Positions 1 to 62,747 of a DNA stretch of 62,747 nucleotides are shown here, in pieces. Position numbers and translations under genes: made by a program. Numbering within the stretch: the stretch's first letter is position 1; every line of letters starts with the position of its first letter. This DNA is from Desulforudis sp. (GTDB taxonomy: Bacteria; Bacillota; Desulfotomaculia; Desulfotomaculales; Desulforudaceae), in NCBI GenBank assembly GCA_003604975.1, contig QZIR01000003.1, forward strand, positions 1-62,747, in the 5' to 3' direction. The notes below the pieces were generated by a model. That model was not told the origin of the DNA. It made no database searches and saw only the letters and a list, made by a program, of their open reading frames with translations.

Positions 1-78
1 TCATTTTTGCGGCGCCTAAGTCAATTTGTACTTTTTGGCTAAGTTGGATTGCTTCATCCCTTGTTCGCCGCAAGTCCT

Positions 79-107
79 AATATAGCACAGGGTCAACCGA
101 TTGTAAA
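79..107 (-). promoter_or_regulatory. Possible sigma-A promoter at window edge
   Basis: On the minus strand TTTACA and TATATT are separated by 17 bases, a good match to a vegetative promoter firing out of the window. An open minus-strand frame runs from about base 73 to the edge and reads AIQLSQK, faintly like a Spo0E-type protein, but it is too short to name. The rest of 1-291 holds no other gene I can support. Confidence 0.3.
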
Positions 108-291
108 CTAGTAAAGTTTAGTTTATGCGTTTTTTGTCGAAGGTAGCTTCGATACGTAAATACCGCCCAGGGGCAGGAATTTGTAGCACTGGCAGATATT
201 TTGCCTAGCACAGGCGGGGCGGTCAGGGTACAATGTGTTGAGTACGGGATTGGATGTAATGCAACAGTATATATAAGGAGGCGTTTGGCTA

Positions 292-516
292 GTGTCCAAT
301 ATCGAACAGGATTTTGAAGTCGTACTAGACAAGTCCAAGGAACTGGTGAAGGTTTTGAGCGAGGATTCAGAAGCGATCAGTTCTGTTGACCGGGCCAGGC
401 TGCGGTTTGAACTGCGCCTTGCATATAACCTCAGTGCCAGTCTTTGTGAGAACATGAGGCTGACCCAGGAACTCCAGGAGCTCATTACGGAATGCGAACT
501 GCTGTTGGTTTCATAG
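292..516 (+). CDS. Small uncharacterised protein, paralogue of 6895-7119
   Basis: A 74-residue soluble protein of unrecognised family. It starts at GTG with a strong AAGGAGG site about 11 bases upstream. It is acidic and predicted mostly helical. A second copy of the same length lies at 6895-7119; both begin MSN, share the central FELRLAYNL segment and end with an EL..LI.ECE.LL motif. No signal peptide, membrane segment or cysteine pair is seen. Helical proteins of this size are often regulators in spore formers, but the Spo0E signature SQxLD is absent, so no function is assigned. It runs toward the convergent MFS gene. Confidence 0.75.
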   Translation: MSNIEQDFEVVLDKSKELVKVLSEDSEAISSVDRARLRFELRLAYNLSASLCENMRLTQELQELITECELLLVS

Positions 517-529
517 AGACTCTTTTCGG

Positions 530-1672
530 TCAGTCTGTTTCCGCCTGCCGGCGTTCAGAGTAATTAAGAAAGGCTACTCCGAGCAAAAACACAGTTAGCC
601 CCGTCACCACAAAACCCCAACTGTAAGCAATCATGAGAACGAAGACCCCAAACACAAAGGCGCCAACCGTGATTCCAACATCAAGGGAGTTATCATATAG
701 GCTTAGGGTCGTAGCCCTAAGCCTATCCTGTGTTATGTCAATGATCCAGGCTACCAATACGGTCACCGAGGCAGCGTAGCCAATTCCGGCAAAGACCGCA
801 CTCAGCCAGATCACCCTATCCACGGCCAACAGCCCTACGATTGCTGTACCCAGTCCGAAGACGGCAACCGCCGGTTTAGCCACCCGCGCCCGCCCGTGTC
901 GATCCGACAGGCGACCGGCCAGGATCCCGACCAGGATGCCGCTAGCGGCAAAAACAGTAAAGAAGACGCCGTAATTTTCAACCCCCAACTGCAAGGAATA
1001 GATGGGGACGAAGGTCAGAATGATGCCATAAGCCACACCCACGAGGACAGTAGCATAGAGCAGCGGAGTGATGCTCCGATCCTTTAACACTTCCTTAAAG
1101 AGACGCACTGGGTTACCACGCGTGTGCTGGTGCTCCGGTTCCCTCAGGAGCAGTAAGGGCGACAAGCCGACGAGGCCGATCAGGGTAAGCGTGATAAAGA
1201 GAGCCTGGTAGCCATAGCTCCCGATCGCCCAGACCGCAAAAGGAGGGCTGATAATCAGGGCCAAAATGATGACCATCCGCAGAAAGCCGAGATTGGTGCC
1301 CCGTTGCTCCGTCGGACTAACGTCGGCCAGAAAGGTATTAGCAGAAAACGGGTACAGGGCCAGCGCAAAGCCTTGAAGGATACGGATGGCCGTGATGGTC
1401 GCGGCCGTTTCCGCCCAGACCAGGCCGAGCGGGGCGATGGCAAAGGCAAAACTGGCCAGGACCAGGGACCATTTACGGTACCGGTCCACCAGGGGCGTGA
1501 ACAAAAAGCGCAGAGCCACCGCCGAACCGGCAAATATGGTATTCTGTCCGGCAGCAAAGACTTCACTGAACCCGGCCTCAATCAGGTACGCCGGAACGAC
1601 GATAAAGCCTAAATGGAGGTTCACGAAGGCAGTAAACGAGGCTATCAAAACCAGTACAATTCTCACACTCAA
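530..1672 (-). CDS. Major facilitator superfamily transporter
   Basis: A 380-residue membrane protein with about 12 hydrophobic segments and the MFS loop 2-3 motif region (FTPLVDRYRKW); a second related loop, GILAGRLSDRHGRARV, follows the central loop in the second half. It starts at TTG with an AAGAAGG site upstream. MFS proteins move small solutes across the cytoplasmic membrane, usually by proton coupling; the substrate cannot be told from sequence. It is transcribed away from gap and converges on the small 292-516 gene, so it is probably monocistronic. An efflux role is common for this size class but is only a guess. Confidence 0.85.
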   Translation of the reverse strand: MSVRIVLVLIASFTAFVNLHLGFIVVPAYLIEAGFSEVFAAGQNTIFAGSAVALRFLFTPLVDRYRKWSLVLASFAFAIAPLGLVWAETAATITAIRILQGFALALYPFSANTFLADVSPTEQRGTNLGFLRMVIILALIISPPFAVWAIGSYGYQALFITLTLIGLVGLSPLLLLREPEHQHTRGNPVRLFKEVLKDRSITPLLYATVLVGVAYGIILTFVPIYSLQLGVENYGVFFTVFAASGILVGILAGRLSDRHGRARVAKPAVAVFGLGTAIVGLLAVDRVIWLSAVFAGIGYAASVTVLVAWIIDITQDRLRATTLSLYDNSLDVGITVGAFVFGVFVLMIAYSWGFVVTGLTVFLLGVAFLNYSERRQAETD

Positions 1673-1978
1673 CGAGCGCTAAACCTTCTTTTCGTTGCCA
1701 AGCCCCGTTAATGATCTCCTGGGTCTTGCCATCCAGGACTCGGACAATTGTTCCATATAGAGAGATTAAGAATCGGCGCTTTTGGTTCCAATCTTTTTCA
1801 TTATAACCGAATAACCGAACTTTCTGGAGCGGCGTTAGTAAAACATGGTTACAGGACGTCTTCACACATTTCTGAATTCCGCAACTAGGGAGAAGTAGAA
1901 GGGATTTGTCGCTAAGGAGGCGTATAGAGGAATAAATGCAACGGTCAACTAACAGCATTAGAAAAGGAGGCACTATAA
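1673..1978. other. Intergenic region upstream of gap
   Basis: 306 bases between the divergent MFS gene and gap. A second AAGGAGG (1914-1920) precedes an ATG at 1936 that would open a frame overlapping gap out of phase; I regard this as chance or at most a leader. No convincing -35/-10 pair was found. Confidence 0.4.
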
Positions 1979-2977
1979 ATGACAATAAGAATTGGTATCA
2001 GCGGTTTTGGGCGGATTGGGCGCTGCGTGTTCCGGATTGCCCGGAGAAGGTCGAATATGGAGATTGCCGCTATCAACGATCTGGGCAGCACGGATACCCT
2101 GGCCCACCTGATTCGTCACGATTCCGCCCACGGCAACCTGCGCGGCACGGTACGTACCAAGGGCGACACGATGTTGGTCGACGGTAAGGAAATCGCCATG
2201 TTGAAACACGCGGATCCATCCGCTATTCCGTGGGGGGAGCTTGGGGTTGACGTCGTCGTGGAAGCGACCGGCAGGTTCAGGAAGCAGGAGGAACTCCTCA
2301 AGCATCTTACAGCAGGGGCCAGGAAAGTCGTACTCACCGCACCGTTGAAAGGTCCGGGCAGAACCATTGTTCTAGGCGTTAACGAAGCTGACTATGACCC
2401 GGAGACCGACGATGTGGTCTCCTGCGCGTCCTGTACCACGAACTGTATGGCCCCGATCACCAAAGTGCTCGGTGAAAAGTACGGCATCGCCGCCGGCCTG
2501 ATGTCGACGGTACACGCCTATACCAACGACCAGCGTCTGCTGGATTCCGCGCACAGCGACCTGCGCCGCGCACGGGCCGCCGCCCTCTCAATCATCCCCA
2601 CCACAACGGGGGCAGCCAAGGCCGTGGCCCTGGTCTCACCGGAATTTGAAGGTTTGTTCAGCGGGCTCGCCTTCAGAGTGCCGGTACCCGTGGTTTCCGT
2701 ACTGGACCTGGTTGTTCAGCTGGAAACACCCGTGCCGGCGGAAAAAGTGAACCGGGCCCTGAAGGAAGCTGCGGAAGGAGAACTGGAAGGCATCCTCGGT
2801 TATACCGACTCGCCGGTGGTCTCCTGCGATATCGCCGGAAACCCCCATTCATCAATCGTCGACAGCCTGCTCACGATGAGCGTGGGCAATCTGGTGAAAG
2901 TGGTTTCCTGGTACGACAACGAGTGGGGCTACGCCTCCCGCGTTGCCGATATGGTCGGTCTGTTGGGACGACGGTAA
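1979..2977 (+). CDS. gap: Glyceraldehyde-3-phosphate dehydrogenase
   Basis: 332 residues, full length for type I GAPDH. It catalyses phosphorylating oxidation of glyceraldehyde 3-phosphate to 1,3-bisphosphoglycerate in glycolysis/gluconeogenesis in the cytosol. Visible are the N-terminal GFGRIGR nucleotide loop, the active-site SCASCTTNC (catalytic Cys near residue 153), the catalytic His within STVHAYTNDQ and the C-terminal SWYDNEWGY. AAAAGGAGG lies 8 bases before ATG. At the positions that set coenzyme choice, Asp32-Leu33 are kept as in NAD enzymes, but the usual Leu187-Pro188 pair is Ser-Ala, reminiscent of NADP-using forms, so dual specificity is possible. No pgk or tpi adjoins it; the gene stands alone between divergent MFS and convergent spoIID-like genes. 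Confidence 0.96.
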   Translation: MTIRIGISGFGRIGRCVFRIARRRSNMEIAAINDLGSTDTLAHLIRHDSAHGNLRGTVRTKGDTMLVDGKEIAMLKHADPSAIPWGELGVDVVVEATGRFRKQEELLKHLTAGARKVVLTAPLKGPGRTIVLGVNEADYDPETDDVVSCASCTTNCMAPITKVLGEKYGIAAGLMSTVHAYTNDQRLLDSAHSDLRRARAAALSIIPTTTGAAKAVALVSPEFEGLFSGLAFRVPVPVVSVLDLVVQLETPVPAEKVNRALKEAAEGELEGILGYTDSPVVSCDIAGNPHSSIVDSLLTMSVGNLVKVVSWYDNEWGYASRVADMVGLLGRR

Positions 2978-2978
2978 G

Positions 2979-2997
2979 AGGGGGCGCTGCCCCCTCT
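2979..2997. terminator. Bidirectional terminator-like hairpin
   Basis: A 7-bp inverted repeat (GAGGGGG/CCCCCTC, 5-base loop) sits between the convergent gap and spoIID-like stop codons; flanking GTAAG/CTTAC extend it. There is no clear U tract. Confidence 0.6.
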
Positions 2998-2999
2998 CC

Positions 3000-3947
3000 T
3001 TACTCCCACATCTTTACGACGCGTACATTACGGAAGTAGTGTTGGACAATGTCCTCCGGTGACCGACCGTCCTGCGCCATCTGAAAAGCCCCCCACTGGC
3101 TCATTCCCACACCGTGCCCGAAACCCTCGCCCGACATCGTGACCTGGTCCCCCACCACCCTGACAGAGGTCAGCTTGGTGGATTTCATCTCGGTACTGCC
3201 CAGCGCGATCCGAAAGTCTGCGGCGTGGACCGTTACATTTCCGATACGCAACTGGATAGCCCTCCCGGACGGTCCCCGGCTTACAATATCAATACTTGTG
3301 AAGTCTCGGGGGCGAGGCCCAATTTTATTAAGCGCCTCAATGACCTCCTGTTTAGTGAAGGTGGCGGTCCAACGGGCGTCATCCGGGGGCGCCTGTGGAA
3401 AGTCGGGGGAGTCTACAGATCGGATATAGGGCGGTTCGCGGTCCTTCCAGTTCAAGCCCTCCCTGGCCGTGGCGGTCCGCCCCCCGGCGTGAGCGTGAAA
3501 CCAGGAATTAATGAAATCGTTGCGGTGAACCAGCACCTGTCCCCTGGTACGTGATACGGCCTGCCTGACCCGGTCGTTGACCTCGGCGGCGTTCCAGGCC
3601 TGGGCCTCTTCAATGTCCGTCGAGATATCCGCCCCTTCGTAGCGTGACTCTTTTTCTTTAATAAACTTGAGCGCGAAGGTTCGGGCCAGAATCGCCTGCG
3701 CCGCCAGGGCGTTCTCCGGCCAATCGTTCCTCATCTCTCCGGCCAGTACGCCAGCCACATAATCTTCAAAGGCAAACTGTTTGATTTGCTTGTCCTCAAC
3801 AACAAAGACATCAAGCCTTGGCTCCTGATTCTCCCCCTGGCTAATTTCCTGAGGGATCGCCGGTCTGCGTTGCGCCCCCGGAGGACAACCAACCAGCACC
3901 AGGGCGACTACCAGGAGCAGCCCAAAGGCTAATCCTCTTTGCAACAT
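3000..3947 (-). CDS. SpoIID/LytB-domain lipoprotein
   Basis: 315 residues. The N-terminus is a lipoprotein signal (hydrophobic stretch then LVGC, Cys at about residue 21), so the mature protein should be anchored outside the membrane. The rest is a SpoIID/LytB domain: FAFEDYVAGVLAGEM, then AAQAILARTFAL, and near the C-terminus GFGHGVGMSQWGAFQMA. SpoIID is a peptidoglycan lytic transglycosylase acting in engulfment; LytB is an amidase enhancer. The classical spoIID normally sits elsewhere and has a transmembrane anchor rather than a lipobox, so this is probably a paralogue acting on cell wall or cortex. It starts at ATG with a weak AAGGA-type site. Confidence 0.88.
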   Translation of the reverse strand: MLQRGLAFGLLLVVALVLVGCPPGAQRRPAIPQEISQGENQEPRLDVFVVEDKQIKQFAFEDYVAGVLAGEMRNDWPENALAAQAILARTFALKFIKEKESRYEGADISTDIEEAQAWNAAEVNDRVRQAVSRTRGQVLVHRNDFINSWFHAHAGGRTATAREGLNWKDREPPYIRSVDSPDFPQAPPDDARWTATFTKQEVIEALNKIGPRPRDFTSIDIVSRGPSGRAIQLRIGNVTVHAADFRIALGSTEMKSTKLTSVRVVGDQVTMSGEGFGHGVGMSQWGAFQMAQDGRSPEDIVQHYFRNVRVVKMWE

Positions 3948-4032
3948 TATCCATCATTCCTTTGTACGTTCTTGTTCATATTATTGTTAAAAGGAAGTGA
4001 GATTAGTAAGTAAAAGTTTGGCATGCCAAAAT

Positions 4033-4067
4033 TTGAGAAAAAGATAAAGCCTAAAAAAGGCTTTATC
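4033..4067 (-). terminator. Rho-independent terminator
   Basis: On the minus strand a perfect 9-bp stem (GATAAAGCC/GGCTTTATC, 7-base loop) is followed by TTTTTCTC. It begins directly after the TGA of the gene at 4068-4322, which supports that gene being real. Confidence 0.85.
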
Positions 4068-4322
4068 TCAGGTGAGTTGGGGCGTATCGAGGCGGTTGAT
4101 GAAGTGGGCAAAGTCGTTTGGTTCCAGATGATTTCCTTGGGTCTCGCCGGTGGTAATCTGACTCAGGACGTCAAACATCGCATCGGAGTGTTCATCATCC
4201 GTATCCTCGATGTATTTGCCGTCCGTAAACTTATCTACAGCCCACCCGACGAGCTCGTCGTAAGACACGTAACCATGCATGTAAAGTTTGATCATGCCGG
4301 ACACAACATCCGACGTCAGCAA
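4068..4322 (-). CDS. Small hypothetical protein
   Basis: 84 residues, acidic (DTDDEHSD near the middle), no membrane segment, family not recognised. The start is TTG with a GGAAGGGGAG site 8-10 bases upstream, and the stop codon abuts a strong intrinsic terminator, so the minus strand is preferred over the longer overlapping plus-strand frame. The N-terminal VVSGMIKLYMHGYVSYDELVG is helical. Bases 4323-4482 upstream contain no gene. Confidence 0.7.
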   Translation of the reverse strand: MLTSDVVSGMIKLYMHGYVSYDELVGWAVDKFTDGKYIEDTDDEHSDAMFDVLSQITTGETQGNHLEPNDFAHFINRLDTPQLT

Positions 4323-4482
4323 CTCACTCTCCCCTTCCGCTGGCGGCTATACCTAGCAACGCCGCGTTTTTTGCTCTCATCACTATTATGCGGCGGGAGA
4401 GACATTATACGCTGGTGAGTCTTTACCACCTGAACGCAGTTTCGGGGGTTTGAGGCCGGTGGATTAAACTGACGTTTTTATC

Positions 4483-5160
4483 CTATTGATCAACCGTCCA
4501 GGCCGGATAACGAAAATGATACGTGATTTTTCCGGGCCAGTTGAGCAGGGCCGCGTTTTCGGAAGCCTGGGGGCCGCAATTATGAATGGCCAGCGGAACC
4601 CCGTCCGAGCGGCGGCGGTCTGAGACAATCCCGATGTGTTCCGGTCCGTCCCACACAACGATGTCTCCGGGCTGCCATTCGGTCAGGTTCTCCGGGTTTC
4701 CGGGGATAATCTCGGTCGTGAGGGTCATCCCGTACTTGCCGAAAAACACAACCAGATTGGGTACCCGGCGGAAATCAATGTTCGGATCCGGCACGCCTCC
4801 CACGCGGGGATAATCCGCTGTGAACTGCCGGATGTCCTCATCCACCAGGGCTTTTAGGTCAATACCGGCACCCCTGAGGGCTACCCAGATAATATCGGTG
4901 CAGGCGCCAAGCCCGTCTGGAGGGTAGCCTCCGGGATAGTAACCGGCATCGTAACGGGTTCCCCTGGCTATCTCGGCCCGCGCGGCCTCCACCAGATCCA
5001 GCGAGTCCGACTTTCCATTATTGTTCGTGTCTGCCGGTGAATAGTGGTTTGGAACCTCGATACCCGGCAACGGCGCACAGGCCGAAAGGCCTGCGCAAAC
5101 CAAGAGAGCCAACAACAAAATGGAAATGCAATGCCGGATAATACTCCATCTCCCGGTCAT
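4483..5160 (-). CDS. DUF1287-family lipoprotein
   Basis: 225 residues. The signal peptide ends at LSAC, a lipobox, so an extracytoplasmic lipoprotein is expected. The body resembles DUF1287 proteins: ARGTRYDAGYYPGGYPPDGLGACTD, WQPGDIVVWD, then EHIGIVSD and AIHNCG, the Cys-His arrangement of NlpC/P60-like folds. That suggests a cell-wall peptidase or amidase, but the family is not well characterised. A DTNNNGKSDSLD stretch just after the lipobox looks like a dockerin/EF-hand-type calcium loop. ATG at 5160 is chosen because GGAAGGAG lies 7 bases upstream; the TTG two codons earlier is too close to that site. It diverges from the sigma factor operon. Confidence 0.8.
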   Translation of the reverse strand: MTGRWSIIRHCISILLLALLVCAGLSACAPLPGIEVPNHYSPADTNNNGKSDSLDLVEAARAEIARGTRYDAGYYPGGYPPDGLGACTDIIWVALRGAGIDLKALVDEDIRQFTADYPRVGGVPDPNIDFRRVPNLVVFFGKYGMTLTTEIIPGNPENLTEWQPGDIVVWDGPEHIGIVSDRRRSDGVPLAIHNCGPQASENAALLNWPGKITYHFRYPAWTVDQ

Positions 5161-5382
5161 AGGCAATCTCCTTCCAAGCGTCTCCGTTAACTATATCTGA
5201 TCCTACTGTATTGACGCGCAAAAAGGGCAGCCGGATTGGCGATTTCGGCCAATTATCCACAAGCCAAAAACTAAATCCCTCTCACGGACGTCTAGTACAC
5301 AAGATGAGATACAAAGCGATCCATCCGAATTGGGAAGGGTTTTGACCGTTCCGGCAAGAATAGACCTTTTCGGGTGGATAAC

Positions 5383-5955
5383 ATGATAAACAGGCGCCCT
5401 GAGGACAATCTTTCCTCGGTTTCCCATACTAGCCTGGAAGCGCTTTTCAACCTACACTACCGGGCCGTTTATAATGCTGCCTTCTACGTGTCCGGGGACC
5501 GTAACCTCGCCGAGGATGCTACCCAGGAGACGTTTCTGAAGGCATACGAAAAGCTGGGTCAACTGCGTGATATCGCCAAGGTCGAGGCCTGGCTGGTGCG
5601 CATTTCGATGAACGCGGCCCGCGACCTGCTGCGGCGACGCAAGCGGACGGCCAGCGTAGCGCTGGACCAGGACCTGCCCGACCGGGATGGCTCGCGGGAT
5701 CCGGAACAGAACCTGCTGGCCGGCGAAGAGAAGCACACGATTATCGATATCGTGGAGGATCTGGCCCCGGAATACCAGGAGATCGTGTTCCTCAAGTACT
5801 ACCGGGAAATGACCACCCGTCAAATCAGTGATTACCTGGAGATTCCGGAAGGAACCGTGAAGACCAGGTTGCGCAAGGCACGGTCCATCATTGCGGTCAA
5901 GCTTGGCATTTCCGAGACTGAGCACACAGCGAAAGGGGGGCAGGCCGGTGTCTAG
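5383..5955 (+). CDS. ECF-type RNA polymerase sigma factor
   Basis: About 190 residues. Sigma region 2 spans LEALFNLHYRAVYNAAFYVSG ... AEDATQETFLKAYEKL ... VEAWLVRISMNAARDLLRRRKR, and region 4 is LAPEYQEIVFLKYYREMTTRQIS ... GTVKTRLRKARSII, a helix-turn-helix for -35 recognition. There is no region 1 or 3, as in extracytoplasmic-function sigma factors. ATG 5383 follows GGGTGG by 5 bases; an in-frame GTG at 5374 is the alternative. Its last codons overlap the GTG of the next gene by 8 bases, the usual coupling of sigma with its membrane anti-sigma. The stimulus is unknown. Confidence 0.93.
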   Translation: MINRRPEDNLSSVSHTSLEALFNLHYRAVYNAAFYVSGDRNLAEDATQETFLKAYEKLGQLRDIAKVEAWLVRISMNAARDLLRRRKRTASVALDQDLPDRDGSRDPEQNLLAGEEKHTIIDIVEDLAPEYQEIVFLKYYREMTTRQISDYLEIPEGTVKTRLRKARSIIAVKLGISETEHTAKGGQAGV

Positions 5956-6898
5956 TTTTCAGGACGAACAGCTAGATAAGTTGATTGCACAGAACATCAG
6001 GCAGCGCATGGACGACGCCGGCGAGCCTCGCGGCGACCTTCTCTGGACGAAAATCCAACAGGAAGTCCAACGAAAGGAACGCCCCCCCCGGCTAGACCTC
6101 GGTCGCTTCCGGTTCTCTAAGTGGCAGTATGTTAGTGTCGGGGCAATGGTGGCCTGTCTAGCCCTCGCCCTGATCGTATACCCCGGAGCGCTAACGGAAA
6201 TTGGAAAACGGACTTTCCTTGACACTCAAAACGTTAAACAGTCGGAAGACAGCGGGGTCGGGATCGCCAACAGGGAATCCTGGAAGGTGAGCGTCGCCGG
6301 GAAGGATCTCGCCAAGGAAGAGTCCGCCCCGTCACCTGCCACCCGTAAGCTACCGTCGCTGGGACTGGGGGGCGGCCGACCTACCGACGAAGCCGACCCT
6401 GACAGCGTGCAGGTGACGATGATTCCAGATGGCGAGCAGCACCCGTCAGCGTCACTTGAATTCATACAGGAAAAAGGCTCGTTTACCCTGCACCGGGCTG
6501 CGGACATTACGGAACTCCGTCAGCTGGCTCCCTTCCCGGTTCTGTATCCGGCCGTTGTTCCAGAGGGTTTTGTGCCGACCAGTCTCTCTTACCTGGCCTA
6601 CGACGACGAGACCGGTGAAACCATGATCACATTGGTAAAGGAAGGCTCCCCCAATCACATTGACCTGACCCAGCGTAATCTCGTGATCGAGTTACCATCC
6701 GTACAGTATGATGATTCACCGGAAACAACTAGGGAGATCATGCGGATCGGGGGGAATGAAGCAACCCTTACCGTCACCAGGGTTGAGGATGGCAAATACA
6801 GCAATCTCCGTTGGGTCGAAGACGGGATTTCCTACTGGGTTTCAGGCCTTATCAGTCCGGAAGAGATCAAGCGGATGGTTGAATCACTTGAACCTTAG
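5948..6898 (+). CDS. Membrane anti-sigma factor with DUF4367-like domain
   Basis: 316 residues from the GTG at 5948, preceded by AAAGGGGGG and overlapping the sigma gene. The N-terminal ~55 residues are cytoplasmic and helical (QDEQLDKLIAQNIRQRM), followed by one membrane segment (YVSVGAMVACLALALIVYPG) and an outside region. The last ~140 residues (LAPFPVLYPAVVPEGF ... LRWVEDGISYWVSGLISPEEIKRMVESL) match the DUF4367 type of extracellular sensor domain. Inferred role: it holds the ECF sigma factor inactive until an envelope signal reaches the outer domain. No zinc-binding HxxxCxxC motif is present. It ends overlapping by 4 bases the stop of the convergent small gene. Confidence 0.85.
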   Translation: MSSFQDEQLDKLIAQNIRQRMDDAGEPRGDLLWTKIQQEVQRKERPPRLDLGRFRFSKWQYVSVGAMVACLALALIVYPGALTEIGKRTFLDTQNVKQSEDSGVGIANRESWKVSVAGKDLAKEESAPSPATRKLPSLGLGGGRPTDEADPDSVQVTMIPDGEQHPSASLEFIQEKGSFTLHRAADITELRQLAPFPVLYPAVVPEGFVPTSLSYLAYDDETGETMITLVKEGSPNHIDLTQRNLVIELPSVQYDDSPETTREIMRIGGNEATLTVTRVEDGKYSNLRWVEDGISYWVSGLISPEEIKRMVESLEP

Positions 6899-7119
6899 AC
6901 GTTAAGCAGATCCTCGCATTCCTCAATCAGTCCAAGCAATTCGCGAGACACCACTTCGTCGCTGCACCGGCGCAGGGTGAGGTTGTACGCCAGGCGCAGT
7001 TCGAAGGCGACCCTGAACCGTTCATACGGGTCAATGGCGTCCGCCTTCGCGCGAAGGGTGTTTCGGAGGTTTTTAGATTGAAGGATAAGGATTTCAAAGC
7101 ATCGATCGGGATTGGACAT
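6895..7119 (-). CDS. Small uncharacterised protein, paralogue of 292-516
   Basis: 74 residues, the same length as the protein at 292-516. Shared features are the MSN start, a conserved FELRLAYNL block and the closing LIEECEDLL. ATG 7119 is chosen because AAGAGAGG lies 6 bases upstream; the TTG two codons before is too near that site. This copy is more basic in its middle. The family is unknown to me; two divergent copies within 7 kb suggest an old duplication with both retained. Confidence 0.7.
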   Translation of the reverse strand: MSNPDRCFEILILQSKNLRNTLRAKADAIDPYERFRVAFELRLAYNLTLRRCSDEVVSRELLGLIEECEDLLNV

Positions 7120-7253
7120 CGGCAACCTCTCTTACTGTATTGGATGAACTCCCCCTTGTAGGACAAGCGATGAAGCTGGATTGTTCCCATTTCAGGGGTG
7201 CCACTTTCTGCTAAGACGTTACGCCGTTGGCATCCGGGGATATAAGATAGTAC

Positions 7254-7280
7254 GCACTTGACTCTACTCGAGTCAAGTGC
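7254..7280. repeat. Perfect 11-bp palindrome
   Basis: GCACTTGACTC and its exact complement flank a 5-base loop, 24 bases beyond the stop of the YaiI-like gene. There is no clear U tract on either strand, so it may be a weak terminator or a protein-binding site. Confidence 0.55.
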
Positions 7281-7303
7281 TCTGTTATTCGGGTCTAGCC
7301 GGT

Positions 7304-7768
7304 TTAGTAATACGGAGTTTCCGATTCAGAAGTGATTTGGGCCAGGAGTGCTCCCAGGGTACGGGCAAACGCCGCATCCTGACGTGCATTGCGGACTTTA
7401 GGACCCTTGGTGCGACCGCCCGAGCGCCGGATCCGGGCCTTGACCTCACGCTCTTCAAGCAGGAAGTCGATGGTTTCGGGGCGGTACTCACGACCCGTCG
7501 GGGAGATTGCATACGCCTGTTTCCCCAGTATAAGGGCGGCCAGGCCCCAGTCCTGGGTTACTACGACGTCTCCGGGCCGCGTCAGGTTAGCGATTTTGAT
7601 ATCGGTTTCCTGAGAGTCCCCGCCAACGACGATGTGCCGTTCAGAAGTAATATGGTGATGGAAATTAGCAACCGTCCACAATTCAAAGCCGAAGGCGGCC
7701 GCGGCCCGCGTACAGGCGGCCAGGACATTTCGCGGGCAGGCGTCGGCGTCAACGATAATTCTGGGCAC
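7304..7768 (-). CDS. YaiI/YqxD (DUF188) family protein
   Basis: 154 residues, typical length for this family. It begins MPRIIVDADACPRNV, the family's conserved acidic DADACP motif, continues with GGDSQETDIKIAN and VVTQDWGLAALIL, and ends in a basic stretch (RSGGRTKGPKVRNA). The fold is PIN-like, and the acidic residues suggest a metal-dependent nuclease, but no activity is established. It starts at GTG after AAGGTGG and is probably monocistronic. Confidence 0.9.
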   Translation of the reverse strand: MPRIIVDADACPRNVLAACTRAAAAFGFELWTVANFHHHITSERHIVVGGDSQETDIKIANLTRPGDVVVTQDWGLAALILGKQAYAISPTGREYRPETIDFLLEEREVKARIRRSGGRTKGPKVRNARQDAAFARTLGALLAQITSESETPYY

Positions 7769-7860
7769 CCTAGCATACCACCTTCAACCGCCAGTTACCA
7801 AATACTTCGGCAGTCGGTGAAGCTTTCCTGTCGAATCAGAGAAAAGTAACCGGAAGTTGT

Positions 7861-8289
7861 CTATTCCTCGACAACCCGTACCTTGTTCATCTTACCGCCC
7901 TGCGGTATCTGAAGAACGGTGTCCATTCCATCCACGACCTGACCAAAGACGGTATGTAACCCGTCAAGGTGCGGAAACTTGTCGTGGCAGACAAAGAACT
8001 GGCTCCCGCCGGTATCACGCCCGGCATGAGCCATGGACAGTGCCCCGCGCACGTGTTTATTCGGGTTGATCTCGCACTTGATGGTATAGCCGGGGCCGCC
8101 GGTCCCGGTACCATGAGGGCAACCGCCCTGGTGCACAAAACCCGGAATGACCCGGTGAAAACTCAGACCGTCGTAGAATCCCTTGTTCGCAAGGGACTCG
8201 AAATTCGCTACGGTGTTTGGAGCGTCTTTTTCAAAGAACTCAATCGTTACATCTCCCTTATCAGTTTCAATGATTGCCTTTTTCAACAA
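7861..8289 (-). CDS. Peptidyl-prolyl cis-trans isomerase, cyclophilin type
   Basis: 142 residues, a minimal single-domain cyclophilin that speeds proline isomerisation during folding. The catalytic and binding residues are visible in [41 protein letters not shown] and [16 protein letters not shown]. There is no signal peptide, so it should be cytosolic. The start is one of two tandem TTG codons 5-8 bases after AAAGGGGA. The gene is transcribed alone; bases 8290-8547 upstream contain no coding region. Confidence 0.95.
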
Positions 8290-8547
8290 ATGGTTCCCCT
8301 TTCCTGATTAAGATAGTTCCATTATACCCAACACTATCCAGCCTGAATACCGGCTGCTTCCCTAAATACCGCCTAACCAGGAGCAGTGAATTGATTCGCG
8401 GTAGAGTGATTAACGTCGCAAAGGGTCGGAAAACACCAGGGGTGCCCCTCGTTGAATCTCCAGGATCCGACAGGTACGCCGTGTTAGAATGGATTGGCGC
8501 CTGATGCCCCGAATACCTTGGAAAGGAAGAGGGACGTGCTCTGAAGG

Positions 8548-9417
8548 ATGTGGGTGATCACCCTGATTGTAGTGATTGCAGTGACCCTGACCGCCTGCAG
8601 CGGCCGGGAACTGTCGACCGCTGCGCCCAATTCCCCGCCGGTGGTTGATGCAGATGCCGAGATCCCAGAAACGGATGTTGCGGTGTACTACCTGAGGTCA
8701 GACGGCAGACCCCATCTGGTCAGAGAAGTCCACTCCATTCGCGTGTCGGACGATGTTTTCCTGGCGGCGGTACGCGAGCTGACGGACGGCGTACCCACCA
8801 CCCCGGGGACTCAGGTCGGATTCCCCCACGAAATCAGCTGTCTTGGTGTCCAAGTCGACGGGCATCGTGCGGACGTCCGGTTTTCAAAAGACCTGGTTAT
8901 GGCCGGATCCAATGTTGAAACCCTTACGCTCGCCGTCATAGCCCTGGTGAACACCCTGACCGAGTTTAAGACCATTGAACAAGTCTGTTTAAGGGCCAAT
9001 GGTGTGGGACAAGTGGACCTGGAACTCTGGCTTACCGCTCTTGGCTTCCAGGGACAGCCGCTCAAACGCGATCTGTCCATGGTACTCGAACCGGCGATCT
9101 GGGTGGAGCACCCCGAACCAAACGGAATAGTTACAAACCCGGTACTGGTGAGGAGAAGTGCCTTGGTTGACGGTGGTGTAGTGGAAGTGAGGTTGGCTTC
9201 CGAAGCAGGTGAGATTCTAGCTGAAACCTTTACGGAGACTTCCAAAAAAAGGCCGGAACGCGGCAACTTTGACACCGAAATCGTGTTTACGTCCCCAGGA
9301 GGCGGCCGCGGATTCCTGGAGGTCTTCCATACGGAGTTAACCAGCGGCGAGGAGCGGGATAAGGTGATCATCCCGGTTGTCTTCGAAAACAACGGAAAGT
9401 TTACGGCCGGCCCCTAA
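8548..9417 (+). CDS. GerMN/Gmad2-domain lipoprotein
   Basis: 289 residues with a short N-terminal hydrophobic segment ending LTAC, a lipobox. Residues ~50-165 form a GerMN domain (VAVYYLRSDGRPHLVREVHSI ... LTDGVPT ... VNTLTEFKTIEQVCLRANG), and ~180-285 a Gmad2 immunoglobulin-like domain (IWVEHPEPNGIVTNPVLVR ... GRGFLEVFHTELTSGEERDKVIIPVVF). These domains occur in spore formers; GerM takes part in sporulation and germination at the septum or spore envelope. An SD-like GAAAGGAAGAGGG lies about 14 bases before ATG, rather far; GTG at 8554 is a possible alternative. Confidence 0.87.
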   Translation: MWVITLIVVIAVTLTACSGRELSTAAPNSPPVVDADAEIPETDVAVYYLRSDGRPHLVREVHSIRVSDDVFLAAVRELTDGVPTTPGTQVGFPHEISCLGVQVDGHRADVRFSKDLVMAGSNVETLTLAVIALVNTLTEFKTIEQVCLRANGVGQVDLELWLTALGFQGQPLKRDLSMVLEPAIWVEHPEPNGIVTNPVLVRRSALVDGGVVEVRLASEAGEILAETFTETSKKRPERGNFDTEIVFTSPGGGRGFLEVFHTELTSGEERDKVIIPVVFENNGKFTAGP

Positions 9418-9424
9418 TGCGGGG

Positions 9425-9450
9425 GAGAGACTGGCGGTAGCCAGTCTCTC
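9425..9450. terminator. Bidirectional terminator-like hairpin
   Basis: A perfect 11-bp stem (GAGAGACTGGC) with a GGTA loop lies between the convergent GerMN gene and the DUF1540 gene. The U tract is lacking, but the position fits termination in both directions. Confidence 0.65.
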
Positions 9451-9454
9451 GGGA

Positions 9455-9607
9455 TTAGGATTCCGCGGGTCTAAAGGTTTCACACTTGGTTTCATCGGAC
9501 GTGGCGGACTTCGACGAGTGGTTCCGGTTGACCTGGATCATGGGTGCATTACATTTGACATCGTTGTTGTAATTGCACTCGGTGACGTTGCACTTGATAT
9601 CGGGCAT
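9455..9607 (-). CDS. DUF1540 small cysteine-rich protein
   Basis: A 50-residue protein with a near-perfect ribosome site, GGAAGGAGG, 8 bases before ATG. It reads MPDIKCNVTECNYNNDVKC, then an acidic/Ser-rich linker, then TKCETF. The pattern CxVxxCxYNxxxxC with a later CxTF is the DUF1540 signature of small clostridial and Bacillus proteins, whose four cysteines probably bind a metal. Some are spore-associated; function is unknown. It lies 85 bases downstream of the SbcC-like gene and before a hairpin. Confidence 0.85.
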   Translation of the reverse strand: MPDIKCNVTECNYNNDVKCNAPMIQVNRNHSSKSATSDETKCETFRPAES

Positions 9608-9692
9608 TCACTGCACCTCCTTCCAACGGGATTGCGTTTATATTCTTCCGCAGGAAGGAGTCCGGATATTCATTTTTGCCGTGCTGTTTCTA

Positions 9693-10814
9693 TTATGTGG
9701 AACGGGGAGAGCGTCTGCTCCGAGCCCGAATGGAACTTCCCCGATGCTGAACGATGGTCTCTCCTTCAGGCAGCGACAGGACGCTCACGGAATCAGCCGA
9801 CCCGGTCAGGTGCTGGTCGTGCGTGAGCAGGATGATCTGAAGGTCAAATCCGTCCGATACGCTTTTCAAGAATCGACCGACGTTCGAGATGTACTGATCG
9901 CTCAGCGACCGGATCGGCTCGTCCAGGACCAGCGGGCCCGGCAAAGGCGGGTGCGCCGACACCATAAAGGCCACCCGGAGGGCCAGTGCGATAAACTCGC
10001 TGATACCGGAACCATAAGCGGCGACGGGAGCAAAAAGTAGCCTGTCCCCTCTTCCCCGTCGGGAGCGAATGAAGAAGTCGGCGCCAGCCGGCTCAGATTC
10101 GGGATCATATAGGACGACGAAGTCCAGGTCGGATTCAAACGTGTAGCGCAGGGCCGTGGTAACGAAGCACTCCAATTCATCCTTGGCCCGGGTACGGACA
10201 CTCTGAACCGAATGCCGGATCAAATCCTGAACCTGACCCCTGAACTCCGTACTGCGGGGATTCGATCTGCCAGATTGGTCAGCGGGGGCATCATCCGTTC
10301 GCAGGTTCATCAAGGCGGCGTCGGCGGCTAAGACTCCTTGCAGGCTACCGAGAGCGGTGGCCTTTACGTTAGCCGGATGGTTGATCAGAAAAGGCGGTTC
10401 CTGTGGAGTCGGCAATTGCAGACACAGCTTCAAACGGGTACCGATACGGGAAGGGACAATGCCGTGGCAGGCCACGGCCTCCGGTGGCATAAAACCGTCC
10501 CGGCATGGTACAAAGCGAGGCGGACCGCCGGGCAAAGCAATAACGTAACGTTCTTCACCCTCGTCCCATTCCCGGGTCAGACTGACCCCGTCGTCCGTGT
10601 AAACGGTGACCCGGCAGCGGGACTGGCCGTACGCCAAAAGGCTGACGGCCTGTTCCTCACCGAGAATCAACCAGTTGAGTCCCCGCACAATGGACGATTT
10701 GCCGTAACCAGATTCGCCTACGATGACATTAAGGCCCGCGTCAAACTGAATCTCGGTGGTCCGGTGGGACAGGATGTTTTCAAGCACCAGGCGTGAGATG
10801 TTCACCCAAATCAC
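9693..10814 (-). CDS. Compact SbcC/RecF-like ATPase
   Basis: 373 residues. Walker A is VIVGESGYGKSSIV (near residue 35), the signature region is SGISEFIALALR, Walker B is GPLVLDEPIRSLSDQ, and the switch histidine is in IILLTHD. This is the ABC-ATPase head of SMC/Rad50/SbcC proteins, but only about 100-150 residues separate the two halves, so the long coiled coil of SbcC (about 1,000 residues) is missing. The GTG start overlaps the stop of the upstream nuclease as GTGA, so the two are made together. Inferred role: ATP-gated DNA end processing with that nuclease. It could instead be RecF-like or phage-derived. Confidence 0.8.
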   Translation of the reverse strand: MIWVNISRLVLENILSHRTTEIQFDAGLNVIVGESGYGKSSIVRGLNWLILGEEQAVSLLAYGQSRCRVTVYTDDGVSLTREWDEGEERYVIALPGGPPRFVPCRDGFMPPEAVACHGIVPSRIGTRLKLCLQLPTPQEPPFLINHPANVKATALGSLQGVLAADAALMNLRTDDAPADQSGRSNPRSTEFRGQVQDLIRHSVQSVRTRAKDELECFVTTALRYTFESDLDFVVLYDPESEPAGADFFIRSRRGRGDRLLFAPVAAYGSGISEFIALALRVAFMVSAHPPLPGPLVLDEPIRSLSDQYISNVGRFLKSVSDGFDLQIILLTHDQHLTGSADSVSVLSLPEGETIVQHRGSSIRARSRRSPRST

Positions 10815-11779
10815 TCCGCATCCCGGCGATACTTATCGATCAGGCGCAGCGCTTCGTCCTTAACGGCTCTGCTCACTGTTCTTTTCTCACTGACATCGTC
10901 CAGCGTACCCTTCAAGTCCCGTACAACCGGACCCTCTCCATAAGTCCCGGCCAACCCGGTAATGCACTCCTCGCGCGTCCTGGATACATCCGGCCCACTG
11001 AGGTCGATCACCTCGCGGCCGGGACGCGCCGATTGCAGGGATATGTACCGGAAGGTCAAACCTGTTGGCTCAAAGTCAAGGACCACAATCCGGGGTAGCC
11101 GGTTAATGTCGACCGGTTGGTGTGATAAACGCACGACTGACCCCGGATTGATGAACAACTTCCCTTCCGCCCAGACTTCCGGATAGCCAAAATGGGCATG
11201 ACTGCCCAGGGTCACGTCCGCTTCGGTAAAGGGAGCCACCTGCTCGATTAGGGTGTACGGCGTGTCCTTGAAGAAGGGCTTGTTTAGTAACATGCCGTGG
11301 GCCATGTGTACGGCGAAATCACAGTCCACCTTGTCCACACAATAGTCAAGGACCGGATCACGCCGGTCTATGGCGTGGTGGAAGTGTTGTCCGGTTAATT
11401 GGACCCGTACCCGATCATCCGATAGATACAGACGTTCCTCCGGCTGCAGCAGACTGATGATATTCAGGTTGCTTAGGAACCCAAGCATTGTCCGGTCAAG
11501 GGTGTCGGGGCTGTAAGCATACATGTCGTGATTACCGGCGACCGCGTAGATCGGGATTCCCACCGACATCAGGATACGCATGCAGCCTGAGACGAGCGGG
11601 AACTCCGGTGTCGGAAGGTCAAAGAGATCGCCTCCGTGTAAAATGGCATCCGCCTTTTCAGACACGGCAATATCAGCCACTTCCTGCAGCTTTAAGCGTA
11701 GGGTGGCCGGGAAGTCGTCAGTTCTATTTCGTGGGTTACTCCCTCTTATGTGGGTGTCTGTCAAGTATAGTAGTTTCAT
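10811..11779 (-). CDS. SbcD/Mre11-like metallophosphoesterase
   Basis: 322 residues. The calcineurin-like metal-binding motifs appear in order: YLTDTHIRG, HGGDLFD, AVAGNHDMY, MAHG and GSHAHFGYPE. These match the SbcD/Mre11 DNA exonuclease core. The C-terminal ~90 residues (from PRIVVLDFEPTGL) would form the capping domain. SbcD normally pairs with SbcC in a Mn-dependent nuclease acting on DNA ends and hairpins; here the partner is the short ATPase overlapping by 4 bases. ATG is preceded by only a weak site. Bases 11780-11925 upstream contain no gene. Confidence 0.87.
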   Translation of the reverse strand: MKLLYLTDTHIRGSNPRNRTDDFPATLRLKLQEVADIAVSEKADAILHGGDLFDLPTPEFPLVSGCMRILMSVGIPIYAVAGNHDMYAYSPDTLDRTMLGFLSNLNIISLLQPEERLYLSDDRVRVQLTGQHFHHAIDRRDPVLDYCVDKVDCDFAVHMAHGMLLNKPFFKDTPYTLIEQVAPFTEADVTLGSHAHFGYPEVWAEGKLFINPGSVVRLSHQPVDINRLPRIVVLDFEPTGLTFRYISLQSARPGREVIDLSGPDVSRTREECITGLAGTYGEGPVVRDLKGTLDDVSEKRTVSRAVKDEALRLIDKYRRDAE

Positions 11780-11925
11780 CCTAATCGATTCCCGGGCTTA
11801 GTTTTTTGAATATTTCGCCGGGTTTAGGACTAAATCCTGCAGTATCGTTGATAAAACCCGTGTACCACAATCTTATTCAACCAGTGAAAAAATGAAAACC
11901 ATCTCCAAGCACGTTAATCAATACT

Positions 11926-12159
11926 TCACGGTGTCAACAACCGTTCAAAGGCAAGATATAACGGTCGGACCAAACCCTCGATGCCCTTGGTAATGTTCGG
12001 AATAGGCAGCTGCAGCAATTGTCCGAAACTCAGTACCATGGCGATTAGGGTTACGCCGGCAAAGGCCCAGATTTCACGGTATAATTTCCGGCGGACGAGT
12101 TTAGGCACCTCCGCGGCGATAATGGTAGCAAACAACAACAGTAAGAGAAAAAAGTTCAA
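11926..12159 (-). CDS. Small membrane protein of the ger operon
   Basis: 77 residues from TTG 12159, which follows AAAGGTGAT by about 6 bases; TTG 12189 or GTG 12177 would add 10 or 6 residues. It has two hydrophobic helices (FFLLLLLFATIIAAEV and AFAGVTLIAMVLSFGQLL) separated by a basic loop, ending in a likely amphipathic tail. It is the last gene after gerAC, and small two-helix proteins are often found with gerA-type operons (some called GerD- or GerW-like without homology). No family is assigned. Confidence 0.65.
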   Translation of the reverse strand: MNFFLLLLLFATIIAAEVPKLVRRKLYREIWAFAGVTLIAMVLSFGQLLQLPIPNITKGIEGLVRPLYLAFERLLTP

Positions 12160-12225
12160 ATCCGCATCACCTTTCACCAATAGGCTCAAATCTAGAAGTC
12201 CGAGTGCAGCTTCAAACCACTACCC

Positions 12226-13458
12226 CTAATCCTTGATGGTAATCCCCTTCTGGATGAAGCCGGTACGGTGGATCGTGGCCTCGGCGCGAGCCGTAATTTC
12301 CACGGTGGGGAAGATCTCCGGCCAGTTGTCCTTCATTTCCCGCCACTCCCGCGGGAACTTCCGGTGGAATGCCGCCCCTACCCCAAGTACGTCAGCGCCT
12401 AGATCCTGAGACTTGTTGGCCGCCGCGATTACCTCCTGCTCGATTTCCCGCGCCAGCGCATGATCCAGAGTGTGCAGGACCTCGGGACGGGTTAAATCGA
12501 GCGGGGCCTCGGCCTGGGCCAACTCGGCCACTACACCGGTAATCTCTATCGTAACCAGAAGCCTCCCGTCTTGAATGGCGGGAATCATGCGGCCCTTTCC
12601 GCGCAGTATATCTAAGGTTACCCTTCCACTTCCGGATGGGCTCGGAACGGTGACAAAGCCTCCCCGTATTTCGTTCCGTGCCCACTGGAGACCCTGTGTT
12701 TCACGCTCGGTAAGGTAACCGGCGAACCGGTCACCACGGAAGGCGGCGGCACCGCTCAGTTCAATAGTCAGGGTGGGTTCCGGTGCGTTTGCCTGCTGCA
12801 CCAGGGCCGGACGGGCCGGGTTGTTCCGTACCCGCACAACGCCACAGTAGGCATCCTGCCCCTCGGTGGAAAGCATCCGTAGAAACGCGCTCAGGGTTAC
12901 GATGGCAAAGCGTGACGTCTGCTGCTCCTGGTCGATGATCCGCTCGATACGGCCCGCCGGGATGGTTTCATGCGGGGCGGGGACGTCCAGAAGGACGCGT
13001 GGGTCGTTCGGAGTGACGAGGACGTGGTTTAGACGGCGCCGGATTTCCATGCTCCGTTCAAAGAAATCCAAGTGAGGGGCGATACCCTGCCGTGTCAACC
13101 CTTCAGAAAAGATGACCAGGGTGTTCTGCGCCCAGAAGAGCCGCCGTGGGGCCTGAAGGGCCAGCTGCCGGATAGCCTCGAAGACCGTGGACCCCTCGGC
13201 CTCGAAGTTGCGGTAGGCCTTGGCGTCCTGGCTGGCGCCGGGGGTGATCCTCGCCGTTCCCGCACCCCCCAAGGTGGCCGGGTTCGGTACCTGGGCGAGC
13301 AGGTGGACCTTTCCGTCCGGAGCGGAATTGAGCGCAGTCGCCCGGACATAGCCCAGATCCTCGGCCTCCTTCTTGTCCCAGCACCCGCCCATGCTCCCCC
13401 CAATTACGAGGAGAGCAATAATGAACAGGCAGAACCGTGTTCTTCCATTACCGGCCAT
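12226..13458 (-). CDS. gerAC: Ger(x)C-family spore germination lipoprotein
   Basis: 410 residues. The signal peptide ends in GGSMGGCWD, the lipobox and the CWD motif typical of Ger(x)C proteins. Features then include EAEDLGYVRATALN, a central GTG/EG-rich domain, and the C-terminal Ger(x)C domain (DPRVLLDVPAPHETIPAGRIERIIDQEQQTS and later EQEVIAAANKSQDLGADVLGVG). It forms the C subunit of a nutrient germinant receptor in the inner spore membrane. ATG 13458 is chosen (GGAGG 11 bases upstream); an upstream TTG at 13476 is possible. It follows gerAA by 42 bases. Confidence 0.9.
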   Translation of the reverse strand: MAGNGRTRFCLFIIALLVIGGSMGGCWDKKEAEDLGYVRATALNSAPDGKVHLLAQVPNPATLGGAGTARITPGASQDAKAYRNFEAEGSTVFEAIRQLALQAPRRLFWAQNTLVIFSEGLTRQGIAPHLDFFERSMEIRRRLNHVLVTPNDPRVLLDVPAPHETIPAGRIERIIDQEQQTSRFAIVTLSAFLRMLSTEGQDAYCGVVRVRNNPARPALVQQANAPEPTLTIELSGAAAFRGDRFAGYLTERETQGLQWARNEIRGGFVTVPSPSGSGRVTLDILRGKGRMIPAIQDGRLLVTIEITGVVAELAQAEAPLDLTRPEVLHTLDHALAREIEQEVIAAANKSQDLGADVLGVGAAFHRKFPREWREMKDNWPEIFPTVEITARAEATIHRTGFIQKGITIKD

Positions 13459-13500
13459 ATCCAGCGGAACCTCCAACGTCTGTAAAGCTTGATAGCACTT

Positions 13501-15153
13501 TTACTTCCTGCTCTCGGGTCTTGGCTTGAGGTCCGGTGTCTGTCGCTGCCGGTTGCGCTTCGAGAGTTCGTGCGGTCGACCGCGCATCGCCCACCAGGGA
13601 AAGCGCACAACCGAGTCCTTAAGATCCGAGACGTGTAGGGGGGTAACCCCCCCTAAATACGGCAGCCCCAGCGTACGCAGGCCGGCCATGTGGATGACGA
13701 TTGCCAGCACCCCGGCGATCACCCCGTAAAGGCCCAACATACCCCCCAGAATGGTCAGGGGAAAGCGGATCAGGCGCAGCGTGAAGGCCATGGAAAATAC
13801 CGGCACAACAAAGGAGGCGATCCCGGTAACAGCCACGACGATTACGGCCAGGGGTGAGGTCAGCCCGGCCTGGATCGCGGCCTGGCCAATGACCAGGGCT
13901 CCGACGATGGACACTGCCTGGCCCACCGGACGCGGCAGCCTGATTCCGGCCTCACGCAGGAGCTCAAAGGCGTAGTCAATCAGCAGCATCTCGATCACCG
14001 CCGGGAAGGGTATCCCCTGGCGCGCAGCCACGACCTGAAAAAGCAGGACTTCCGGGAGCATCTCCTGGTGAAAGGTCGTGATGGCCACGTAAACCGCCGG
14101 GCCGATCAGCGCGATGGTCAGGGCGACATAGCGCAGGATGCGGATTGCCGTCGCGAACCAGTAGTTCTGGTAGTAGTCTTCCGAAGCGTGCATCAGAGCC
14201 TGGAACTCAAAGGGTACCACGAGGGCAAAAGGCGTATTCTCGAGCAGGATGGCTATCCGTCCCTCCAGCAGGGCTGCGACCACCCTGTCTGGCCGCTCGG
14301 TGTTCAGAGCCTGCGGGAAAGGGGATAGCGGCCGGTCGGCGATCATCTCCTCGATGTAGGAACTCTCCAGAACCCCGTCGATGTTGTCGCCGATCCGCTT
14401 TAAGCGGCGGTTCAATTCGGCGAGGTGCTCCGGGTTGACCAGCCCCTTGATGTACAATACCGAGACCTGGGTATGAGTCTCCCGGCCCAGGAAGTGGTTC
14501 TCAACCGCCAGGTTAGGGCTCTTCAGGCGGCGCTGAACCAGGCTCAGACCGTGAGCCAGGGACTCGGTAAAGCCCTCCCGCGGGCCGCGGACCACGCTTT
14601 CGCTAACCGGTTCCTCGATGGAGCGGGTTTGGAACCCGGTAACTTCCGCCGATAAGGCCCGTGATTCCTGGTCCAGGAGCAGGACTACCCCGCCTTCCAG
14701 TACGTCCCGAACTATTTCCCCGATGGTATCCCGTGTACGTACCGGGACGGTGGTTATCCCGGCAAACTGAACTATCTCCAGGAGGCCTTTCCCCTGAGGT
14801 ACCGGTTCATCCCGGGTGTAATGCATCAGCGGCCTTAGGATATTGGCACTTACCAATAAGGTGTCAACCATGCCCTTGACGAAGACGGCAGCCACCGGAA
14901 TTTTCCCGGCGACCAGGAACTCACGGACGTTAAATCCGGGGCTGTCCACAAAAATCCGCTTTAACACAGCGATGTTCTGGGCCAGAGACGCGGAAAGGGG
15001 CATTTGCTTAAGCTTGTCGTAGTGATAGGTCTCGTTGCCGGCGCCGTTTGCCGGAAGAGTCGACTCATCCTCCGCCGTGTTTCTCTTCTGTTGCACCTCG
15101 CGCAGCATTTCGCTCAGCCGGCGGGTTACGAGTCGGCGTTTACGCTCCGGCAT
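13501..15153 (-). CDS. gerAA: Spore germination receptor A subunit
   Basis: 550 residues. A large soluble N-terminal domain (LSASLAQNIAVLKRIFVDSPGFNVREFLV ... SYIEEMIADRPLSPFPQALNTERPDRVVAALLEGRIAILLENTPFALVVP) is followed by several membrane helices (about residues 290-510: RYVALTIALIGPAVYVAITTFH, LPRPVGQAVSIVGALVIGQAAIQAG, PLAVIVVAVTGIASFVVPVFSMAF) and a basic tail. This is the GerA family, part of the nutrient receptor. ATG lies one base after the gerAB stop (TAG-C-ATG), so the genes are coupled. Expression in the forespore under sigma G is expected from the family; I could not fix a promoter. Confidence 0.93.
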   Translation of the reverse strand: MPERKRRLVTRRLSEMLREVQQKRNTAEDESTLPANGAGNETYHYDKLKQMPLSASLAQNIAVLKRIFVDSPGFNVREFLVAGKIPVAAVFVKGMVDTLLVSANILRPLMHYTRDEPVPQGKGLLEIVQFAGITTVPVRTRDTIGEIVRDVLEGGVVLLLDQESRALSAEVTGFQTRSIEEPVSESVVRGPREGFTESLAHGLSLVQRRLKSPNLAVENHFLGRETHTQVSVLYIKGLVNPEHLAELNRRLKRIGDNIDGVLESSYIEEMIADRPLSPFPQALNTERPDRVVAALLEGRIAILLENTPFALVVPFEFQALMHASEDYYQNYWFATAIRILRYVALTIALIGPAVYVAITTFHQEMLPEVLLFQVVAARQGIPFPAVIEMLLIDYAFELLREAGIRLPRPVGQAVSIVGALVIGQAAIQAGLTSPLAVIVVAVTGIASFVVPVFSMAFTLRLIRFPLTILGGMLGLYGVIAGVLAIVIHMAGLRTLGLPYLGGVTPLHVSDLKDSVVRFPWWAMRGRPHELSKRNRQRQTPDLKPRPESRK

Positions 15154-15154
15154 G

Positions 15155-16282
15155 CTAAACCTCTCCCCCCTTCCCAGGCTGCGGTCTTATGCCCCGGATT
15201 ACGGCTACACCCAGGATCAGCCCGGTGAGAATGAACTGCACAAAGCTAATGGCAAAGGGGAAGACCTCCCCGGAGAAGGACTTAAGCTCGGTGATGTCAA
15301 CCCACGCCTGGAAAGACAGGGCGGTGATGACTACCGCCAGGGGCAGGATCAGGGGCCGGTAGTCCTTAAGGTTCAGCCACTGGGCGAGGCCCAGCGTGCC
15401 TGCGTAGAAGAATGTGGTCAGTTTAAACAGCATTCCCGCCACCCAGAAGGCCATGAACACGGCGTCCTGGCGTGAGAAGATGGGTAGCGCCGGGATGTCA
15501 ACGTGCCGCGCGAGGGAGAGGGTCGGAAAAAGCTTGGTTGCTGCCTGGGCGGCCCCAAACTGGCCCACGGCAGCCACGACGATCATCTCTAAGACCAGGA
15601 AGAGGACCAGCACCGCCAGGAGGTTGAACTTCACCATGCGGGGCTGGTCGGTCGCAAGGATAAAGGGCATGAGCATCAGGATCACGGTCGTTTCCCCGAA
15701 CCAGGAGCCGGGGGTGACCGCCCCAAGGATTACCGGCCCGGGCCCGTTTTCAAGGATCGGGAGGAACGCCTCCAGCCGGACCTCCTTTATTCCAAGCATA
15801 ATAATCAGAAAGATAGCGCCAATCATGCTCCAGAGCACAACCGTGTTCACCCGGCAGAGAACCTCCAGCCCCTGGTAAAGCACGTAGACGGCCAGGAGCG
15901 TCAGCACACAGATAATGACAATCATCGGCGTGCGCGAAAGGTAGGCCGCGTTTATCAGTTCTGAAAACTCCCGCTGTACGAAGTAGGCGACGAACAAGTA
16001 ATAGTAAACGTAAATGAACCCGACCAGTTTCCCGAGTACCGGCCCAAGTACCCGCGGTGTGTACTGGACAACCGTCTCTCCCGGGAAGCGCAGGGCCAGG
16101 CGAACTGCAATGTACGTCACCAGGGCGCCGAAGGCGCCAGCCAGGAGTAGCGAGAGCCAGGCGTCTTGGCGGGCGTGTTGGGCGGTGATCGAAGGGACGA
16201 AGAGAATTGCCGTAGCGAGCACGATACTGATCGCGTAGTTCATAGCCTGAAAGCCCGAGATCTTTCCCTCTTCCCGTATCAG
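15155..16282 (-). CDS. gerAB: Spore germination permease, B subunit
   Basis: An amino-acid-permease-like protein with about 10 membrane helices, the B subunit thought to bind the germinant. The first ATG (16243) gives 362 residues and begins directly in helix 1 (MNYAISIVLATAILFVPS). The frame stays open upstream and encodes REEGKISGFQA, which resembles the GKIS N-terminus normal for GerAB, and a CTG codon at 16282 sits 9 bases after AAAGGGGG. I therefore extend the gene to this non-canonical CTG start (375 residues); the shorter ATG form has only a poor ribosome site. First gene of the operon gerAB-gerAA-gerAC. Confidence 0.85.
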   Translation of the reverse strand: MIREEGKISGFQAMNYAISIVLATAILFVPSITAQHARQDAWLSLLLAGAFGALVTYIAVRLALRFPGETVVQYTPRVLGPVLGKLVGFIYVYYYLFVAYFVQREFSELINAAYLSRTPMIVIICVLTLLAVYVLYQGLEVLCRVNTVVLWSMIGAIFLIIMLGIKEVRLEAFLPILENGPGPVILGAVTPGSWFGETTVILMLMPFILATDQPRMVKFNLLAVLVLFLVLEMIVVAAVGQFGAAQAATKLFPTLSLARHVDIPALPIFSRQDAVFMAFWVAGMLFKLTTFFYAGTLGLAQWLNLKDYRPLILPLAVVITALSFQAWVDITELKSFSGEVFPFAISFVQFILTGLILGVAVIRGIRPQPGKGGEV

Positions 16283-16631
16283 GTAGGTCAGCCCCCTTTA
16301 AAATCCTGCCGGAACAGGAAGATTGATACCGTTTTATCCGCATCGTACCTTGATAGGCATATTTTCCTTCACCAAGGTCACGATTATGCGCAGGGAAGGG
16401 CAGACACAAGCCAATGTAGGCCAATGTCAACCTTAGCATAACGGTCTCAAATCGGCCTCCAGTGTGCACTTAACATCAATCAGCGGGAGAAAAACAGAAT
16501 ATTGGAGGGGCGGCCGTGTAAGGAATAACTGTAAAGTGGCTTCTGTATCAAACAAAACAACGGTTACCGAACGAACGCCGGTAACCGTTATCTAAACAGG
16601 ATTAATGAGGGTAATCTACCGCAGAATATCT
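16283..16631. other. Intergenic region upstream of ger operon
   Basis: 349 bases between the ger operon and the upstream dehydrogenase gene. It should carry the ger promoter, but no convincing sigma-G or sigma-A pair was seen. CCAATGT occurs twice 12 bases apart near 16411-16430. The upstream end holds the terminator at 16549-16589. No gene is visible. Confidence 0.4.
16549..16589 (-). terminator. Rho-independent terminator
   Basis: On the minus strand a perfect 10-bp stem (AACGGTTACC/GGTAACCGTT) with an 11-base loop is followed by GTTTTGTTTG. It lies 42 bases after the stop of the dehydrogenase gene. Confidence 0.85.
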
Positions 16632-17681
16632 CTATAAGTGAGCTACTACCAAGTCGCCTACTTCGGACGTGGAGTAGCCCATCCGGCCCGCGGCCAGGCT
16701 CTTAAGTTTTGTCGCGCAGACCTGCTTTACCGCTTCCTCAATGATCTGGGCCGCCTCGGCCTCACCCAGGACGTCCAGCATCATCGCCCCGGCACAGATC
16801 GCCGCCAGCGGATTGATCACGTTTTGCCCGGTGTACTTCGGCGCCGAACCGCCGATCGGTTCAAACATCGAGACCCCCTGGGGATTGATGTTGCCACCGG
16901 CGGCAATACCCATGCCGCCCTGAATCATGGCCCCGAGGTCGGTGATGATGTCCCCGAACATATTGTCGGTGACGATGACGTCGAACCATTCCGGGTTCTT
17001 GACCATCCACATGCAGATCGCGTCCACGTGGGCGTAGTCCCGCTTGATCTCGGGATACTCCGCGCCAACGGTATTAAACACCCTTTCCCACAGGCCGAAG
17101 GCATAGGTCAGGACGTTCGTCTTGCCGCAGAGCGTCAGCTTCTTCTGATTGTTCCGTCTCTGGCAGTAATCAAAGGCGTACCGCAGGCAGCGTTCCACAC
17201 CCATTCGGGTGTTGACCGAGGTCTGAATCGCCACTTCATCCGGCGTCCCCTCCCGCAGGAGGCCACCGGTTCCGGCGTAAAGGCCCTCCGTGTTCTCCCG
17301 CACGACCACAAAGTCAATGTGTTCGGGTCCCTTGCCCACCAGGGGACACTCCACACCCGGATACAGCTTCACCGGGCGCAGGTTGATGTACTGGTCCAGT
17401 TCAAAGCGCAGGCGTAGCAGAATGCCTTTTTCCAGAATACCCGGTTTGACATCCGGATGACCGATAGCCCCCAGGTAGATGGCGTCGTAGGTACGCAACT
17501 CGTCCACGGCGCCCTCGGGCAGGACTTCACCGGTGCGCAGGTAACGCTCGCCGCCAAAATCGAAGAACTTGGTCTCGAAGTTAAAGCCATACTTCAGGGC
17601 TGCGGCCTGGAGCACCTTAATGCCTTCAGCGATCATCTCAGGGCCTGTTCCGTCACCAGCCACTACAGCAATTCGGTACAT
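16632..17681 (-). CDS. Isopropylmalate/isocitrate dehydrogenase family enzyme
   Basis: 349 residues of the beta-decarboxylating dehydrogenase family. Motifs: AGDGTGPE at the N-terminus, [18 protein letters not shown] with the substrate-binding arginines, [17 protein letters not shown] (catalytic Lys region), [19 protein letters not shown] (metal-binding Asp) and [21 protein letters not shown]. Length and LRFELD favour 3-isopropylmalate dehydrogenase (leucine synthesis) over isocitrate dehydrogenase, but tartrate- and homoisocitrate-type enzymes look similar, so no symbol is given. AGGAGG lies 8 bases before ATG. It follows the deoB-pdp pair, and no other leu gene is nearby. Confidence 0.85.
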
Positions 17682-17766
17682 AATGTTTTCCTCCTACTGC
17701 AATTCATGGATACACAGATGCGTAACATAACTTAATTCGCGGCCTTCGACAAGTCTCCTCTTACTT

Positions 17767-19122
17767 TTATGGATTTCGGTCTGAATTATGCCCTGGCCCG
17801 CTCGATACCACCCCGTCCGACTCCACACGGTAATACACCAGGGGCTCTGGATCGACCGGCCTTTCTTCAAGCTGGTAGGCCTGGGCCAAAAGCCTCACCG
17901 CCTCGTCGGTACCCCGGCCCGCACTGTAAACCACGCCAAGGTCGTCACCCCGCCGGACAAAGGCTCCCTGTTTTTTCCGAATACTTACACCAACACGAGG
18001 ATCAACAGTGTCTTCCTTCCGGACCCGACCCGCACCCAGTACCAACGCCGCGCGGCCCACGGTCTCCGTATCGATACGGGTGACGTAGCCGTCCCGAAAA
18101 GCCTGAACCGGCACTTGTGTCACACTGCGGGACAGAGGAACGTCCCGGTCGATGAAGGTGGGATCCCCTCCCTGCGCTCCTATCCACTCCCGCAGTTTGG
18201 CCAGCGCCAGCCCGCTCTCCAGTATTTCTTCAAGGATGTGCCGGGCTGAGGCAGCGTCAGGGGCACGCTCCCCAAGGACCAGCATCTGACTGCCCAATAC
18301 CAGGCACAGCTCAACAAGATCCGGAACTGCCCGGGGATCCCGGAGCGCCGTAACCGCCTCGGACACCTCAAGGGCGTTCCCAATACTGTGACCCAGAGGC
18401 TCGTCCATATTCGTCACCAGTGCCGTTGTACGTACGCCATTATCGGAACCGATCTCCACCATGGTACGAGCCAGAAGCAAGGCATCCTCCGGCTCTTTCA
18501 TAAAAGCTCCACTGCCGGTCTTGACGTCAAGCAGTACGGCATCAGCGCCGGAGGCGATTTTCTTGGACATTACGCTGGCCGCAATCAGCGGGACACAGTC
18601 TACGGTTGCGGTAACGTCCCGCAGGCTGTAGAGAAGCTTGTCCGCCGGGGTCAGATTACCGGTCTGGGAGACTACGGCGAGTCCGATCGTACGTACCTGT
18701 CGCTTCATCTCCTCGATCGTCAGGGCGCACCGGAATCCCGGTATCGATTCCAGCTTGTCGATGGTTCCCCCTGTATGTCCAAGTCCTCGCCCCGACATCT
18801 TGGCCACGGGGACACCCGCTGCGGCCACCAGGGGGGCCAGAACCAGAGTGGTCTTGTCCCCAACACCGCCGGTACTGTGCTTGTCCACCTTGATCCCCGG
18901 AATATCGGAAAGGTCACATCTCTCCCCCGACCGGACCATGGCCCGGGTCAGGTCCGCGGTCTCCCTACGGCTCATCCCCCGGAAGAAGACCGCCATTAAC
19001 CAGGCGGACATCTGGTAGTCAGGAATCTCGCCTTTGGTATAGCCGTTAATAAGGTAGGATATTTCGTTGGTGGTCAGTTCCTGACCGTCTCGTTTCTTCT
19101 TAATCAGAAAAGCAGGCTGCAT
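17767..19122 (-). CDS. pdp: Pyrimidine-nucleoside phosphorylase
   Basis: About 451 residues. It cleaves thymidine/uridine with phosphate to free base and (deoxy)ribose 1-phosphate. The signature SGRGLGHTGGTIDKLESIPG is present, as are KVDKHSTGGVGDKT (phosphate binding), the helical N-terminal domain (ELTTNEISYLINGYTKGEIPDYQMSAWLMA) and the C-terminal PYNP domain. ATG 19122 or TTG 19128 is the start; the latter lies 9 bases after AGGAG. A longer frame into deoB exists but has no family residues. Downstream of deoB, which converts the sugar 1-phosphate to the 5-phosphate, it forms a nucleoside-salvage pair. Confidence 0.94.
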   Translation of the reverse strand: MQPAFLIKKKRDGQELTTNEISYLINGYTKGEIPDYQMSAWLMAVFFRGMSRRETADLTRAMVRSGERCDLSDIPGIKVDKHSTGGVGDKTTLVLAPLVAAAGVPVAKMSGRGLGHTGGTIDKLESIPGFRCALTIEEMKRQVRTIGLAVVSQTGNLTPADKLLYSLRDVTATVDCVPLIAASVMSKKIASGADAVLLDVKTGSGAFMKEPEDALLLARTMVEIGSDNGVRTTALVTNMDEPLGHSIGNALEVSEAVTALRDPRAVPDLVELCLVLGSQMLVLGERAPDAASARHILEEILESGLALAKLREWIGAQGGDPTFIDRDVPLSRSVTQVPVQAFRDGYVTRIDTETVGRAALVLGAGRVRKEDTVDPRVGVSIRKKQGAFVRRGDDLGVVYSAGRGTDEAVRLLAQAYQLEERPVDPEPLVYYRVESDGVVSSGPGHNSDRNP

Positions 19123-19163
19123 ACTCAATTCTTTAAACTCCTGAGTGGATTTGGGTGCACCGG

Positions 19164-20330
19164 CTAAAGCTGCCCCAGAAAGCTTCGCCCCACGGGCCAA
19201 CCGAGGCCGAAGTTGTCTCCGATGGTGGCGGCACAGTCGGCAAAGGTCTCACGGGTACCGAGATCGACCGGATTGATGCCGTCCGCATGGACCAGCAGGG
19301 GCACGAACTCCCGGGAGTGGTCGGTGCTGGACGTCGTCGGGTCACATCCGTGGTCGGCGGTGATCATCAGCAGGTCGTCCGCTTCCAGAGCCTGCCGTAG
19401 CCGGGGAATCTCCGCGTCAAAGGCCTCCAGTGCCGTGGCGTAGCCCCGGGGATCGTTCCGGTGGCCATAGATCATGTCAAAATCGATCAGGTTCACGAAG
19501 ATCAATCCGGGAAGATCCAGAGCCAGCGCCTGCAAGGTTCCCTCAACGGCCTGCTGATTGTTCTTGGCCTTGATGCTCCGGGTTATCCCCCGGCCGGCGA
19601 AGATGTCCTGAATCTTCCCCACCCCAATGATCTCCAGGTCCGATTCCTGCAGGGCGTCCAGCACCGTGGGGCCGACCGGCGGTAATGAGTAGTCGTGCCG
19701 GCGCTCGGTACGCCGGAATTCTCCCGGGCTCCCCGTGAAAGGCCGGGCGATCACCCGACCGACGGCGTGCTCCCCCTGGAGCATTTCCCGGGCTACCGTG
19801 CAGTAGCGGTACAGTTCTTCAATGGGAACCACCTCTTCGTGAGCGGCGATCTGGAAAACGCTGTCCGCCGAGGTGTAGACGATCGGGTAACCGGTCCGGA
19901 GGTGTTCATCCCCCAGTTCGTTGATAATCACGGTACCGGAAGCAGGCTTATTCCCGATTACCGGTCTTCCGATGGCCCGTTCGAAGCGCTTAATGAGATC
20001 GGACGGGAATCCTTCCGGATAGGTTGGGAAGGGGCGGTCCAGGATCAAGCCAGCCAGTTCCCAGTGGCCGGTGGTCGTATCTTTACCCGCGGAACGCATG
20101 GCCATCTTCCCATAGGCGGCCTGCGGGGTGGTGGTGTCCGCCACACCCATGATCGGCGTGATCTTCCCGAGACCCATCTCCTCCATGTGGGGTAGTCTGA
20201 GACCGTTCACCGCAGACGCGGTGTTAACGATCGTGTTGCACCCGACATCACCGTATTGGCAGGCGTCGGGCAGGGCCCCGATGCCGACGCTGTCGAGCAC
20301 CACCAGGATAATCCGTCTGAACCTCGGCAC
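19164..20330 (-). CDS. deoB: Phosphopentomutase
   Basis: 388 residues, full length. It interconverts (deoxy)ribose 1- and 5-phosphate. Alkaline-phosphatase-fold metal motifs are visible: [14 protein letters not shown] at the start, [11 protein letters not shown] carrying the phosphorylated Thr, and [34 protein letters not shown] near the end. GTG is preceded by GAGGAGG at 8 bases. It lies between xerD and pdp; in Bacillus drm (deoB) also follows xerD (ripX), so the order is conserved. Confidence 0.96.
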
Positions 20331-20357
20331 AGCATAAACCTCCTCTTTTGTACTCCG

Positions 20358-21242
20358 TCAGGCCCGTGGATGGGCGCGATCATACTCGGAGCGAAGCGTC
20401 TTGGTCGTCAGGTGTGTATACTTCTGCGTGGTTACAATATCAACGTGTCCCAGGAGTTCCTGTACGACCCGGAGGTCGGCGCCATTCTCCAGCAGGTGGG
20501 TGGCAAAAGAGTGCCTGAGCGTGTGCGGGGTTACCTCCCGGCGAATCCCGGCGGCCCGGGCGTATCTCTTGATCATCTTCCAGACCGTCTGCCTGGTCAG
20601 GGGCTTGCCCCGGCGGTTTACGAACAGGGGCATCCCCGTTTTCGGTTTGAAACCCGGCCTGACGGTCGACTGGTAGTTGCGAATCTGGTGCAGCGCCACC
20701 CCGCCGACGGGCACAACCCGCTGGCGGTCGCCCTTCCCCTTGCAGCGCAGGAGACCCCGCGCGGCGTCCAGATCGCCGGGCTTGAGCGACAGCACCTCGG
20801 AAACACGAAGCCCGGCGGCATACAACAGTTCCAGGATCGCCCGGTCCCTCAAACCGATCGGCGAGTCCGGTGTTGGCGCCTCAAGCAGGCGCTCGACTTC
20901 GGATACGGTCATCACCTGGGGAAGCTTCTGCGCTAATCGCGGAGAGGAAAGGCTTCCGGTCGGGTCCTGGGCCGTATATCCTTCCATCCGGAGAAACCGC
21001 ATAAAAGTCTTTACCGCCGACAAGCGGCGGGCAATGGTGGCCGGCTGGTTCCCTCGTTTCTTCAATTCATACAGGTAAGCGATCACATCGTCTTTACCGG
21101 CCAGTTCCGGCTCATCCAGACCACGCTTTTTCAAAAAGGCCAGGTAGTCAGCGAGATCTGAACGGTAAGCCTGGAGGGTGTTGCCGGACAGCCCCTTTTC
21201 CACGTCTACGTAACTGAGAAAGTGTTCCACCAGCTTATGCAT
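20358..21242 (-). CDS. xerD: Tyrosine recombinase XerD
   Basis: 294 residues. The N-terminal SAM-like core-binding domain (LVEHFLSYVDVEKGLSGNTLQAYRSDLADYLAFL) is followed by the catalytic domain with Arg in AAGLRVSEVLSL, Lys in GKGDRQRVVP, the HxxR box TPHTLRHSFATHLLENGADL, His in LLGHVDIVTTQ and the nucleophile Tyr in TQKYTHL. It resolves chromosome dimers at dif with XerC. ATG is preceded by GAGGCGGAAG. The position between yqzK-like and deoB matches Bacillus, which favours XerD over a phage integrase. Confidence 0.94.
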   Translation of the reverse strand: MHKLVEHFLSYVDVEKGLSGNTLQAYRSDLADYLAFLKKRGLDEPELAGKDDVIAYLYELKKRGNQPATIARRLSAVKTFMRFLRMEGYTAQDPTGSLSSPRLAQKLPQVMTVSEVERLLEAPTPDSPIGLRDRAILELLYAAGLRVSEVLSLKPGDLDAARGLLRCKGKGDRQRVVPVGGVALHQIRNYQSTVRPGFKPKTGMPLFVNRRGKPLTRQTVWKMIKRYARAAGIRREVTPHTLRHSFATHLLENGADLRVVQELLGHVDIVTTQKYTHLTTKTLRSEYDRAHPRA

Positions 21243-21288
21243 TCGACTTCCGCCTCAGCGTTCATTTACTATGTTCTTCTATATCGGC

Positions 21289-21320
21289 AAAAAAAATCCT
21301 ACCGGGGATCCCCCCGGTAG
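21289..21320 (-). terminator. Rho-independent terminator
   Basis: On the minus strand a 9-bp stem (CTACCGGGG/CCCCGGTAG) is followed by GGATTTTTTTT. The stem contains the last codons and stop of the yqzK-like gene, so termination starts within that gene's end; xerD would need its own promoter or read-through. Confidence 0.85.
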
Positions 21321-21529
21321 TATTCTTTAAGGCGTTCAGTCAGGTGTTCAAGGATACCGTCGTCAGTCGTTTCGATCTGGGTTACCGTTTGTTCGGCGTC
21401 AGACGGCGGCTCGGGTCTGAATACGGCGTAAATCTGTGTGATAAGGATCGTTAAGATAATGATCAGCAGGAACAGCCGGAACCCAAACAACATCTTGCGC
21501 TTAAGTCTCGAGATAAAGATCACGATCAT
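21299..21529 (-). CDS. YqzK-like (DUF4227) membrane protein
   Basis: 76 residues: a short basic N-terminus, one membrane helix (FGFRLFLLIIILTILITQIYAV) and an outside acidic tail ending LTERLKEYYRGDPR. Size, topology and position directly upstream of xerD match Bacillus YqzK (DUF4227); the neighbours spoIIM and deoB are also shared. Function unknown. GGAGG lies 12 bases before ATG. Its stop codon is inside a terminator stem. Confidence 0.75.
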   Translation of the reverse strand: MIVIFISRLKRKMLFGFRLFLLIIILTILITQIYAVFRPEPPSDAEQTVTQIETTDDGILEHLTERLKEYYRGDPR

Positions 21530-21586
21530 TTTTTTCTTATTCCTCCCAATACATGCATACTCCGGGGCAGCAAAAAGGCGACCGGG

Positions 21587-22213
21587 CTACCGGGAAAGGC
21601 TTAGCGCAAAATGAATCAGGTATGGGCTGACCATCCTCTCCAGTAGTGCTGCGGAGACACCGACCATTGCCGACCCGAAGGAGATCCAGGTGTACCTTAT
21701 GAAGCAGGGCCAGACTTCTGTCCGGGAGTCAAAACCCCGTCTGATCAACAACAATGAAAAGGAGAGGGAAACCGCCGCTGCCACTAACAGTGCCGGAACA
21801 AACAGGATGTTATGGGGGAGGAAGGACATCACGGCCACCGCTGTCCCGGTTCCGTCACTATTCCAGACCAGCCAGCCGGAGAAACCCAGGGCAAAACCCC
21901 GGATGAATAAGAATACCAGCATCACCGGAATCCCGATCACGGTCAGGCCAAGGATGTAAACGGCTCCGAAAACAAGCAGGTTGTCCACAACCCCGTCCCA
22001 GACACCCGGCAGGAGATTGTCGCTGTCGGTTTCAGTCTCCATAAGAATGGAATGGATGTAGGTCTGAAGATCGGACACCGCCTCTGCCCCGAGGCAGGTC
22101 GCCTGGAGGCTGCCTGCCACCACTCCGGCGGTAAAGGCGGCAAATACGATAAGATACAGCGGCCAGCCGGTCTTGGCCGAGTGCAGCAGAAACCGCCGAA
22201 TGGCCATGCACAC
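21587..22213 (-). CDS. spoIIM: Stage II sporulation protein M
   Basis: 208 residues from GTG 22213, 9 bases after GGAAGGAG; ATG 22207 is possible. Five or so membrane helices are visible, with the SpoIIM-type segments VFAAFTAGVVAGSLQA, LVFGAVYILGLTVIGIPVMLVFLFIRGFALGFSGW and MSFLPHNILFVPALLVAAAVSLSFS. SpoIIM scaffolds the SpoIID/SpoIIP peptidoglycan hydrolases during forespore engulfment. In Bacillus spoIIM also lies close upstream of yqzK and xerD. Expression in the mother cell under sigma E is expected from the family. Confidence 0.92.
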   Translation of the reverse strand: MCMAIRRFLLHSAKTGWPLYLIVFAAFTAGVVAGSLQATCLGAEAVSDLQTYIHSILMETETDSDNLLPGVWDGVVDNLLVFGAVYILGLTVIGIPVMLVFLFIRGFALGFSGWLVWNSDGTGTAVAVMSFLPHNILFVPALLVAAAVSLSFSLLLIRRGFDSRTEVWPCFIRYTWISFGSAMVGVSAALLERMVSPYLIHFALSLSR

Positions 22214-22387
22214 ATACACCTGCTCCTTCCCCCTGAAGACCTGTCCCCTATATCTAGAATATGGGGAGACCGGGAGGGATAGTACTGCGGGTGTTGCGCC
22301 CTTGAGCCCGGATCGTGCATCCGGCCTTAGAGAGTGGGGACTTTGATATCCGTAAAGATACTGGAGGCTGGTTTGAAGCCGTGGGCC

Positions 22388-23485
22388 TTAAGAGGGTCCG
22401 GTCGTCGTGTGCGACCCGCTAAGCATGCCGACCGTAAGGGAGGCAGCGGCACCGGCCGCCAGGAAGAACTCGGGGATCTGGTCGACCCCACGCCCCATGG
22501 AAGTGACCCGGAGACCGTGCCTGGCCATGCCCGCCAGGGCCGCCGAACCGTCCTTGACAACCACCCTGTGCCGGGTCCGCAGCTCAAACTGATCAACCTG
22601 GTCGAGGACCTGCTGCTGCTGTTCCTCAGGCAGCACAGGAATGGCGATGTCCGCCGGGGCGAGGGTGACATACCGCAGGGCAGTGAGGGTATGATGGCTG
22701 ATTCCCTGGTGCCTGGGACGCTTATCGGCGAAGGTGATTCGGGGGATCACCACCGGTCTGCCGTCCAGGGAAGCCACGGCATTGATCATCTGGCCCTGTT
22801 CGACGCCGGTATGGCCGAACCGGGTACCAGTCCCCACGATCCCCGGTCCCATCGCAACAATCACTACGTCCGCTCCCAAAGCCCGGGCCGTCAGCAAGCC
22901 GCTGTAGGCGTTTACCGCTTCGAAGTCGCCCCCGAAAGCGTGCCCACAGGTGACCGTGGCAGCCAGCAGATCCCTGGCCCGGAGCTCGTCAACCGTTCGG
23001 CTGAAGGCGAGAGGCAAAGCCGCCCCGTCAGTCATCAGGTAGACCAGCCTTAGACCGGGCCGGATTTCGGACAGGGCCGCGGCAAAGGGGCCGAGATGAC
23101 TGTGCAGACCTCCAATAACCACCGGCATGCCTTCGAGCGAGTTGGTTTCCCTGATCCTCTCGGAAATCGGGCTTTCTTCCTCTTCCGCGGCCAGGACCTT
23201 CACCTGCAGCGGAGTGTAACGCAGTTTCATAATGTGGCCCGGCTCGGCCGTGTCACGGTCGGGACTGGAGTAGTTGGCGATGACAAAGTGATAGCCGCCC
23301 GTGCCCAATGCCTTGTGGACCGCCGTCGTATTCAGGATAACGTTGTCTCCCGGCTCGGGCCGCCCGGTGAGCCGGTCATAGTTCACGGCCCGGAACTCGG
23401 CGCCCTCGCACTCCACCAACAGCTCGGTGATCCCGGGACGTTCATCGGTGATGGAAAGGACTCTTCCACGGCGCGTTCTGATCAA
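22388..23485 (-). CDS. DUF3866 family protein
   Basis: 365 residues with no signal peptide or membrane span. The N-terminus is a small beta domain (RRGRVLSITDERPGITELLVECEG), then GGYHFVIANYSS, and a larger alpha/beta domain with VVIGGLHSHLGPFAAAL, VTCGHAFGGDFEAVNAYSGL and MGPGIVGTGTRFGHTGVEQGQ. These fit DUF3866, a family of unknown function seen in Firmicutes and Actinobacteria, often by spoIIM/xerD. Start TTG, 10 bases after AAGGAG. Its start overlaps the stop of a decayed upstream frame as TTGA. Confidence 0.85.
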   Translation of the reverse strand: MIRTRRGRVLSITDERPGITELLVECEGAEFRAVNYDRLTGRPEPGDNVILNTTAVHKALGTGGYHFVIANYSSPDRDTAEPGHIMKLRYTPLQVKVLAAEEEESPISERIRETNSLEGMPVVIGGLHSHLGPFAAALSEIRPGLRLVYLMTDGAALPLAFSRTVDELRARDLLAATVTCGHAFGGDFEAVNAYSGLLTARALGADVVIVAMGPGIVGTGTRFGHTGVEQGQMINAVASLDGRPVVIPRITFADKRPRHQGISHHTLTALRYVTLAPADIAIPVLPEEQQQQVLDQVDQFELRTRHRVVVKDGSAALAGMARHGLRVTSMGRGVDQIPEFFLAAGAAASLTVGMLSGSHTTTGPS

Positions 23486-23690
23486 AGCGCTTCGTCTCCT
23501 TGATTTCCTTCTGCAACGTTCTCCTCAAATAGCATTTCCGGGATCGTCTTGAACACATAACCCTGCTCGGTCACGGCCTGAACGATCAGGGGCAGCGATT
23601 CCAGTTCGCTACAAAGGCAGCACCCATTAAGAGCAATACGGTTACCAAGACTGTGATTACCCGTATACCTGCCTCCTCTGAATTACATGT
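23482..23690 (-). pseudogene. Remnant of a polysaccharide deacetylase-like gene
   Basis: Two pieces in different frames. One is a hydrophobic, signal-peptide-like stretch (VITVLVTVLLLMGAAFV) after an AGGAGG site at about 23680. The other, ending at the TGA 23482-23484, reads LPLIVQAVTEQGYVFKTIPEML, like the C-terminus of polysaccharide deacetylases (xLPxIIxxLxxxGYxFVTVxEL). The central catalytic part is absent, so the gene looks deleted and frame-shifted. The stop still overlaps the DUF3866 start, as if once coupled. The family assignment rests on about 22 residues. Confidence 0.45.
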
Positions 23691-23799
23691 CCGCCAGTCA
23701 ATTGACGTCTTTCTATAATCTGCTGTGGTTCTCCTGCCGGACGACTCCCGGAGATTGGAGTAATTCATTCTAGATAACCAAAGGTTTACCGTGATAAGG

Positions 23800-23805
23800 T
23801 ATAAT
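23800..23805 (+). promoter_or_regulatory. Candidate -10 box for rqcH
   Basis: A perfect TATAAT lies 46 bases before the rqcH ATG. No good -35 box is present at 17-18 bases, so this is a partial match only. Confidence 0.35.
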
Positions 23806-23850
23806 GACCTGTAGGATCGCCCGATGAATACCTCGTAAGGAGACGACCAA

Positions 23851-25581
23851 ATGCCGTTTGACGGACTGGCCCTGGCCGCCGTTTGCGGGGAACTGGCTCC
23901 GCTGCTGGTTGGTGGCCGTATCGAACGCATCCATCAGCCCGAACGCCTCGCGATTATCATCCAGGTACGCAACCAGGGGCGGAAGTTTCGCCTGCTGTTA
24001 ACCGCGGAGGCCCATGCCGCCAGGATGCACCTGACCGAGAGCGCCTTCACCAACCCGTTGGCCCTTCCCGTGTTTTGCAGTGTATTGCGGAAGCACCTGG
24101 ATGGCGGGCGGATTGTATCCCTTGAACAACCTGGTTACGAGAGGATTGCGCGGCTGGTCGTGGAAGGCCGGAATGAAATCGGGTTTTTAGGTCGGCGGGA
24201 ACTGGTAGCCGAATTCATGGGTAAGCACAGTAACATCATTCTGGTGGACGGGGATTCCGGGCTGATCCTGGACGGCATCAAGCGTTACAACCATGCGGTG
24301 AGCCGGCACCGCGAGGTCTTGCCCGGCGTTCCCTACCAGGCGCCCCCGAACGACAAGGTAAACCCCTCAATGCTGGATGTCGATGAGTTCATTTCGCTGA
24401 TTACCGGTGAACCAATGCACCTGAAGCTGTTCGAGGCCCTGCAAAAGAGACTGGAAGGGCTGAGTCTCCCCGTTGCCCGGGAGATCGTCCACCGCAGCAA
24501 CCTGGACCTGGACACCCGCCTTGAGTTTTGTGGGCTTTATGAGCTACGCCGCACCTGGGAAACCCTGCAGGCGGTCTACCGGGACGTATCCGGAGGTGCT
24601 CCCCGGACGGTCATCAGTTACAACCCCCTAGGGAAACCGGTGGATTTTGCACCCGTTGAACTTACGCATCTAGCCGGTAGCCGAAGCGACACGGGCTCAC
24701 CGAATGAGATCGTGAACCGGTTCTACACGCAGCGGGTGGAGCAAGACAAGCTGGAAACCGCCCGGAACAACCTAAACTCGGTGATTGTACGCAGCCGCAA
24801 AAAACTGGAACGCAAGGCAAGCGCAGCTAAGGATACCCTGAGGAATGCGCCCAAGGCCGACCTTTACCGGATGTTCGGGGAGATTCTGACGGCAAATTTG
24901 TATCAAATAAAGGACGCTGCCGGCCAGGTCACGCTGGAGAATTTCTATACCGGCGAGCCGGTGACGATCGAGATGGACCTGCGACTAACCCCGGCGCAGA
25001 ACGCCCAGGCCTACTTCAAGCGCTACAACAAGCAGAAAACTGCCGTGGCCAGGGCTGAACACGAGGCGGAACTCTTAGCCGCGGAACTGCAGTACCTGGA
25101 TGAGCTGGAGACGACGATTCAGATCGCGGACAGCCTGTCCGATCTTGAAGAAATCCGTGCAGAGATGGTGGCAGAGGACTACCTGCGGGATCCCGTTCAG
25201 AAGCCGCGCCGGGTAACGGAAACCGCCTCTGAGCCGCGCCGGTTTACGACCCCTGACGGGCAGACGGTGCTGGTGGGGCGTAACAACCGGCAGAACGACA
25301 TCGTCACTTTCCGGCTGGCTGGGGAAACGGACGTCTGGCTGCACGCGCGGGGCGTCCCCGGCGCCCACGTTATCCTGCGTACCGGAGGGCAAGCCCCGGA
25401 CGATACCGCCCTTGAATTTGCCGCCGGCCTGGCTGCCTTTTTCAGTCGGTCGCGCCAGACCGACAAGGTGGCCGTAGACTATACACTCCGGCGCTTCGTA
25501 AAGAAACCGAAAGGAACCAGGCCCGGCTTCGTCGTTTACAGCAACGAGAAAACCATCCAGGTGGCTCCTGTTTCTCCCTAA
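23851..25581 (+). CDS. rqcH: Ribosome quality-control protein RqcH (NFACT family)
   Basis: 576 residues, normal length for bacterial NFACT proteins (earlier called fibronectin-binding protein FbpA). RqcH binds stalled 50S subunits and recruits tRNA-Ala to add C-terminal alanine tails. Visible: NFACT-N (MPFDGLALAAVCGELAPLLVGGRIERIHQPER), LVAEFMGKHSNIILVD, a coiled-coil region about residues 290-430 (DKLETARNNLNSVIVRSRKKLERK; AEHEAELLAAELQYLDELE) and NFACT-R (GRNNRQNDIVTFRLAGETDVWLHARGVPGAHVIL). AAGGAG is 10 bases before ATG. It is one of few plus-strand genes here. Confidence 0.95.
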   Translation: MPFDGLALAAVCGELAPLLVGGRIERIHQPERLAIIIQVRNQGRKFRLLLTAEAHAARMHLTESAFTNPLALPVFCSVLRKHLDGGRIVSLEQPGYERIARLVVEGRNEIGFLGRRELVAEFMGKHSNIILVDGDSGLILDGIKRYNHAVSRHREVLPGVPYQAPPNDKVNPSMLDVDEFISLITGEPMHLKLFEALQKRLEGLSLPVAREIVHRSNLDLDTRLEFCGLYELRRTWETLQAVYRDVSGGAPRTVISYNPLGKPVDFAPVELTHLAGSRSDTGSPNEIVNRFYTQRVEQDKLETARNNLNSVIVRSRKKLERKASAAKDTLRNAPKADLYRMFGEILTANLYQIKDAAGQVTLENFYTGEPVTIEMDLRLTPAQNAQAYFKRYNKQKTAVARAEHEAELLAAELQYLDELETTIQIADSLSDLEEIRAEMVAEDYLRDPVQKPRRVTETASEPRRFTTPDGQTVLVGRNNRQNDIVTFRLAGETDVWLHARGVPGAHVILRTGGQAPDDTALEFAAGLAAFFSRSRQTDKVAVDYTLRRFVKKPKGTRPGFVVYSNEKTIQVAPVSP

Positions 25582-26009
25582 AACCATCTTGTTACTGCCA
25601 CCCCATAATGTCCGGGAATAGACGGTGTTAATTATCCAAGAATTGACGGAACGGCTGACCTGGAGCCGGAGCCGTTCCCGCAGCTCGCTCTGCCCGACCA
25701 AGATGAGGGCCATGGGGCTACTTTTGGAGATAGCTGCCGGAAGATTATTGAATCTAAAATCATAATTTACAATTCACCGGAAAAATGGCCTAATGGGGTT
25801 GAAATAGGACAAGGAATTGATGCGATTGTTCGAAGGGGGATTAGAAGCAGTCTTGAAACTAATGAACCGGTTAACGGTTGACCACGTACTTGCGTTCAGT
25901 GGGGACTTATTTATGGACATTCTAATCAGGGAGGCTATTCTATCCGACTAGCCTTCGGCAGGGGTAAACCTAAACCGCCGTGCTGGGTACTGCAAACACT
26001 ATTGTTTCC
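25582..26009. other. Gene-poor patch between rqcH and pyrE
   Basis: 428 bases. Base composition drops toward AT from about 25740 to 25930. A plus-strand frame without a usable start runs from about 25604 to 25881 and reads like coding sequence (KIIESKIIIYNSPEKW) but matches no family I know. The minus-strand fragment 25651-25713 resembles a mobile-element ATPase. Likely a scar of past insertion. Confidence 0.4.
25651..25713 (-). pseudogene. Fragment of an ExeA/transposition-type ATPase
   Basis: The minus strand encodes MALILVGQSELRERLRLQ, very like the conserved (A)LVLVGQPELRxRL segment of ExeA/TniB-type AAA ATPases found with transposons. Only about 21 residues resemble the family before similarity ends, and no Walker motifs are nearby. 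Confidence 0.4.
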
Positions 26010-26600
26010 TCAGGCGGTACCGGTGATGCTGCGGCTACCGGGTTTGACCGCCGGGGTGCCGACGGCGCAGAGCGGGCAGTTCACGGGATCATAGGTTTCA
26101 ATCGACAGCCCGAGGAGCGCACGCAGCGGCACTCCGAAGTCGGCCTTCCCACCGCTCCGGTTCACGAGGACGCCTACCCCAACCACTTCAGCGTCGGAGG
26201 CCACCACCAGGTCCATCACCTCACGCACCGATCCGCCGGTCGTGATGACGTCCTCCACGACCAGCACCCTCGTTCCGGGCCTGATCACGAAACCGCGCCT
26301 TAAGGCCATCTTCCCGTTCTCACGTTCAGTGAAAAGGCACTGGGTACCAAGGGACCGCGCGACCTCGTAAGCGATCAGGATCCCCCCCAGAGCCGGACCG
26401 ACGACCAGGTCTACCCCGGCGTCGCGGAAGCCGTCCGCAATGGCCTCACCCAGCTTGGCGCAGTGTTCCGGATACTGCAGCACCTGGGCACACTGCACGT
26501 AGCGCCCGCTGTGCCGTCCCGAAGTCAGTAGAAAGTGCCCGTCCAGCAGGGCGTTACATTCAATAAGGATAGACTCAACCTGTTCAGGTGACAGAGACAC
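26010..26600 (-). CDS. pyrE: Orotate phosphoribosyltransferase
   Basis: 196 residues from GTG 26600, 9 bases after GGAGG; a longer frame upstream has no family residues. It converts orotate and PRPP to OMP. The PRPP-binding motif VLVVEDVITTGGSVREV is clear, along with LTSGRHSGRYVQCAQVL and VVGPALGGILIAYEVAR. The C-terminus ends CPLCAVGTPAVKPGSRS, a Cys-x-x-Cys extension common in the clostridial form. Last gene of the pyr operon; a foldable repeat separates it from pyrF. Confidence 0.95.
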   Translation of the reverse strand: MSLSPEQVESILIECNALLDGHFLLTSGRHSGRYVQCAQVLQYPEHCAKLGEAIADGFRDAGVDLVVGPALGGILIAYEVARSLGTQCLFTERENGKMALRRGFVIRPGTRVLVVEDVITTGGSVREVMDLVVASDAEVVGVGVLVNRSGGKADFGVPLRALLGLSIETYDPVNCPLCAVGTPAVKPGSRSITGTA

Positions 26601-26651
26601 GATAATCAACCTCCAGTTACTAATTGGGGCAAAACACTCAAGTGCGAGGGT

Positions 26652-26713
26652 GGGCCTGGGTTTGCGACCGGCGACTTGCGGAGCTTCGGGAAACCGGGAG
26701 TAAACCCAGACCC
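26652..26713. repeat. Dispersed foldable repeat, copy 1
   Basis: A 12-base stem with one mismatch (GGGCCTGGGTTT / AAACCCAGACCC) encloses a core at 26670-26694 that is identical over 25 bases to 39618-39642. It fills most of the pyrF-pyrE spacer and ends just before the pyrF stop codon. Confidence 0.7.
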
Positions 26714-26715
26714 GC

Positions 26716-27441
26716 CTACACCATAGGGTTATCAATGTCTTCCACGATCAGGCGGACGGCCTCGCGGGGATCGGATGCGCCAGTGATCGGCCTGCCGATC
26801 ACCAGGTAGTCGGCGCCCAGGCGGACGGCTTCCCTAGGCGTGGCGATCCGCTTCTGGTCATCCTTGGCCGCGCCGGTGGGACGGACACCGGGTGTTACAA
26901 TCAGAAAGTCCGGGCCCAGGGCCGCCCGGATGATCAAAATCTCGCGGGGCGAACATACCACCCCGTCCATCCCGGCCCGCCAGGCCAGTTGTGCCCACCT
27001 GAGGACTACTTCATCCGTTCCTCCGCAAACCCCGATCTCGTTGTTCAGGGCCTCCGCAGTCAAGCTGGTAAGGACAGTCACGGCCAGTAACCGGGGCATC
27101 CGGATACCCGTACGGTCGGCCTCTTCGCGTGCGGCATTCACCGCCGCCTTCATCATGTCCAGACCGCCGGAGGCGTGCACGTTGACAATGTCAGCACCCA
27201 GACTGATCAGGGCTCTGGTTGCTTGCGCTACGGTCTGCGGGATGTCGTGCATTTTCAGGTCCAGGAAGACGAGGCCGCCTCTTTCGGCCAGGCGGGGCAC
27301 CACCTGGGGGCCCTCGCGGTAAAACAGGCGCATTCCCACCTTGTAGCCGCCCACGCCGTCCTGCAGTTGATCAACAATCCGCTTGGCCTCGGCGTAGGTA
27401 TCGACGTCCAGGGCAACCAGTATCCGGTTCGCGGCTTTCAT
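26716..27441 (-). CDS. pyrF: Orotidine 5'-phosphate decarboxylase
   Basis: 241 residues; removes CO2 from OMP to give UMP. The type I signature is visible: ILVALDVDTYAEAKRIVDQL, the catalytic Asp/Lys cluster in VFLDLKMHDIPQTVAQA, VNVHASGG, and the phosphate-binding VTPGVRPTGAAKDDQKRIATP and DYLVIGRPITGA. ATG lies 1 base after the pyrD stop and follows AAAGGAAG. Pathway partner PyrE is encoded downstream. Confidence 0.96.
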   Translation of the reverse strand: MKAANRILVALDVDTYAEAKRIVDQLQDGVGGYKVGMRLFYREGPQVVPRLAERGGLVFLDLKMHDIPQTVAQATRALISLGADIVNVHASGGLDMMKAAVNAAREEADRTGIRMPRLLAVTVLTSLTAEALNNEIGVCGGTDEVVLRWAQLAWRAGMDGVVCSPREILIIRAALGPDFLIVTPGVRPTGAAKDDQKRIATPREAVRLGADYLVIGRPITGASDPREAVRLIVEDIDNPMV

Positions 27442-27442
27442 G

Positions 27443-28363
27443 TCAGTCTTCCTTTCCGTGGGCGGCCCCTACCAGTTCATTCACGTCCGAGATGCCGTGA
27501 GACGCCAGGTACTCCTCAATACCACGCACCACGTTGTCAGCGGCCAGGGGGTTGACCAGATTGGCGGTACCCACGGCCACAGCCCGGGCCCCGGCCAGCA
27601 TGAACTCGATGGCATCTCGTGCCTCCATGATCCCGCCCATCCCGATGATCGGCACCTTAACGGCCCGGTAAACCTGCCAGACGGCGCGGATGGCAATGGG
27701 GCGGATGGCCGGACCGGACAGGCCCCCAACCTGGTTGGCCAGTACGGGCCGGCGCCTTTCGATGTCAATGACCATTCCGGTCACGGTGTTAATCAGGGAA
27801 ACAGCGTCCGCCCCGGCCTCAACCACGACGACGGCAATACCGGCAATGTCAGTTACATTAGGGGTCAGCTTGGCAATGATGGGCAGGTCGGTGTTCAGGC
27901 GCACCACCCGGATAACCTCCGCGGCCATCTCCGGAACGGTGCCAAAGGCAATGCCCCCCGCTTTCACATTGGGACATGAGATGTTCACTTCAAGAGCATC
28001 TATGGACCCGGCCGAGGTCATCAGGCGGGCCATCGTAGCGTACTCCTCGACCGAACAGCCTGCGATGCTGACAATCAGCGGTACCGGATACTGCTTCAGA
28101 CCGGGCAGGATCTCGCGGATAAAGCGTTCGGCACCTGGATTCTCCAGGCCCACAGCGTTTAGCATCCCGCACGGGGTTTCCGTGATGCGGGGAGGCGGGT
28201 TACCCTTGCGCGGTTCCAGGGTCAGGGTCTTCACAACCAGTGCCCCCAGCCTTGACAAGTCGAAGAACCGGGCATACTCGTAGCCGTAGCCAAAGGTTCC
28301 CGAGGCGGTCAGTACCGGGTTCTTGAGCTTTATTCCAGCCAATTCGACGGCGGTGTTGATCAC
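27443..28363 (-). CDS. pyrD: Dihydroorotate dehydrogenase B, catalytic subunit
   Basis: 306 residues from the GTG at 28363, which overlaps the pyrK stop as GTGA; the longer open frame lies inside pyrK and is ignored. FMN-binding TIM barrel with [16 protein letters not shown], the active-site SCPNVK (Cys base, class 1B), [16 protein letters not shown] and [19 protein letters not shown]. Class 1B enzymes work as a heterotetramer with PyrK and pass electrons to NAD, which fits an anaerobe. Confidence 0.96.
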
Positions 28364-29148
28364 GGCCAGACCACCTCTTCCACGGGAAACACCGGGCCGT
28401 CCGCACAGACCCGGCTGTACCGCCACCCGTCTTCGCCCCGGGTGCGGCAGTTGCAGCACAGGCAAGCCCCGATACCGCATCCCATCCGTTCTTCCAGGCT
28501 GACCTCACCCGGCAGGTGATACTCCTTGGCAACTATACTTAGCGCCCGGAGCATCGGGGATGGTCCCGCCGCGAAGAAGAAGTCGAAGGGCTCCTGCCCC
28601 GCGTAAGTCTCAAACAGCTTCACCACGGAACCGTGGTACCCCAGTGACCCGTCGTCAGCCGCCATCAGGACACGATCCGCGACCGGCGGTAACAGATCCG
28701 GGGCCAGAGCCTGACCAGCGGAGCGGACACCGTGGAAGACCACCGCTTCTATTCTCTGTTCGGCCAGGGTTTCGTATAAAAAACACAGCGGAGCGATGCC
28801 CAGTCCTCCGGCAATCAGGGCCACGCGCCGGGCACCGGCGGGCAGTGTAAAACCGCAGCCCAGCGGCCCGAGTACGTTGACACGGCTGCCCGGTTCAAAT
28901 CCGGAGAGTAACCCGGTCCCCTTGCCAACAACCTGGTACAGTACCTTAACCAATCCGTCCCGGCGGTCGATTCCCTGAATCCCCAGGGGCCGACGCAACA
29001 ATGGGTCGAAGGTCCGGCTGCAGCGAAGATGCACAAACTGCCCTGGCTGGGCCGACTCAGCAATCTCCGGGGCCCGGAAGGCCAGGCTGTAACAGCCCTC
29101 GGCCACCTTATGGTTGTGGATGATCTCGGCCTCTACGATAAAGGACAC
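28360..29148 (-). CDS. pyrK: Dihydroorotate dehydrogenase electron-transfer subunit
   Basis: 262 residues. The FAD domain ([27 protein letters not shown]) and NAD domain ([16 protein letters not shown]) of the ferredoxin reductase fold are followed by the [2Fe-2S] site [13 protein letters not shown] ... RVCADGPVF. PyrK passes electrons from the PyrD FMN through FAD and the cluster to NAD. Start GTG with GAGGG 6 bases upstream. The next gene overlaps by 4 bases. Confidence 0.95.
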
Positions 29149-29220
29149 GATTAACCCTCGATTCTTAATCGCTAGAAAACCCTCTTGGACTTCGCGACGG
29201 GTCTGGCCTTTACCCTTAGC

Positions 29221-32200
29221 CTACCCGGCGTACTCCTGGAGCGGGATGATCGGGGCCTCTTCCCCGGCCACCTTCGCCTCCAGCACCTCGATCACCACCT
29301 CAGCCGTATCCAGCGAGGTCAGGCAGGGAATCCCCATCTCCACGGCCGCGCGCCGGATGCGGAAGCCGTCACGTTCGGGAGCCTTACCCTTGGTCAGGGT
29401 GTTAATCACCAGGTGGATCTGATTCGTCCGGATCAGGTCGATAATGTTCGGTGAACTCTCGTCCAGCTTACGGGCCAGTTTAACCTTGATCCCTTCAGCT
29501 TCAAGCATCTTTGCCGTACCCTGGGTGGCGTAAATCTCAAACCCTAGCCGTACCAGGTTCTTCACCAGCGGCAGGGCGTCTTCCTTATCCTTGTCCGCAA
29601 CGGTAATCAGGGCGGTACCCGATGCTGGCAGGGCGTATCCGGCCGATAGCGTCGCCTTGTACAGCGCTGCGGCATAGTCTTCGGCGACACCCATCACCTC
29701 GCCCGTGGATTTCATTTCCGGTCCGAGGGAAATATCCACATCCAGGAGCTTGGCGAAGGAGAACACCGGCGCCTTGACTGCGATGTATTTGGGCTGTTGC
29801 CACAGTCCGCCCCGATAACCCATCTCGGCCAGGGTTTTGCCAAGGCTGACCTTGGCCGCCAGGTTCACCATCGGCACTCCCGTGATCTTGCTCATATACG
29901 GCACGGTCCGGCTGGAGCGCGGGTTCACCTCGATCACGTACAGCTGGCCTTTGTGCAGCACGTACTGGATGTTCAAGAGTCCGCGGACGTCCAGGCCTTG
30001 GGCCAGCTGGAAAGTGTATTCCACCATCTGGCGCTTGATTTCCTCGCTCAGGCTGCGCGGCGGGAACACGGCGATACTGTCACCGGAGTGCACGCCCGCC
30101 CGCTCGATGTGTTCCATAATACCGGGGATGAGGACGGTCTCCCCATCAGAGATGCCGTCCACCTCCAGTTCCTTACCCACCAGGTACTTGTCGACCAGTA
30201 CCGGGTGCTGGGGGGTTACCCGGACCGCGGTCGCCATATAGTCGAGCAGTTCCTCGTGATTATAGACGATTTCCATCGCGCGCCCGCCCAATACATACGA
30301 GGGCCGGACCAGGACCGGGAAACCGATCCGCTCGGCGATGGCCGTGGCATGTTCGACTGAGAAGCCGGTGCCTCCCGGCGGACGGGGGATGTTCAGCCTG
30401 GCCAGCAGGTTATCGAACCTCTCCCGGTTCTCGGCCAGGTCGATGTTGTCCACCGTGGTGCCCACGATCTTGAAGCCGGCCTCCGCGATCGGCTTGGCCA
30501 GGTTGATCGCCGTCTGACCGCCGAACTGGACGATGACCCCTTCAGGTTTTTCTTTACGCAGGATATTCAGCACATCCTCCGGAACCAGGGGTTCGAAGTA
30601 GAGCCGGTCGGATGTGTCAAAATCGGTGCTGACGGTCTCCGGGTTACAGTTGATGGTGATCGCTTTGATCCCCTCTTCCCGGAGGGCCCAGACCGAGTGC
30701 ACCGAGCAGTAGTCGAACTCGATCCCCTGCCCGATGCGAATCGGGCCGGAACCGAGGACCACGACCTTGCGCACGTTGGTGTTAAAGGCCTCGTCTTCGG
30801 TCTCATAGTCCGAGTAGTAGTAAGGGGTCTCGGCCTGAAATTCGGCGGCGCAGGTATCGACCATCTTGTAGACTGGGTTGATCCCCGTGTCTAGCCGCCG
30901 CTTTTCGATTTCAGCCTCATCCAGTTCCACCAGCTGCCCAATTGTCGCGTCAGACAGGCCGATCCGCTTCGCGCCCGTCAGCAGGTCGTCGGAAAGACCT
31001 TCCTCACCCGCGCTTTCCAGCACCTGCTCGTAGTCGGTGATATTCTTGATCTTGTTCAGGAAGAAGCGGTCCACCCGGGTTTCCTGGAATATCTCTTCCA
31101 CGCTGAAGCCCCGGCGCAGACCCTCGGCGATGTAGAAAATGCGCTCGTCGTCCGGGGTGGCGATCCGGGCCCGGATCTGGGCGTCGTCCATTATACTGGC
31201 CTCGGGCAGGGCCAGCCCGGCCAGGCCGATCTCCAGGGAGCGCACCGCCTTGAGCAGGGCGGATTCGAAGGTACGCCCGATGGACATCACCTCTCCGGTG
31301 GCTTTCATCTGGGTGCCCAGGCGCCGGTTGGCCGAGGCGAACTTATCGAAGGGCCAACGCGGGAACTTCAACACGACGTAGTCGATGACCGGTTCCGCAG
31401 CGGCCAGGGTCTTGCCGGTCACGGCGTTTGGAATTTCGTCAAGAGTAAGGCCGATGGCGATCTTTGACGCCACCTTCGCGATGGGGTAGCCGGTGGCCTT
31501 GGAAGCCAGGGCCGAAGACCGGGACACCCGCGGGTTGACCTCGATAACGTAGTAGTCAAAACTGTCCGGGTCGAGCGCGAACTGGATGTTGCATCCGCCC
31601 TCGACGCCCAGCGCCCGGATGATCTTCAGGGAGGCGCTGCGCATCATCTGAAATTCCTTATCGCTCAGAGTCAGGGTAGGGGCTACGACGATGCTGTCCC
31701 CGGTGTGGATCCCCATTGGATCCACATTCTCCATGCTGCAGATGATAATGCAGTTATCCGCTCCGTCCCGCATTACCTCAAACTCGATTTCCTTCCACCC
31801 GGCCACGCTCTGTTCGACGAGGATCTGGTGAATGAGGCTGTGTTTAAGACCCCGCGCCGCGGTATTGATCAGTTCGGTCTCGTTCTGGACGATACCCCCG
31901 CCGGTGCCGCCGAGGGTGTAGGCGGGACGTACGACCAGCGGGTAGCCGATCTGATTCGCAAATGCCACAGCCCCCTCAATGGAGGACACGATCGTGCTCT
32001 CCGGTATCGGTTCGTCGATTTGCTTCAGCATTTCCTTAAAGAGTTCCCGGTCTTCCGCCTTCCGGATGGTCTCCAGGGGCGTGCCCAGCAGGCGGACGCC
32101 CAGTTCCTCCAGCACACCGGATTCCGCAATCTGTTTGCCGAGATTCAAACCGGTTTGCCCACCGAGGGTGGGCAGGAGCCCGTCCGGCCGTTCCTGCCGC

Positions 32201-32433
32201 AGTACCCGGGTCACGAACTCTGGGGTCAGCGGCTCGATGTAGACCCGGTCCGCCATGTTGGCGTCGGTCATAATGGTGGCCGGGTTGGAGTTGATCAGGA
32301 CGACCTCCAAGCCCTCCTCGCGCAGGGCGCGGCAGGCCTGTGTGCCGGCGTAGTCGAATTCGGCTGCCTGCCCGATAATAATTGGACCGGAACCGATCAC
32401 CATAACCTTTTTCAGACCCTCATTGCGGGGCAT
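29221..32433 (-). CDS. carB: Carbamoyl-phosphate synthase large subunit
   Basis: 1,070 residues, the standard length. It makes carbamoyl phosphate from bicarbonate, two ATP and ammonia tunnelled from CarA. The duplicated halves both start with the biotin-carboxylase-like fold ([21 protein letters not shown] and [23 protein letters not shown]) and contain ATP-grasp motifs ([53 protein letters not shown]). The last ~140 residues are the allosteric MGS-like domain ([18 protein letters not shown]), where UMP usually binds. ATG directly abuts the carA stop. Confidence 0.97.
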
Positions 32434-33516
32434 CTACTTCGCCTCCTGCTGCAGAAGTGCAAGGTATTCGTCAAAGAGATAGTTGGCGTCTCGCGGACCC
32501 GGCGCCGCCTCGGGATGAAACTGGATGGCGACGATGGGGAGTTCCGGGTGTTTGAAGCCTTCCACCGTGCCGTCATTCAGGTTCCGGTGGGTGACCACCA
32601 GGCCGGTGTCAAGCAGGGACTGTTCATCCACGGCGAACCCGTGGTTGTGGGTGGTGATCGCAACACGCCCGGTGGCCAGATCCTGGACCGGATGGTTGGC
32701 CCCGCGATGTCCGAACTTCAGTTTATATGTACGCGCTCCAAGCGCGAGCCCCAGCAGCTGGTGCCCGAAGCAGATCCCGAATAACGGCATCTTGCCGATG
32801 AATTGTCTGATCGTATCCACAGCATACTCCGCCCGAAGTGGGTCGCCGGGGCCGTTGGAGATCAGCATCGCGTCGGGATGATAGCCGGCGATGGTCTCGG
32901 CAGTGGTCGTCGCCGGGAACACCACGACTTCGCAGCCGCGTTCGCTAAGACAGCGGGCGATGTTCCCCTTCGCCCCCAGGTCGAGCAGGGCGATGCGGGG
33001 GCCGCCGGCACCGGGAATCGTGTGAATCTCACTCACCGTGACCTCCGGGATGAAGTGCTGGTCACTGAGGTCGGGCGCCTCGCGGGCGCGGATCGAGAGC
33101 AGGCGACCGTCGACATTACCCGTGGCGATAATCCCGCGCATCGTGCCTTCGGTCCGAATACGCCTGGTGATCGCCCTGGTATCGACATCGGTCAATCCGA
33201 CAACACCCTGCTGGCTCAAGAACGCATCCAGGGTTCCCTGGGAACGCCAGTTACTCGGGATCTCACAGGCTTCACGGACCACAAATCCCCTGACATACGA
33301 CTTCTTGGATTCAAAGTCTTCAGCATTGATTCCGTAGTTTCCAATCAGCGGGTAAGTCATCACCACAATCTGGCCGCAGTAGGAGGGATCGGTCAGCACA
33401 CCCTCGTAACCCGTCATCCCCGTGTTAAAGACCACCTCGCCCCAGTTTTCCCCCGTTGCCCCTATGGCCCGTCCATAGAACAGGGCTCCGTCTTCGAGTG
33501 CCAGCACCGCCTGCAA
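32434..33516 (-). CDS. carA: Carbamoyl-phosphate synthase small subunit
   Basis: 360 residues; the glutaminase subunit. The N-terminal CPSase_sm domain (ALEDGALFYGRAIGATGENWGEVVFNTGMTGYEG) and the class I glutamine amidotransferase domain with nucleophile Cys in LFGICFGHQLLGLA and the His-Glu pair in AIQFHPEAAPGP are all present. Starts at TTG with GGAGGTG about 8 bases upstream. One carA gene in the pyr operon; an arginine-specific copy, if any, is outside the window. Confidence 0.96.
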   Translation of the reverse strand: MQAVLALEDGALFYGRAIGATGENWGEVVFNTGMTGYEGVLTDPSYCGQIVVMTYPLIGNYGINAEDFESKKSYVRGFVVREACEIPSNWRSQGTLDAFLSQQGVVGLTDVDTRAITRRIRTEGTMRGIIATGNVDGRLLSIRAREAPDLSDQHFIPEVTVSEIHTIPGAGGPRIALLDLGAKGNIARCLSERGCEVVVFPATTTAETIAGYHPDAMLISNGPGDPLRAEYAVDTIRQFIGKMPLFGICFGHQLLGLALGARTYKLKFGHRGANHPVQDLATGRVAITTHNHGFAVDEQSLLDTGLVVTHRNLNDGTVEGFKHPELPIVAIQFHPEAAPGPRDANYLFDEYLALLQQEAK

Positions 33517-33537
33517 TCAACAACACCTCCGTTAGGT

Positions 33538-34824
33538 TTAACGACCTTCCTGGTCAAACTTGAATATCTTTCCGGCAACGATGGTCGCTACCGGCTGTCC
33601 CCTTAGCCAGAATCCCCCGAAGGGTGTGTTCCGGCTTTTGCTTAAAAACCGGTCAGGATTGACTTGGGCTTCGTGGTTCGGGTCGATGACCGTTATGTCG
33701 GCCATGGCCCCCGGATTGATGGCCGGTTCGGCCAGGCCCAGGACCCGGGCCGGATTAACGGTCAAACGCGCCAGCGCCTGCGGCGCACTCAGCACCCCCG
33801 GTTCCACGATGTAGGTAAATACCAGCCCGAGCGTCGTTTCCAGTCCTAGTAACCCAAAGGGGGCCTTATCGAACTCCACGGCCTTCTCATAGTCCGCATG
33901 CGGCGCGTGATCAGAGGCGATGACATCGATGGTGCCATCGGCGAGGCCCTCCAGCACGGCCTGTACATCCGCCTTGGACCGCAGGGGAGGATTCACCTTG
34001 GCGTTGGTGTCGTACCCGGCTATCGCTTCTTCCGTCAGTACAAAGTGATGCGGTGTGACCTCGGCCGTAACCGGCACCCCGCGCCGCTTGGCCTCGCGGA
34101 TCAGCCTCACCGAACCGGCGGTGCTGACGTGAGCCACGTGCAGGGCACAGCCGATTGCTTCGGCCAGGAGCAGATCACGCGCCACCATCACCTCTTCGGC
34201 CGCCGCCGGAATCCCTTTAAGGCCAAGGACACTGGCCGTCAGGCCTTCATTCATCATCCCGCCGTCGACGAGCGTATCGTCCTCACAGTGGGAGATGATC
34301 GGTGTCCCGAACATTCTGGCGTACTGCATGGCCCGCCGCATCACCCCGGCGGAAACCACCGGCCGACCGTCGTTACTGAAGGCCACCGCGCCGGCCTCAC
34401 GCATCTCCCCCATCTCGGCCAGTTCATTTCCCTCAAGGCCCCTGGTCACCGCGCCAACCGGGTAAACCCGGGCGTTTGCGGCCACGGAGGCCTGCTTTTT
34501 CACATATTCAATAACCGCCCTGGTATCAGCTACCGGGTTGGTGTTTGGCATCGCCGCCACCGCCGTAAACCCGCCCCTGACCGCGGCTGCGGTACCAGTG
34601 GCGATCGTCTCCTTATACTCGTACCCGGGCTCACGCAGATGGACGTGCATATCGATCAGACCCGGCGAAACCAGCATCCCGGCCGTGTCCAGGACAGTGG
34701 CGCCTCGAGCGGTAATTCCGGCTTCCACCTTGATCACCCGTTCATCCTCAACCAGGACGTCCAGTTCGCGCAGTGTCCCGGCCGAAGGATCAACTACCGT
34801 TCCGCCCTTAATTAATATCTTCAC
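33538..34824 (-). CDS. pyrC: Dihydroorotase (class I)
   Basis: 428 residues from GTG 34824, which lies 8 bases after GGGGGA; an ATG three codons earlier touches that site and is less likely. Zinc amidohydrolase that cyclises carbamoyl aspartate. Metal ligands are seen in [19 protein letters not shown], the bridging Asp-metal site in [38 protein letters not shown] and the Asp in [13 protein letters not shown]. It overlaps the pyrB end by 17 bases. Class I dihydroorotases often associate with PyrB. Confidence 0.95.
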
Positions 34825-35743
34825 GGCCACCATCCCCCACAGTTAATAGGTACAGGCAGGCCATCCGCACTGCCACCCCGTTCGTAACCTGCTCGGCAAT
34901 GAGCGACCGGGAGCCGTCCGCCACATCGGCAGTGATCTCAACGCCGCGGTTCATCGGACCGGGGTGCAGTACAACCGCGTCGTCTCGGGCAAGGGCCAAT
35001 CGTTCGGCGTTAAGCCCGTAAAGCCGGGTATACTCCCGGAGGCTCGGAATCAACCCCTGCCGCTGGCGCTCCAGCTGCAGGCGCAGGGCTATCACCACGT
35101 CCGCCCCCTCGAGGGCCGCCTCCGGGCAATCGTGTACATGGGCCCCGAGCTGCTGAAGGCCCACTGGAAGCAGTGTGGGTGGTCCGGCAACGTGTACCTC
35201 GGCACCCAGTTTGGTCAGACCCCAGAGGTTGGAGCGGGCCACCCTGCTGTGTAGGATGTCCCCCAGGATTGCCACCTTGAGGCCGGAAATCGTGTTCTTC
35301 AATTCGAGTATGGTAAACATATCAAGGAGGGCCTGGGTCGGATGCTCGTGCATCCCGTCCCCGGCGTTTACGATGTGTACATCGGTATAGCGGGTCATCA
35401 ACTCCGCCGCCCCTGCCATCGGATGCCTGAGCACAATCACGTCCGCCCCCATCGCGGCGACGGTCCGTGCGGTATCAATCAGGGTCTCGCCTTTGACTAC
35501 ACTGGATGAGGCCGCAGCCAGGCCGACGGTGTCCGCACTCAGATACTTCGCGGCCAATTCAAACGACATTCTGGTCCGGGTACTGGGCTCATAGAAGACG
35601 GTAGCCACCGCCTTCCCGCGCAGGGTCGGCACCTTCTTCAGATTCCGGGAGATAATCTGCTTCATCGGGCCAGCCGTATCCAAAATTTGAGTAATAGTGT
35701 TAACGGACAGATGCTGCAGGCCCAAAAGGTGTTTAATGCTCAC
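34808..35743 (-). CDS. pyrB: Aspartate carbamoyltransferase catalytic subunit
   Basis: 311 residues from GTG 35743, 7 bases after CAGGGGG. Motifs: carbamoyl-phosphate loop [41 protein letters not shown] and [17 protein letters not shown]. No pyrI regulatory subunit is present, as in Bacillus, so control is through PyrR attenuation ahead of it (35766-35841). It catalyses the committed step of UMP synthesis. Confidence 0.96.
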
Positions 35744-35765
35744 CGGCGTACCCCCTGACAAATAC

Positions 35766-35841
35766 GGCCTCTTCCCGTTTATGATCCGGGAGAGGCCGGC
35801 ATAATTCCGCTCTCGCTTCCTTTGCCGGTCTCTCAGGACCG
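35766..35841 (-). promoter_or_regulatory. PyrR-dependent attenuator between pyrR and pyrB
   Basis: On the minus strand GGTCCTGAGAGACC (35825-35841 region) matches the PyrR-binding loop consensus (ARUCCNGNGAGGYU). The alternative antiterminator pairs bases 35823-35828 with 35796-35801 (TGCCGG/CCGGCA type). The downstream hairpin GGCCTCTCCCG/CGGGAAGAGGCC (35766-35797) is the terminator, though its U tract is weak (GTATTTGTC). Expected behaviour: PyrR with UMP stabilises the binding loop and blocks the antiterminator, lowering pyrB and downstream expression. Confidence 0.8.
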
Positions 35842-35864
35842 CTGTTAAAAGGAAGGGGTTAGAC

Positions 35865-36422
<558 letters not shown>

Positions 36423-36440
36423 TCACATCACCTACCCGAC

Positions 36441-36528
36441 AAAAAGCCTACCGCCAGGAAAGGCAAGTAGGCATAGTACACCCTTTAAAAGGTCGCGCTA
36501 TGTTACCCTTACCAGCCTCTCGGGGCCG
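36441..36528 (-). promoter_or_regulatory. PyrR-dependent attenuator upstream of pyrR
   Basis: On the minus strand the leader contains GGCCCCGAGAGGCT (36514-36528), a near-consensus PyrR loop, then a region able to form a long antiterminator (GGTAAG with CTTGCC; CATAG with CTATG), then a classical terminator GCCTACTTGCC/GGCGGTAGGC followed by TTTTT (36441-36472). The pyrR start lies 19 bases beyond. Confidence 0.88.
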
Positions 36529-36555
36529 ATTTAAAGGCGCTTTGTTCCTCAGTCA

Positions 36556-36584
36556 AGTTTACTGCAGCGGATGCCCACTGTCAA
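36556..36584 (-). promoter_or_regulatory. Sigma-A promoter of the pyr operon
   Basis: On the minus strand TTGACA and TAAACT are separated by exactly 17 bases. Transcription would start near 36549 and give a ~127-base leader containing the PyrR attenuator. The -35 box overlaps the 3' end of the yqhV-like gene. Confidence 0.88.
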
Positions 36585-36869
36585 GCCGTAATCATGAAGA
36601 CTGCCAGCCTAAAGATGGCGCAGCCCAGGAATATAAAGCCAACCCCGGTGACGATGCAGAGCATCCACCGGAGACACCTTCCCGGCCAACCCGACCAACC
36701 CCAGCGCCGTGACACTGATCAGCACGGTGGGCCCGACCATCGCCAGAACGGCATTGATTTTAACTGCCGTCTCCACCCGGCCGAAATAGAGTATCAGTAT
36801 TGCGACCGTGAATTCAATGCTCGCGGACAGAAAACGCAGGGCCGCCATTCCCAGCACGACCTTATCCAT
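36581..36869 (-). CDS. YqhV-like (DUF2619) membrane protein with apparent +1 frameshift
   Basis: ATG 36869 follows GGAGGTG by 3-4 bases. The first ~68 residues (MDKVVLGMAALRFLSASIEF ... GLVGLAGKVS) match Bacillus YqhV, a small three-helix membrane protein. The zero frame then gives a non-hydrophobic tail (PVDALHRHRG) and stops at 36609. Skipping one base after GGTGTCT restores RWMLCIVTGVGFIFLGCAIF, the expected third helix, ending at 36581; total then about 95 residues, close to YqhV (93). So the gene carries a sequencing error, a real mutation, or recoding. Confidence 0.7.
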
Positions 36870-36964
36870 GGCACACCTCCACCATCGATAAACTCTATGC
36901 CGACAATGGAGCGCATATAGCTCCCAAGGCAGAGAGAGACTATCAAGCACGGGAGGTCTGGTGT

Positions 36965-38176
36965 GTGGCACAAGGAAAAACGATGACGTTGGTGACCCTC
37001 TCCTCCGTCCCCTTTGTAATGGTTCTGGGCAATTCGATGCTGATCCCAATCCTGCCGGAAATGCAACGGGCCCTCGACATCACCGCCTTCCAGGCCAGTC
37101 TGGTCATCACCCTCTTCTCCGTTCCCGCCGGGATCATTATCCCGCTTTCCGGTTTCCTGTCCGACTACTTCAGCCGTAAAATCGTGATCATCCCCGCCCT
37201 GATCCTTTACGGCATCGGGGGTCTTATTGCCAGCGGCGCCGCGCTATTTGACGTGGAACCAACCTACGCGATCATACTCGCCGGCCGGATCCTGCAGGGC
37301 ATTGGCGCTGCGGGAACCGCCCCCATTGCGATGGCCCTGACCGGTGACATCTTCAAGGAGCAGGCGAGGGCGAAGGCACTCGGGGTGATTGAGGCTGCGA
37401 ACGGGGTCGGCAAGGTGGTCAGCCCGGTTCTCGGGGCAGCCGTGGGCCTGATCATCTGGTTCGCCCCCTTCTTTGTCTTCCCGGCCTTTACGGTTATTGC
37501 CGCGGTCCTGGTCTGGCTGGCTATCAAGGAGCCCAAGAAAGAAAAGAAACCGGCCGCGGCGGGAAAGTATTTTAAGGATATCCTCAAGGTCTTTGAGAAA
37601 AAAACCGGGATGCTGCTCTCCTGCTTCCTCGCCGGCGCGGTGGCCCTTTTCACTCTGTTCGGGATCCTGTTCTTCCTTTCGGAACACCTGGACCGGCGAT
37701 ACGAGCTTAACCTGATCATCAAAGGCCTCGCCCTGGCCATTCCGGTGCTGTTCATGGCGGTAACAGCTTACCTTACGGGACTGGTCATCAAAAAGAAGAT
37801 CAGGCTGATGAAGTACCTGATCATAACCGGTTCGGGCCTTATGACTGCCACCCTCATAGCTCTTCCCCTATCCTACAATACCTACTATTTCTTCACCGTG
37901 ATCTCCTTTATCGGGGTCGGGGTCGGCCTGATGCTCCCCTGCCTCACCACGCTGATCACCTCCAGCGTGGATGCGGCCAAGCGTGGGCTGATCACCTCTC
38001 TCTACGGCAGCGTCCGGTTCTTCGGTGTTGCCGGCGGGCCTCCCCTCTTCAGCCTCTTACTGGAGCCGGGTATCAGGGTAATGGGCTGGTCCGTGGCTGG
38101 CTTAACCCTCGCTACCGGAATCGTGGTGTTAATTTTTGTCCGCGTAGGGGAAATCTTGAAAGGCAACTCCGCCTAG
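36965..38176 (+). CDS. Major facilitator superfamily transporter
   Basis: 403 residues with about 12 membrane helices. The MFS motif between helices 2 and 3 is GFLSDYFSRKIVI, and a QGIGAAGTAPIAMALTGDIF helix 4-5 region with GVIEAANGVGKVVSPVLGA resembles drug/metabolite exporters of the DHA type. A basic central loop (KEPKKEKKPAAAGKYFKDILK) separates the halves. GTG with GGGAGGT 7 bases upstream. It is divergent from yqhV/pyrR and monocistronic; the substrate is unknown. Confidence 0.87.
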   Translation: MAQGKTMTLVTLSSVPFVMVLGNSMLIPILPEMQRALDITAFQASLVITLFSVPAGIIIPLSGFLSDYFSRKIVIIPALILYGIGGLIASGAALFDVEPTYAIILAGRILQGIGAAGTAPIAMALTGDIFKEQARAKALGVIEAANGVGKVVSPVLGAAVGLIIWFAPFFVFPAFTVIAAVLVWLAIKEPKKEKKPAAAGKYFKDILKVFEKKTGMLLSCFLAGAVALFTLFGILFFLSEHLDRRYELNLIIKGLALAIPVLFMAVTAYLTGLVIKKKIRLMKYLIITGSGLMTATLIALPLSYNTYYFFTVISFIGVGVGLMLPCLTTLITSSVDAAKRGLITSLYGSVRFFGVAGGPPLFSLLLEPGIRVMGWSVAGLTLATGIVVLIFVRVGEILKGNSA

Positions 38177-38277
38177 CACTGTAACAGGCTCCCAAAACTG
38201 TGCATACATTACACATCAGAGGCATACCAAACTGTTCCAGCTAGTCTACATACAAAGACGAGAAAGGAGCTGTCAGC

Positions 38278-39063
38278 ATGGATAGCTGGCGGGAAATGAT
38301 TGCCCTTCCCTTGGCCGGCCGGAGTAGGAAGCCAAGGGTACAGGGATTGTCTATGGTTTTGGATAAGGGACTGGGTTTGGCGGAAACGAAGGATCTCTTG
38401 GATATTTCGGCTAACCACATTGACTTCATCAAACTGGGTTTCGGTACTTCGGCGCTCTACGCCGACGGGATACTGCAGGCCAAGATCAACCTGGTGAAAG
38501 CGTACGGGGTGGACATTTACCCTGGTGGGACGTTCTTTGAGGTGGCGGCCGCGCAGGGGAAAGTCGAATCATTCTTTAAGCTTGCACAGTCAATTGGATT
38601 CTCGGCAATCGAGGTCTCGGACGGCACCATCTATCTCGACTCTGATGACCGCCGACGGGCAATCGAAATGGGTGTGAAGTTCGGCTTTAAGGTCTTGGCG
38701 GAGGTAGGCAAGAAGGATCCAGACGAACAGGACACCTACCGTGAACTCGCCATACAGGCGAAGAAGGACCTGGAAGCCGGCGCCCATTGGGTAATTGTTG
38801 AGGGGCGAGAGTTCGGCAAGAATGTGGTCATCTACGATGAGTCCGGGCAAATCAAGGATTCCGCAGTTGAGGAATTCCTAATGTGGGTCAAGCAACCGGA
38901 GTGCCTGCTCTGGGAGGCGCCCTTAAAGGACCAACAGGAGACCCTGATTAACCGTTTCGGTGCAGATGTGAACCTGGGCAACATCCCGCCGGGTGAAATT
39001 CTATCGCTGGAAGCGCTGCGTGTCGGTCTGCGCGGGGATACCCTGAAACGCTGTTACAGGTAG
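38278..39063 (+). CDS. Phosphosulfolactate synthase (ComA family)
   Basis: 261 residues. The family adds sulfite to phosphoenolpyruvate to make (R)-phosphosulfolactate, the first step of coenzyme M synthesis in methanogens; in Bacillus the homologue YitD links to spore sulfolactate. Conserved segments: VLDKGLGLAETKDLLDISANHIDFIKLGFGTS, IYPGGTFFEVA, GFSAIEVSDGTI, VLAEVGKKDP, VIVEGRE and ADVNLGNIPPGEILSLEALRVGLRGDT. AAAGGAG is 8 bases before ATG. No other coenzyme M gene adjoins, so a sulfolactate role is more likely. The adjacent upstream 100 bases may hold a promoter but none was fixed. Confidence 0.92.
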   Translation: MDSWREMIALPLAGRSRKPRVQGLSMVLDKGLGLAETKDLLDISANHIDFIKLGFGTSALYADGILQAKINLVKAYGVDIYPGGTFFEVAAAQGKVESFFKLAQSIGFSAIEVSDGTIYLDSDDRRRAIEMGVKFGFKVLAEVGKKDPDEQDTYRELAIQAKKDLEAGAHWVIVEGREFGKNVVIYDESGQIKDSAVEEFLMWVKQPECLLWEAPLKDQQETLINRFGADVNLGNIPPGEILSLEALRVGLRGDTLKRCYR

Positions 39064-39131
39064 GTCAGTTAGCTGGTTATATGTAAAACAGGCCTGGCAT
39101 AAGGTGGTAAAAACGAAAGGCGTAATGGATA

Positions 39132-39584
39132 GTGACTGCCGAACTAATACTGGTGGCTCTACTCTTGATCGGAATCCTGGCGAAGTCTCACCTTATCGCC
39201 GCCTCGGCCTGTATTCTTATTTTCTTGAGGCTTGCCAATCTGGGTCATGTATTTCGCTTTCTAGAAAGCAAGGGCCTGGAGATCGGGTTACTGTTTCTCT
39301 TACTGGCAATCATGACGCCGCTGGCCACCGGAAAGATCAGTCATAAGGACATTGTCTATAATATGACGTCGTTGACGGGTATCTTTGCCTTCTTAGGGGG
39401 AGCACTGGCAACTCACCTGAACAGTGAAGGCCTGAAGATGATGCAGGTTGATCCCGGCATCATCTTCGGGCTGCTGTTGGGTTCAATCTTCGGCATCGTG
39501 TTCCTGGGCGGCATGCCGGTCGGACCGCTGATGGCCGCCGGGGTGGCGGCGCTTTTCGTGGAGTTCTTCCGCTACTTTAAGTGA
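39132..39584 (+). CDS. DUF441 membrane protein (YeaL-like)
   Basis: 150 residues with four membrane helices (AELILVALLLIGILAKSHLIAASACILIFL; EIGLLFLLLAIMTPLATG; MTSLTGIFAFLGGALATHL; GIIFGLLLGSIFGIVFLGGMPVGPLMAAGVAALFV). This matches DUF441, a family of unknown function. GTG start with AAAGG about 11 bases upstream. It follows comA on the same strand by 68 bases, so the two may be co-transcribed and the protein could serve export, but that is inference. Confidence 0.88.
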   Translation: MTAELILVALLLIGILAKSHLIAASACILIFLRLANLGHVFRFLESKGLEIGLLFLLLAIMTPLATGKISHKDIVYNMTSLTGIFAFLGGALATHLNSEGLKMMQVDPGIIFGLLLGSIFGIVFLGGMPVGPLMAAGVAALFVEFFRYFK

Positions 39585-39602
39585 ACCAGGAAGCCGGGGA
39601 TC

Positions 39603-39673
39603 GGGTTTATCCACCCTGGCGACTTGCGGAGCTTCGGGAAACCCAGCACCGGAGCCCAAGGGGGGATGAACCC
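39603..39673. repeat. Dispersed foldable repeat, copy 2
   Basis: GGGTTTATCC pairs with GGATGAACCC (one G-U-type mismatch) around a core at 39618-39642 identical over 25 bases to 26670-26694. It lies between the convergent DUF441 and rluD stop codons. Confidence 0.7.
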
Positions 39674-39700
39674 AGTCCCATCGCCCAGTTGACGCTCAGG

Positions 39701-40621
39701 TCAGTCTCCACCTTCCAGTCGTATGAGGATATCGTCCAGCTCGGCGGGCAGGGGTGCGGTGAAGGCGAGGTGTTCACCGGTGGAAGGATGGACAAACCCC
39801 AGGGTTTCGGCATGCAGGAACTGCCCCTCCAGCCCCAGCGCCGGACGTGCCCGGCCGTAGACCAGGTCACCCACCAGGGGATGTCCGATGTGGGTCATGT
39901 GTACCCGGATCTGGTGCGTCCGGCCCGTTTCCAGTTTCAGCCGGAGCAGCGTGTAACCTCGGTATACGCGTGCAACCTGGTAGTGAGTCACCGCCTCTTT
40001 CCCGTTCCTGACGTTCACCGCCATTCTTTTGCGTTCCTGCGGGTGCCGGCCGATGAGTGTGCGGACCGTCCCCCGTTCCTGGCGTGGCCGCCCGTACACT
40101 AGGGCCAGGTAGTTTCGCTGCACGGTCCGTTCCTGGAGCTGTGTGGCTAGGGCCAAGTGCGTGGCGTCGTTCTTGGCCACCATCAAAAGCCCCGAAGTGT
40201 CCTTGTCCAGACGGTGCACAATGCCCGGTCGTAGAATCCCGTTGATCCCGGAAAGATCAGAGCAGTGATGGAGAAGGGCGTTAACCAGAGTCCCGCAAAA
40301 GTGACCGGCCCCCGGGTGGACAACCATCCCCCGGGCCTTGTTCACAACGATGAGGTCGCCGTCCTCGTAGTAGATGTCAAGTGGAATAGGCTCAGGAAGC
40401 ATTTGTAGGGTTTCGGGCTCGGGAATGACCATCGTAAGGACGTCCCCCGTCCGGACCCGGTATCCGGTCTTGGACGGGTTTTCGTTGACGGTGACCAGCT
40501 CATCACGGATCAGGTTTTGAATCCGGGATCTGGTCAGCTGTAGGTTCTGAACCGCCAGAAAGGCGTCCAGCCTGAGACCGGCATCGTCATCACCGACGAC
40601 CAGTCTGAAGGTCTTAGCCAT
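39701..40621 (-). CDS. RluA/RluD-family 23S rRNA pseudouridine synthase
   Basis: About 306 residues. An S4 RNA-binding domain (LRLDAFLAVQNLQLTRSRIQNLIRDELVTVNE) is followed by the synthase domain with the catalytic Asp in GIVHRLDKDTSGLLMVAKND and the motif ETGRTHQIRVHMTHIGHPLVGD. It isomerises uridines, probably in helix 69 of 23S rRNA as RluD does. ATG 40621 is chosen, with GTG 40630 possible; both overlap or touch the lspA end, as in the usual lspA-rluD pair. Confidence 0.94.
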   Translation of the reverse strand: MAKTFRLVVGDDDAGLRLDAFLAVQNLQLTRSRIQNLIRDELVTVNENPSKTGYRVRTGDVLTMVIPEPETLQMLPEPIPLDIYYEDGDLIVVNKARGMVVHPGAGHFCGTLVNALLHHCSDLSGINGILRPGIVHRLDKDTSGLLMVAKNDATHLALATQLQERTVQRNYLALVYGRPRQERGTVRTLIGRHPQERKRMAVNVRNGKEAVTHYQVARVYRGYTLLRLKLETGRTHQIRVHMTHIGHPLVGDLVYGRARPALGLEGQFLHAETLGFVHPSTGEHLAFTAPLPAELDDILIRLEGGD

Positions 40622-41072
40622 CGGCCTCACCCGCGCGGCCCGGTCTGGTACCTGCTACCTGGTAGACCAATAGGGTTATTCCCACCACGATGGCGATGTC
40701 CGCCACATTGAAGACAGGCCAGAAACCAAGGTCAATAAAGTCGATTACTGCTCCCAGTCTCAAACGGTCCACCATATTACCGATCGCCCCGCCTAGCAAA
40801 AAGGCAACCGGTAGACCCATGCCGGACCTGATAATCGAACGGTGCAGGATGATGATCGCCACTACCGTCAACAGGGTGACCGCAAGCAGTAAGAGGTCTA
40901 ACGAGGCCAAGAATCCGAAGGCCCCGCCGGGGTTAAGGATATAGGTGAGATTCAGTATTCCCTCCAGTACCGGGTAGGGCTTACCCGGTACCAACCGGTT
41001 CACGACAATCAACTTGGTAATCTGGTCAGCAGTAAGCACCAGGATCACCAGGGCCCAGAATCGGATCAGCAT
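40614..41072 (-). CDS. lspA: Lipoprotein signal peptidase (signal peptidase II)
   Basis: 152 residues, four membrane helices. The two catalytic aspartates are in GGAIGNMVDRLRLG and FNVADIAIVVG; the N-terminal ADQITK motif is also present. It removes signal peptides from the lipoproteins seen in this window (SpoIID-like, DUF1287, GerMN, GerAC). ATG with GGAGG 13 bases upstream. Ends overlapping the rluD start. Confidence 0.95.
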   Translation of the reverse strand: MLIRFWALVILVLTADQITKLIVVNRLVPGKPYPVLEGILNLTYILNPGGAFGFLASLDLLLLAVTLLTVVAIIILHRSIIRSGMGLPVAFLLGGAIGNMVDRLRLGAVIDFIDLGFWPVFNVADIAIVVGITLLVYQVAGTRPGRAGEADG

Positions 41073-41126
41073 TTCCGCGGATCAACCTCCAGAGTCGACA
41101 TTTTTCCGTCACCCATCGGGGTTTGT

Positions 41127-41155
41127 TTGCTCACCCCATCGAGACATGCTATAAT
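41127..41155 (+). promoter_or_regulatory. Sigma-A promoter of selC
   Basis: TTGCTC and a perfect TATAAT are separated by 17 bases, 39 bases before the tRNA. Orientation and spacing fit transcription of the tRNA gene. Confidence 0.75.
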
Positions 41156-41194
41156 TGTGCATGCTTAGTTCCGGGATGAACCGGGCTAACTTAC

Positions 41195-41288
41195 GGGGGT
41201 GGATGGGTCCTGGTGGGCCTCCCGGTCTTCAAAACCGTGTGTGAGGTGAGGAGCCTCAGGTGGGTTCGATTCCCACACACTCCCGCCA
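41195..41288 (+). tRNA. selC: tRNA-Sec (anticodon UCA)
   Basis: A 94-base tRNA with anticodon TCA in the loop CTTCAAA, a long variable arm (TGAGG/CCTCA stem), a T arm GTGGG-TTCGATT-CCCAC and a genomically encoded CCA preceded by discriminator G. The acceptor has the extended 8-base form of selenocysteine tRNA, with a G-U pair and one apparent G-A mismatch at its base. It implies that SelA/SelB/SelD and at least one selenoprotein are encoded elsewhere. Confidence 0.93.
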
Positions 41289-41348
41289 TAATTACAATAT
41301 TGCCAGGAACGGAGTACCCCGAAACAGTAGACCATCCGTAATTCAAGA

Positions 41349-41377
41349 GAAGGCCTTTTACGGCCTTCTTGCTTTTT
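41349..41377 (+). terminator. Rho-independent terminator of selC
   Basis: GAAGGCC/GGCCTTC with a 6-base loop followed by TTGCTTTTT. It may also stop the convergent RNase J transcript. Confidence 0.85.
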
Positions 41378-43040
41378 AAGTCTCCATAATGATCGGAAGG
41401 ATCATCGGTCGCCGTCCGGTCCGTTCATAAAGGAACTTGCTGAGCGTTTCCCGGACCTCAGACTTGATCGTTGACCACTCGGAGATCCGGCGTGTGGAAC
41501 ACCGGTCCAGGGTGGCCGAAACCCGCTCCCTGGCCTCATCCATCAGTTCTTCCGATTCACGTACATAGACAAACCCGCGGGAAACGATGTCCGGTCCGGC
41601 CACAATCGAGCACTGCTCCGGATCAATCGTCACCACCACAATCAGGATCCCCTCCTGCGCCAGCTGCTTGCGGTCACGCAGAACGATATTCCCAACATCC
41701 CCTACTCCAAGCCCGTCCACCAGTACCCGGCCCGAAGCCACCCGACCGGAGATCTTCCCCGTGTGGCGTGTGAATTCAAGGACATTACCGTTCTCCGCCA
41801 CGAAGGTGTTTTCGGGAGGCGTGCCCAGTTCCTGGGCTAGTTTGGCGTGCTTCATCAGCATCCGGTATTCTCCGTGGACAGGAATCAAAAACCGCGGCCG
41901 TACGAGATTCAGCATAAGTTTGAGCTCTTCCTCGCTGGCGTGGCCGGAAACGTGGATGCCCGAGGTCTTTTCGTAGATAACGTGGGCACCGCGCTTGAAG
42001 AGATGGTTTACCACCCGGGAAACCAGTTTTTCGTTTCCGGGAATCGGCGTGGCTGAGATAATAATCGTGTCATTGGGCTGAATGCTTACCTGCCTGTGTT
42101 CTCCGGTGGCCATCCGGGTGAGGGCGGACATCGGTTCACCCTGGCTTCCGGTAGACAGAATGACGACCTGGTTGCGCGGCAGGCGGTTCGCCTCGTCCAG
42201 TTCTACCAGTGTACCGGGGGGAATCTTCAGGTAACCAAGTTGGAAGGCGATTGACACAACATTGACCATGCTCCGCCCGACAACCGCCACTTTTCGGCCG
42301 TGACTGTGGGCCGCCGTGATAGCCTGCTGCAGGCGATGCACGTTAGAGGCAAAGGTGGCCACGAGAATTCGCTCCCGGGCCTCCTTGAAGGTCTCGTCAA
42401 AGGTGGCGCCGATCATCCTCTCGGACAGGGTATAGCCGGCACGCTCCACGTTCGTACTGTCCGAAAGTAGGGCCAGCACACCCTTCTCGCCGTAGTAGGC
42501 AAAACGCTGTAGATCGATCACATCCCCGTCAACCGGCGTGTGGTCGATCTTGAAGTCGCCGGTGTGGATTATGGTACCGAGCGGCGTCTGGATGGCAATA
42601 CCTACGGCATCAGGAACACTGTGCGAAACACGAATGAACTCGACCCGGAAAGGGCCGAGTTCCACAATGTCACGCGGCTTGACCGGACACAATACGGCTT
42701 GGTCTTCAAAGTCTGCTTCCTTCAGTTTTCCTCCCAGGAGTCCAAGGGTGAGCTTGGTGCCATACACCGGCACGTTAATCTGAGGCAGGACATAAGGTAG
42801 CGCACCGATGTGATCTTCATGTCCGTGCGTTAACAGAATGGCCCGTACCAGATCCCTGTGATCTAGCAGATAACCGATATCAGGTATAACGACATCAATC
42901 CCGAGCATCTCTTCCTCGGGAAAGGCGAGGCCGCAGTCGATTAAAATGATATCATTACCGTACCGAACAACAGTCAGGTTCTTTCCAATCTCACCCAGTC
43001 CTCCAAGAGGGATAATCTGTAGTTTGGTTTCGCGCGCCAA
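41376..43040 (-). CDS. rnj: Ribonuclease J
   Basis: 554 residues from TTG 43040, 7 bases after GGAGG; the longer frame upstream lies across the promoter and is not coding. The metallo-beta-lactamase motif ILLTHGHEDHIGALPYVL and the beta-CASP block (LLSDSTNVERAGYTLSE; RSMVNVVSIAFQLGYLKIP; HVSGHASEEELKLML) define RNase J, an endo/5'-exoribonuclease of Firmicutes. In Bacillus the dapG-dapA pair is likewise followed by rnjB, so this is probably the RnjB position. It has its own promoter (43099-43127). Confidence 0.94.
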   Translation of the reverse strand: MARETKLQIIPLGGLGEIGKNLTVVRYGNDIILIDCGLAFPEEEMLGIDVVIPDIGYLLDHRDLVRAILLTHGHEDHIGALPYVLPQINVPVYGTKLTLGLLGGKLKEADFEDQAVLCPVKPRDIVELGPFRVEFIRVSHSVPDAVGIAIQTPLGTIIHTGDFKIDHTPVDGDVIDLQRFAYYGEKGVLALLSDSTNVERAGYTLSERMIGATFDETFKEARERILVATFASNVHRLQQAITAAHSHGRKVAVVGRSMVNVVSIAFQLGYLKIPPGTLVELDEANRLPRNQVVILSTGSQGEPMSALTRMATGEHRQVSIQPNDTIIISATPIPGNEKLVSRVVNHLFKRGAHVIYEKTSGIHVSGHASEEELKLMLNLVRPRFLIPVHGEYRMLMKHAKLAQELGTPPENTFVAENGNVLEFTRHTGKISGRVASGRVLVDGLGVGDVGNIVLRDRKQLAQEGILIVVVTIDPEQCSIVAGPDIVSRGFVYVRESEELMDEARERVSATLDRCSTRRISEWSTIKSEVRETLSKFLYERTGRRPMILPIIMET

Positions 43041-43098
43041 ACCTACACCTCCAGGATTATGGGTTTGTGGTTCCGTTCCGTTCAATACATTTGCACAT

Positions 43099-43127
43099 AT
43101 TATACAACATTTCTGACTATTGGACAA
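43099..43127 (-). promoter_or_regulatory. Sigma-A promoter of rnj
   Basis: On the minus strand TTGTCC and a perfect TATAAT lie 17 bases apart, in the dapA-rnj spacer, giving a short leader before the TTG at 43040. Confidence 0.75.
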
Positions 43128-43180
43128 GCCAAACAGAGACCTTCGTACGGAAGTGACCGGCAATTTCTCTCGATCACATA

Positions 43181-44065
43181 CTACATCAGGTTTTCAGATT
43201 TCAGCAGTTCCCGAAGCTTGGCGTCCTTTTCGGGACTCAGGCCAGCCAAGGGCGGGCGGGTGCCACCGACGTTCCAGCCCAGCTGATTCAGCGCCGCCTT
43301 TACGGGGACCGGGTTGGTGTCGATGAACATACCCTTTATCAGTGGGAAGAGGCGACGGTGGATCTTCGCCGCAAGACCGGCGTTTCCAGAGGCATAGGCG
43401 TTTACCAGCTCCTGCATCCGGTCACCGACCAGGTGGGCCACCACGCTGACCACACCGCGCGCTCCGACGGAAAGCAACGGCAGCGTAAGTGAATCGTCAC
43501 CGCTGTACACCGCAAAGCGTTCCGGCAGTCTCCGCACCAATTCCGTCGTCTGGTCGGTACTCCCCGAGGCCTCTTTGATCGCGACGATGTTGGGCACCTC
43601 AGCAAGTCTGACCACCGTTTCCGGCAACAGGTTGACAGCGGTCCGGCCGGGGATGTTGTACAGCATGACAGGCAGATGCGTGCTCTCGGCGATCGCCCGA
43701 AAATGGTTGTAAAGACCCTCCTGGGACGGCTTGTTGTAGTACGGACAAACCAGCATGATGGCGTCCACACCAACCTTGGATGCCGCCTGGGTAAGCGCGA
43801 TGCTGTCCGCCGTGGAATAGGAGCCCGTACCGGCAACCACGTTCGCCTTGCCACCCACCTCGTCGACTATCGCCCTAAAGAGATCAATCTTCTCCTCTTT
43901 GCTGATGGTGGGCGATTCACCCGTTGTCCCGGAAACCACCAGTCCGTCCGATCCATGCTCTACCAGGTGCCTGGCCAACTTACGGGCGACCGGGACGTTC
44001 AGGTCGAGTTTGTTATCAAACGGGGTGACCATCGCTGTGAGTACACGGCCGAAGTCAAAAACCAA
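43181..44065 (-). CDS. dapA: 4-hydroxy-tetrahydrodipicolinate synthase
   Basis: 294 residues from TTG 44065, which is 8 bases after AAGGAAGG; GTG 44074 is closer than usual to that site. The enzyme condenses aspartate semialdehyde with pyruvate. Schiff-base Lys is in [12 protein letters not shown], the Tyr in [12 protein letters not shown], and the Thr-Thr in [11 protein letters not shown]. It supplies both lysine/meso-diaminopimelate and, via DpaAB, spore dipicolinate. It follows dapG directly in the dpaAB-asd-dapG-dapA operon. Confidence 0.96.
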
Positions 44066-44090
44066 AACATCCACCTTCCTTACCTGTTAT

Positions 44091-45311
44091 TCAATTGTGA
44101 TTCCCTAAACCGAAAGCGTCATAAAGGGCTCTCACGGACTTGTGAAGATCGGTTTCCCGGACCAGAACCCAGATCGTGGTATGTGAGTCGGCCGTTTGCA
44201 GGATCTCCACCGCTTGTTCGTCAAGTGTCTCCACGATGCGGGCCATAACCCCAGGAACACCGGCCATCCCGGCACCGACTACCGCTACCTTGGCACATCC
44301 CGATTCCAATTCGAATTGCACGCCCAGGGACTCCAGAATCGAGGCGGCCTGCCGCCCGGCACTGCCGTTGACCGAAAACGCGACCAGGTCGGGATGGTAG
44401 TTGATCAGGTCCAAACTGATGCCTGCGGTAGCCAGGGCCTTAAGGGCTTCCTTCTTGGCCTCGGCGCCCTTCTCTTGCAGCCTTACCTGAACCAAGCCGG
44501 ACCGGTAGGTAACACCAGTGATGATCCGGTCACTGGATATGTCCAGGGCTCCCTGGGCAGCATCGATGTGATTCGTAATCAGGGTCCCGGCCGCATCACT
44601 GAAGGTCGATTTTATCCAGACCGGGATATTACGCTGCATCGCTATCTCTACCGCGCGGGGATGAATCACCCTGGCCCCCTCGTGGGCGAGATGGCATACT
44701 TCGTTGTAACTCAGATACTCCAGGGGTCTGGCGTCGGAGATGATCCGCGGATCCGCGGTCATTACCCCCTCGACGTCCGTATAGATGTCAATTGACTCGG
44801 CGCTTAACGCGACCCCCAGCGCCGCCGCCGTGGTATCACTGCCCCCCCGGCCCAGCGTGGTTACTTCCCCCTCTTCGCTCACACCCTGGAATCCGGCGAC
44901 GATTACGATATGCCCTAAACGGGACAGCGTAACGATGGGGTCAGTCTCAACGCGCAGGATCCGGGCCTTACCGTGCGTACTCGTGGTTATGATCCCTGCC
45001 TGGGGGCCCGTAAGAAATACTGCAGAAAGACCTCTCTGCCGGATCGCCGCGGCGACCATTACCCCGGATATGGTTTCACCGCACGCCAGTAGCAGATCAA
45101 GGTCTCGTGATGAAACACCGTTTCCGTTCGCCTGGACCAGTTCCAGCAGGCTGTCCGTAGCATAGGGGTCGGGAAACCGGCCCAATGCTGATACGACCAC
45201 GACGGGTTGCAGGCCACTGTCCTTAGCCTTGACCACCTTGTCAACGACCCGGGAGCGGAGTTCCGCGTCCTTTACCGAAGTGCCGCCAAATTTCTGAATG
45301 ACAAACCGCAC
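44091..45311 (-). CDS. dapG: Aspartate kinase
   Basis: 406 residues. The kinase domain begins IQKFGGTSVKDAELR and has GRGGSDTTAAAL and IYTDVEGVMTADPRI; two ACT domains follow (about residues 265-400), which suggests feedback control by a pathway product. The gene position between asd and dapA matches Bacillus dapG, the diaminopimelate-sensitive isozyme, but the effector cannot be read from sequence. GTG follows GAGGTG by 6-7 bases. Confidence 0.94.
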   Translation of the reverse strand: MRFVIQKFGGTSVKDAELRSRVVDKVVKAKDSGLQPVVVVSALGRFPDPYATDSLLELVQANGNGVSSRDLDLLLACGETISGVMVAAAIRQRGLSAVFLTGPQAGIITTSTHGKARILRVETDPIVTLSRLGHIVIVAGFQGVSEEGEVTTLGRGGSDTTAAALGVALSAESIDIYTDVEGVMTADPRIISDARPLEYLSYNEVCHLAHEGARVIHPRAVEIAMQRNIPVWIKSTFSDAAGTLITNHIDAAQGALDISSDRIITGVTYRSGLVQVRLQEKGAEAKKEALKALATAGISLDLINYHPDLVAFSVNGSAGRQAASILESLGVQFELESGCAKVAVVGAGMAGVPGVMARIVETLDEQAVEILQTADSHTTIWVLVRETDLHKSVRALYDAFGLGNHN

Positions 45312-45344
45312 ACAGACACCTCATTGTTGGTCAGGTACGATGAC

Positions 45345-46355
45345 CTAAACCAGTCCATACTCTGTAATCAGTTCGGCAATCTGTACTGCGTTTGTGGCTG
45401 CTCCTTTACGTATTTGGTCGGAGGCGACAAACATGTTAATACCGTTCTCTAACGTGTTGTCCTGACGGATTCTTCCGACCAGTATCTCGTCCCGATCTGT
45501 AGCTTCGACCGGCATCGGATACCGCTTGGCCGCGGGATCATCGACAACCTCGATTCCCGGGAACCCGGACAGCAGTTTCCGTACCTCGGCCGGTGAAATG
45601 CTCTTTTCAGTCTCGACGTTAATTGATTCGGAGTGGCTTCGGAAAACCGGAACGCGAACCGTCGTCGCCGTGATCCGCAGATCTTCATCGTGGAATATCT
45701 TACGCGTTTCCTTCACCATCTTCCACTCTTCCTTGGTGTAATCTTCTTCCAAGAACACATCAATATGGGGAATCAGGTTGAAGGCAATCTGGTAGGCAAA
45801 TACGGCCGGGGCGTATTCGGCGCCGTCCAGGATCGCCCTGGCCTGCGCGCACAGTTCCTCGATACCGGCCGCACCGGCGCCGGACACCGCCTGGTAGGTG
45901 GACACCACTACCCGCTTGATACCCACGGCGTCATAGATCGGCTTTAAGGGAACCACCATGATGATCGTGGAACAGTTCGGATTGGCAATAATCCCCTTAT
46001 GCCAGCGGACATCATCCGGGTTTACCTCCGGTACCACCAGGGGAACCTCGGGGTGCAACCTGAAAGCACTGGAGTTGTCGATTACTACTGCTCCGCTTTT
46101 CCGGGCCGGATCGGCGAATTCAGTACTGGCGGTCCCGCCGGCAAACAGAGCAATATCGATACCGTCAAAGGAGGTCGCCTTTGTTTCTTCGACGGTAAAT
46201 TTTTCACCTTCAAACACAATCTCTTTACCTGCGGAGCGGGCAGTGGCGCAAAGTCGTAACCCTTTCAGGGGGAACTTCCTTTCCGCCAGGACTTTCAATA
46301 TCTCTTGTCCGACCGCTCCGGTAGCGCCAACAATACCAACGTTATAGGTACGCAA
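45345..46355 (-). CDS. asd: Aspartate-semialdehyde dehydrogenase
   Basis: 336 residues from TTG 46355 (GAGGGGG 8 bases upstream); a GTG six codons earlier is less likely. NADPH loop VGIVGATGAVGQEIL, catalytic Cys in IANPNCSTIIMV, a Gln in TYQAVSGAGAAGIEEL, and catalytic His in RVPVFRSHSESINVE. It reduces aspartyl phosphate to the semialdehyde. Member of the dpa/dap operon. Confidence 0.95.
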   Translation of the reverse strand: MRTYNVGIVGATGAVGQEILKVLAERKFPLKGLRLCATARSAGKEIVFEGEKFTVEETKATSFDGIDIALFAGGTASTEFADPARKSGAVVIDNSSAFRLHPEVPLVVPEVNPDDVRWHKGIIANPNCSTIIMVVPLKPIYDAVGIKRVVVSTYQAVSGAGAAGIEELCAQARAILDGAEYAPAVFAYQIAFNLIPHIDVFLEEDYTKEEWKMVKETRKIFHDEDLRITATTVRVPVFRSHSESINVETEKSISPAEVRKLLSGFPGIEVVDDPAAKRYPMPVEATDRDEILVGRIRQDNTLENGINMFVASDQIRKGAATNAVQIAELITEYGLV

Positions 46356-46379
46356 ACATAACAACCCCCTCACATCTAT

Positions 46380-46967
46380 CTAGTCATACTTCGCTAGAAC
46401 AGGCTGAATCTGATGCCCTTTGAGGGCATACTCTATCGTTTCCAGCATAAGATCCATCTTTGCTACTAAGGAATTCGGCTTTCCTTTCGGATTATCCTGC
46501 CCAAAGGGAACCATATAGATGTTCCTGGTATTCAAGAGCGTTCCCAGGTTGCGGGCGTTCAGGCCAAGTCCGTCGTTGGTGGAAATCGCAATTACCACCG
46601 GTCGCTGATTACGAAGCTGGGCCTTGGCGGACATCAAAACCGGTCCGTCGGTGATTCCGTTTGCTAGTTTGGCCAGCGTATTACCGGTACAGGGAGCGAT
46701 CACAATCACATCGACCAGTTTGCCCGGACCAATCGGTTCGGCCGCAACAATATTATCGATGATGGTGTGACCGGTAAGCTCTTCCAGCTTGGTACGCCAT
46801 TCATCCGCCTTCCCGTATTTGGTATCGGTCGAACCGATCGTCTGGGTCATGATCGGATAGATCTCCGCGCCTTCCTGCACCAGCTTCTCCATATGCTTGA
46901 CCACCTCGCCCAGCGTGCAAAAAGACGCGGTTAGGGCAAAACCGATCTTAACGTCCTTGAGTCGCAT
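46380..46967 (-). CDS. dpaB: Dipicolinate synthase subunit B
   Basis: 195 residues, flavoprotein-like fold: IGFALTASFCTLGEVVKHMEKLV at the N-terminus, IVIAPCTGNTLAKLANGITD, and STNDGLGLNARNLGTLL. It forms the spore-specific enzyme DpaAB that oxidises dihydrodipicolinate to dipicolinic acid in the mother cell. Overlaps dpaA by 20 bases. The dpa genes show that this organism forms dipicolinate-loaded spores in the standard (non-EtfA) way. Confidence 0.95.
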   Translation of the reverse strand: MRLKDVKIGFALTASFCTLGEVVKHMEKLVQEGAEIYPIMTQTIGSTDTKYGKADEWRTKLEELTGHTIIDNIVAAEPIGPGKLVDVIVIAPCTGNTLAKLANGITDGPVLMSAKAQLRNQRPVVIAISTNDGLGLNARNLGTLLNTRNIYMVPFGQDNPKGKPNSLVAKMDLMLETIEYALKGHQIQPVLAKYD

Positions 46968-47883
46968 TGGCTAGCACCTCCTGATTGGTAGAAGAGCTGC
47001 CGGAGGCATCCTCAAGGAGCATCCGCATAATGATTCGGGCCATGATTTGTCCTGCGGTTCGCGGCGCCACCCTACCCGGCAGGGACGGAGCCAGCATCGC
47101 ATTGATGCCCAGCCTTTTGGCAGCTTCGAAATCCGTTCCGCCAGGTGCTGAAGCCAGATCAACAATCAGTGCTTCCGGCTTTACCAGGGACAACAGTGCT
47201 TCAGGCAGCACCATCGCCGGAACAGTGTTGAAGATGATGTCCGCCTGGCTGATAATCCCCGGAAGATCGTAGAAGAATGCGGCCCCAAGGCCCATTTCCT
47301 CGGCTCGGGCTACCGTTTCCGGCCGCCTGGCAATTACTGTTGTCTTAGCGCCAATGCCGGCAAGCATTCGAGCCAGAGTCTTCCCCGTACGGCCGAGTCC
47401 CAGAACAAAGCTTTGGCTGCCATGGATCGTAATCGGCAGTTTCTCCATCGCTAATTGAATCGCACCTTCGGCCGAAGGAATTGAATTCCAGATCGCGAAC
47501 TCATCGATGCTCGACAGCTCAACCAGGTTAAGATCCAGTTGAGCCGCCATCTTGAGCATGTAGGCCCTGGCCACCACGGTGAAGATCGGAGTATCCTTCC
47601 CCAACCGGTCCAGAATGGCGCCGGAAAGTTCCATAATCGCCGCGCCATGGGCGTCATTTAACCTTCCGTGTTCGTCAATCCCCGGTAACGGGATAATCAG
47701 GGCATTGGCCTCGCCGCATACCTCGTCCAGCGTCCGGCAGACTTCCACCTGCGGAACCCGGTCGGGATTGGGCATCGCGACGGTCTTAACCTCGGCCCCG
47801 TTGTTCACGAGTTCCAGGGCCAGGAAAGTCGCCCTGGCGTCTCCCCCCAGGATTCCGATCTGCATTCCATTAAGCGGCTGCAA
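46948..47883 (-). CDS. dpaA: Dipicolinate synthase subunit A
   Basis: 311 residues. An N-terminal domain (IGILGGDARATFLALELVNNGAEV) and a Rossmann dinucleotide site FVLGLGRTGKTLARMLAGIGAKTTVIARR match DpaA (SpoVFA). TTG start 8 bases after GGGGGAGG. A sigma-K-like promoter is directly upstream, as in Bacillus, where spoVF is a late mother-cell operon. First of the operon dpaA-dpaB-asd-dapG-dapA. Confidence 0.95.
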   Translation of the reverse strand: MQPLNGMQIGILGGDARATFLALELVNNGAEVKTVAMPNPDRVPQVEVCRTLDEVCGEANALIIPLPGIDEHGRLNDAHGAAIMELSGAILDRLGKDTPIFTVVARAYMLKMAAQLDLNLVELSSIDEFAIWNSIPSAEGAIQLAMEKLPITIHGSQSFVLGLGRTGKTLARMLAGIGAKTTVIARRPETVARAEEMGLGAAFFYDLPGIISQADIIFNTVPAMVLPEALLSLVKPEALIVDLASAPGGTDFEAAKRLGINAMLAPSLPGRVAPRTAGQIMARIIMRMLLEDASGSSSTNQEVLANATQGR

Positions 47884-47911
47884 ATTGATTACCTCCCCCT
47901 CAGCTACACTC

Positions 47912-47939
47912 CAATATATGTCCAGCGGAAAGGGGAGGT
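47912..47939 (-). promoter_or_regulatory. Candidate sigma-K promoter of dpaA
   Basis: On the minus strand AC, 17 bases, then CATATATTG resembles the sigma-K consensus AC-N16/17-CATAnnnTA. Transcription would begin about 20 bases before the dpaA SD. Function is inferred from pattern and from regulation in Bacillus. Confidence 0.55.
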
Positions 47940-47946
47940 GCCTGTC

Positions 47947-48143
47947 ATGAACGGAAGTCGGAGGTCGGAAGTCGGAGGTCAGAAAACCGGATTCCGAAAT
48001 CAGAAATCCGAAACACCTAGGTCGGAAGTCAGAAGTCGGAAAAACCAGAATCTGAGATCCGAAAAACCGAAATCCAAGTCGGACAACCAGACTTCTGGGG
48101 TCAGAAAGAGCCTATGTCCGAGGTCAGAAATCCGAAGTCAACG
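47947..48143. repeat. Low-complexity purine-rich repeat (GGAAGTC-like units)
   Basis: About 200 bases made of degenerate GGAAGTCGGA / GGTCAGAAATCCGAA units repeated many times, between dapB and dpaA. The plus strand is almost pyrimidine-poor. A related, shorter run lies at 50407-50448. No gene is credible here. Confidence 0.7.
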
Positions 48144-48175
48144 ATCGGTTACGTCGTATTTGAGTGGCAACACTA

Positions 48176-49006
48176 TCAGCTTTCTTGGAACAGGAGGTTC
48201 TCCAGACCGTAAATGAGTTCGGCGCTAGCCATCACGCGGCGGACCGCGAGTATTACCCCGGGCATGAAGGATTCCCGCGAAAGTGAATCGTGCCTGATGG
48301 TCAGAGTCTGGCCTACTCCGCCGAAAATGACCTCCTGGTGAGCGACAAGTCCGGGCAGCCGCACGCTGTGGACCCGGATCCCCCGGGCAAACTCACCCCC
48401 GCGGGCACCCTCAAGCTTGATCGTTTCTTCGATCATCGATGGCCTGTTGTCACCCCGTGCGGCCGCAATCACTTCAGCCGTTTTCAATGCTGTACCGGAG
48501 GGCGCGTCCAACTTCTGGTCATGGTGAAGCTCAATGATTTCCACTGATGGGAAGTAATTCGTGGCCATTTCCGCAAACTTCATCATCAGTACAGCCCCAA
48601 TCGCAAAGTTTGGGGCAATCAGTCCGCCGATTCCGGCTTTCCGGGCCAGTTCCTGAAGTTCCATCCGCTCCTCGGCGGCCATCCCGGTGGTCCCAATCAC
48701 CGGGTGCACACCCTGTTCAATGGCCGTCCGGGCGTTGTCAAAAACGGCGCGGGGAGACGTAAAGTCGACCACAACCTGGGCCCCCGTCTCGCGCAATACC
48801 TGCCTGAGATCATTTCCGATCGCCACCCCGAGAGGGGCGATTCCGGCAACCTCTCCAGCATCTTTGCCAAACTGATGGACGTCAACGGCCCCGACCAGTT
48901 CTATCCCCTTTTCCTTACTTACCGCCCGTACGACTTCTTGTCCCATTCGGCCGGCTGCGCCGCTTACCGCAACTCTAATAATCTCGTTCACCCTCTTTTG
49001 AACCAT
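48176..49006 (-). CDS. dapB: 4-hydroxy-tetrahydrodipicolinate reductase
   Basis: 276 residues. NAD(P) loop VAVSGAAGRMGQEVV, substrate and catalytic motif EIIELHHDQKLDAPSGTALKTAE and GTTGM are clear. It reduces the DapA product toward lysine and diaminopimelate. The ATG has a poor ribosome site; a start at about 48976-48982 behind AAGAGGGTG would shorten it by 8-10 residues. It sits upstream of dpaA, which competes for the same dihydrodipicolinate. Confidence 0.95.
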   Translation of the reverse strand: MVQKRVNEIIRVAVSGAAGRMGQEVVRAVSKEKGIELVGAVDVHQFGKDAGEVAGIAPLGVAIGNDLRQVLRETGAQVVVDFTSPRAVFDNARTAIEQGVHPVIGTTGMAAEERMELQELARKAGIGGLIAPNFAIGAVLMMKFAEMATNYFPSVEIIELHHDQKLDAPSGTALKTAEVIAAARGDNRPSMIEETIKLEGARGGEFARGIRVHSVRLPGLVAHQEVIFGGVGQTLTIRHDSLSRESFMPGVILAVRRVMASAELIYGLENLLFQES

Positions 49007-49114
49007 TTTGTTATAGTTTTACAATTCTGAATTTGGTTATGAGGGTATTTATATTACATCTTCCACAACTTGTCAACTATTTCCCGCCAAGCCACTCAAT
49101 TCCCCGGTTAACCG

Positions 49115-49294
49115 CTACTGGGAGCGATCCGGGTTAGTGTCGGTTACCATGTGGGCACGAGACGGGCGAATGTAGGTAATGTTGTACCGGCCGGACGGGC
49201 ATCCGCTGTTCTCCTCGATGATGTTGTAGACCGAAAACCCGGTATTATGAGCAAAACGCAGCTTTCTGATTTTGAAATCCGGCTCCCTGTTCAT
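49115..49294 (-). CDS. Small hypothetical protein coupled to the Clp-fold protease
   Basis: 59 residues from ATG 49294, which overlaps the stop of the upstream protease gene as ATGA and has AAAGGATG 7 bases before. It starts basic (MNREPDFKIRKLRFAHNTG), then FSVYNIIEENSGCPSGRYNI, one Cys, no membrane segment. The family is unknown. The translational coupling is the main evidence that it is real. Confidence 0.65.
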   Translation of the reverse strand: MNREPDFKIRKLRFAHNTGFSVYNIIEENSGCPSGRYNITYIRPSRAHMVTDTNPDRSQ

Positions 49295-50295
49295 TGGATA
49301 CATCCTTTCACATTCTGCGAGCGCCATCCCTGGCTCAGGATATTGACGTTGAACTGGCCCTTTTCTCCAAACTCGTTTCGCTCGACCTCACCATGAAAAA
49401 CAAAAACGTGCTGCCCGTTCACTGATTCGATGTACCCGCCCGGAACCTCAAACGTAGGACACAACTGGGTGACCACTTCATCGGGATTGAACGGTGTGCC
49501 GAGTTTCAGGCTTTGATCGTAATCCTCGTAGAGGGTCCAGAGGTCTTCTTCAAGTTGTTCATCCGGATACACGATTGGCATACCGATTTCCTGCGCCGCC
49601 TCCTGCCTCGGGATCATGTGGTTGTGGGCATACAGTTTCTCCGTGAGGCTGTCCACGATGGCCTGGATTTTGTCCGGCGAAAAGGTCTTCCGGTGGGTCA
49701 GCAACAACCGCCTGGCCAGGGACCGGACCAGAAGATGATTCCGGTGGACGTTGCCCAGGGCCAGCGGGTGGATCCGTGAAGCCAGCAGCATAAAGGCCCG
49801 GGCCAGTTCCGATTCCGACCGTAATCCGGCTTCATCCCGCACCAGGGTCAGGTAGGAGTAGACGTCCTCAACATTCACCGGAACCCGGGCGCCTGGATTA
49901 ATGGGATCTTGCGGGTTAAAGGCGTTCACGACACTGGGATCGATGGGCCCCAGTTCACCCATCCGTCCCATTACGATTTCATCCGCCCCCAGGCAGACCA
50001 GGGTGCCGGCACTATAAGCCCGGTAAGGTACGAGTACCGAAAAGTGGGTGGTGAACTCCCGGATCAGATGGACTAACCGCCAAGGCGTAAGCACATCTCC
50101 GCCCCTGGTATACAGGAAGAGATCAACGCGCTCATAGGATGACCGGCGACGCAGGTGCCGGTATATCACCGGCAGCGCATCCGGCGCGATCCTGGTACTG
50201 ACATTCTCCCTGTCACCCGTAATATAGGTAATCACTGTAGAATTACGGCGTGTGGCAATACGGTTCAACAAGTTGAGTCTACGGGAAAAGCCCAT
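49291..50295 (-). CDS. SDH-family Clp-fold serine proteinase
   Basis: 334 residues from ATG 50295 behind GAGAGGAGG; the frame stays open a further 61 codons into an upstream repeat that starts MINFAWLCQ. The fold is ClpP/SppA-like: VDLFLYTRGGDVLTPWRLVHLIREF, then the nucleophile Ser in YRAYSAGTLVCLGADEIVMG, and ELGPIDPSVVN. The family (Pfam serine dehydrogenase proteinase) has few characterised members; likely a cytosolic or membrane-associated peptidase. A later DQSLKLGTPFNPDEVVTQLCPTFEVPGGYIES region is extra. Confidence 0.85.
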   Translation of the reverse strand: MGFSRRLNLLNRIATRRNSTVITYITGDRENVSTRIAPDALPVIYRHLRRRSSYERVDLFLYTRGGDVLTPWRLVHLIREFTTHFSVLVPYRAYSAGTLVCLGADEIVMGRMGELGPIDPSVVNAFNPQDPINPGARVPVNVEDVYSYLTLVRDEAGLRSESELARAFMLLASRIHPLALGNVHRNHLLVRSLARRLLLTHRKTFSPDKIQAIVDSLTEKLYAHNHMIPRQEAAQEIGMPIVYPDEQLEEDLWTLYEDYDQSLKLGTPFNPDEVVTQLCPTFEVPGGYIESVNGQHVFVFHGEVERNEFGEKGQFNVNILSQGWRSQNVKGCIQ

Positions 50296-50449
50296 CAGTA
50301 CCTCCTCTCTCGCGAAGCTGATTACATTCCAGTAGTGATCAGGGGCCTGCTTAACGCTTGTAATAGTATGGCCGCACGGCTCGTTTTCAACCGTGCGTTT
50401 GGGAGGTGAGATGTGAGAAGTTGGAAGTGAGACTTCCCACTTCCCATTC

Positions 50450-50478
50450 GCCTGACAAAGCCATGCGAAGTTTATCAC
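50450..50478 (-). repeat. MINFAWLCQ repeat, copy 3 (short)
   Basis: 29 bases matching, apart from the edge, the start-codon end of the copies at 51208-51265 and 51367-51424. On the minus strand AGAGGAG precedes GTG and the peptide MINFAWLCQA. The frame runs on to the protease gene. Confidence 0.85.
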
Positions 50479-50487
50479 TGGTCTCCT

Positions 50488-50754
50488 CTAAAGGAAGCGT
50501 CGGAGCCTTGGCTGAGTCTGATCCAACTCCACCACGATCACCTCTGTGCCTACCTTACGTACGGCATCCCAGGGAACAACCAGTTCCTGTTGCCCTGTCC
50601 ACACATTCAGTACATTAGGGCGCCTCGGCAACAAGAGCGAGTAGATCTCCCCGGTCGAAGGATCGATGGAGATGTCGGAGTGACCCACCACCCCAAGGCG
50701 GGAGCCGTCAGCAATGTTGACAATCTCCTTACCGGCCATCTGCGACAGACGCAT
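50488..50754 (-). CDS. YlmC/YmxH-family sporulation protein (PRC-barrel)
   Basis: 88 residues: MRLSQMAGKEIVNIADGSRLG then GHSDISIDPSTGEIYSLLLP and ELVVPWDAVRKVGTEVIVVEL, a PRC-barrel beta fold. YlmC/YmxH proteins are sporulation-associated and of unknown activity. Bacillus ymxH lies between the M16 peptidase gene and spoVFA, the same neighbourhood. ATG after GGTGGTG. Confidence 0.88.
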   Translation of the reverse strand: MRLSQMAGKEIVNIADGSRLGVVGHSDISIDPSTGEIYSLLLPRRPNVLNVWTGQQELVVPWDAVRKVGTEVIVVELDQTQPRLRRFL

Positions 50755-50778
50755 GTTTTACACCACCCCAGCCTCGAT

Positions 50779-51132
50779 CTAGAATCTGGCGCGTTTTCTG
50801 ATTCCCTGGGTCAGGCCAAGCAACACGGGCTGGATCGCCGCCAGCAGGATGGCCGCGGAGGCCAGAGGCTCAAGCTCCATAGTCCCCACGGTGATCCGGG
50901 CCGGCGGCTCAATGCCGACAAAAGTAAGCATTAGCACTACTGACAGATAGATACCACCCGCGTTGCCGATTAAGGTGCCCAGGGCTTCTGAAAACGGGGT
51001 CTTCTGGGGCTCAAGTTCCCAGAGGTTTCCGCTCCGGTGCCAGGTCATAAAAGAACCCCGTTTTTCCCGGTCGTACCACCGTACCAGGAAAAACAGCCCG
51101 AGGATCGCAAAAAAAACAATCGCCGTAACCAT
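50779..51132 (-). CDS. Hypothetical membrane protein
   Basis: 117 residues from ATG 51132, close behind GGGGGTGGG. Three hydrophobic stretches (TAIVFFAILGLFFLVRWYD; GTLIGNAGGIYLSVVLMLTFVG; ASAAILLAAIQPVLLGLTQGI) with a short basic-aromatic loop between the first two (REKRGSFMTWHRSGNLWELEP). No family recognised. An open frame joins it upstream to repeat copy 1, which would add 44 residues beginning MINFAWLCQ. It lies between dut and ylmC. Confidence 0.65.
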   Translation of the reverse strand: MVTAIVFFAILGLFFLVRWYDREKRGSFMTWHRSGNLWELEPQKTPFSEALGTLIGNAGGIYLSVVLMLTFVGIEPPARITVGTMELEPLASAAILLAAIQPVLLGLTQGIRKRARF

Positions 51133-51207
51133 TATCCCACCCCCTACCATATCTATGGGACAAGACAGGCGATTATGACGACGTTGTGATAGTGTTCTCC
51201 AAAGGTG

Positions 51208-51265
51208 TGAAACGTACGTGAGCACTGGGCGACGAGCCTGACAAAGCCATGCGAAGTTTATCACC
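51208..51265 (-). repeat. MINFAWLCQ repeat, copy 1
   Basis: 58 bases identical to 51367-51424. It contains the palindrome ACGTACGT. On the minus strand AAGAGGA lies before a GTG (51264) that opens MINFAWLCQARRPVLTYVS and continues in frame into the membrane protein gene. Confidence 0.92.
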
Positions 51266-51294
51266 AGTCGTCCTCTTCAACTCACACCAGAAGT

Positions 51295-51423
51295 CTACCA
51301 GCATGGAGAACGGTCAGAAACGAGCAGGGCGCGGAAGGTGAAGTCGCCCCAGCAGCGGAGCGTACTTGAAACGTACGTGAGCACTGGGCGACGAGCCTGA
51401 CAAAGCCATGCGAAGTTTATCAC
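51295..51423 (-). CDS. Possible 42-residue peptide from repeat copy 2
   Basis: GTG with GAGAGGAG 5-6 bases upstream, a few bases after the dut stop codon. It reads MINFAWLCQARRPVLTYVSS and ends CW-stop. Nearly half of it is the repeat itself. It might be translated, given the ribosome site, but there is no evidence of function. Confidence 0.35.
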   Translation of the reverse strand: MINFAWLCQARRPVLTYVSSTLRCWGDFTFRALLVSDRSPCW

Positions 51424-51424
51424 C
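51367..51424 (-). repeat. MINFAWLCQ repeat, copy 2
   Basis: 58 bases identical to 51208-51265, 102 bases away in the same orientation, immediately downstream of dut. Identity stops sharply at both ends. Confidence 0.92.
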
Positions 51425-51434
51425 GTTCTCCTCT

Positions 51435-51902
51435 CTAGCGGCCTGTGGAGCCAAATCCTCTATCCCCCCGCTCCGTGGCGTCCAATTCAGTAACAAACTC
51501 CAGACGGGCGATGGTGATCGGGACAATCACCAGCTGGGCGATCCGGTCCCCGGGGTTGATGGTGTAGGGTTCCTTACTCAGGTTAATAACCGGACAGAGA
51601 ATCTCGCCGGTGTAGTCGGAATCAACTACGCCCACGGCGTTCGCTAGGGTGATTCCATGCCTGGCGGCATTTCCGCTCCTGGGGAAGACCATCGCCGCAT
51701 AATTCTGGTCAGGTAGTTGAATAGCGATCCCGGTACCGATCTTCACGATTTCGCCCGGCGCCAGCGTTACCGGCTTGTCCAGGCACGCTGCAAGGTCCAT
51801 GCCAGCCGAACCCGATGTTGCGTAACGAGGTTCGGTGACCGACGTCCCTGGATCACGCACCATCCGGCATTTGATGGTAACCTGTTTTTCCCCTGGGTTC
51901 AT
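51435..51902 (-). CDS. dut: dUTP diphosphatase
   Basis: 155 residues of the trimeric dUTPase family: the five motifs are SAGMDLAACL, FPRSGNAARHGITLAN, GVVDSDYTGEILCPVIN, INPGDRIAQLVIVP and RGDRGFGSTGR. It hydrolyses dUTP to dUMP, keeping uracil out of DNA and feeding thymidylate. Motif 2 has SGNAARHG where SGLAxKHG is usual. ATG start; it is the gene after the M16 peptidase. Confidence 0.95.
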   Translation of the reverse strand: MNPGEKQVTIKCRMVRDPGTSVTEPRYATSGSAGMDLAACLDKPVTLAPGEIVKIGTGIAIQLPDQNYAAMVFPRSGNAARHGITLANAVGVVDSDYTGEILCPVINLSKEPYTINPGDRIAQLVIVPITIARLEFVTELDATERGDRGFGSTGR

Positions 51903-51924
51903 CCCGGAGGCCCACCCTTCAACG

Positions 51925-53196
51925 TTATTGCGATGACTTTAACCGGGTCAGGGCCGTTTCCCAGCCATCATAATCACACCACTGGCCGATCGTGGCCAGC
52001 GAGAAGCGATCCGCGTTGAACATCTCGCCGGCGACTCTCTTGATCTGGTCGCCAGTAACGGCCTGCAGTCGCTCCACGACCTCATCCGGAGTTGTAACCC
52101 GCCCCAGGTAGAGCTCCGATTTGCCCAGCCGGCTCATCCTGGTGTTCACGTTCTCCAGGCTTAGTAGAAAACTCCCCTTCAACTGGTCCTTGGTCCGCTT
52201 AAGTTCGGTCTCACCTACACCATTCACCTTGAGCTCGTTCAGTTCATCCATCACGATCTGCAGTACCTGATTGGCGTTGGCGCTGCTCAAACCGGCGTAC
52301 ACGCAGAAGAGGCCCGTATCGTGGTAGGAACTGTGATAGGAGAAAACGGTGTAGACCAGGCCCCGTTCTTCGCGGATCTTCTGAAACAGCCGCGAGCTCA
52401 AGCCCCCGCCCAGGACCGTATTGATCACCTGCATCACGTACGCGTCGTCGTCGTCCAGGCGCAACCCCTCGGTACCCACACATAGGTGGACCTGCTCGGT
52501 GTCCTTTTGACGGCAGACGGCTTCGGTAACGGGCCGCGGGGCCGTGTAAAGGCGGGGGCCGTTGGCCGCCGGAAGGTGTTCAAAAGCCGCCCGGAGCTTT
52601 TCGACCACCTGCTCGTGTTTGATGTTGCCGGCACAGGATATCACCATATCACCGCAACGGTAGTGCTGTTCGTAAAAGTCCAGTAGCGTGGACCGGTCCA
52701 CGTTCCTAACGATCTCTTCATTACCGATGATGGGTCGCCCGAGTGAGTGCGTTTGCCACATAGAGCCCGTGAGCACATCATGCACCATTTCATCCGGTGC
52801 ATCCTCGTACATCTTGATTTCCTCAACAATTACGTTCTTCTCGCGCTCAATGTCCTCCGGAGCAAACAGGGATCCAAAGAGCATGTCGGAGACGACCTCG
52901 ATCGCCAGATCGATGTGTTCATCAAGGACTTTAGTGTGGTAACAGGTGTATTCCTTCGTGGTAAAGGCGTTAATCTGACCGCCGACAGCGTCCAGGGATT
53001 CGGCGATCTCCTTTGCCGTCCGTTTCTTGGTCCCTTTAAACATCATGTGTTCAATGAAGTGCGATATCCCGTTGTTATGATCGCTCTCATCGCGCGAACC
53101 CACGTTGACCCATACTCCAAGAGATACTGACCGCACATGCGGAATTTCTTCCGTCAAGACCCTGACCCCGTTGTCTAATACAACCTTTCGAACCAT
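51925..53196 (-). CDS. M16-family zinc metallopeptidase
   Basis: 423 residues. The inverted zinc site HFIEHMMFKGT (HxxEH) with the distal Glu in NVIVEEIKMYEDAPDEMVHD, and the second half lacking a site (GGGLSSRLFQKIREERGLVYTVFSYHSSYHDTGLF), match bacterial processing-peptidase-like proteins such as Bacillus MlpA/YmxG. There is no signal peptide. Same position downstream of pnp-ylxY as in Bacillus. Confidence 0.94.
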   Translation of the reverse strand: MVRKVVLDNGVRVLTEEIPHVRSVSLGVWVNVGSRDESDHNNGISHFIEHMMFKGTKKRTAKEIAESLDAVGGQINAFTTKEYTCYHTKVLDEHIDLAIEVVSDMLFGSLFAPEDIEREKNVIVEEIKMYEDAPDEMVHDVLTGSMWQTHSLGRPIIGNEEIVRNVDRSTLLDFYEQHYRCGDMVISCAGNIKHEQVVEKLRAAFEHLPAANGPRLYTAPRPVTEAVCRQKDTEQVHLCVGTEGLRLDDDDAYVMQVINTVLGGGLSSRLFQKIREERGLVYTVFSYHSSYHDTGLFCVYAGLSSANANQVLQIVMDELNELKVNGVGETELKRTKDQLKGSFLLSLENVNTRMSRLGKSELYLGRVTTPDEVVERLQAVTGDQIKRVAGEMFNADRFSLATIGQWCDYDGWETALTRLKSSQ

Positions 53197-53278
53197 TATT
53201 TTACCTCCACTTATGCATGCCTTCTATTATTCGTTTAAGTACGCCAAATTCCTGCAAGCGGCCTGGGAGGCGTATCTG

Positions 53279-54025
53279 TCAAAATCTTATCCCATTTTGG
53301 TTCATATCATTTATGGTTTTCCGGCCAATCAGGGCGCTTACCGTAACCGGTTGCAGCCCCTTGCTCTCGAGCAGGGACAGAATATCCGGCAAGGCCTGGG
53401 CCGTAGCCTCAGTCGGATGCATCAGTAAAATGGCCCCGTTATGCATCCTTCCCCGGACTCGCTCGAGAATAGCGTCCCGGTTCCGGGATTTCCAGTCGAC
53501 GGTGTCCAGACTCCACAAAACCACGGTATAGCCGCTGTTCTCGGCTGCCTTCAGGACGGCCTTGCCGCTTTCCCCGTACGGTGGCGCATAGAGGGTCGGC
53601 CGGCAACCCGTAGCCTGGAAGATCGCGTTTTCCGCCCGGATAATGTCTGCACCGTTCTGCTCGACGGAAAGGTGATCGGGATGTGGATGCCCGTAGCCGT
53701 GGTTGCCTATTTCGTGCCCTTCCTCCTTTATCCGTCGGGCCAGGTCGGGATGCAGGTCCGCCCAGCGCCCGGTGAGGAAAAAGGTCAGCTTGGCTCCGGA
53801 GCCGCGGCAGACCTCCAGCATGGCCGGGATGTATTCCTCACCCCAGTCCACATTCACCGCGAGAGCCACCTGCTTGCTGTGCTCACTGCCCTGACGTACC
53901 GGTTCCGCCACTGCAGACAGGACCCGATCCCGAACCACCGTGTAAAACACCACCGATGTCGGTACAAAGAAAATCAAGAAAAGGACGACCATCCGCTTCA
54001 ACCTGCTTCTCCTGCTCCTGCTCAT
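53279..54025 (-). CDS. YlxY-type polysaccharide deacetylase-like protein
   Basis: 248 residues. N-terminal signal anchor (KRMVVLFLIFFVPTSVVFYTVV), then a NodB-like domain: ALAVNVDWGEEYIPAML, HEIGNHGYGHPHPDHLS, LYAPPYGESG, VLWSLDTVDWKSR and GAILLMHPTEATAQALPDI. In motif 1 the usual TFDDG is NVDWG, so the second Asp, a metal ligand in active enzymes, is Trp; this is common in the YlxY subgroup and makes catalysis uncertain. It follows pnp after a terminator. Gene order as in Bacillus (pnpA-ylxY-mlpA). Confidence 0.88.
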   Translation of the reverse strand: MSRSRRSRLKRMVVLFLIFFVPTSVVFYTVVRDRVLSAVAEPVRQGSEHSKQVALAVNVDWGEEYIPAMLEVCRGSGAKLTFFLTGRWADLHPDLARRIKEEGHEIGNHGYGHPHPDHLSVEQNGADIIRAENAIFQATGCRPTLYAPPYGESGKAVLKAAENSGYTVVLWSLDTVDWKSRNRDAILERVRGRMHNGAILLMHPTEATAQALPDILSLLESKGLQPVTVSALIGRKTINDMNQNGIRF

Positions 54026-54088
54026 AAAAAACCACCCCGGTTAAATGACTATGCGGGCAGGAGCGAAAGCTTGAAGGAATGTCATCCC

Positions 54089-54121
54089 AAAAATGAAGAA
54101 GCCCTCATTTACGAGGGCTTC
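54089..54121 (-). terminator. Rho-independent terminator after pnp
   Basis: On the minus strand GAAGCCCTC/GAGGGCTTC (9-bp stem, 6-base loop) is followed by TTCATTTTT, 2 bases after the pnp stop. Confidence 0.88.
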
Positions 54122-54123
54122 GA

Positions 54124-56358
54124 TTAGCGCCGATCTCTGAAGGGGCGCGGTCGTCCGGGGCGCCGGTCGGATCGGAAATCCCGCCCACCGCCGCCGGAGG
54201 GGGGTTCCGGAACTCCACCTTCGGGTGGATCCATGGCTTCCTTCTTGGAAAGCTTGAGACGGCCCTGGTTGTCGTAGCCGATGGCCTTGACCAGGATCTG
54301 ATCACCTTCCTTGACCACGTCTTCTACCTTTGCAACCCTGGTATGGGCCAACTGCGAGATGTGGACCAGGCCCTCCTTGCCAGGCAGCCCCATTATACCG
54401 GGGATGACCTCGACAAAACAACCGAAGTCCATCACCTTAACGACCCGTCCCAGGTAAACCTGGCCGACATTGACCTCTCCCGTAATCGCTTCGACGATCT
54501 TAAGCGCCATCTCCGCGGATTCTGCTGAGGGTGAGGTAATGAAGACCCGACCATCGTCCTCCACATCCATGCCCACACCGGTTTCCTCGGTAATCCGACG
54601 GATCGTCTTGCCACCGGGACCGATGATGTCACGGATCTTGTCGGGATCGATGATGGTCTGGATAATCCGTGGTGCATGAGGCGACAGTTCTCGCCGCGGT
54701 TCGGGAATAAGCTCCTGGATGCGGTCGAGGATGAAAAGGCGGGCCTGCTTGGCCTGGGTTAACGCCCGGGCCAAGACTTCCCCGGTCACCCCAGAGATCT
54801 TAATGTCCATCTGCAGTGCGGTAATCCCCTCGCGGGTACCCGCTACCTTGAAGTCCATGTCGCCGAGGTGGTCTTCCATCCCTTGGATATCGGTCAAGAC
54901 AGCCACCTTGTCCTCATCCTTGACCAGGCCCATGGCAATTCCGGCCACCGGCGCCTTGATCGGCACACCGGCGTCCATCAGGGCCAGTGTACTGCCACAG
55001 ACACTGCCCATGGAGGTAGACCCGTTTGACTCCAGCACTTCCGAGACAATGCGGATGGTGTAAGGGAAGTCGTCCGCCGAAGGCAGTACCGCTTCGATGG
55101 CCCGTCCGGCCAACGCCCCGTGCCCGATTTCCCGCCGGCCAGGGGTGCGAATCGGCTTGGTCTCACCGGTACTGAAGGACGGGAAGTTGTAGTGGTGCAG
55201 AAAACGCCTGGTTTCCTCGGTATCGAGCCCATCTATGATCTGTTCATCCCGCACCGCACCCAGGGTGACCACAGAGAGCACCTGGGTCTGTCCCCTCTTG
55301 AACAGGCCGGTACCGTGAGTGCGTGGTAATAACCCAACATCCACGCTGATCTTACGGATCTCGTCCGTCCGCCGCCCGTCGATGCGCAACTGTTCGTTGA
55401 GCACCATCTTCCGGACCGCTTCTTTCTCAAGGGCATCCACGGTGTTCTTGATCGTCGACTCGTCTTCCGGATGCTGCTCCAGGAACTGGGATACCATTTC
55501 GCTCTTTACCGCCCGGAGATGACCCTCGGTGGCCAGTTTGTCCAGTTTCTGGTCACGGCAGTAGTGTGCCGCTTCATCCAGTTTACCGTAAGCGGTCGCC
55601 CGGATTTCCGCGATCAATGCCTCGTTTACTTCCGGGAGCGGGAGCTCCATATCCGGCTTAGCCAGTCCGACCTTAAGGGCTTCATTCCGGAAGTCCTCGA
55701 TAAAGCCGATGATCTTCCGGATCTCGTCATGGGCGAGCGCAAGCGCCTCCAGCATTTTTTCTTCCGAGACTTCAGACGCCCCGGCTTCAACCATGTTAAT
55801 GGCCTCGCGCGTACCGGCTACGACCAGGTGCAGCTTGCCTTCGTGCAGCTGCTCCACGTCGGGGTTAACAACGAGTTCACCGTCCACCATCCCGATGATG
55901 ACCGCACCCATCGGCCCCTGGAAAGGGATTTCCGAGATGGACAGCGCGGCCGAAGCCCCGTTCATGGCACAGAGCACGGGAGCACAGTCCTGGTCCACGG
56001 ACATCACCGTAGCCACAACCTGTACGTCCTTCTTGAAATGCTTCGGAAAAAGCGGACGTATCGAGCGGTCGGTCAGCCTAGCGGAGAGAATCGCTTTTTC
56101 CCCCGGCCGGCCTTCACGTTTCATAAAGCTGCCCGGGATCCGGCCGACGGCGTAATGACGCTCCTCGTAGTCAACTAACAGCGGGAAGAAATCCAGTCCT
56201 TCCCTGGCCTCGGCGTAGGTTGCGGTCACAAGCACCACCGTGTCGCCGTACCTCGCCAAAACGGCGCCGTGAGCCTGGTTGGCCACGCGACCGGTTTCCA
56301 GGCTGAAAACCCGGCCGGAAATCTCGATTTCACGTTTTATAACACCCTGATCTGGCAT
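54124..56358 (-). CDS. pnp: Polyribonucleotide nucleotidyltransferase
   Basis: 744 residues from ATG 56358. Two RNase PH domains (residues ~10-225 and ~315-540) flank a helical linker; then the KH domain ([30 protein letters not shown]), the S1 domain ([21 protein letters not shown] ... [14 protein letters not shown]) and a Gly/Arg/Pro-rich tail ([19 protein letters not shown]), longer than usual. It degrades RNA 3' to 5' by phosphorolysis. It follows rpsO after a terminator, as in most bacteria. Confidence 0.97.
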
Positions 56359-56410
56359 GGATTGATCCTTGCCTCCTTGCAAGCGGTATTGTTACCGGAC
56401 AATAACTAGA

Positions 56411-56434
56411 CAAAAAGCAGGGGGTACCCCCCCT
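56411..56434 (-). terminator. Rho-independent terminator after rpsO
   Basis: On the minus strand AGGGGG/CCCCCT with a tiny loop, then GCTTTTTG. The stem overlaps the end of rpsO. Confidence 0.82.
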
Positions 56435-56699
56435 ACTTCCGCAGGCCCAGCCTTTCAATTAGTGTCCGGTACCGTTCAAAGTCGTTGTTACGAATGTAGT
56501 TCAACAAAGCTCTTCTCTGGCCCACCATTTTCAGCAATCCGCGCCGCGAATGGAAGTCCTTCTTGTGGGTACGCAGGTGATCGGTCAGGGTAATGATCCG
56601 TTCCGTAAGAATCGCGACCTGCACTTCAGGTGAGCCTGTGTCCTGTTCGTGCAACCTGTAGTTGCTGATGATTTCCTGTTTCTTCTCGTTCCCAATCAT
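56433..56699 (-). CDS. rpsO: 30S ribosomal protein S15
   Basis: 88 residues, standard length. Sequence segments [35 protein letters not shown] and [30 protein letters not shown] are typical. It binds 16S rRNA early in assembly. ATG at 56699. A short unrelated gene pair lies upstream, between rpsO and ribF. Confidence 0.98.
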
Positions 56700-56785
56700 T
56701 TCCGTTTATCCTCCATTTTGTATTATTGAATCGCTGCAAGCCAAGCAATACGCTGGAGAACGCTAAAGCCTAGCAGGCAGTTCAT

Positions 56786-57007
56786 TCACTTCCCGATAAT
56801 CGTTATAACCAGGCGCCCCTTGTTAACGTCTTTGACCACTAGATCGAACATCCGACCGGACCGGGCAAAGAACCCGCGAAATCGCGTCGCGGAAGCAATC
56901 TGACCCGGTATCGAAGCCGCCGCTGTGACAATGTCATCCAGCGTGATGTCGTCCTGACGCATATCTTTTAGGCGCTTCCTGGCGTGCCCCGTAATGATGA
57001 CACTCAT
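56786..57007 (-). CDS. DUF4258-like small protein, possible toxin
   Basis: 73 residues, basic: MSVIITGHARKRLKDMRQDDITLDDIVTAAA, then RFRGFFARSGRMFDLVVKDVNKGRLVITIIG. The opening I-x-x-H-A-x-x-R-x-x-x-R followed by I-x-x-x-x-I matches DUF4258 / RelE-BrnT-like small toxins with a C-terminal beta-hairpin. The ATG sits very close to GGAGGG but 9 bases after AAGGGA. It lies 18 bases after the 57026-57256 gene; together they resemble a two-gene module inserted in the ribF-rpsO interval. Confidence 0.6.
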   Translation of the reverse strand: MSVIITGHARKRLKDMRQDDITLDDIVTAAASIPGQIASATRFRGFFARSGRMFDLVVKDVNKGRLVITIIGK

Positions 57008-57025
57008 CCCTCCACTTCCCTTTAC

Positions 57026-57256
57026 CTATTCCTTCTCGGACAGGAACGCATAGAGTGCGTCGGAAAAGGCAGTTGACGGAGCATCATCAATCTTGGCACT
57101 GCAGTACAATGCTTCTAATTCCTGTTTCAAAGACTGGAATTCTGGACTCAGACAGATGAGGGCAATATGGTCTACCCATTTCTTCATCTCGTCCTCGGGT
57201 AGATCAATCCTCGGAAAGCCCACGGCACGATGCACCTCACCGCCATATTTTAGCAT
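57026..57256 (-). CDS. Small hypothetical protein upstream of the DUF4258-like gene
   Basis: 76 residues, acidic, no membrane span: MLKYGGEVHRAVGFPRIDLPEDEM then an all-helical tail with KQELEALYCSAKIDD. There is no clear ribosome site. I do not recognise it; by position it could be the partner (antitoxin) of the DUF4258-like protein. No helix-turn-helix or ribbon-helix-helix is obvious. Confidence 0.55.
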   Translation of the reverse strand: MLKYGGEVHRAVGFPRIDLPEDEMKKWVDHIALICLSPEFQSLKQELEALYCSAKIDDAPSTAFSDALYAFLSEKE

Positions 57257-57301
57257 AATCCCACTTTGGTGTAAACGTTGTTAGTTTAGATTATGTAATT
57301 C

Positions 57302-58261
57302 TCAAGGAACCAGACCAACATTCTGCCCGCCTTCCGCAAAACAGCCACGTGCCGCCTCGATGTCCCGGTTGATCTGCGCCAGCAGTTCATGGACGGAAGA
57401 GAACTTACACTCATCGCGCAGACGATTAGTAAAATGAACGCGTATCTCCTGCCCGTACAGGTCGCGCGAAAAGTCCAGGATGTGCACCTCGATATTGGCC
57501 TCGGTGTTGTTCTCCTTGAAAGTGGGACACAAACCGATGTTCGCTACTCCACCATAGTATTCCCCAAGAGCCTCTACTTTAACGGCATATACGCCCCGGG
57601 CCGGGACCACCAGGTCACTCTTTACGGTTAGGTTGGCTGTAGGGATGCCGATAGTGCTGCCCCGGCGGTCTCCCCGGATCACCATCCCGTCGATAAATGG
57701 ACTGTATCCCAGGAACTGCTCGGCCTCTTCGACCCGGCCTTCCAGTAGCAGGGAGCGGACCAGCGTACTAGAGACCACGGTATCGTTGATCATCACCGGC
57801 GGGATTACGCTGACTTCGTAACCGCATATCCCGGAATACTCAGCCAGTGTTTCCGGTGTCCCCCGACCGCGGTGCCCGAAGGTGAAGTTGTAGCCAACGA
57901 CCACTGACCGCACCTGGAGTTCACGGCACAGGACCTCGTTAACAAAGTCATAGGGGGTTAGCTGGGCAAACTCATAGTTGAAGGGTAGCGCGATGACCAG
58001 CTCGACACCCAGCCGTTCCAGGATTTCAAGCTTGGCTTTCTGCGGAAGCAAGAACGGCGGGCATTGCTCAGGCTGGAGCACGGAAAGGGGGTGCGGGTCA
58101 AAGGTGAAGATCCCTGACACGCAACCCTTTTCCCTGCTCTCCGTAACTAACCGGTGAATCAGCTTCTGATGTCCACGATGCACGCCGTCAAAATTACCCA
58201 GGCCAAGGGCCACATTCTTGTACTGCTGCTTCAGACCGGCAAAATCCTTACAGACGTCCAA
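57302..58261 (-). CDS. ribF: Bifunctional riboflavin kinase / FAD synthetase
   Basis: 319 residues. FMN adenylyltransferase domain: VALGLGNFDGVHRGHQKLIHRL, FTFDPHPLSVLQ and VVVGYNFTFGHRGRGTPETL. Riboflavin kinase domain: VIRGDRRGSTIGIPTANLTV and VHILDFSRDLYGQEIRVHFTNRLRDECKFSS. Makes FMN and then FAD. TTG start 9 bases after GGAGG. Between truB and the toxin-like pair. Confidence 0.96.
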   Translation of the reverse strand: MDVCKDFAGLKQQYKNVALGLGNFDGVHRGHQKLIHRLVTESREKGCVSGIFTFDPHPLSVLQPEQCPPFLLPQKAKLEILERLGVELVIALPFNYEFAQLTPYDFVNEVLCRELQVRSVVVGYNFTFGHRGRGTPETLAEYSGICGYEVSVIPPVMINDTVVSSTLVRSLLLEGRVEEAEQFLGYSPFIDGMVIRGDRRGSTIGIPTANLTVKSDLVVPARGVYAVKVEALGEYYGGVANIGLCPTFKENNTEANIEVHILDFSRDLYGQEIRVHFTNRLRDECKFSSVHELLAQINRDIEAARGCFAEGGQNVGLVP

Positions 58262-58277
58262 TTACATAGTCCTCCCA

Positions 58278-59213
58278 CTAGATCCGGGATCTGACCCATA
58301 CTGGTTTGAAGGCAACCGTATCACTGTCGGCTTCGGTCACGCGCTCGGCCACGGCGAGCAACCCGTCGCTACCGCGCAGACGTACGTATTGATCAAGCGG
58401 ACGCGGCATCTCCTCAATACCTGGTGCATAGAGGGTCCGGCCGTTCAGCACCGCCTGGCAGGCCGCTTCCTTGACCAGGACGACTGGCAGATGGGCGAGT
58501 GCCTCATCCACGGAAACCAACACGTTTTCCAAAGAACCTTCCCTGGCGTGCCCGGCCAGTTCCTCCAGCGTAAACGCCGCATTGACCGCCCAGGCTCCGA
58601 CACCGGTACGGAGCAGAAATGAATTGAACGCCGGTAACCCAACCGACCGGCCGATGTCGAAACAAAGCGTCCGCACATACGTTCCTTTGGAACAGGTGAC
58701 CTCAAACAGCGCCCGGGGCCTTGCGGTTCCGAGATCGTCCAGGCGAAGCGCCCGGATTTCAAATATCTCGATTTCGCGTGGTTGGCGCTCCACCTCAAGA
58801 CCGGTGCGCGCCAGTTCGTAGAGTTTGCGACCCTGATGGCGAACCGCCGAGGCCATAGGCGGAACCTGCCACTGTGTTCCCTTCTGCCTGTCCAGGGCCC
58901 TGATGATGTCATCCGCGGTCAGGGAAGACGCGTCGGAAATCTCTTCAATATCACCGGCCGCATCCTGCGTCGAAGTACTGACACCAAAGGTGACCTCGGC
59001 CCGGTAACACTTGACACTGGTGGTCAGGAACCGGCTGATCCTGGTCGCCCGGCCCACACAGATCACCAGGAGCCCGGCCGCTAACGGATCAAGGGTTCCG
59101 GTATGGCCAACCCGTTTCTGACCCAGTATCCGCCGTACATAACCGACTACATCGTGAGAGGTCATCCCCGGTGGCTTGATCAGGTTTAGGGTTCCTTCAA
59201 GCACGCCGACCAT
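58278..59213 (-). CDS. truB: tRNA pseudouridine(55) synthase
   Basis: 311 residues from ATG 59213, 6 bases after GGAGG. Catalytic Asp in KRVGHTGTLDPLAAGLLVICVGRATR; other motifs NLIKPPGMTSHDVV, QVPPMASAVRHQGRKLYELARTG and CSKGTYVRTLCFDIGRSVG; the C-terminal PUA-like part follows. It makes psi55 in the T loop. It overlaps nrnA by 17 bases in the rbfA-nrnA-truB-ribF order. Confidence 0.96.
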   Translation of the reverse strand: MVGVLEGTLNLIKPPGMTSHDVVGYVRRILGQKRVGHTGTLDPLAAGLLVICVGRATRISRFLTTSVKCYRAEVTFGVSTSTQDAAGDIEEISDASSLTADDIIRALDRQKGTQWQVPPMASAVRHQGRKLYELARTGLEVERQPREIEIFEIRALRLDDLGTARPRALFEVTCSKGTYVRTLCFDIGRSVGLPAFNSFLLRTGVGAWAVNAAFTLEELAGHAREGSLENVLVSVDEALAHLPVVLVKEAACQAVLNGRTLYAPGIEEMPRPLDQYVRLRGSDGLLAVAERVTEADSDTVAFKPVWVRSRI

Positions 59214-60195
59214 CGGAGTCCTCCGCCACACGGGTCTCCGCTGCACGGATGACCGCCTCTACCACTTCATCCAAGGCCCCTGATATAGTACACCCTGCCG
59301 CCCGGGGATGTCCACCTCCACCAAATTCCTGCGCCAGGGCGGAGACATCCACGTAACGCTTGGAACGAAGGCTAACCTTAAAGACCGAAGGCTTTGTCTC
59401 CCTAAACAGGGCGGCTACCTCCACCCCATTGATCATTCGTACGTAGTTGATTATCCCTTCACCATCCTCGTCAGTAGCCCCTAACGCCGCCTCCCTCTCT
59501 GTCGTCAGCGACGCCCAGGCCACCTGTCCAGATGGATTAAGTTCCACTGAGCCAAGCGCGGCGTGCAAGAGTCTGATACTCTCAAGCCGTCTTTCCTCAT
59601 ATATCGCGGTATTCACTTCCGCCGGGGAAACACCCTGATCGATCAACCGTGCCACGCGCCGGTGGGTGCCGGACGTGGTATTATCATACCGGAAGGAGCC
59701 CGTATCGGTGAAAATGGCCGTGTAAAGACAGGTGGCCACCTCGTGAGTAATTGATGCTCCCAGTACAAAAGACAGGTCATAGACAATTTCCCCGACTGCC
59801 GCCGCTCCCGGATCGATATAGTTGTAGTGCGCGTACGGCCTGGTGGAAACGTGGTGGTCGACATTAATTACGGTCACGCCGGGCTTGTCCAGATACTTCA
59901 CCAAATCCGGCCCCACCCGTTCCGGGTCGGAGCAGTCCAGCATTATGAAAGCGTCAGGCTCGAAAACAGCAGGAGGCGCACCCACCGCCAGTCGCTCGAT
60001 ACCGGGCAAAAACCGGTACACCAGTGGAACAGGATCGGGGCTGACCGCCATGACCTGCTTCCCCTGCCCCTCGAGCAGAAGGGCGAGGGCCAACACAGAC
60101 CCGATACAGTCTCCGTCAGGCATGATGTGACCAGTCAGCAAAGGGCGCTCACACCGCTTGATAGCGTCGGCAAGCTCCCGCAGGTCAACGATCAT
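59197..60195 (-). CDS. nrnA: DHH-family nanoRNase / pAp phosphatase
   Basis: 332 residues from ATG 60195 after GGGGGATCGAG; the longer frame lies in rbfA. DHH superfamily motifs: HIMPDGDCIGSVLAL, MLDCSDPERVG, INVDHHVSTRPYAHYNYIDPGAAAVGEIVYDL, TDTGSFRYDNTTSGTHR, and the DHHA1 GGGGHPRAAGCTI. Degrades 2-5 nt RNAs and pAp. Overlaps the rbfA end by 11 bases. Confidence 0.94.
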   Translation of the reverse strand: MIVDLRELADAIKRCERPLLTGHIMPDGDCIGSVLALALLLEGQGKQVMAVSPDPVPLVYRFLPGIERLAVGAPPAVFEPDAFIMLDCSDPERVGPDLVKYLDKPGVTVINVDHHVSTRPYAHYNYIDPGAAAVGEIVYDLSFVLGASITHEVATCLYTAIFTDTGSFRYDNTTSGTHRRVARLIDQGVSPAEVNTAIYEERRLESIRLLHAALGSVELNPSGQVAWASLTTEREAALGATDEDGEGIINYVRMINGVEVAALFRETKPSVFKVSLRSKRYVDVSALAQEFGGGGHPRAAGCTISGALDEVVEAVIRAAETRVAEDSDGRRA

Positions 60196-60547
60196 CTCGA
60201 TCCCCCGGCTTCCCTTCCGTGATCTCATCAATAAGCTCAACGAGCCGGACCCCCTCGCTGATTGAATGGTCGAGCTTAAAGGAAACCTCCGGGGTGTAAC
60301 GCAACCGAATTCTACGCCCAATTTCTGCGCGCAGGTACCCCTGCGCCTTTTCCAGGGCAGTCATAGTGGCCTTCTGTTCTTCGGGGGATCCCAGCACACT
60401 CACAAAGACCTTGACGTATCTCAAGTCGTTCGATACATCGACCGAGGTCACAGTCACAAATCCGATTCGGGGATCCTTTAATTGGCGTAGAAGTTCGGCG
60501 AGTTCCTGCTTTAGGACTTCGCCCAAGCGCTCCGGCCTGTATGCCAC
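60185..60547 (-). CDS. rbfA: 30S ribosome-binding factor A
   Basis: 120 residues with the KH-like core: RPERLGEVLKQELAELLRQLKDPRIGFVTVTSVDVSNDLRYVKVFVSVLGSPEE and YLRAEIGRRIRLRYTPEVSFKLDHSISEGVRL. Aids 16S 5'-end maturation. GTG after GGGGGTG. It follows infB by 18 bases. Confidence 0.96.
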   Translation of the reverse strand: MAYRPERLGEVLKQELAELLRQLKDPRIGFVTVTSVDVSNDLRYVKVFVSVLGSPEEQKATMTALEKAQGYLRAEIGRRIRLRYTPEVSFKLDHSISEGVRLVELIDEITEGKPGDRDDR

Positions 60548-60565
60548 AACAGTTGCACCCCCGGG

Positions 60566-62747
60566 TTACAGTTTCCGTTCGATTTCTTCGACGGTGTAGA
60601 ACTCCAGTTCGTCGCCCTCTTCAACATCGTTAAAGCGTTCGATAGTCAGGCCGCACTCGTAACCCTGTGCCACTTCCTTGACATCATCCTTGAAACGCTT
60701 CAGGGAGTCGAGCTTTCCGGTGAACACGATCTTACCGTCGCGGACGACACGGATACTGGCATCCCTGGTGATCTTCCCGTCTACAACGTAGCATCCGGCA
60801 ATGGTGCCGATCTTCGAGGCCTTAAAGACCTGTCGCACTTCAGCATGCCCCAAAACGACTTCACGGTATTCCGGATCCAAAAGCCCGCTTAACGCCGCTT
60901 TGACGTTGGCTGTGGCATCGTAAATCACCTGGTAGAGACGGATGTCCACGTGCTCCTGCTCCGCCGCCTTACGGGCGTTAACATCCGGACGGACGTTAAA
61001 ACCGATGATGATCGCGTTGGACGCCGAAGCCAGCATTACGTCCGTTTCGGTAACCGCACCCACGCCCTGGTGCACGAGTTGCACCTTGACTTCCCCGGTG
61101 CTCAGTTTCTCCAGCGATTGAGACAGAGCCTCCACCGAGCCCTGTACGTCGGCCTTGATGATCAGTGGCAGTTCCTTGACCTCGCCTTCCTGGATCCGCT
61201 TGAAGACGTCTTCCAGGGATAGACGACCCGGACCTTTAAGCTCTTCTGCCCGTTTCTGTTCCTGTCGCTTCCCGGCAATCTGCCGGGCTAGTTTTTCATC
61301 CTCGATCACGTAGAAGGGTACACCCGCTTCGGGGACATCAGAGAAACCAAGGACTTCCACGGGAGCAGAGGGACCGGCCTTGACGACCCGGCGACCCTTG
61401 TGATCGATCATGGCCCGGACACGGGCGAACACGCCACCGGCCACCAGGGCATCGCCGTTGTTCAGGGTACCGTTCTGGACGAGGACGGTCGCAACCGGAC
61501 CACGTCCCTTATCTAACTGTGATTCAACGATCGTACCCCGGGCCGCCCGTTTGGGATTAGCCTGGAGTTCACCGACTTCGGCCACAAGCAGAATCATTTC
61601 CAGCAGGTCATCCAAGCCTTCTCTGGTGATCGCTGAGACGGGTACAAAGATGGTCTCCCCGCCCCACTCTTCGGCGACTAGCCCGTGTTCGATCAACTGC
61701 TGCTTGACCTTGTCCGGATTTGCATCAGGCTTATCGATCTTATTCACGGCCACTACCATCGGCACACCGGCCGCTTTGGCGTGGTTAAGCGCTTCGATGG
61801 TCTGTGGTTTTACACCGTCGTCTGCCGCTACCACCAAGATCGCGATGTCGGTAACCCCGGCTCCCCGCGCCCGCATCGCCGTGAAGGCCTCATGACCGGG
61901 AGTGTCCAAAAAGGTAATCCTCTTCCCGTTATGCCTCACCTGGTAGGCACCGATATGCTGAGTGATGCCACCAGCCTCGGTTGCCGTAACGTTGGCGTTC
62001 CGGATCGCGTCCAGGAGCGAGGTCTTGCCGTGGTCGACGTGGCCCATTACGGTCACGACCGGCGGGCGGGTCTCCTGGTTTTCCGGATCAATGTCTTCCT
62101 CGGACTCGAACTCCAGGCGGTCTTCGATGCTGACCGCAGGCTTGAACTCAACATTAAATCCGAGATCCTCGGCAATCAGGACCGCGGTATCCGCATCAAT
62201 TTCCTGGTTGATCGTGGCCATAGTGCCTAAGGCCATCAGTTTCTTGATGATTTCGGCGGCCTTGATACCGGCCTTCTCGGCTAGATCCTTTACTGTAAGC
62301 GGGCCGGAAATTATGATCGGCTTACGCTCTGAAGGCGGAATATACCGGATATCGTTCTTAGCCGGGCGGCGCATGCGATTCTGCCCCTGCTGTTCGCGGA
62401 CTCCCTTTTTCTCCCACGGACGCCGGCGGTCACCGCCCTTACCCTTCTCTTTCCGATCGGCAAAGCGCTGCTGGCCCGCACCCTTGTCTGGCTTCGTCGC
62501 CTCAAGCTGGGCCGGCGGCTTGGGAATATTCTTGCTTAGAATCGGCCCACCACCGGGTCGTCCGCCAGGCGCCGGACGACCGCCGTACTGCGGGGGTCTG
62601 TTGCCAGGAGGTCCACCGGGCGCCGGACGACCGCCGTACTGCGGGGGTCTGTTGCCAGGAGGTCCACCGGGCGCCGGACGACCGCCGTACTGCGGGGGTC
62701 TGTTGCCAGGTGCCCCACCGGGCGCCGGACGACCACCGTACTGCGGG
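60566..62747 (-). CDS. infB: Translation initiation factor IF-2 (5' end outside window)
   Basis: At least 727 residues are visible; the N-terminal start lies beyond the edge. Present: IF2 N-terminal domain ([27 protein letters not shown]), G domain with [44 protein letters not shown] and SAI, then domains II, III and IV to [23 protein letters not shown]. Upstream of these is a Gly/Pro/Arg-rich region with a 17-residue repeat ([10 protein letters not shown] unit) and a basic [12 protein letters not shown] linker. IF-2 brings fMet-tRNA to the 30S subunit. Confidence 0.96.
62581..62747 (-). repeat. 51-bp in-frame tandem repeat in infB
   Basis: A 51-base unit encoding [17 protein letters not shown] occurs about three times to the window edge, with small changes in the outermost copy. 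Unit length is a multiple of three, so copy number changes alter only the length of the unstructured N-terminal arm. Confidence 0.9.

Follow-up and report, generated by a model that had tools for sequence, protein, structure and literature searches.

Results

Three repeats in the spacers of a dut operon

In the window, by which we mean the whole stretch of 62,747 nt (positions 1-62747) that was analysed, dut, a membrane-protein gene, ylmC and a protease gene form an operon on the minus strand (Table 1). Its spacers hold three repeats, all on the strand of the genes, as a sequence-only reading of this DNA had stated. The other observations of that reading on the letters themselves proved accurate as well. 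The segments at 51208-51265 and 51367-51424 are identical over 58/58 nt and have their first 29 nt in common with 50450-50478; all three contain GTG ATA AAC TTC GCA TGG CTT TGT CAG, which encodes MINFAWLCQ; the frames run for 44 codons to the membrane-protein ATG at 51132, for 61 codons to the protease ATG at 50295, or end as a closed 42-aa ORF; and the palindrome ACGTACGT is found in both longer copies. A 27-nt core of the repeat occurs three times in the window and never in 100 shuffles, which exceeds chance.

Two further descriptions stood in part. An AGGAG-like site had been placed before each GTG; GGAG is indeed present in two copies, yet only 4 nt from the GTG, and in the copy at 51208-51265 the site is degenerate (GAGGACGACTG-GTG). 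The 58-nt repeat is likewise real as a sequence, but as a unit it is merely one arm, with the loop, of a 127-nt hairpin that is whole only at 51305-51431. This full copy starts 3 nt past the dut stop codon, and the stretch around it (51285-51445) has a predicted folding energy of -62.8 kcal/mol (z -2.6 relative to shuffles). The half copy gives a weak match to the covariance model (51156-51272, 32.5 bits), and the stub, which starts 1 nt past the ylmC stop codon, matches at 50376-50486 with 20.5 bits.

Table 1. Operon genes, repeat copies and the intact related transposon, with the basis of each assignment
Feature	Position	Strand	Basis or remark
dut (dUTPase), complete	51435..51902	-	PF00692, E 1.5e-32; stop TAG inside CTAG at 51435-51438
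Full hairpin copy, 127 nt	51305..51431	-	Covariance model, 120.9 bits, E 1.5e-28; sole complete copy in the window
Left terminal inverted repeat GGAGAACGGTGATAAAC	51415..51431	-	"Ribosome site" and GTG of the sequence-only reading; pairs with GTTTCTGACCGTTCTCC, covaries between copies
58-nt repeat, left arm and loop of the full hairpin	51367..51424	-	Sequence comparison
Right hairpin arm (inner), GTTTCTGACCGTTCTCC	51305..51321	-	Pairs with GGAGAACGGTGATAAAC at 51415-51431
Half copy, left arm and loop without right arm, just past the full copy	51208..51265	-	58/58 identical to the full copy
Membrane-protein gene, native ATG 51132	50779..51132	-	ATG and GGGGGTGGG leader kept in repeat-less congener G049
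ylmC/PRC-barrel gene, complete	50488..50754	-	PF05239; same end in G049
Stub, left terminus GGAGACCAGTGATAAAC and 20 nt, remainder replaced by GAAGTGGGAAGT-type repeat	50450..50486	-	Model match
SDH/ClpP-like protease gene, native ATG 50295, GGAGG ribosome site	49291..50295	-	PF01972 from the ATG form
Intact IS1182-family transposon, CTAG|AAGAGTGTTGCAAAA ends	L226 540-2391 (G006 contig C31)		

The GAAGTGGGAAGT-type repeats form a further family, which lies nested in the hairpin at a favoured position. They break it at one and the same point (GTCAGGCGAATG) both in the ylmC copy and in a copy of the same genome that is not linked to it (repeats at 50400-50450 and 47938-48216 of the window and at about 1500 of L038), and repeats like them also break hairpin copies in relatives (L040, L043, L044, L105).

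A congener (G049) has kept the operon and lacks the repeats. Similarity between the two does not extend past the stop codons of dut and ylmC, the dut stop lies in the same place in both, and the start of the protease gene (GGAGGTAC followed by ATGGGCTTT) is kept. Pairwise alignments at three loci also showed the element to be absent in relatives, which are too diverged to reveal target duplications.

A covarying hairpin conserved across a phylum

Pairing in the hairpin is maintained by compensatory change. In an alignment of 85 copies taken from many genomes, pairing holds in 92.8% of the cells at the 26 predicted pairs, and 250 cells carry double changes, compared with 51.7 +/- 5.5 in shuffles, although this alignment was fitted to the covariance model and the double-change count therefore leans towards the model. 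The signal was lost when the partner was slid. In a set of 35 copies, 15/26 predicted pairs show double changes. The terminal bases that had been taken for a ribosome site vary between copies in step with the opposite arm (GGAGAACGGT/ACCGTTCTCC, GGAGACCGTT/AACGGCCTCC and GGAGAGCGCT/AGCGCTCTCC). Several copies, in G029 and in Peptococcaceae BRH_c4b, have a small palindrome, GGGGACATTCCTCCGAAGGAGGTGTGTCCCC, inserted in the loop region (L045 1384-1534, minus strand; L083 5123-5285; L097 269-472).

About 20 copies or fragments are dispersed over the 3.14-Mb genome of the window. A pattern search found the element in 20 of the 113 genomes of the class, with Ammonifex, Desulforudis and Peptococcaceae assemblies among the named carriers, and the covariance model extended the family to 40/398 genomes of the phylum (35/267 genera), nearly always at a length of ~125 nt. 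One copy searched in a plasmid collection and in a phage collection gave no match in either, and the sequence words of the element were not found in the relevant papers of the literature searched.

Complete copies, their ends and the IS1182 family

No right terminal repeat can be recognised in any of the three window copies; only the left end is kept, and a target duplication is not visible at these truncated copies. Therefore, the structure of the full element rests on copies elsewhere. Copies compared within genomes showed that the longer ones measure ~200-290 bp and have a common sequence from a CTAG/GGAG junction to ~80 nt past the hairpin, where the end of the tail, GTTTTGCAACACTCTC, repeats the left end, GAGACCGTTGCAAAAC, in inverted orientation. 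The flanking 4-mers are identical in 13/28 copies compared with 6.2 in shuffles (P 0.0001), which constitutes a 4-bp target duplication. Most of the identical pairs are CTAG, and CTGG, CTAT, ATAG and CTTG pairs occur too. A reading with TA duplication (Tc1/IS630-like) was displaced by this 4-bp duplication. On contig C8 of the window's genome, a full-length copy has CTAG on both sides, the first of which contains the TAG that terminates the gene upstream.

Near-identical ends (CTAG|AAGAGTGTTGCAAAA and TTTTGCAACACTCTC|CTAG) enclose a 1.85-kb unit in the related genome G006. It encodes an intact 530-aa transposase, which scores 328.7 bits against the NCBIfam IS1182 equivalog (cut-off 270). This transposon is probably of the autonomous partner type. 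Related ends, of CTAGGAG or CCTAGGA type, are present on both sides of IS1182 transposons from nine other genomes of the class. The left end of the GATAAAC subclass in the window's genome (GGAGAnCGnTGATAAAC) is only partly like IS1182 ends. Neither the window's genome (a draft of 75 contigs) nor some copy-rich relatives (G004, G005) yielded an IS1182 transposase with such ends, and the partner there is lost or unseen; thus, the copies in the window's genome may be immobile relics. An active MITE usually has its autonomous partner in the same genome, whereas a relic need not have one.

Placement at stop codons

Of 77 copies, 25 have the 5' edge of the hairpin at -3 to +7 relative to the stop of an ORF that spans at least 90 codons, and 12 of these have it at exactly -1, whereas the opposite edge takes such a position in one copy. 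At -1, the first base of the element serves as the last base of the stop codon (TA followed by G or A, or TG followed by A). CTAG is strongly under-represented in the window, with 56 sites against the 234 expected from base composition; of these, 37 fall within ORFs, 5 coincide with stops and the other 14 lie elsewhere, so that stops make up about a quarter of the tolerable sites. CTAG targeting together with loss of gene-internal insertions would therefore explain much of the pattern. Among 33 full-length copies, the left end abuts a stop in 8 and the right end in 3, a bias that target choice alone does not predict. In a hypD-like gene, the insertion appears from the sequences to have replaced the last codons: the G043 protein ends ...ERRSS* at the element, and that of G046, which lacks the element, continues ...ERRTAAG* (L132 vs L102).

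Discussion

Shared terminal repeats, 4-bp duplications and IS1182 ends in the same class make an IS1182-type element the most likely source, and we conclude, with a probability of roughly 83%, that the three repeats derive from a non-autonomous miniature inverted-repeat transposable element (MITE) of IS1182 type, of which they are degraded copies. The family has several of the features expected of such an element: there is no transposase gene, the size is small, the copies are several and dispersed, the terminal inverted repeats of full-length copies match those of IS1182, and the target-site duplication is short. The sequence-only reading had offered a mobile miniature repeat among its alternatives, and the absence of the element from the same loci of the congener agrees with that choice as well.

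In the model that we favour, the complete element spans ~200 bp. It opens with a left terminal repeat, where the 125-nt imperfect hairpin has its outer end; a ~80-nt tail and a right terminal repeat follow. We infer from sequence comparison that an IS1182-family transposase moves it in trans; the enzyme would recognise the ends, insert at 4-bp sites, mostly CTAG, and duplicate them. Insertions into a CTAG inside a gene would presumably be lost as lethal or harmful, and the survivors would be those that are intergenic or lie in a stop-bearing CTAG. TAG stop codons would survive insertion because the CTAG target carries them, the duplication preserving the stop. In the operon of the window, one copy would have landed right behind dut and a partial copy next to it, and a stub would have been left behind ylmC. 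GGAGA, GTG and the peptide would then be by-products of the terminal-repeat sequence, with no role for the GTG.

The sequence-only reading had also proposed that the repeat captures translation, supplying a ribosome site and a GTG from which downstream genes would gain alternative N-terminal extensions, and three copies in one operon, a GGAG-like sequence before the GTG and two frames that enter the next gene do invite this view. Nevertheless, we consider it highly improbable. Across 66 copies, the position of the GTG is occupied by TTG in 26, CTG in 17 and GTG in 15, and never by ATG, and hairpin lengths modulo 3 are distributed 27/23/16, so the frame is ignored. Nor do copies with a usable start leave the hairpin in an open frame more often: the frame stays open for over 60 nt beyond the hairpin in 9/41 copies with GTG or TTG compared with 9/25 without. 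The extensions have no Pfam family match, both downstream genes keep their native ATG and ribosome site in the repeat-less congener, and the GGAG bases change together with their partners on the opposite arm, as the end of a hairpin should. With no conserved start and no frame preservation, a coding or N-terminal-extension reading was rejected. Unlikely, though less so, is a structured 3'-UTR RNA whose hairpin is kept to stabilise or process mRNA or to insulate the operon members. The strong compensatory changes, the 5' edge often right behind stop codons in one orientation, and the folding of the full copy, better than that of shuffles, speak for it. However, G-U pairs should far exceed A-C mismatches if an RNA were selected, and the counts of 66 and 51 are nearly equal, so that the transcribed strand is not favoured and no selection on an RNA strand is seen. 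Moreover, the hairpin is absent at the same loci in the congener, an Rfam covariance search of positions 49000-53000 of the window returned no match up to E 1, and no terminator-like T run follows the hairpin; an intrinsic terminator was rejected for want of this T tract. The regulatory RNA that had been suggested is improbable, though less so than translation capture. The hairpin may affect mRNA wherever it is transcribed, but such an effect is not what seems to keep it.

The core-site sequences of integron attC sites, which we considered for their position behind stops, presumably do not fit. The least probable of the alternatives is a palindrome of the REP/REPIN type that a RAYT (Y1) transposase, and not IS1182, would mobilise. 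It would account for a dispersed palindrome often found beside stops, as in GTAG REPs, whose tag supplies TAG (PMC3733652), and Y1 proteins are present in most genomes of the class (96/113). However, they occur irrespective of the presence of copies, and G073, at 95% completeness, has several copies and no Y1 match. The size of 125-200 nt instead of 20-40, the CTAG that is a two-sided target duplication and not a one-sided GTAG tag, and the match of the ends to IS1182 also argue against this origin.

Taken together, on present evidence the sequence-only reading was correct in observation, right about mobility and wrong about translation. An apparent translation device is replaced by mobile DNA whose CTAG target coincides with TAG stops, a targeting that lets the element settle in dense operons without breaking genes. 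Its open frames could mislead gene callers into annotating small proteins or spurious N-terminal extensions. The result is a family of palindromic elements that is spread over many Bacillota and was found neither in Rfam nor in the literature searched, with a likely transposase named. What is unusual for a MITE is that the hairpin core has been conserved throughout a phylum. We tentatively raise a further possibility, less likely than not, in which IS1182-type transposases recognise the DNA structure of the 125-nt hairpin itself, its conserved mismatches and loop included, so that the core, beyond the ends, is under selection. If so, the family would represent a phylum-wide class of structure-dependent miniature transposons, present in 35 of 267 sampled genera, whose repeated settling on stop codons has furnished operon genes with hairpins at their 3' ends.

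Several known systems resemble the element in part. Like the REPs and REPINs with GTAG or CGTC tags (PMC3733652), its copies are dispersed palindromes that lie mainly behind genes and sometimes supply TAG stops; unlike REPs, which measure 20-40 bp and have a one-sided tag, it spans 125-200 bp, with a two-sided CTAG duplication and DDE-type ends. It shares with bcr1, NEMIS, ERIC and RUP the character of a hairpin-forming MITE of 70-300 bp beside genes (class per PMC3733652), although these have different hosts and the likeness is one of description, made without alignment of ends or sequence. Members of the IS1182 family, to which IS1272 belongs, are reported to use palindromic targets (PMC5678879), and some are known to target stem-loops. 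The IS1182 ends of the class (CTAG|GAG..TGTTGCAAAA) match those of the repeat, which, unlike these transposons, encodes no transposase; unlike IS1272, which replaces stem-loops without a target duplication (PMC5678879), its copies show a 4-bp duplication. A further description is that of two IS1182-associated MITEs of 160 and 169 bp in the archaeon Methanosarcina acetivorans (e.g. ISMac2-derived), which have ~25-bp inverted repeats, with 4-bp direct repeats listed for one of the two (PMC3852290). Likened by description, these share with our element its non-coding nature, similar size, IS1182-assigned ends and 4-bp repeats; what sets the present family apart from them is its 125-nt imperfect hairpin core, common to many Bacillota families.
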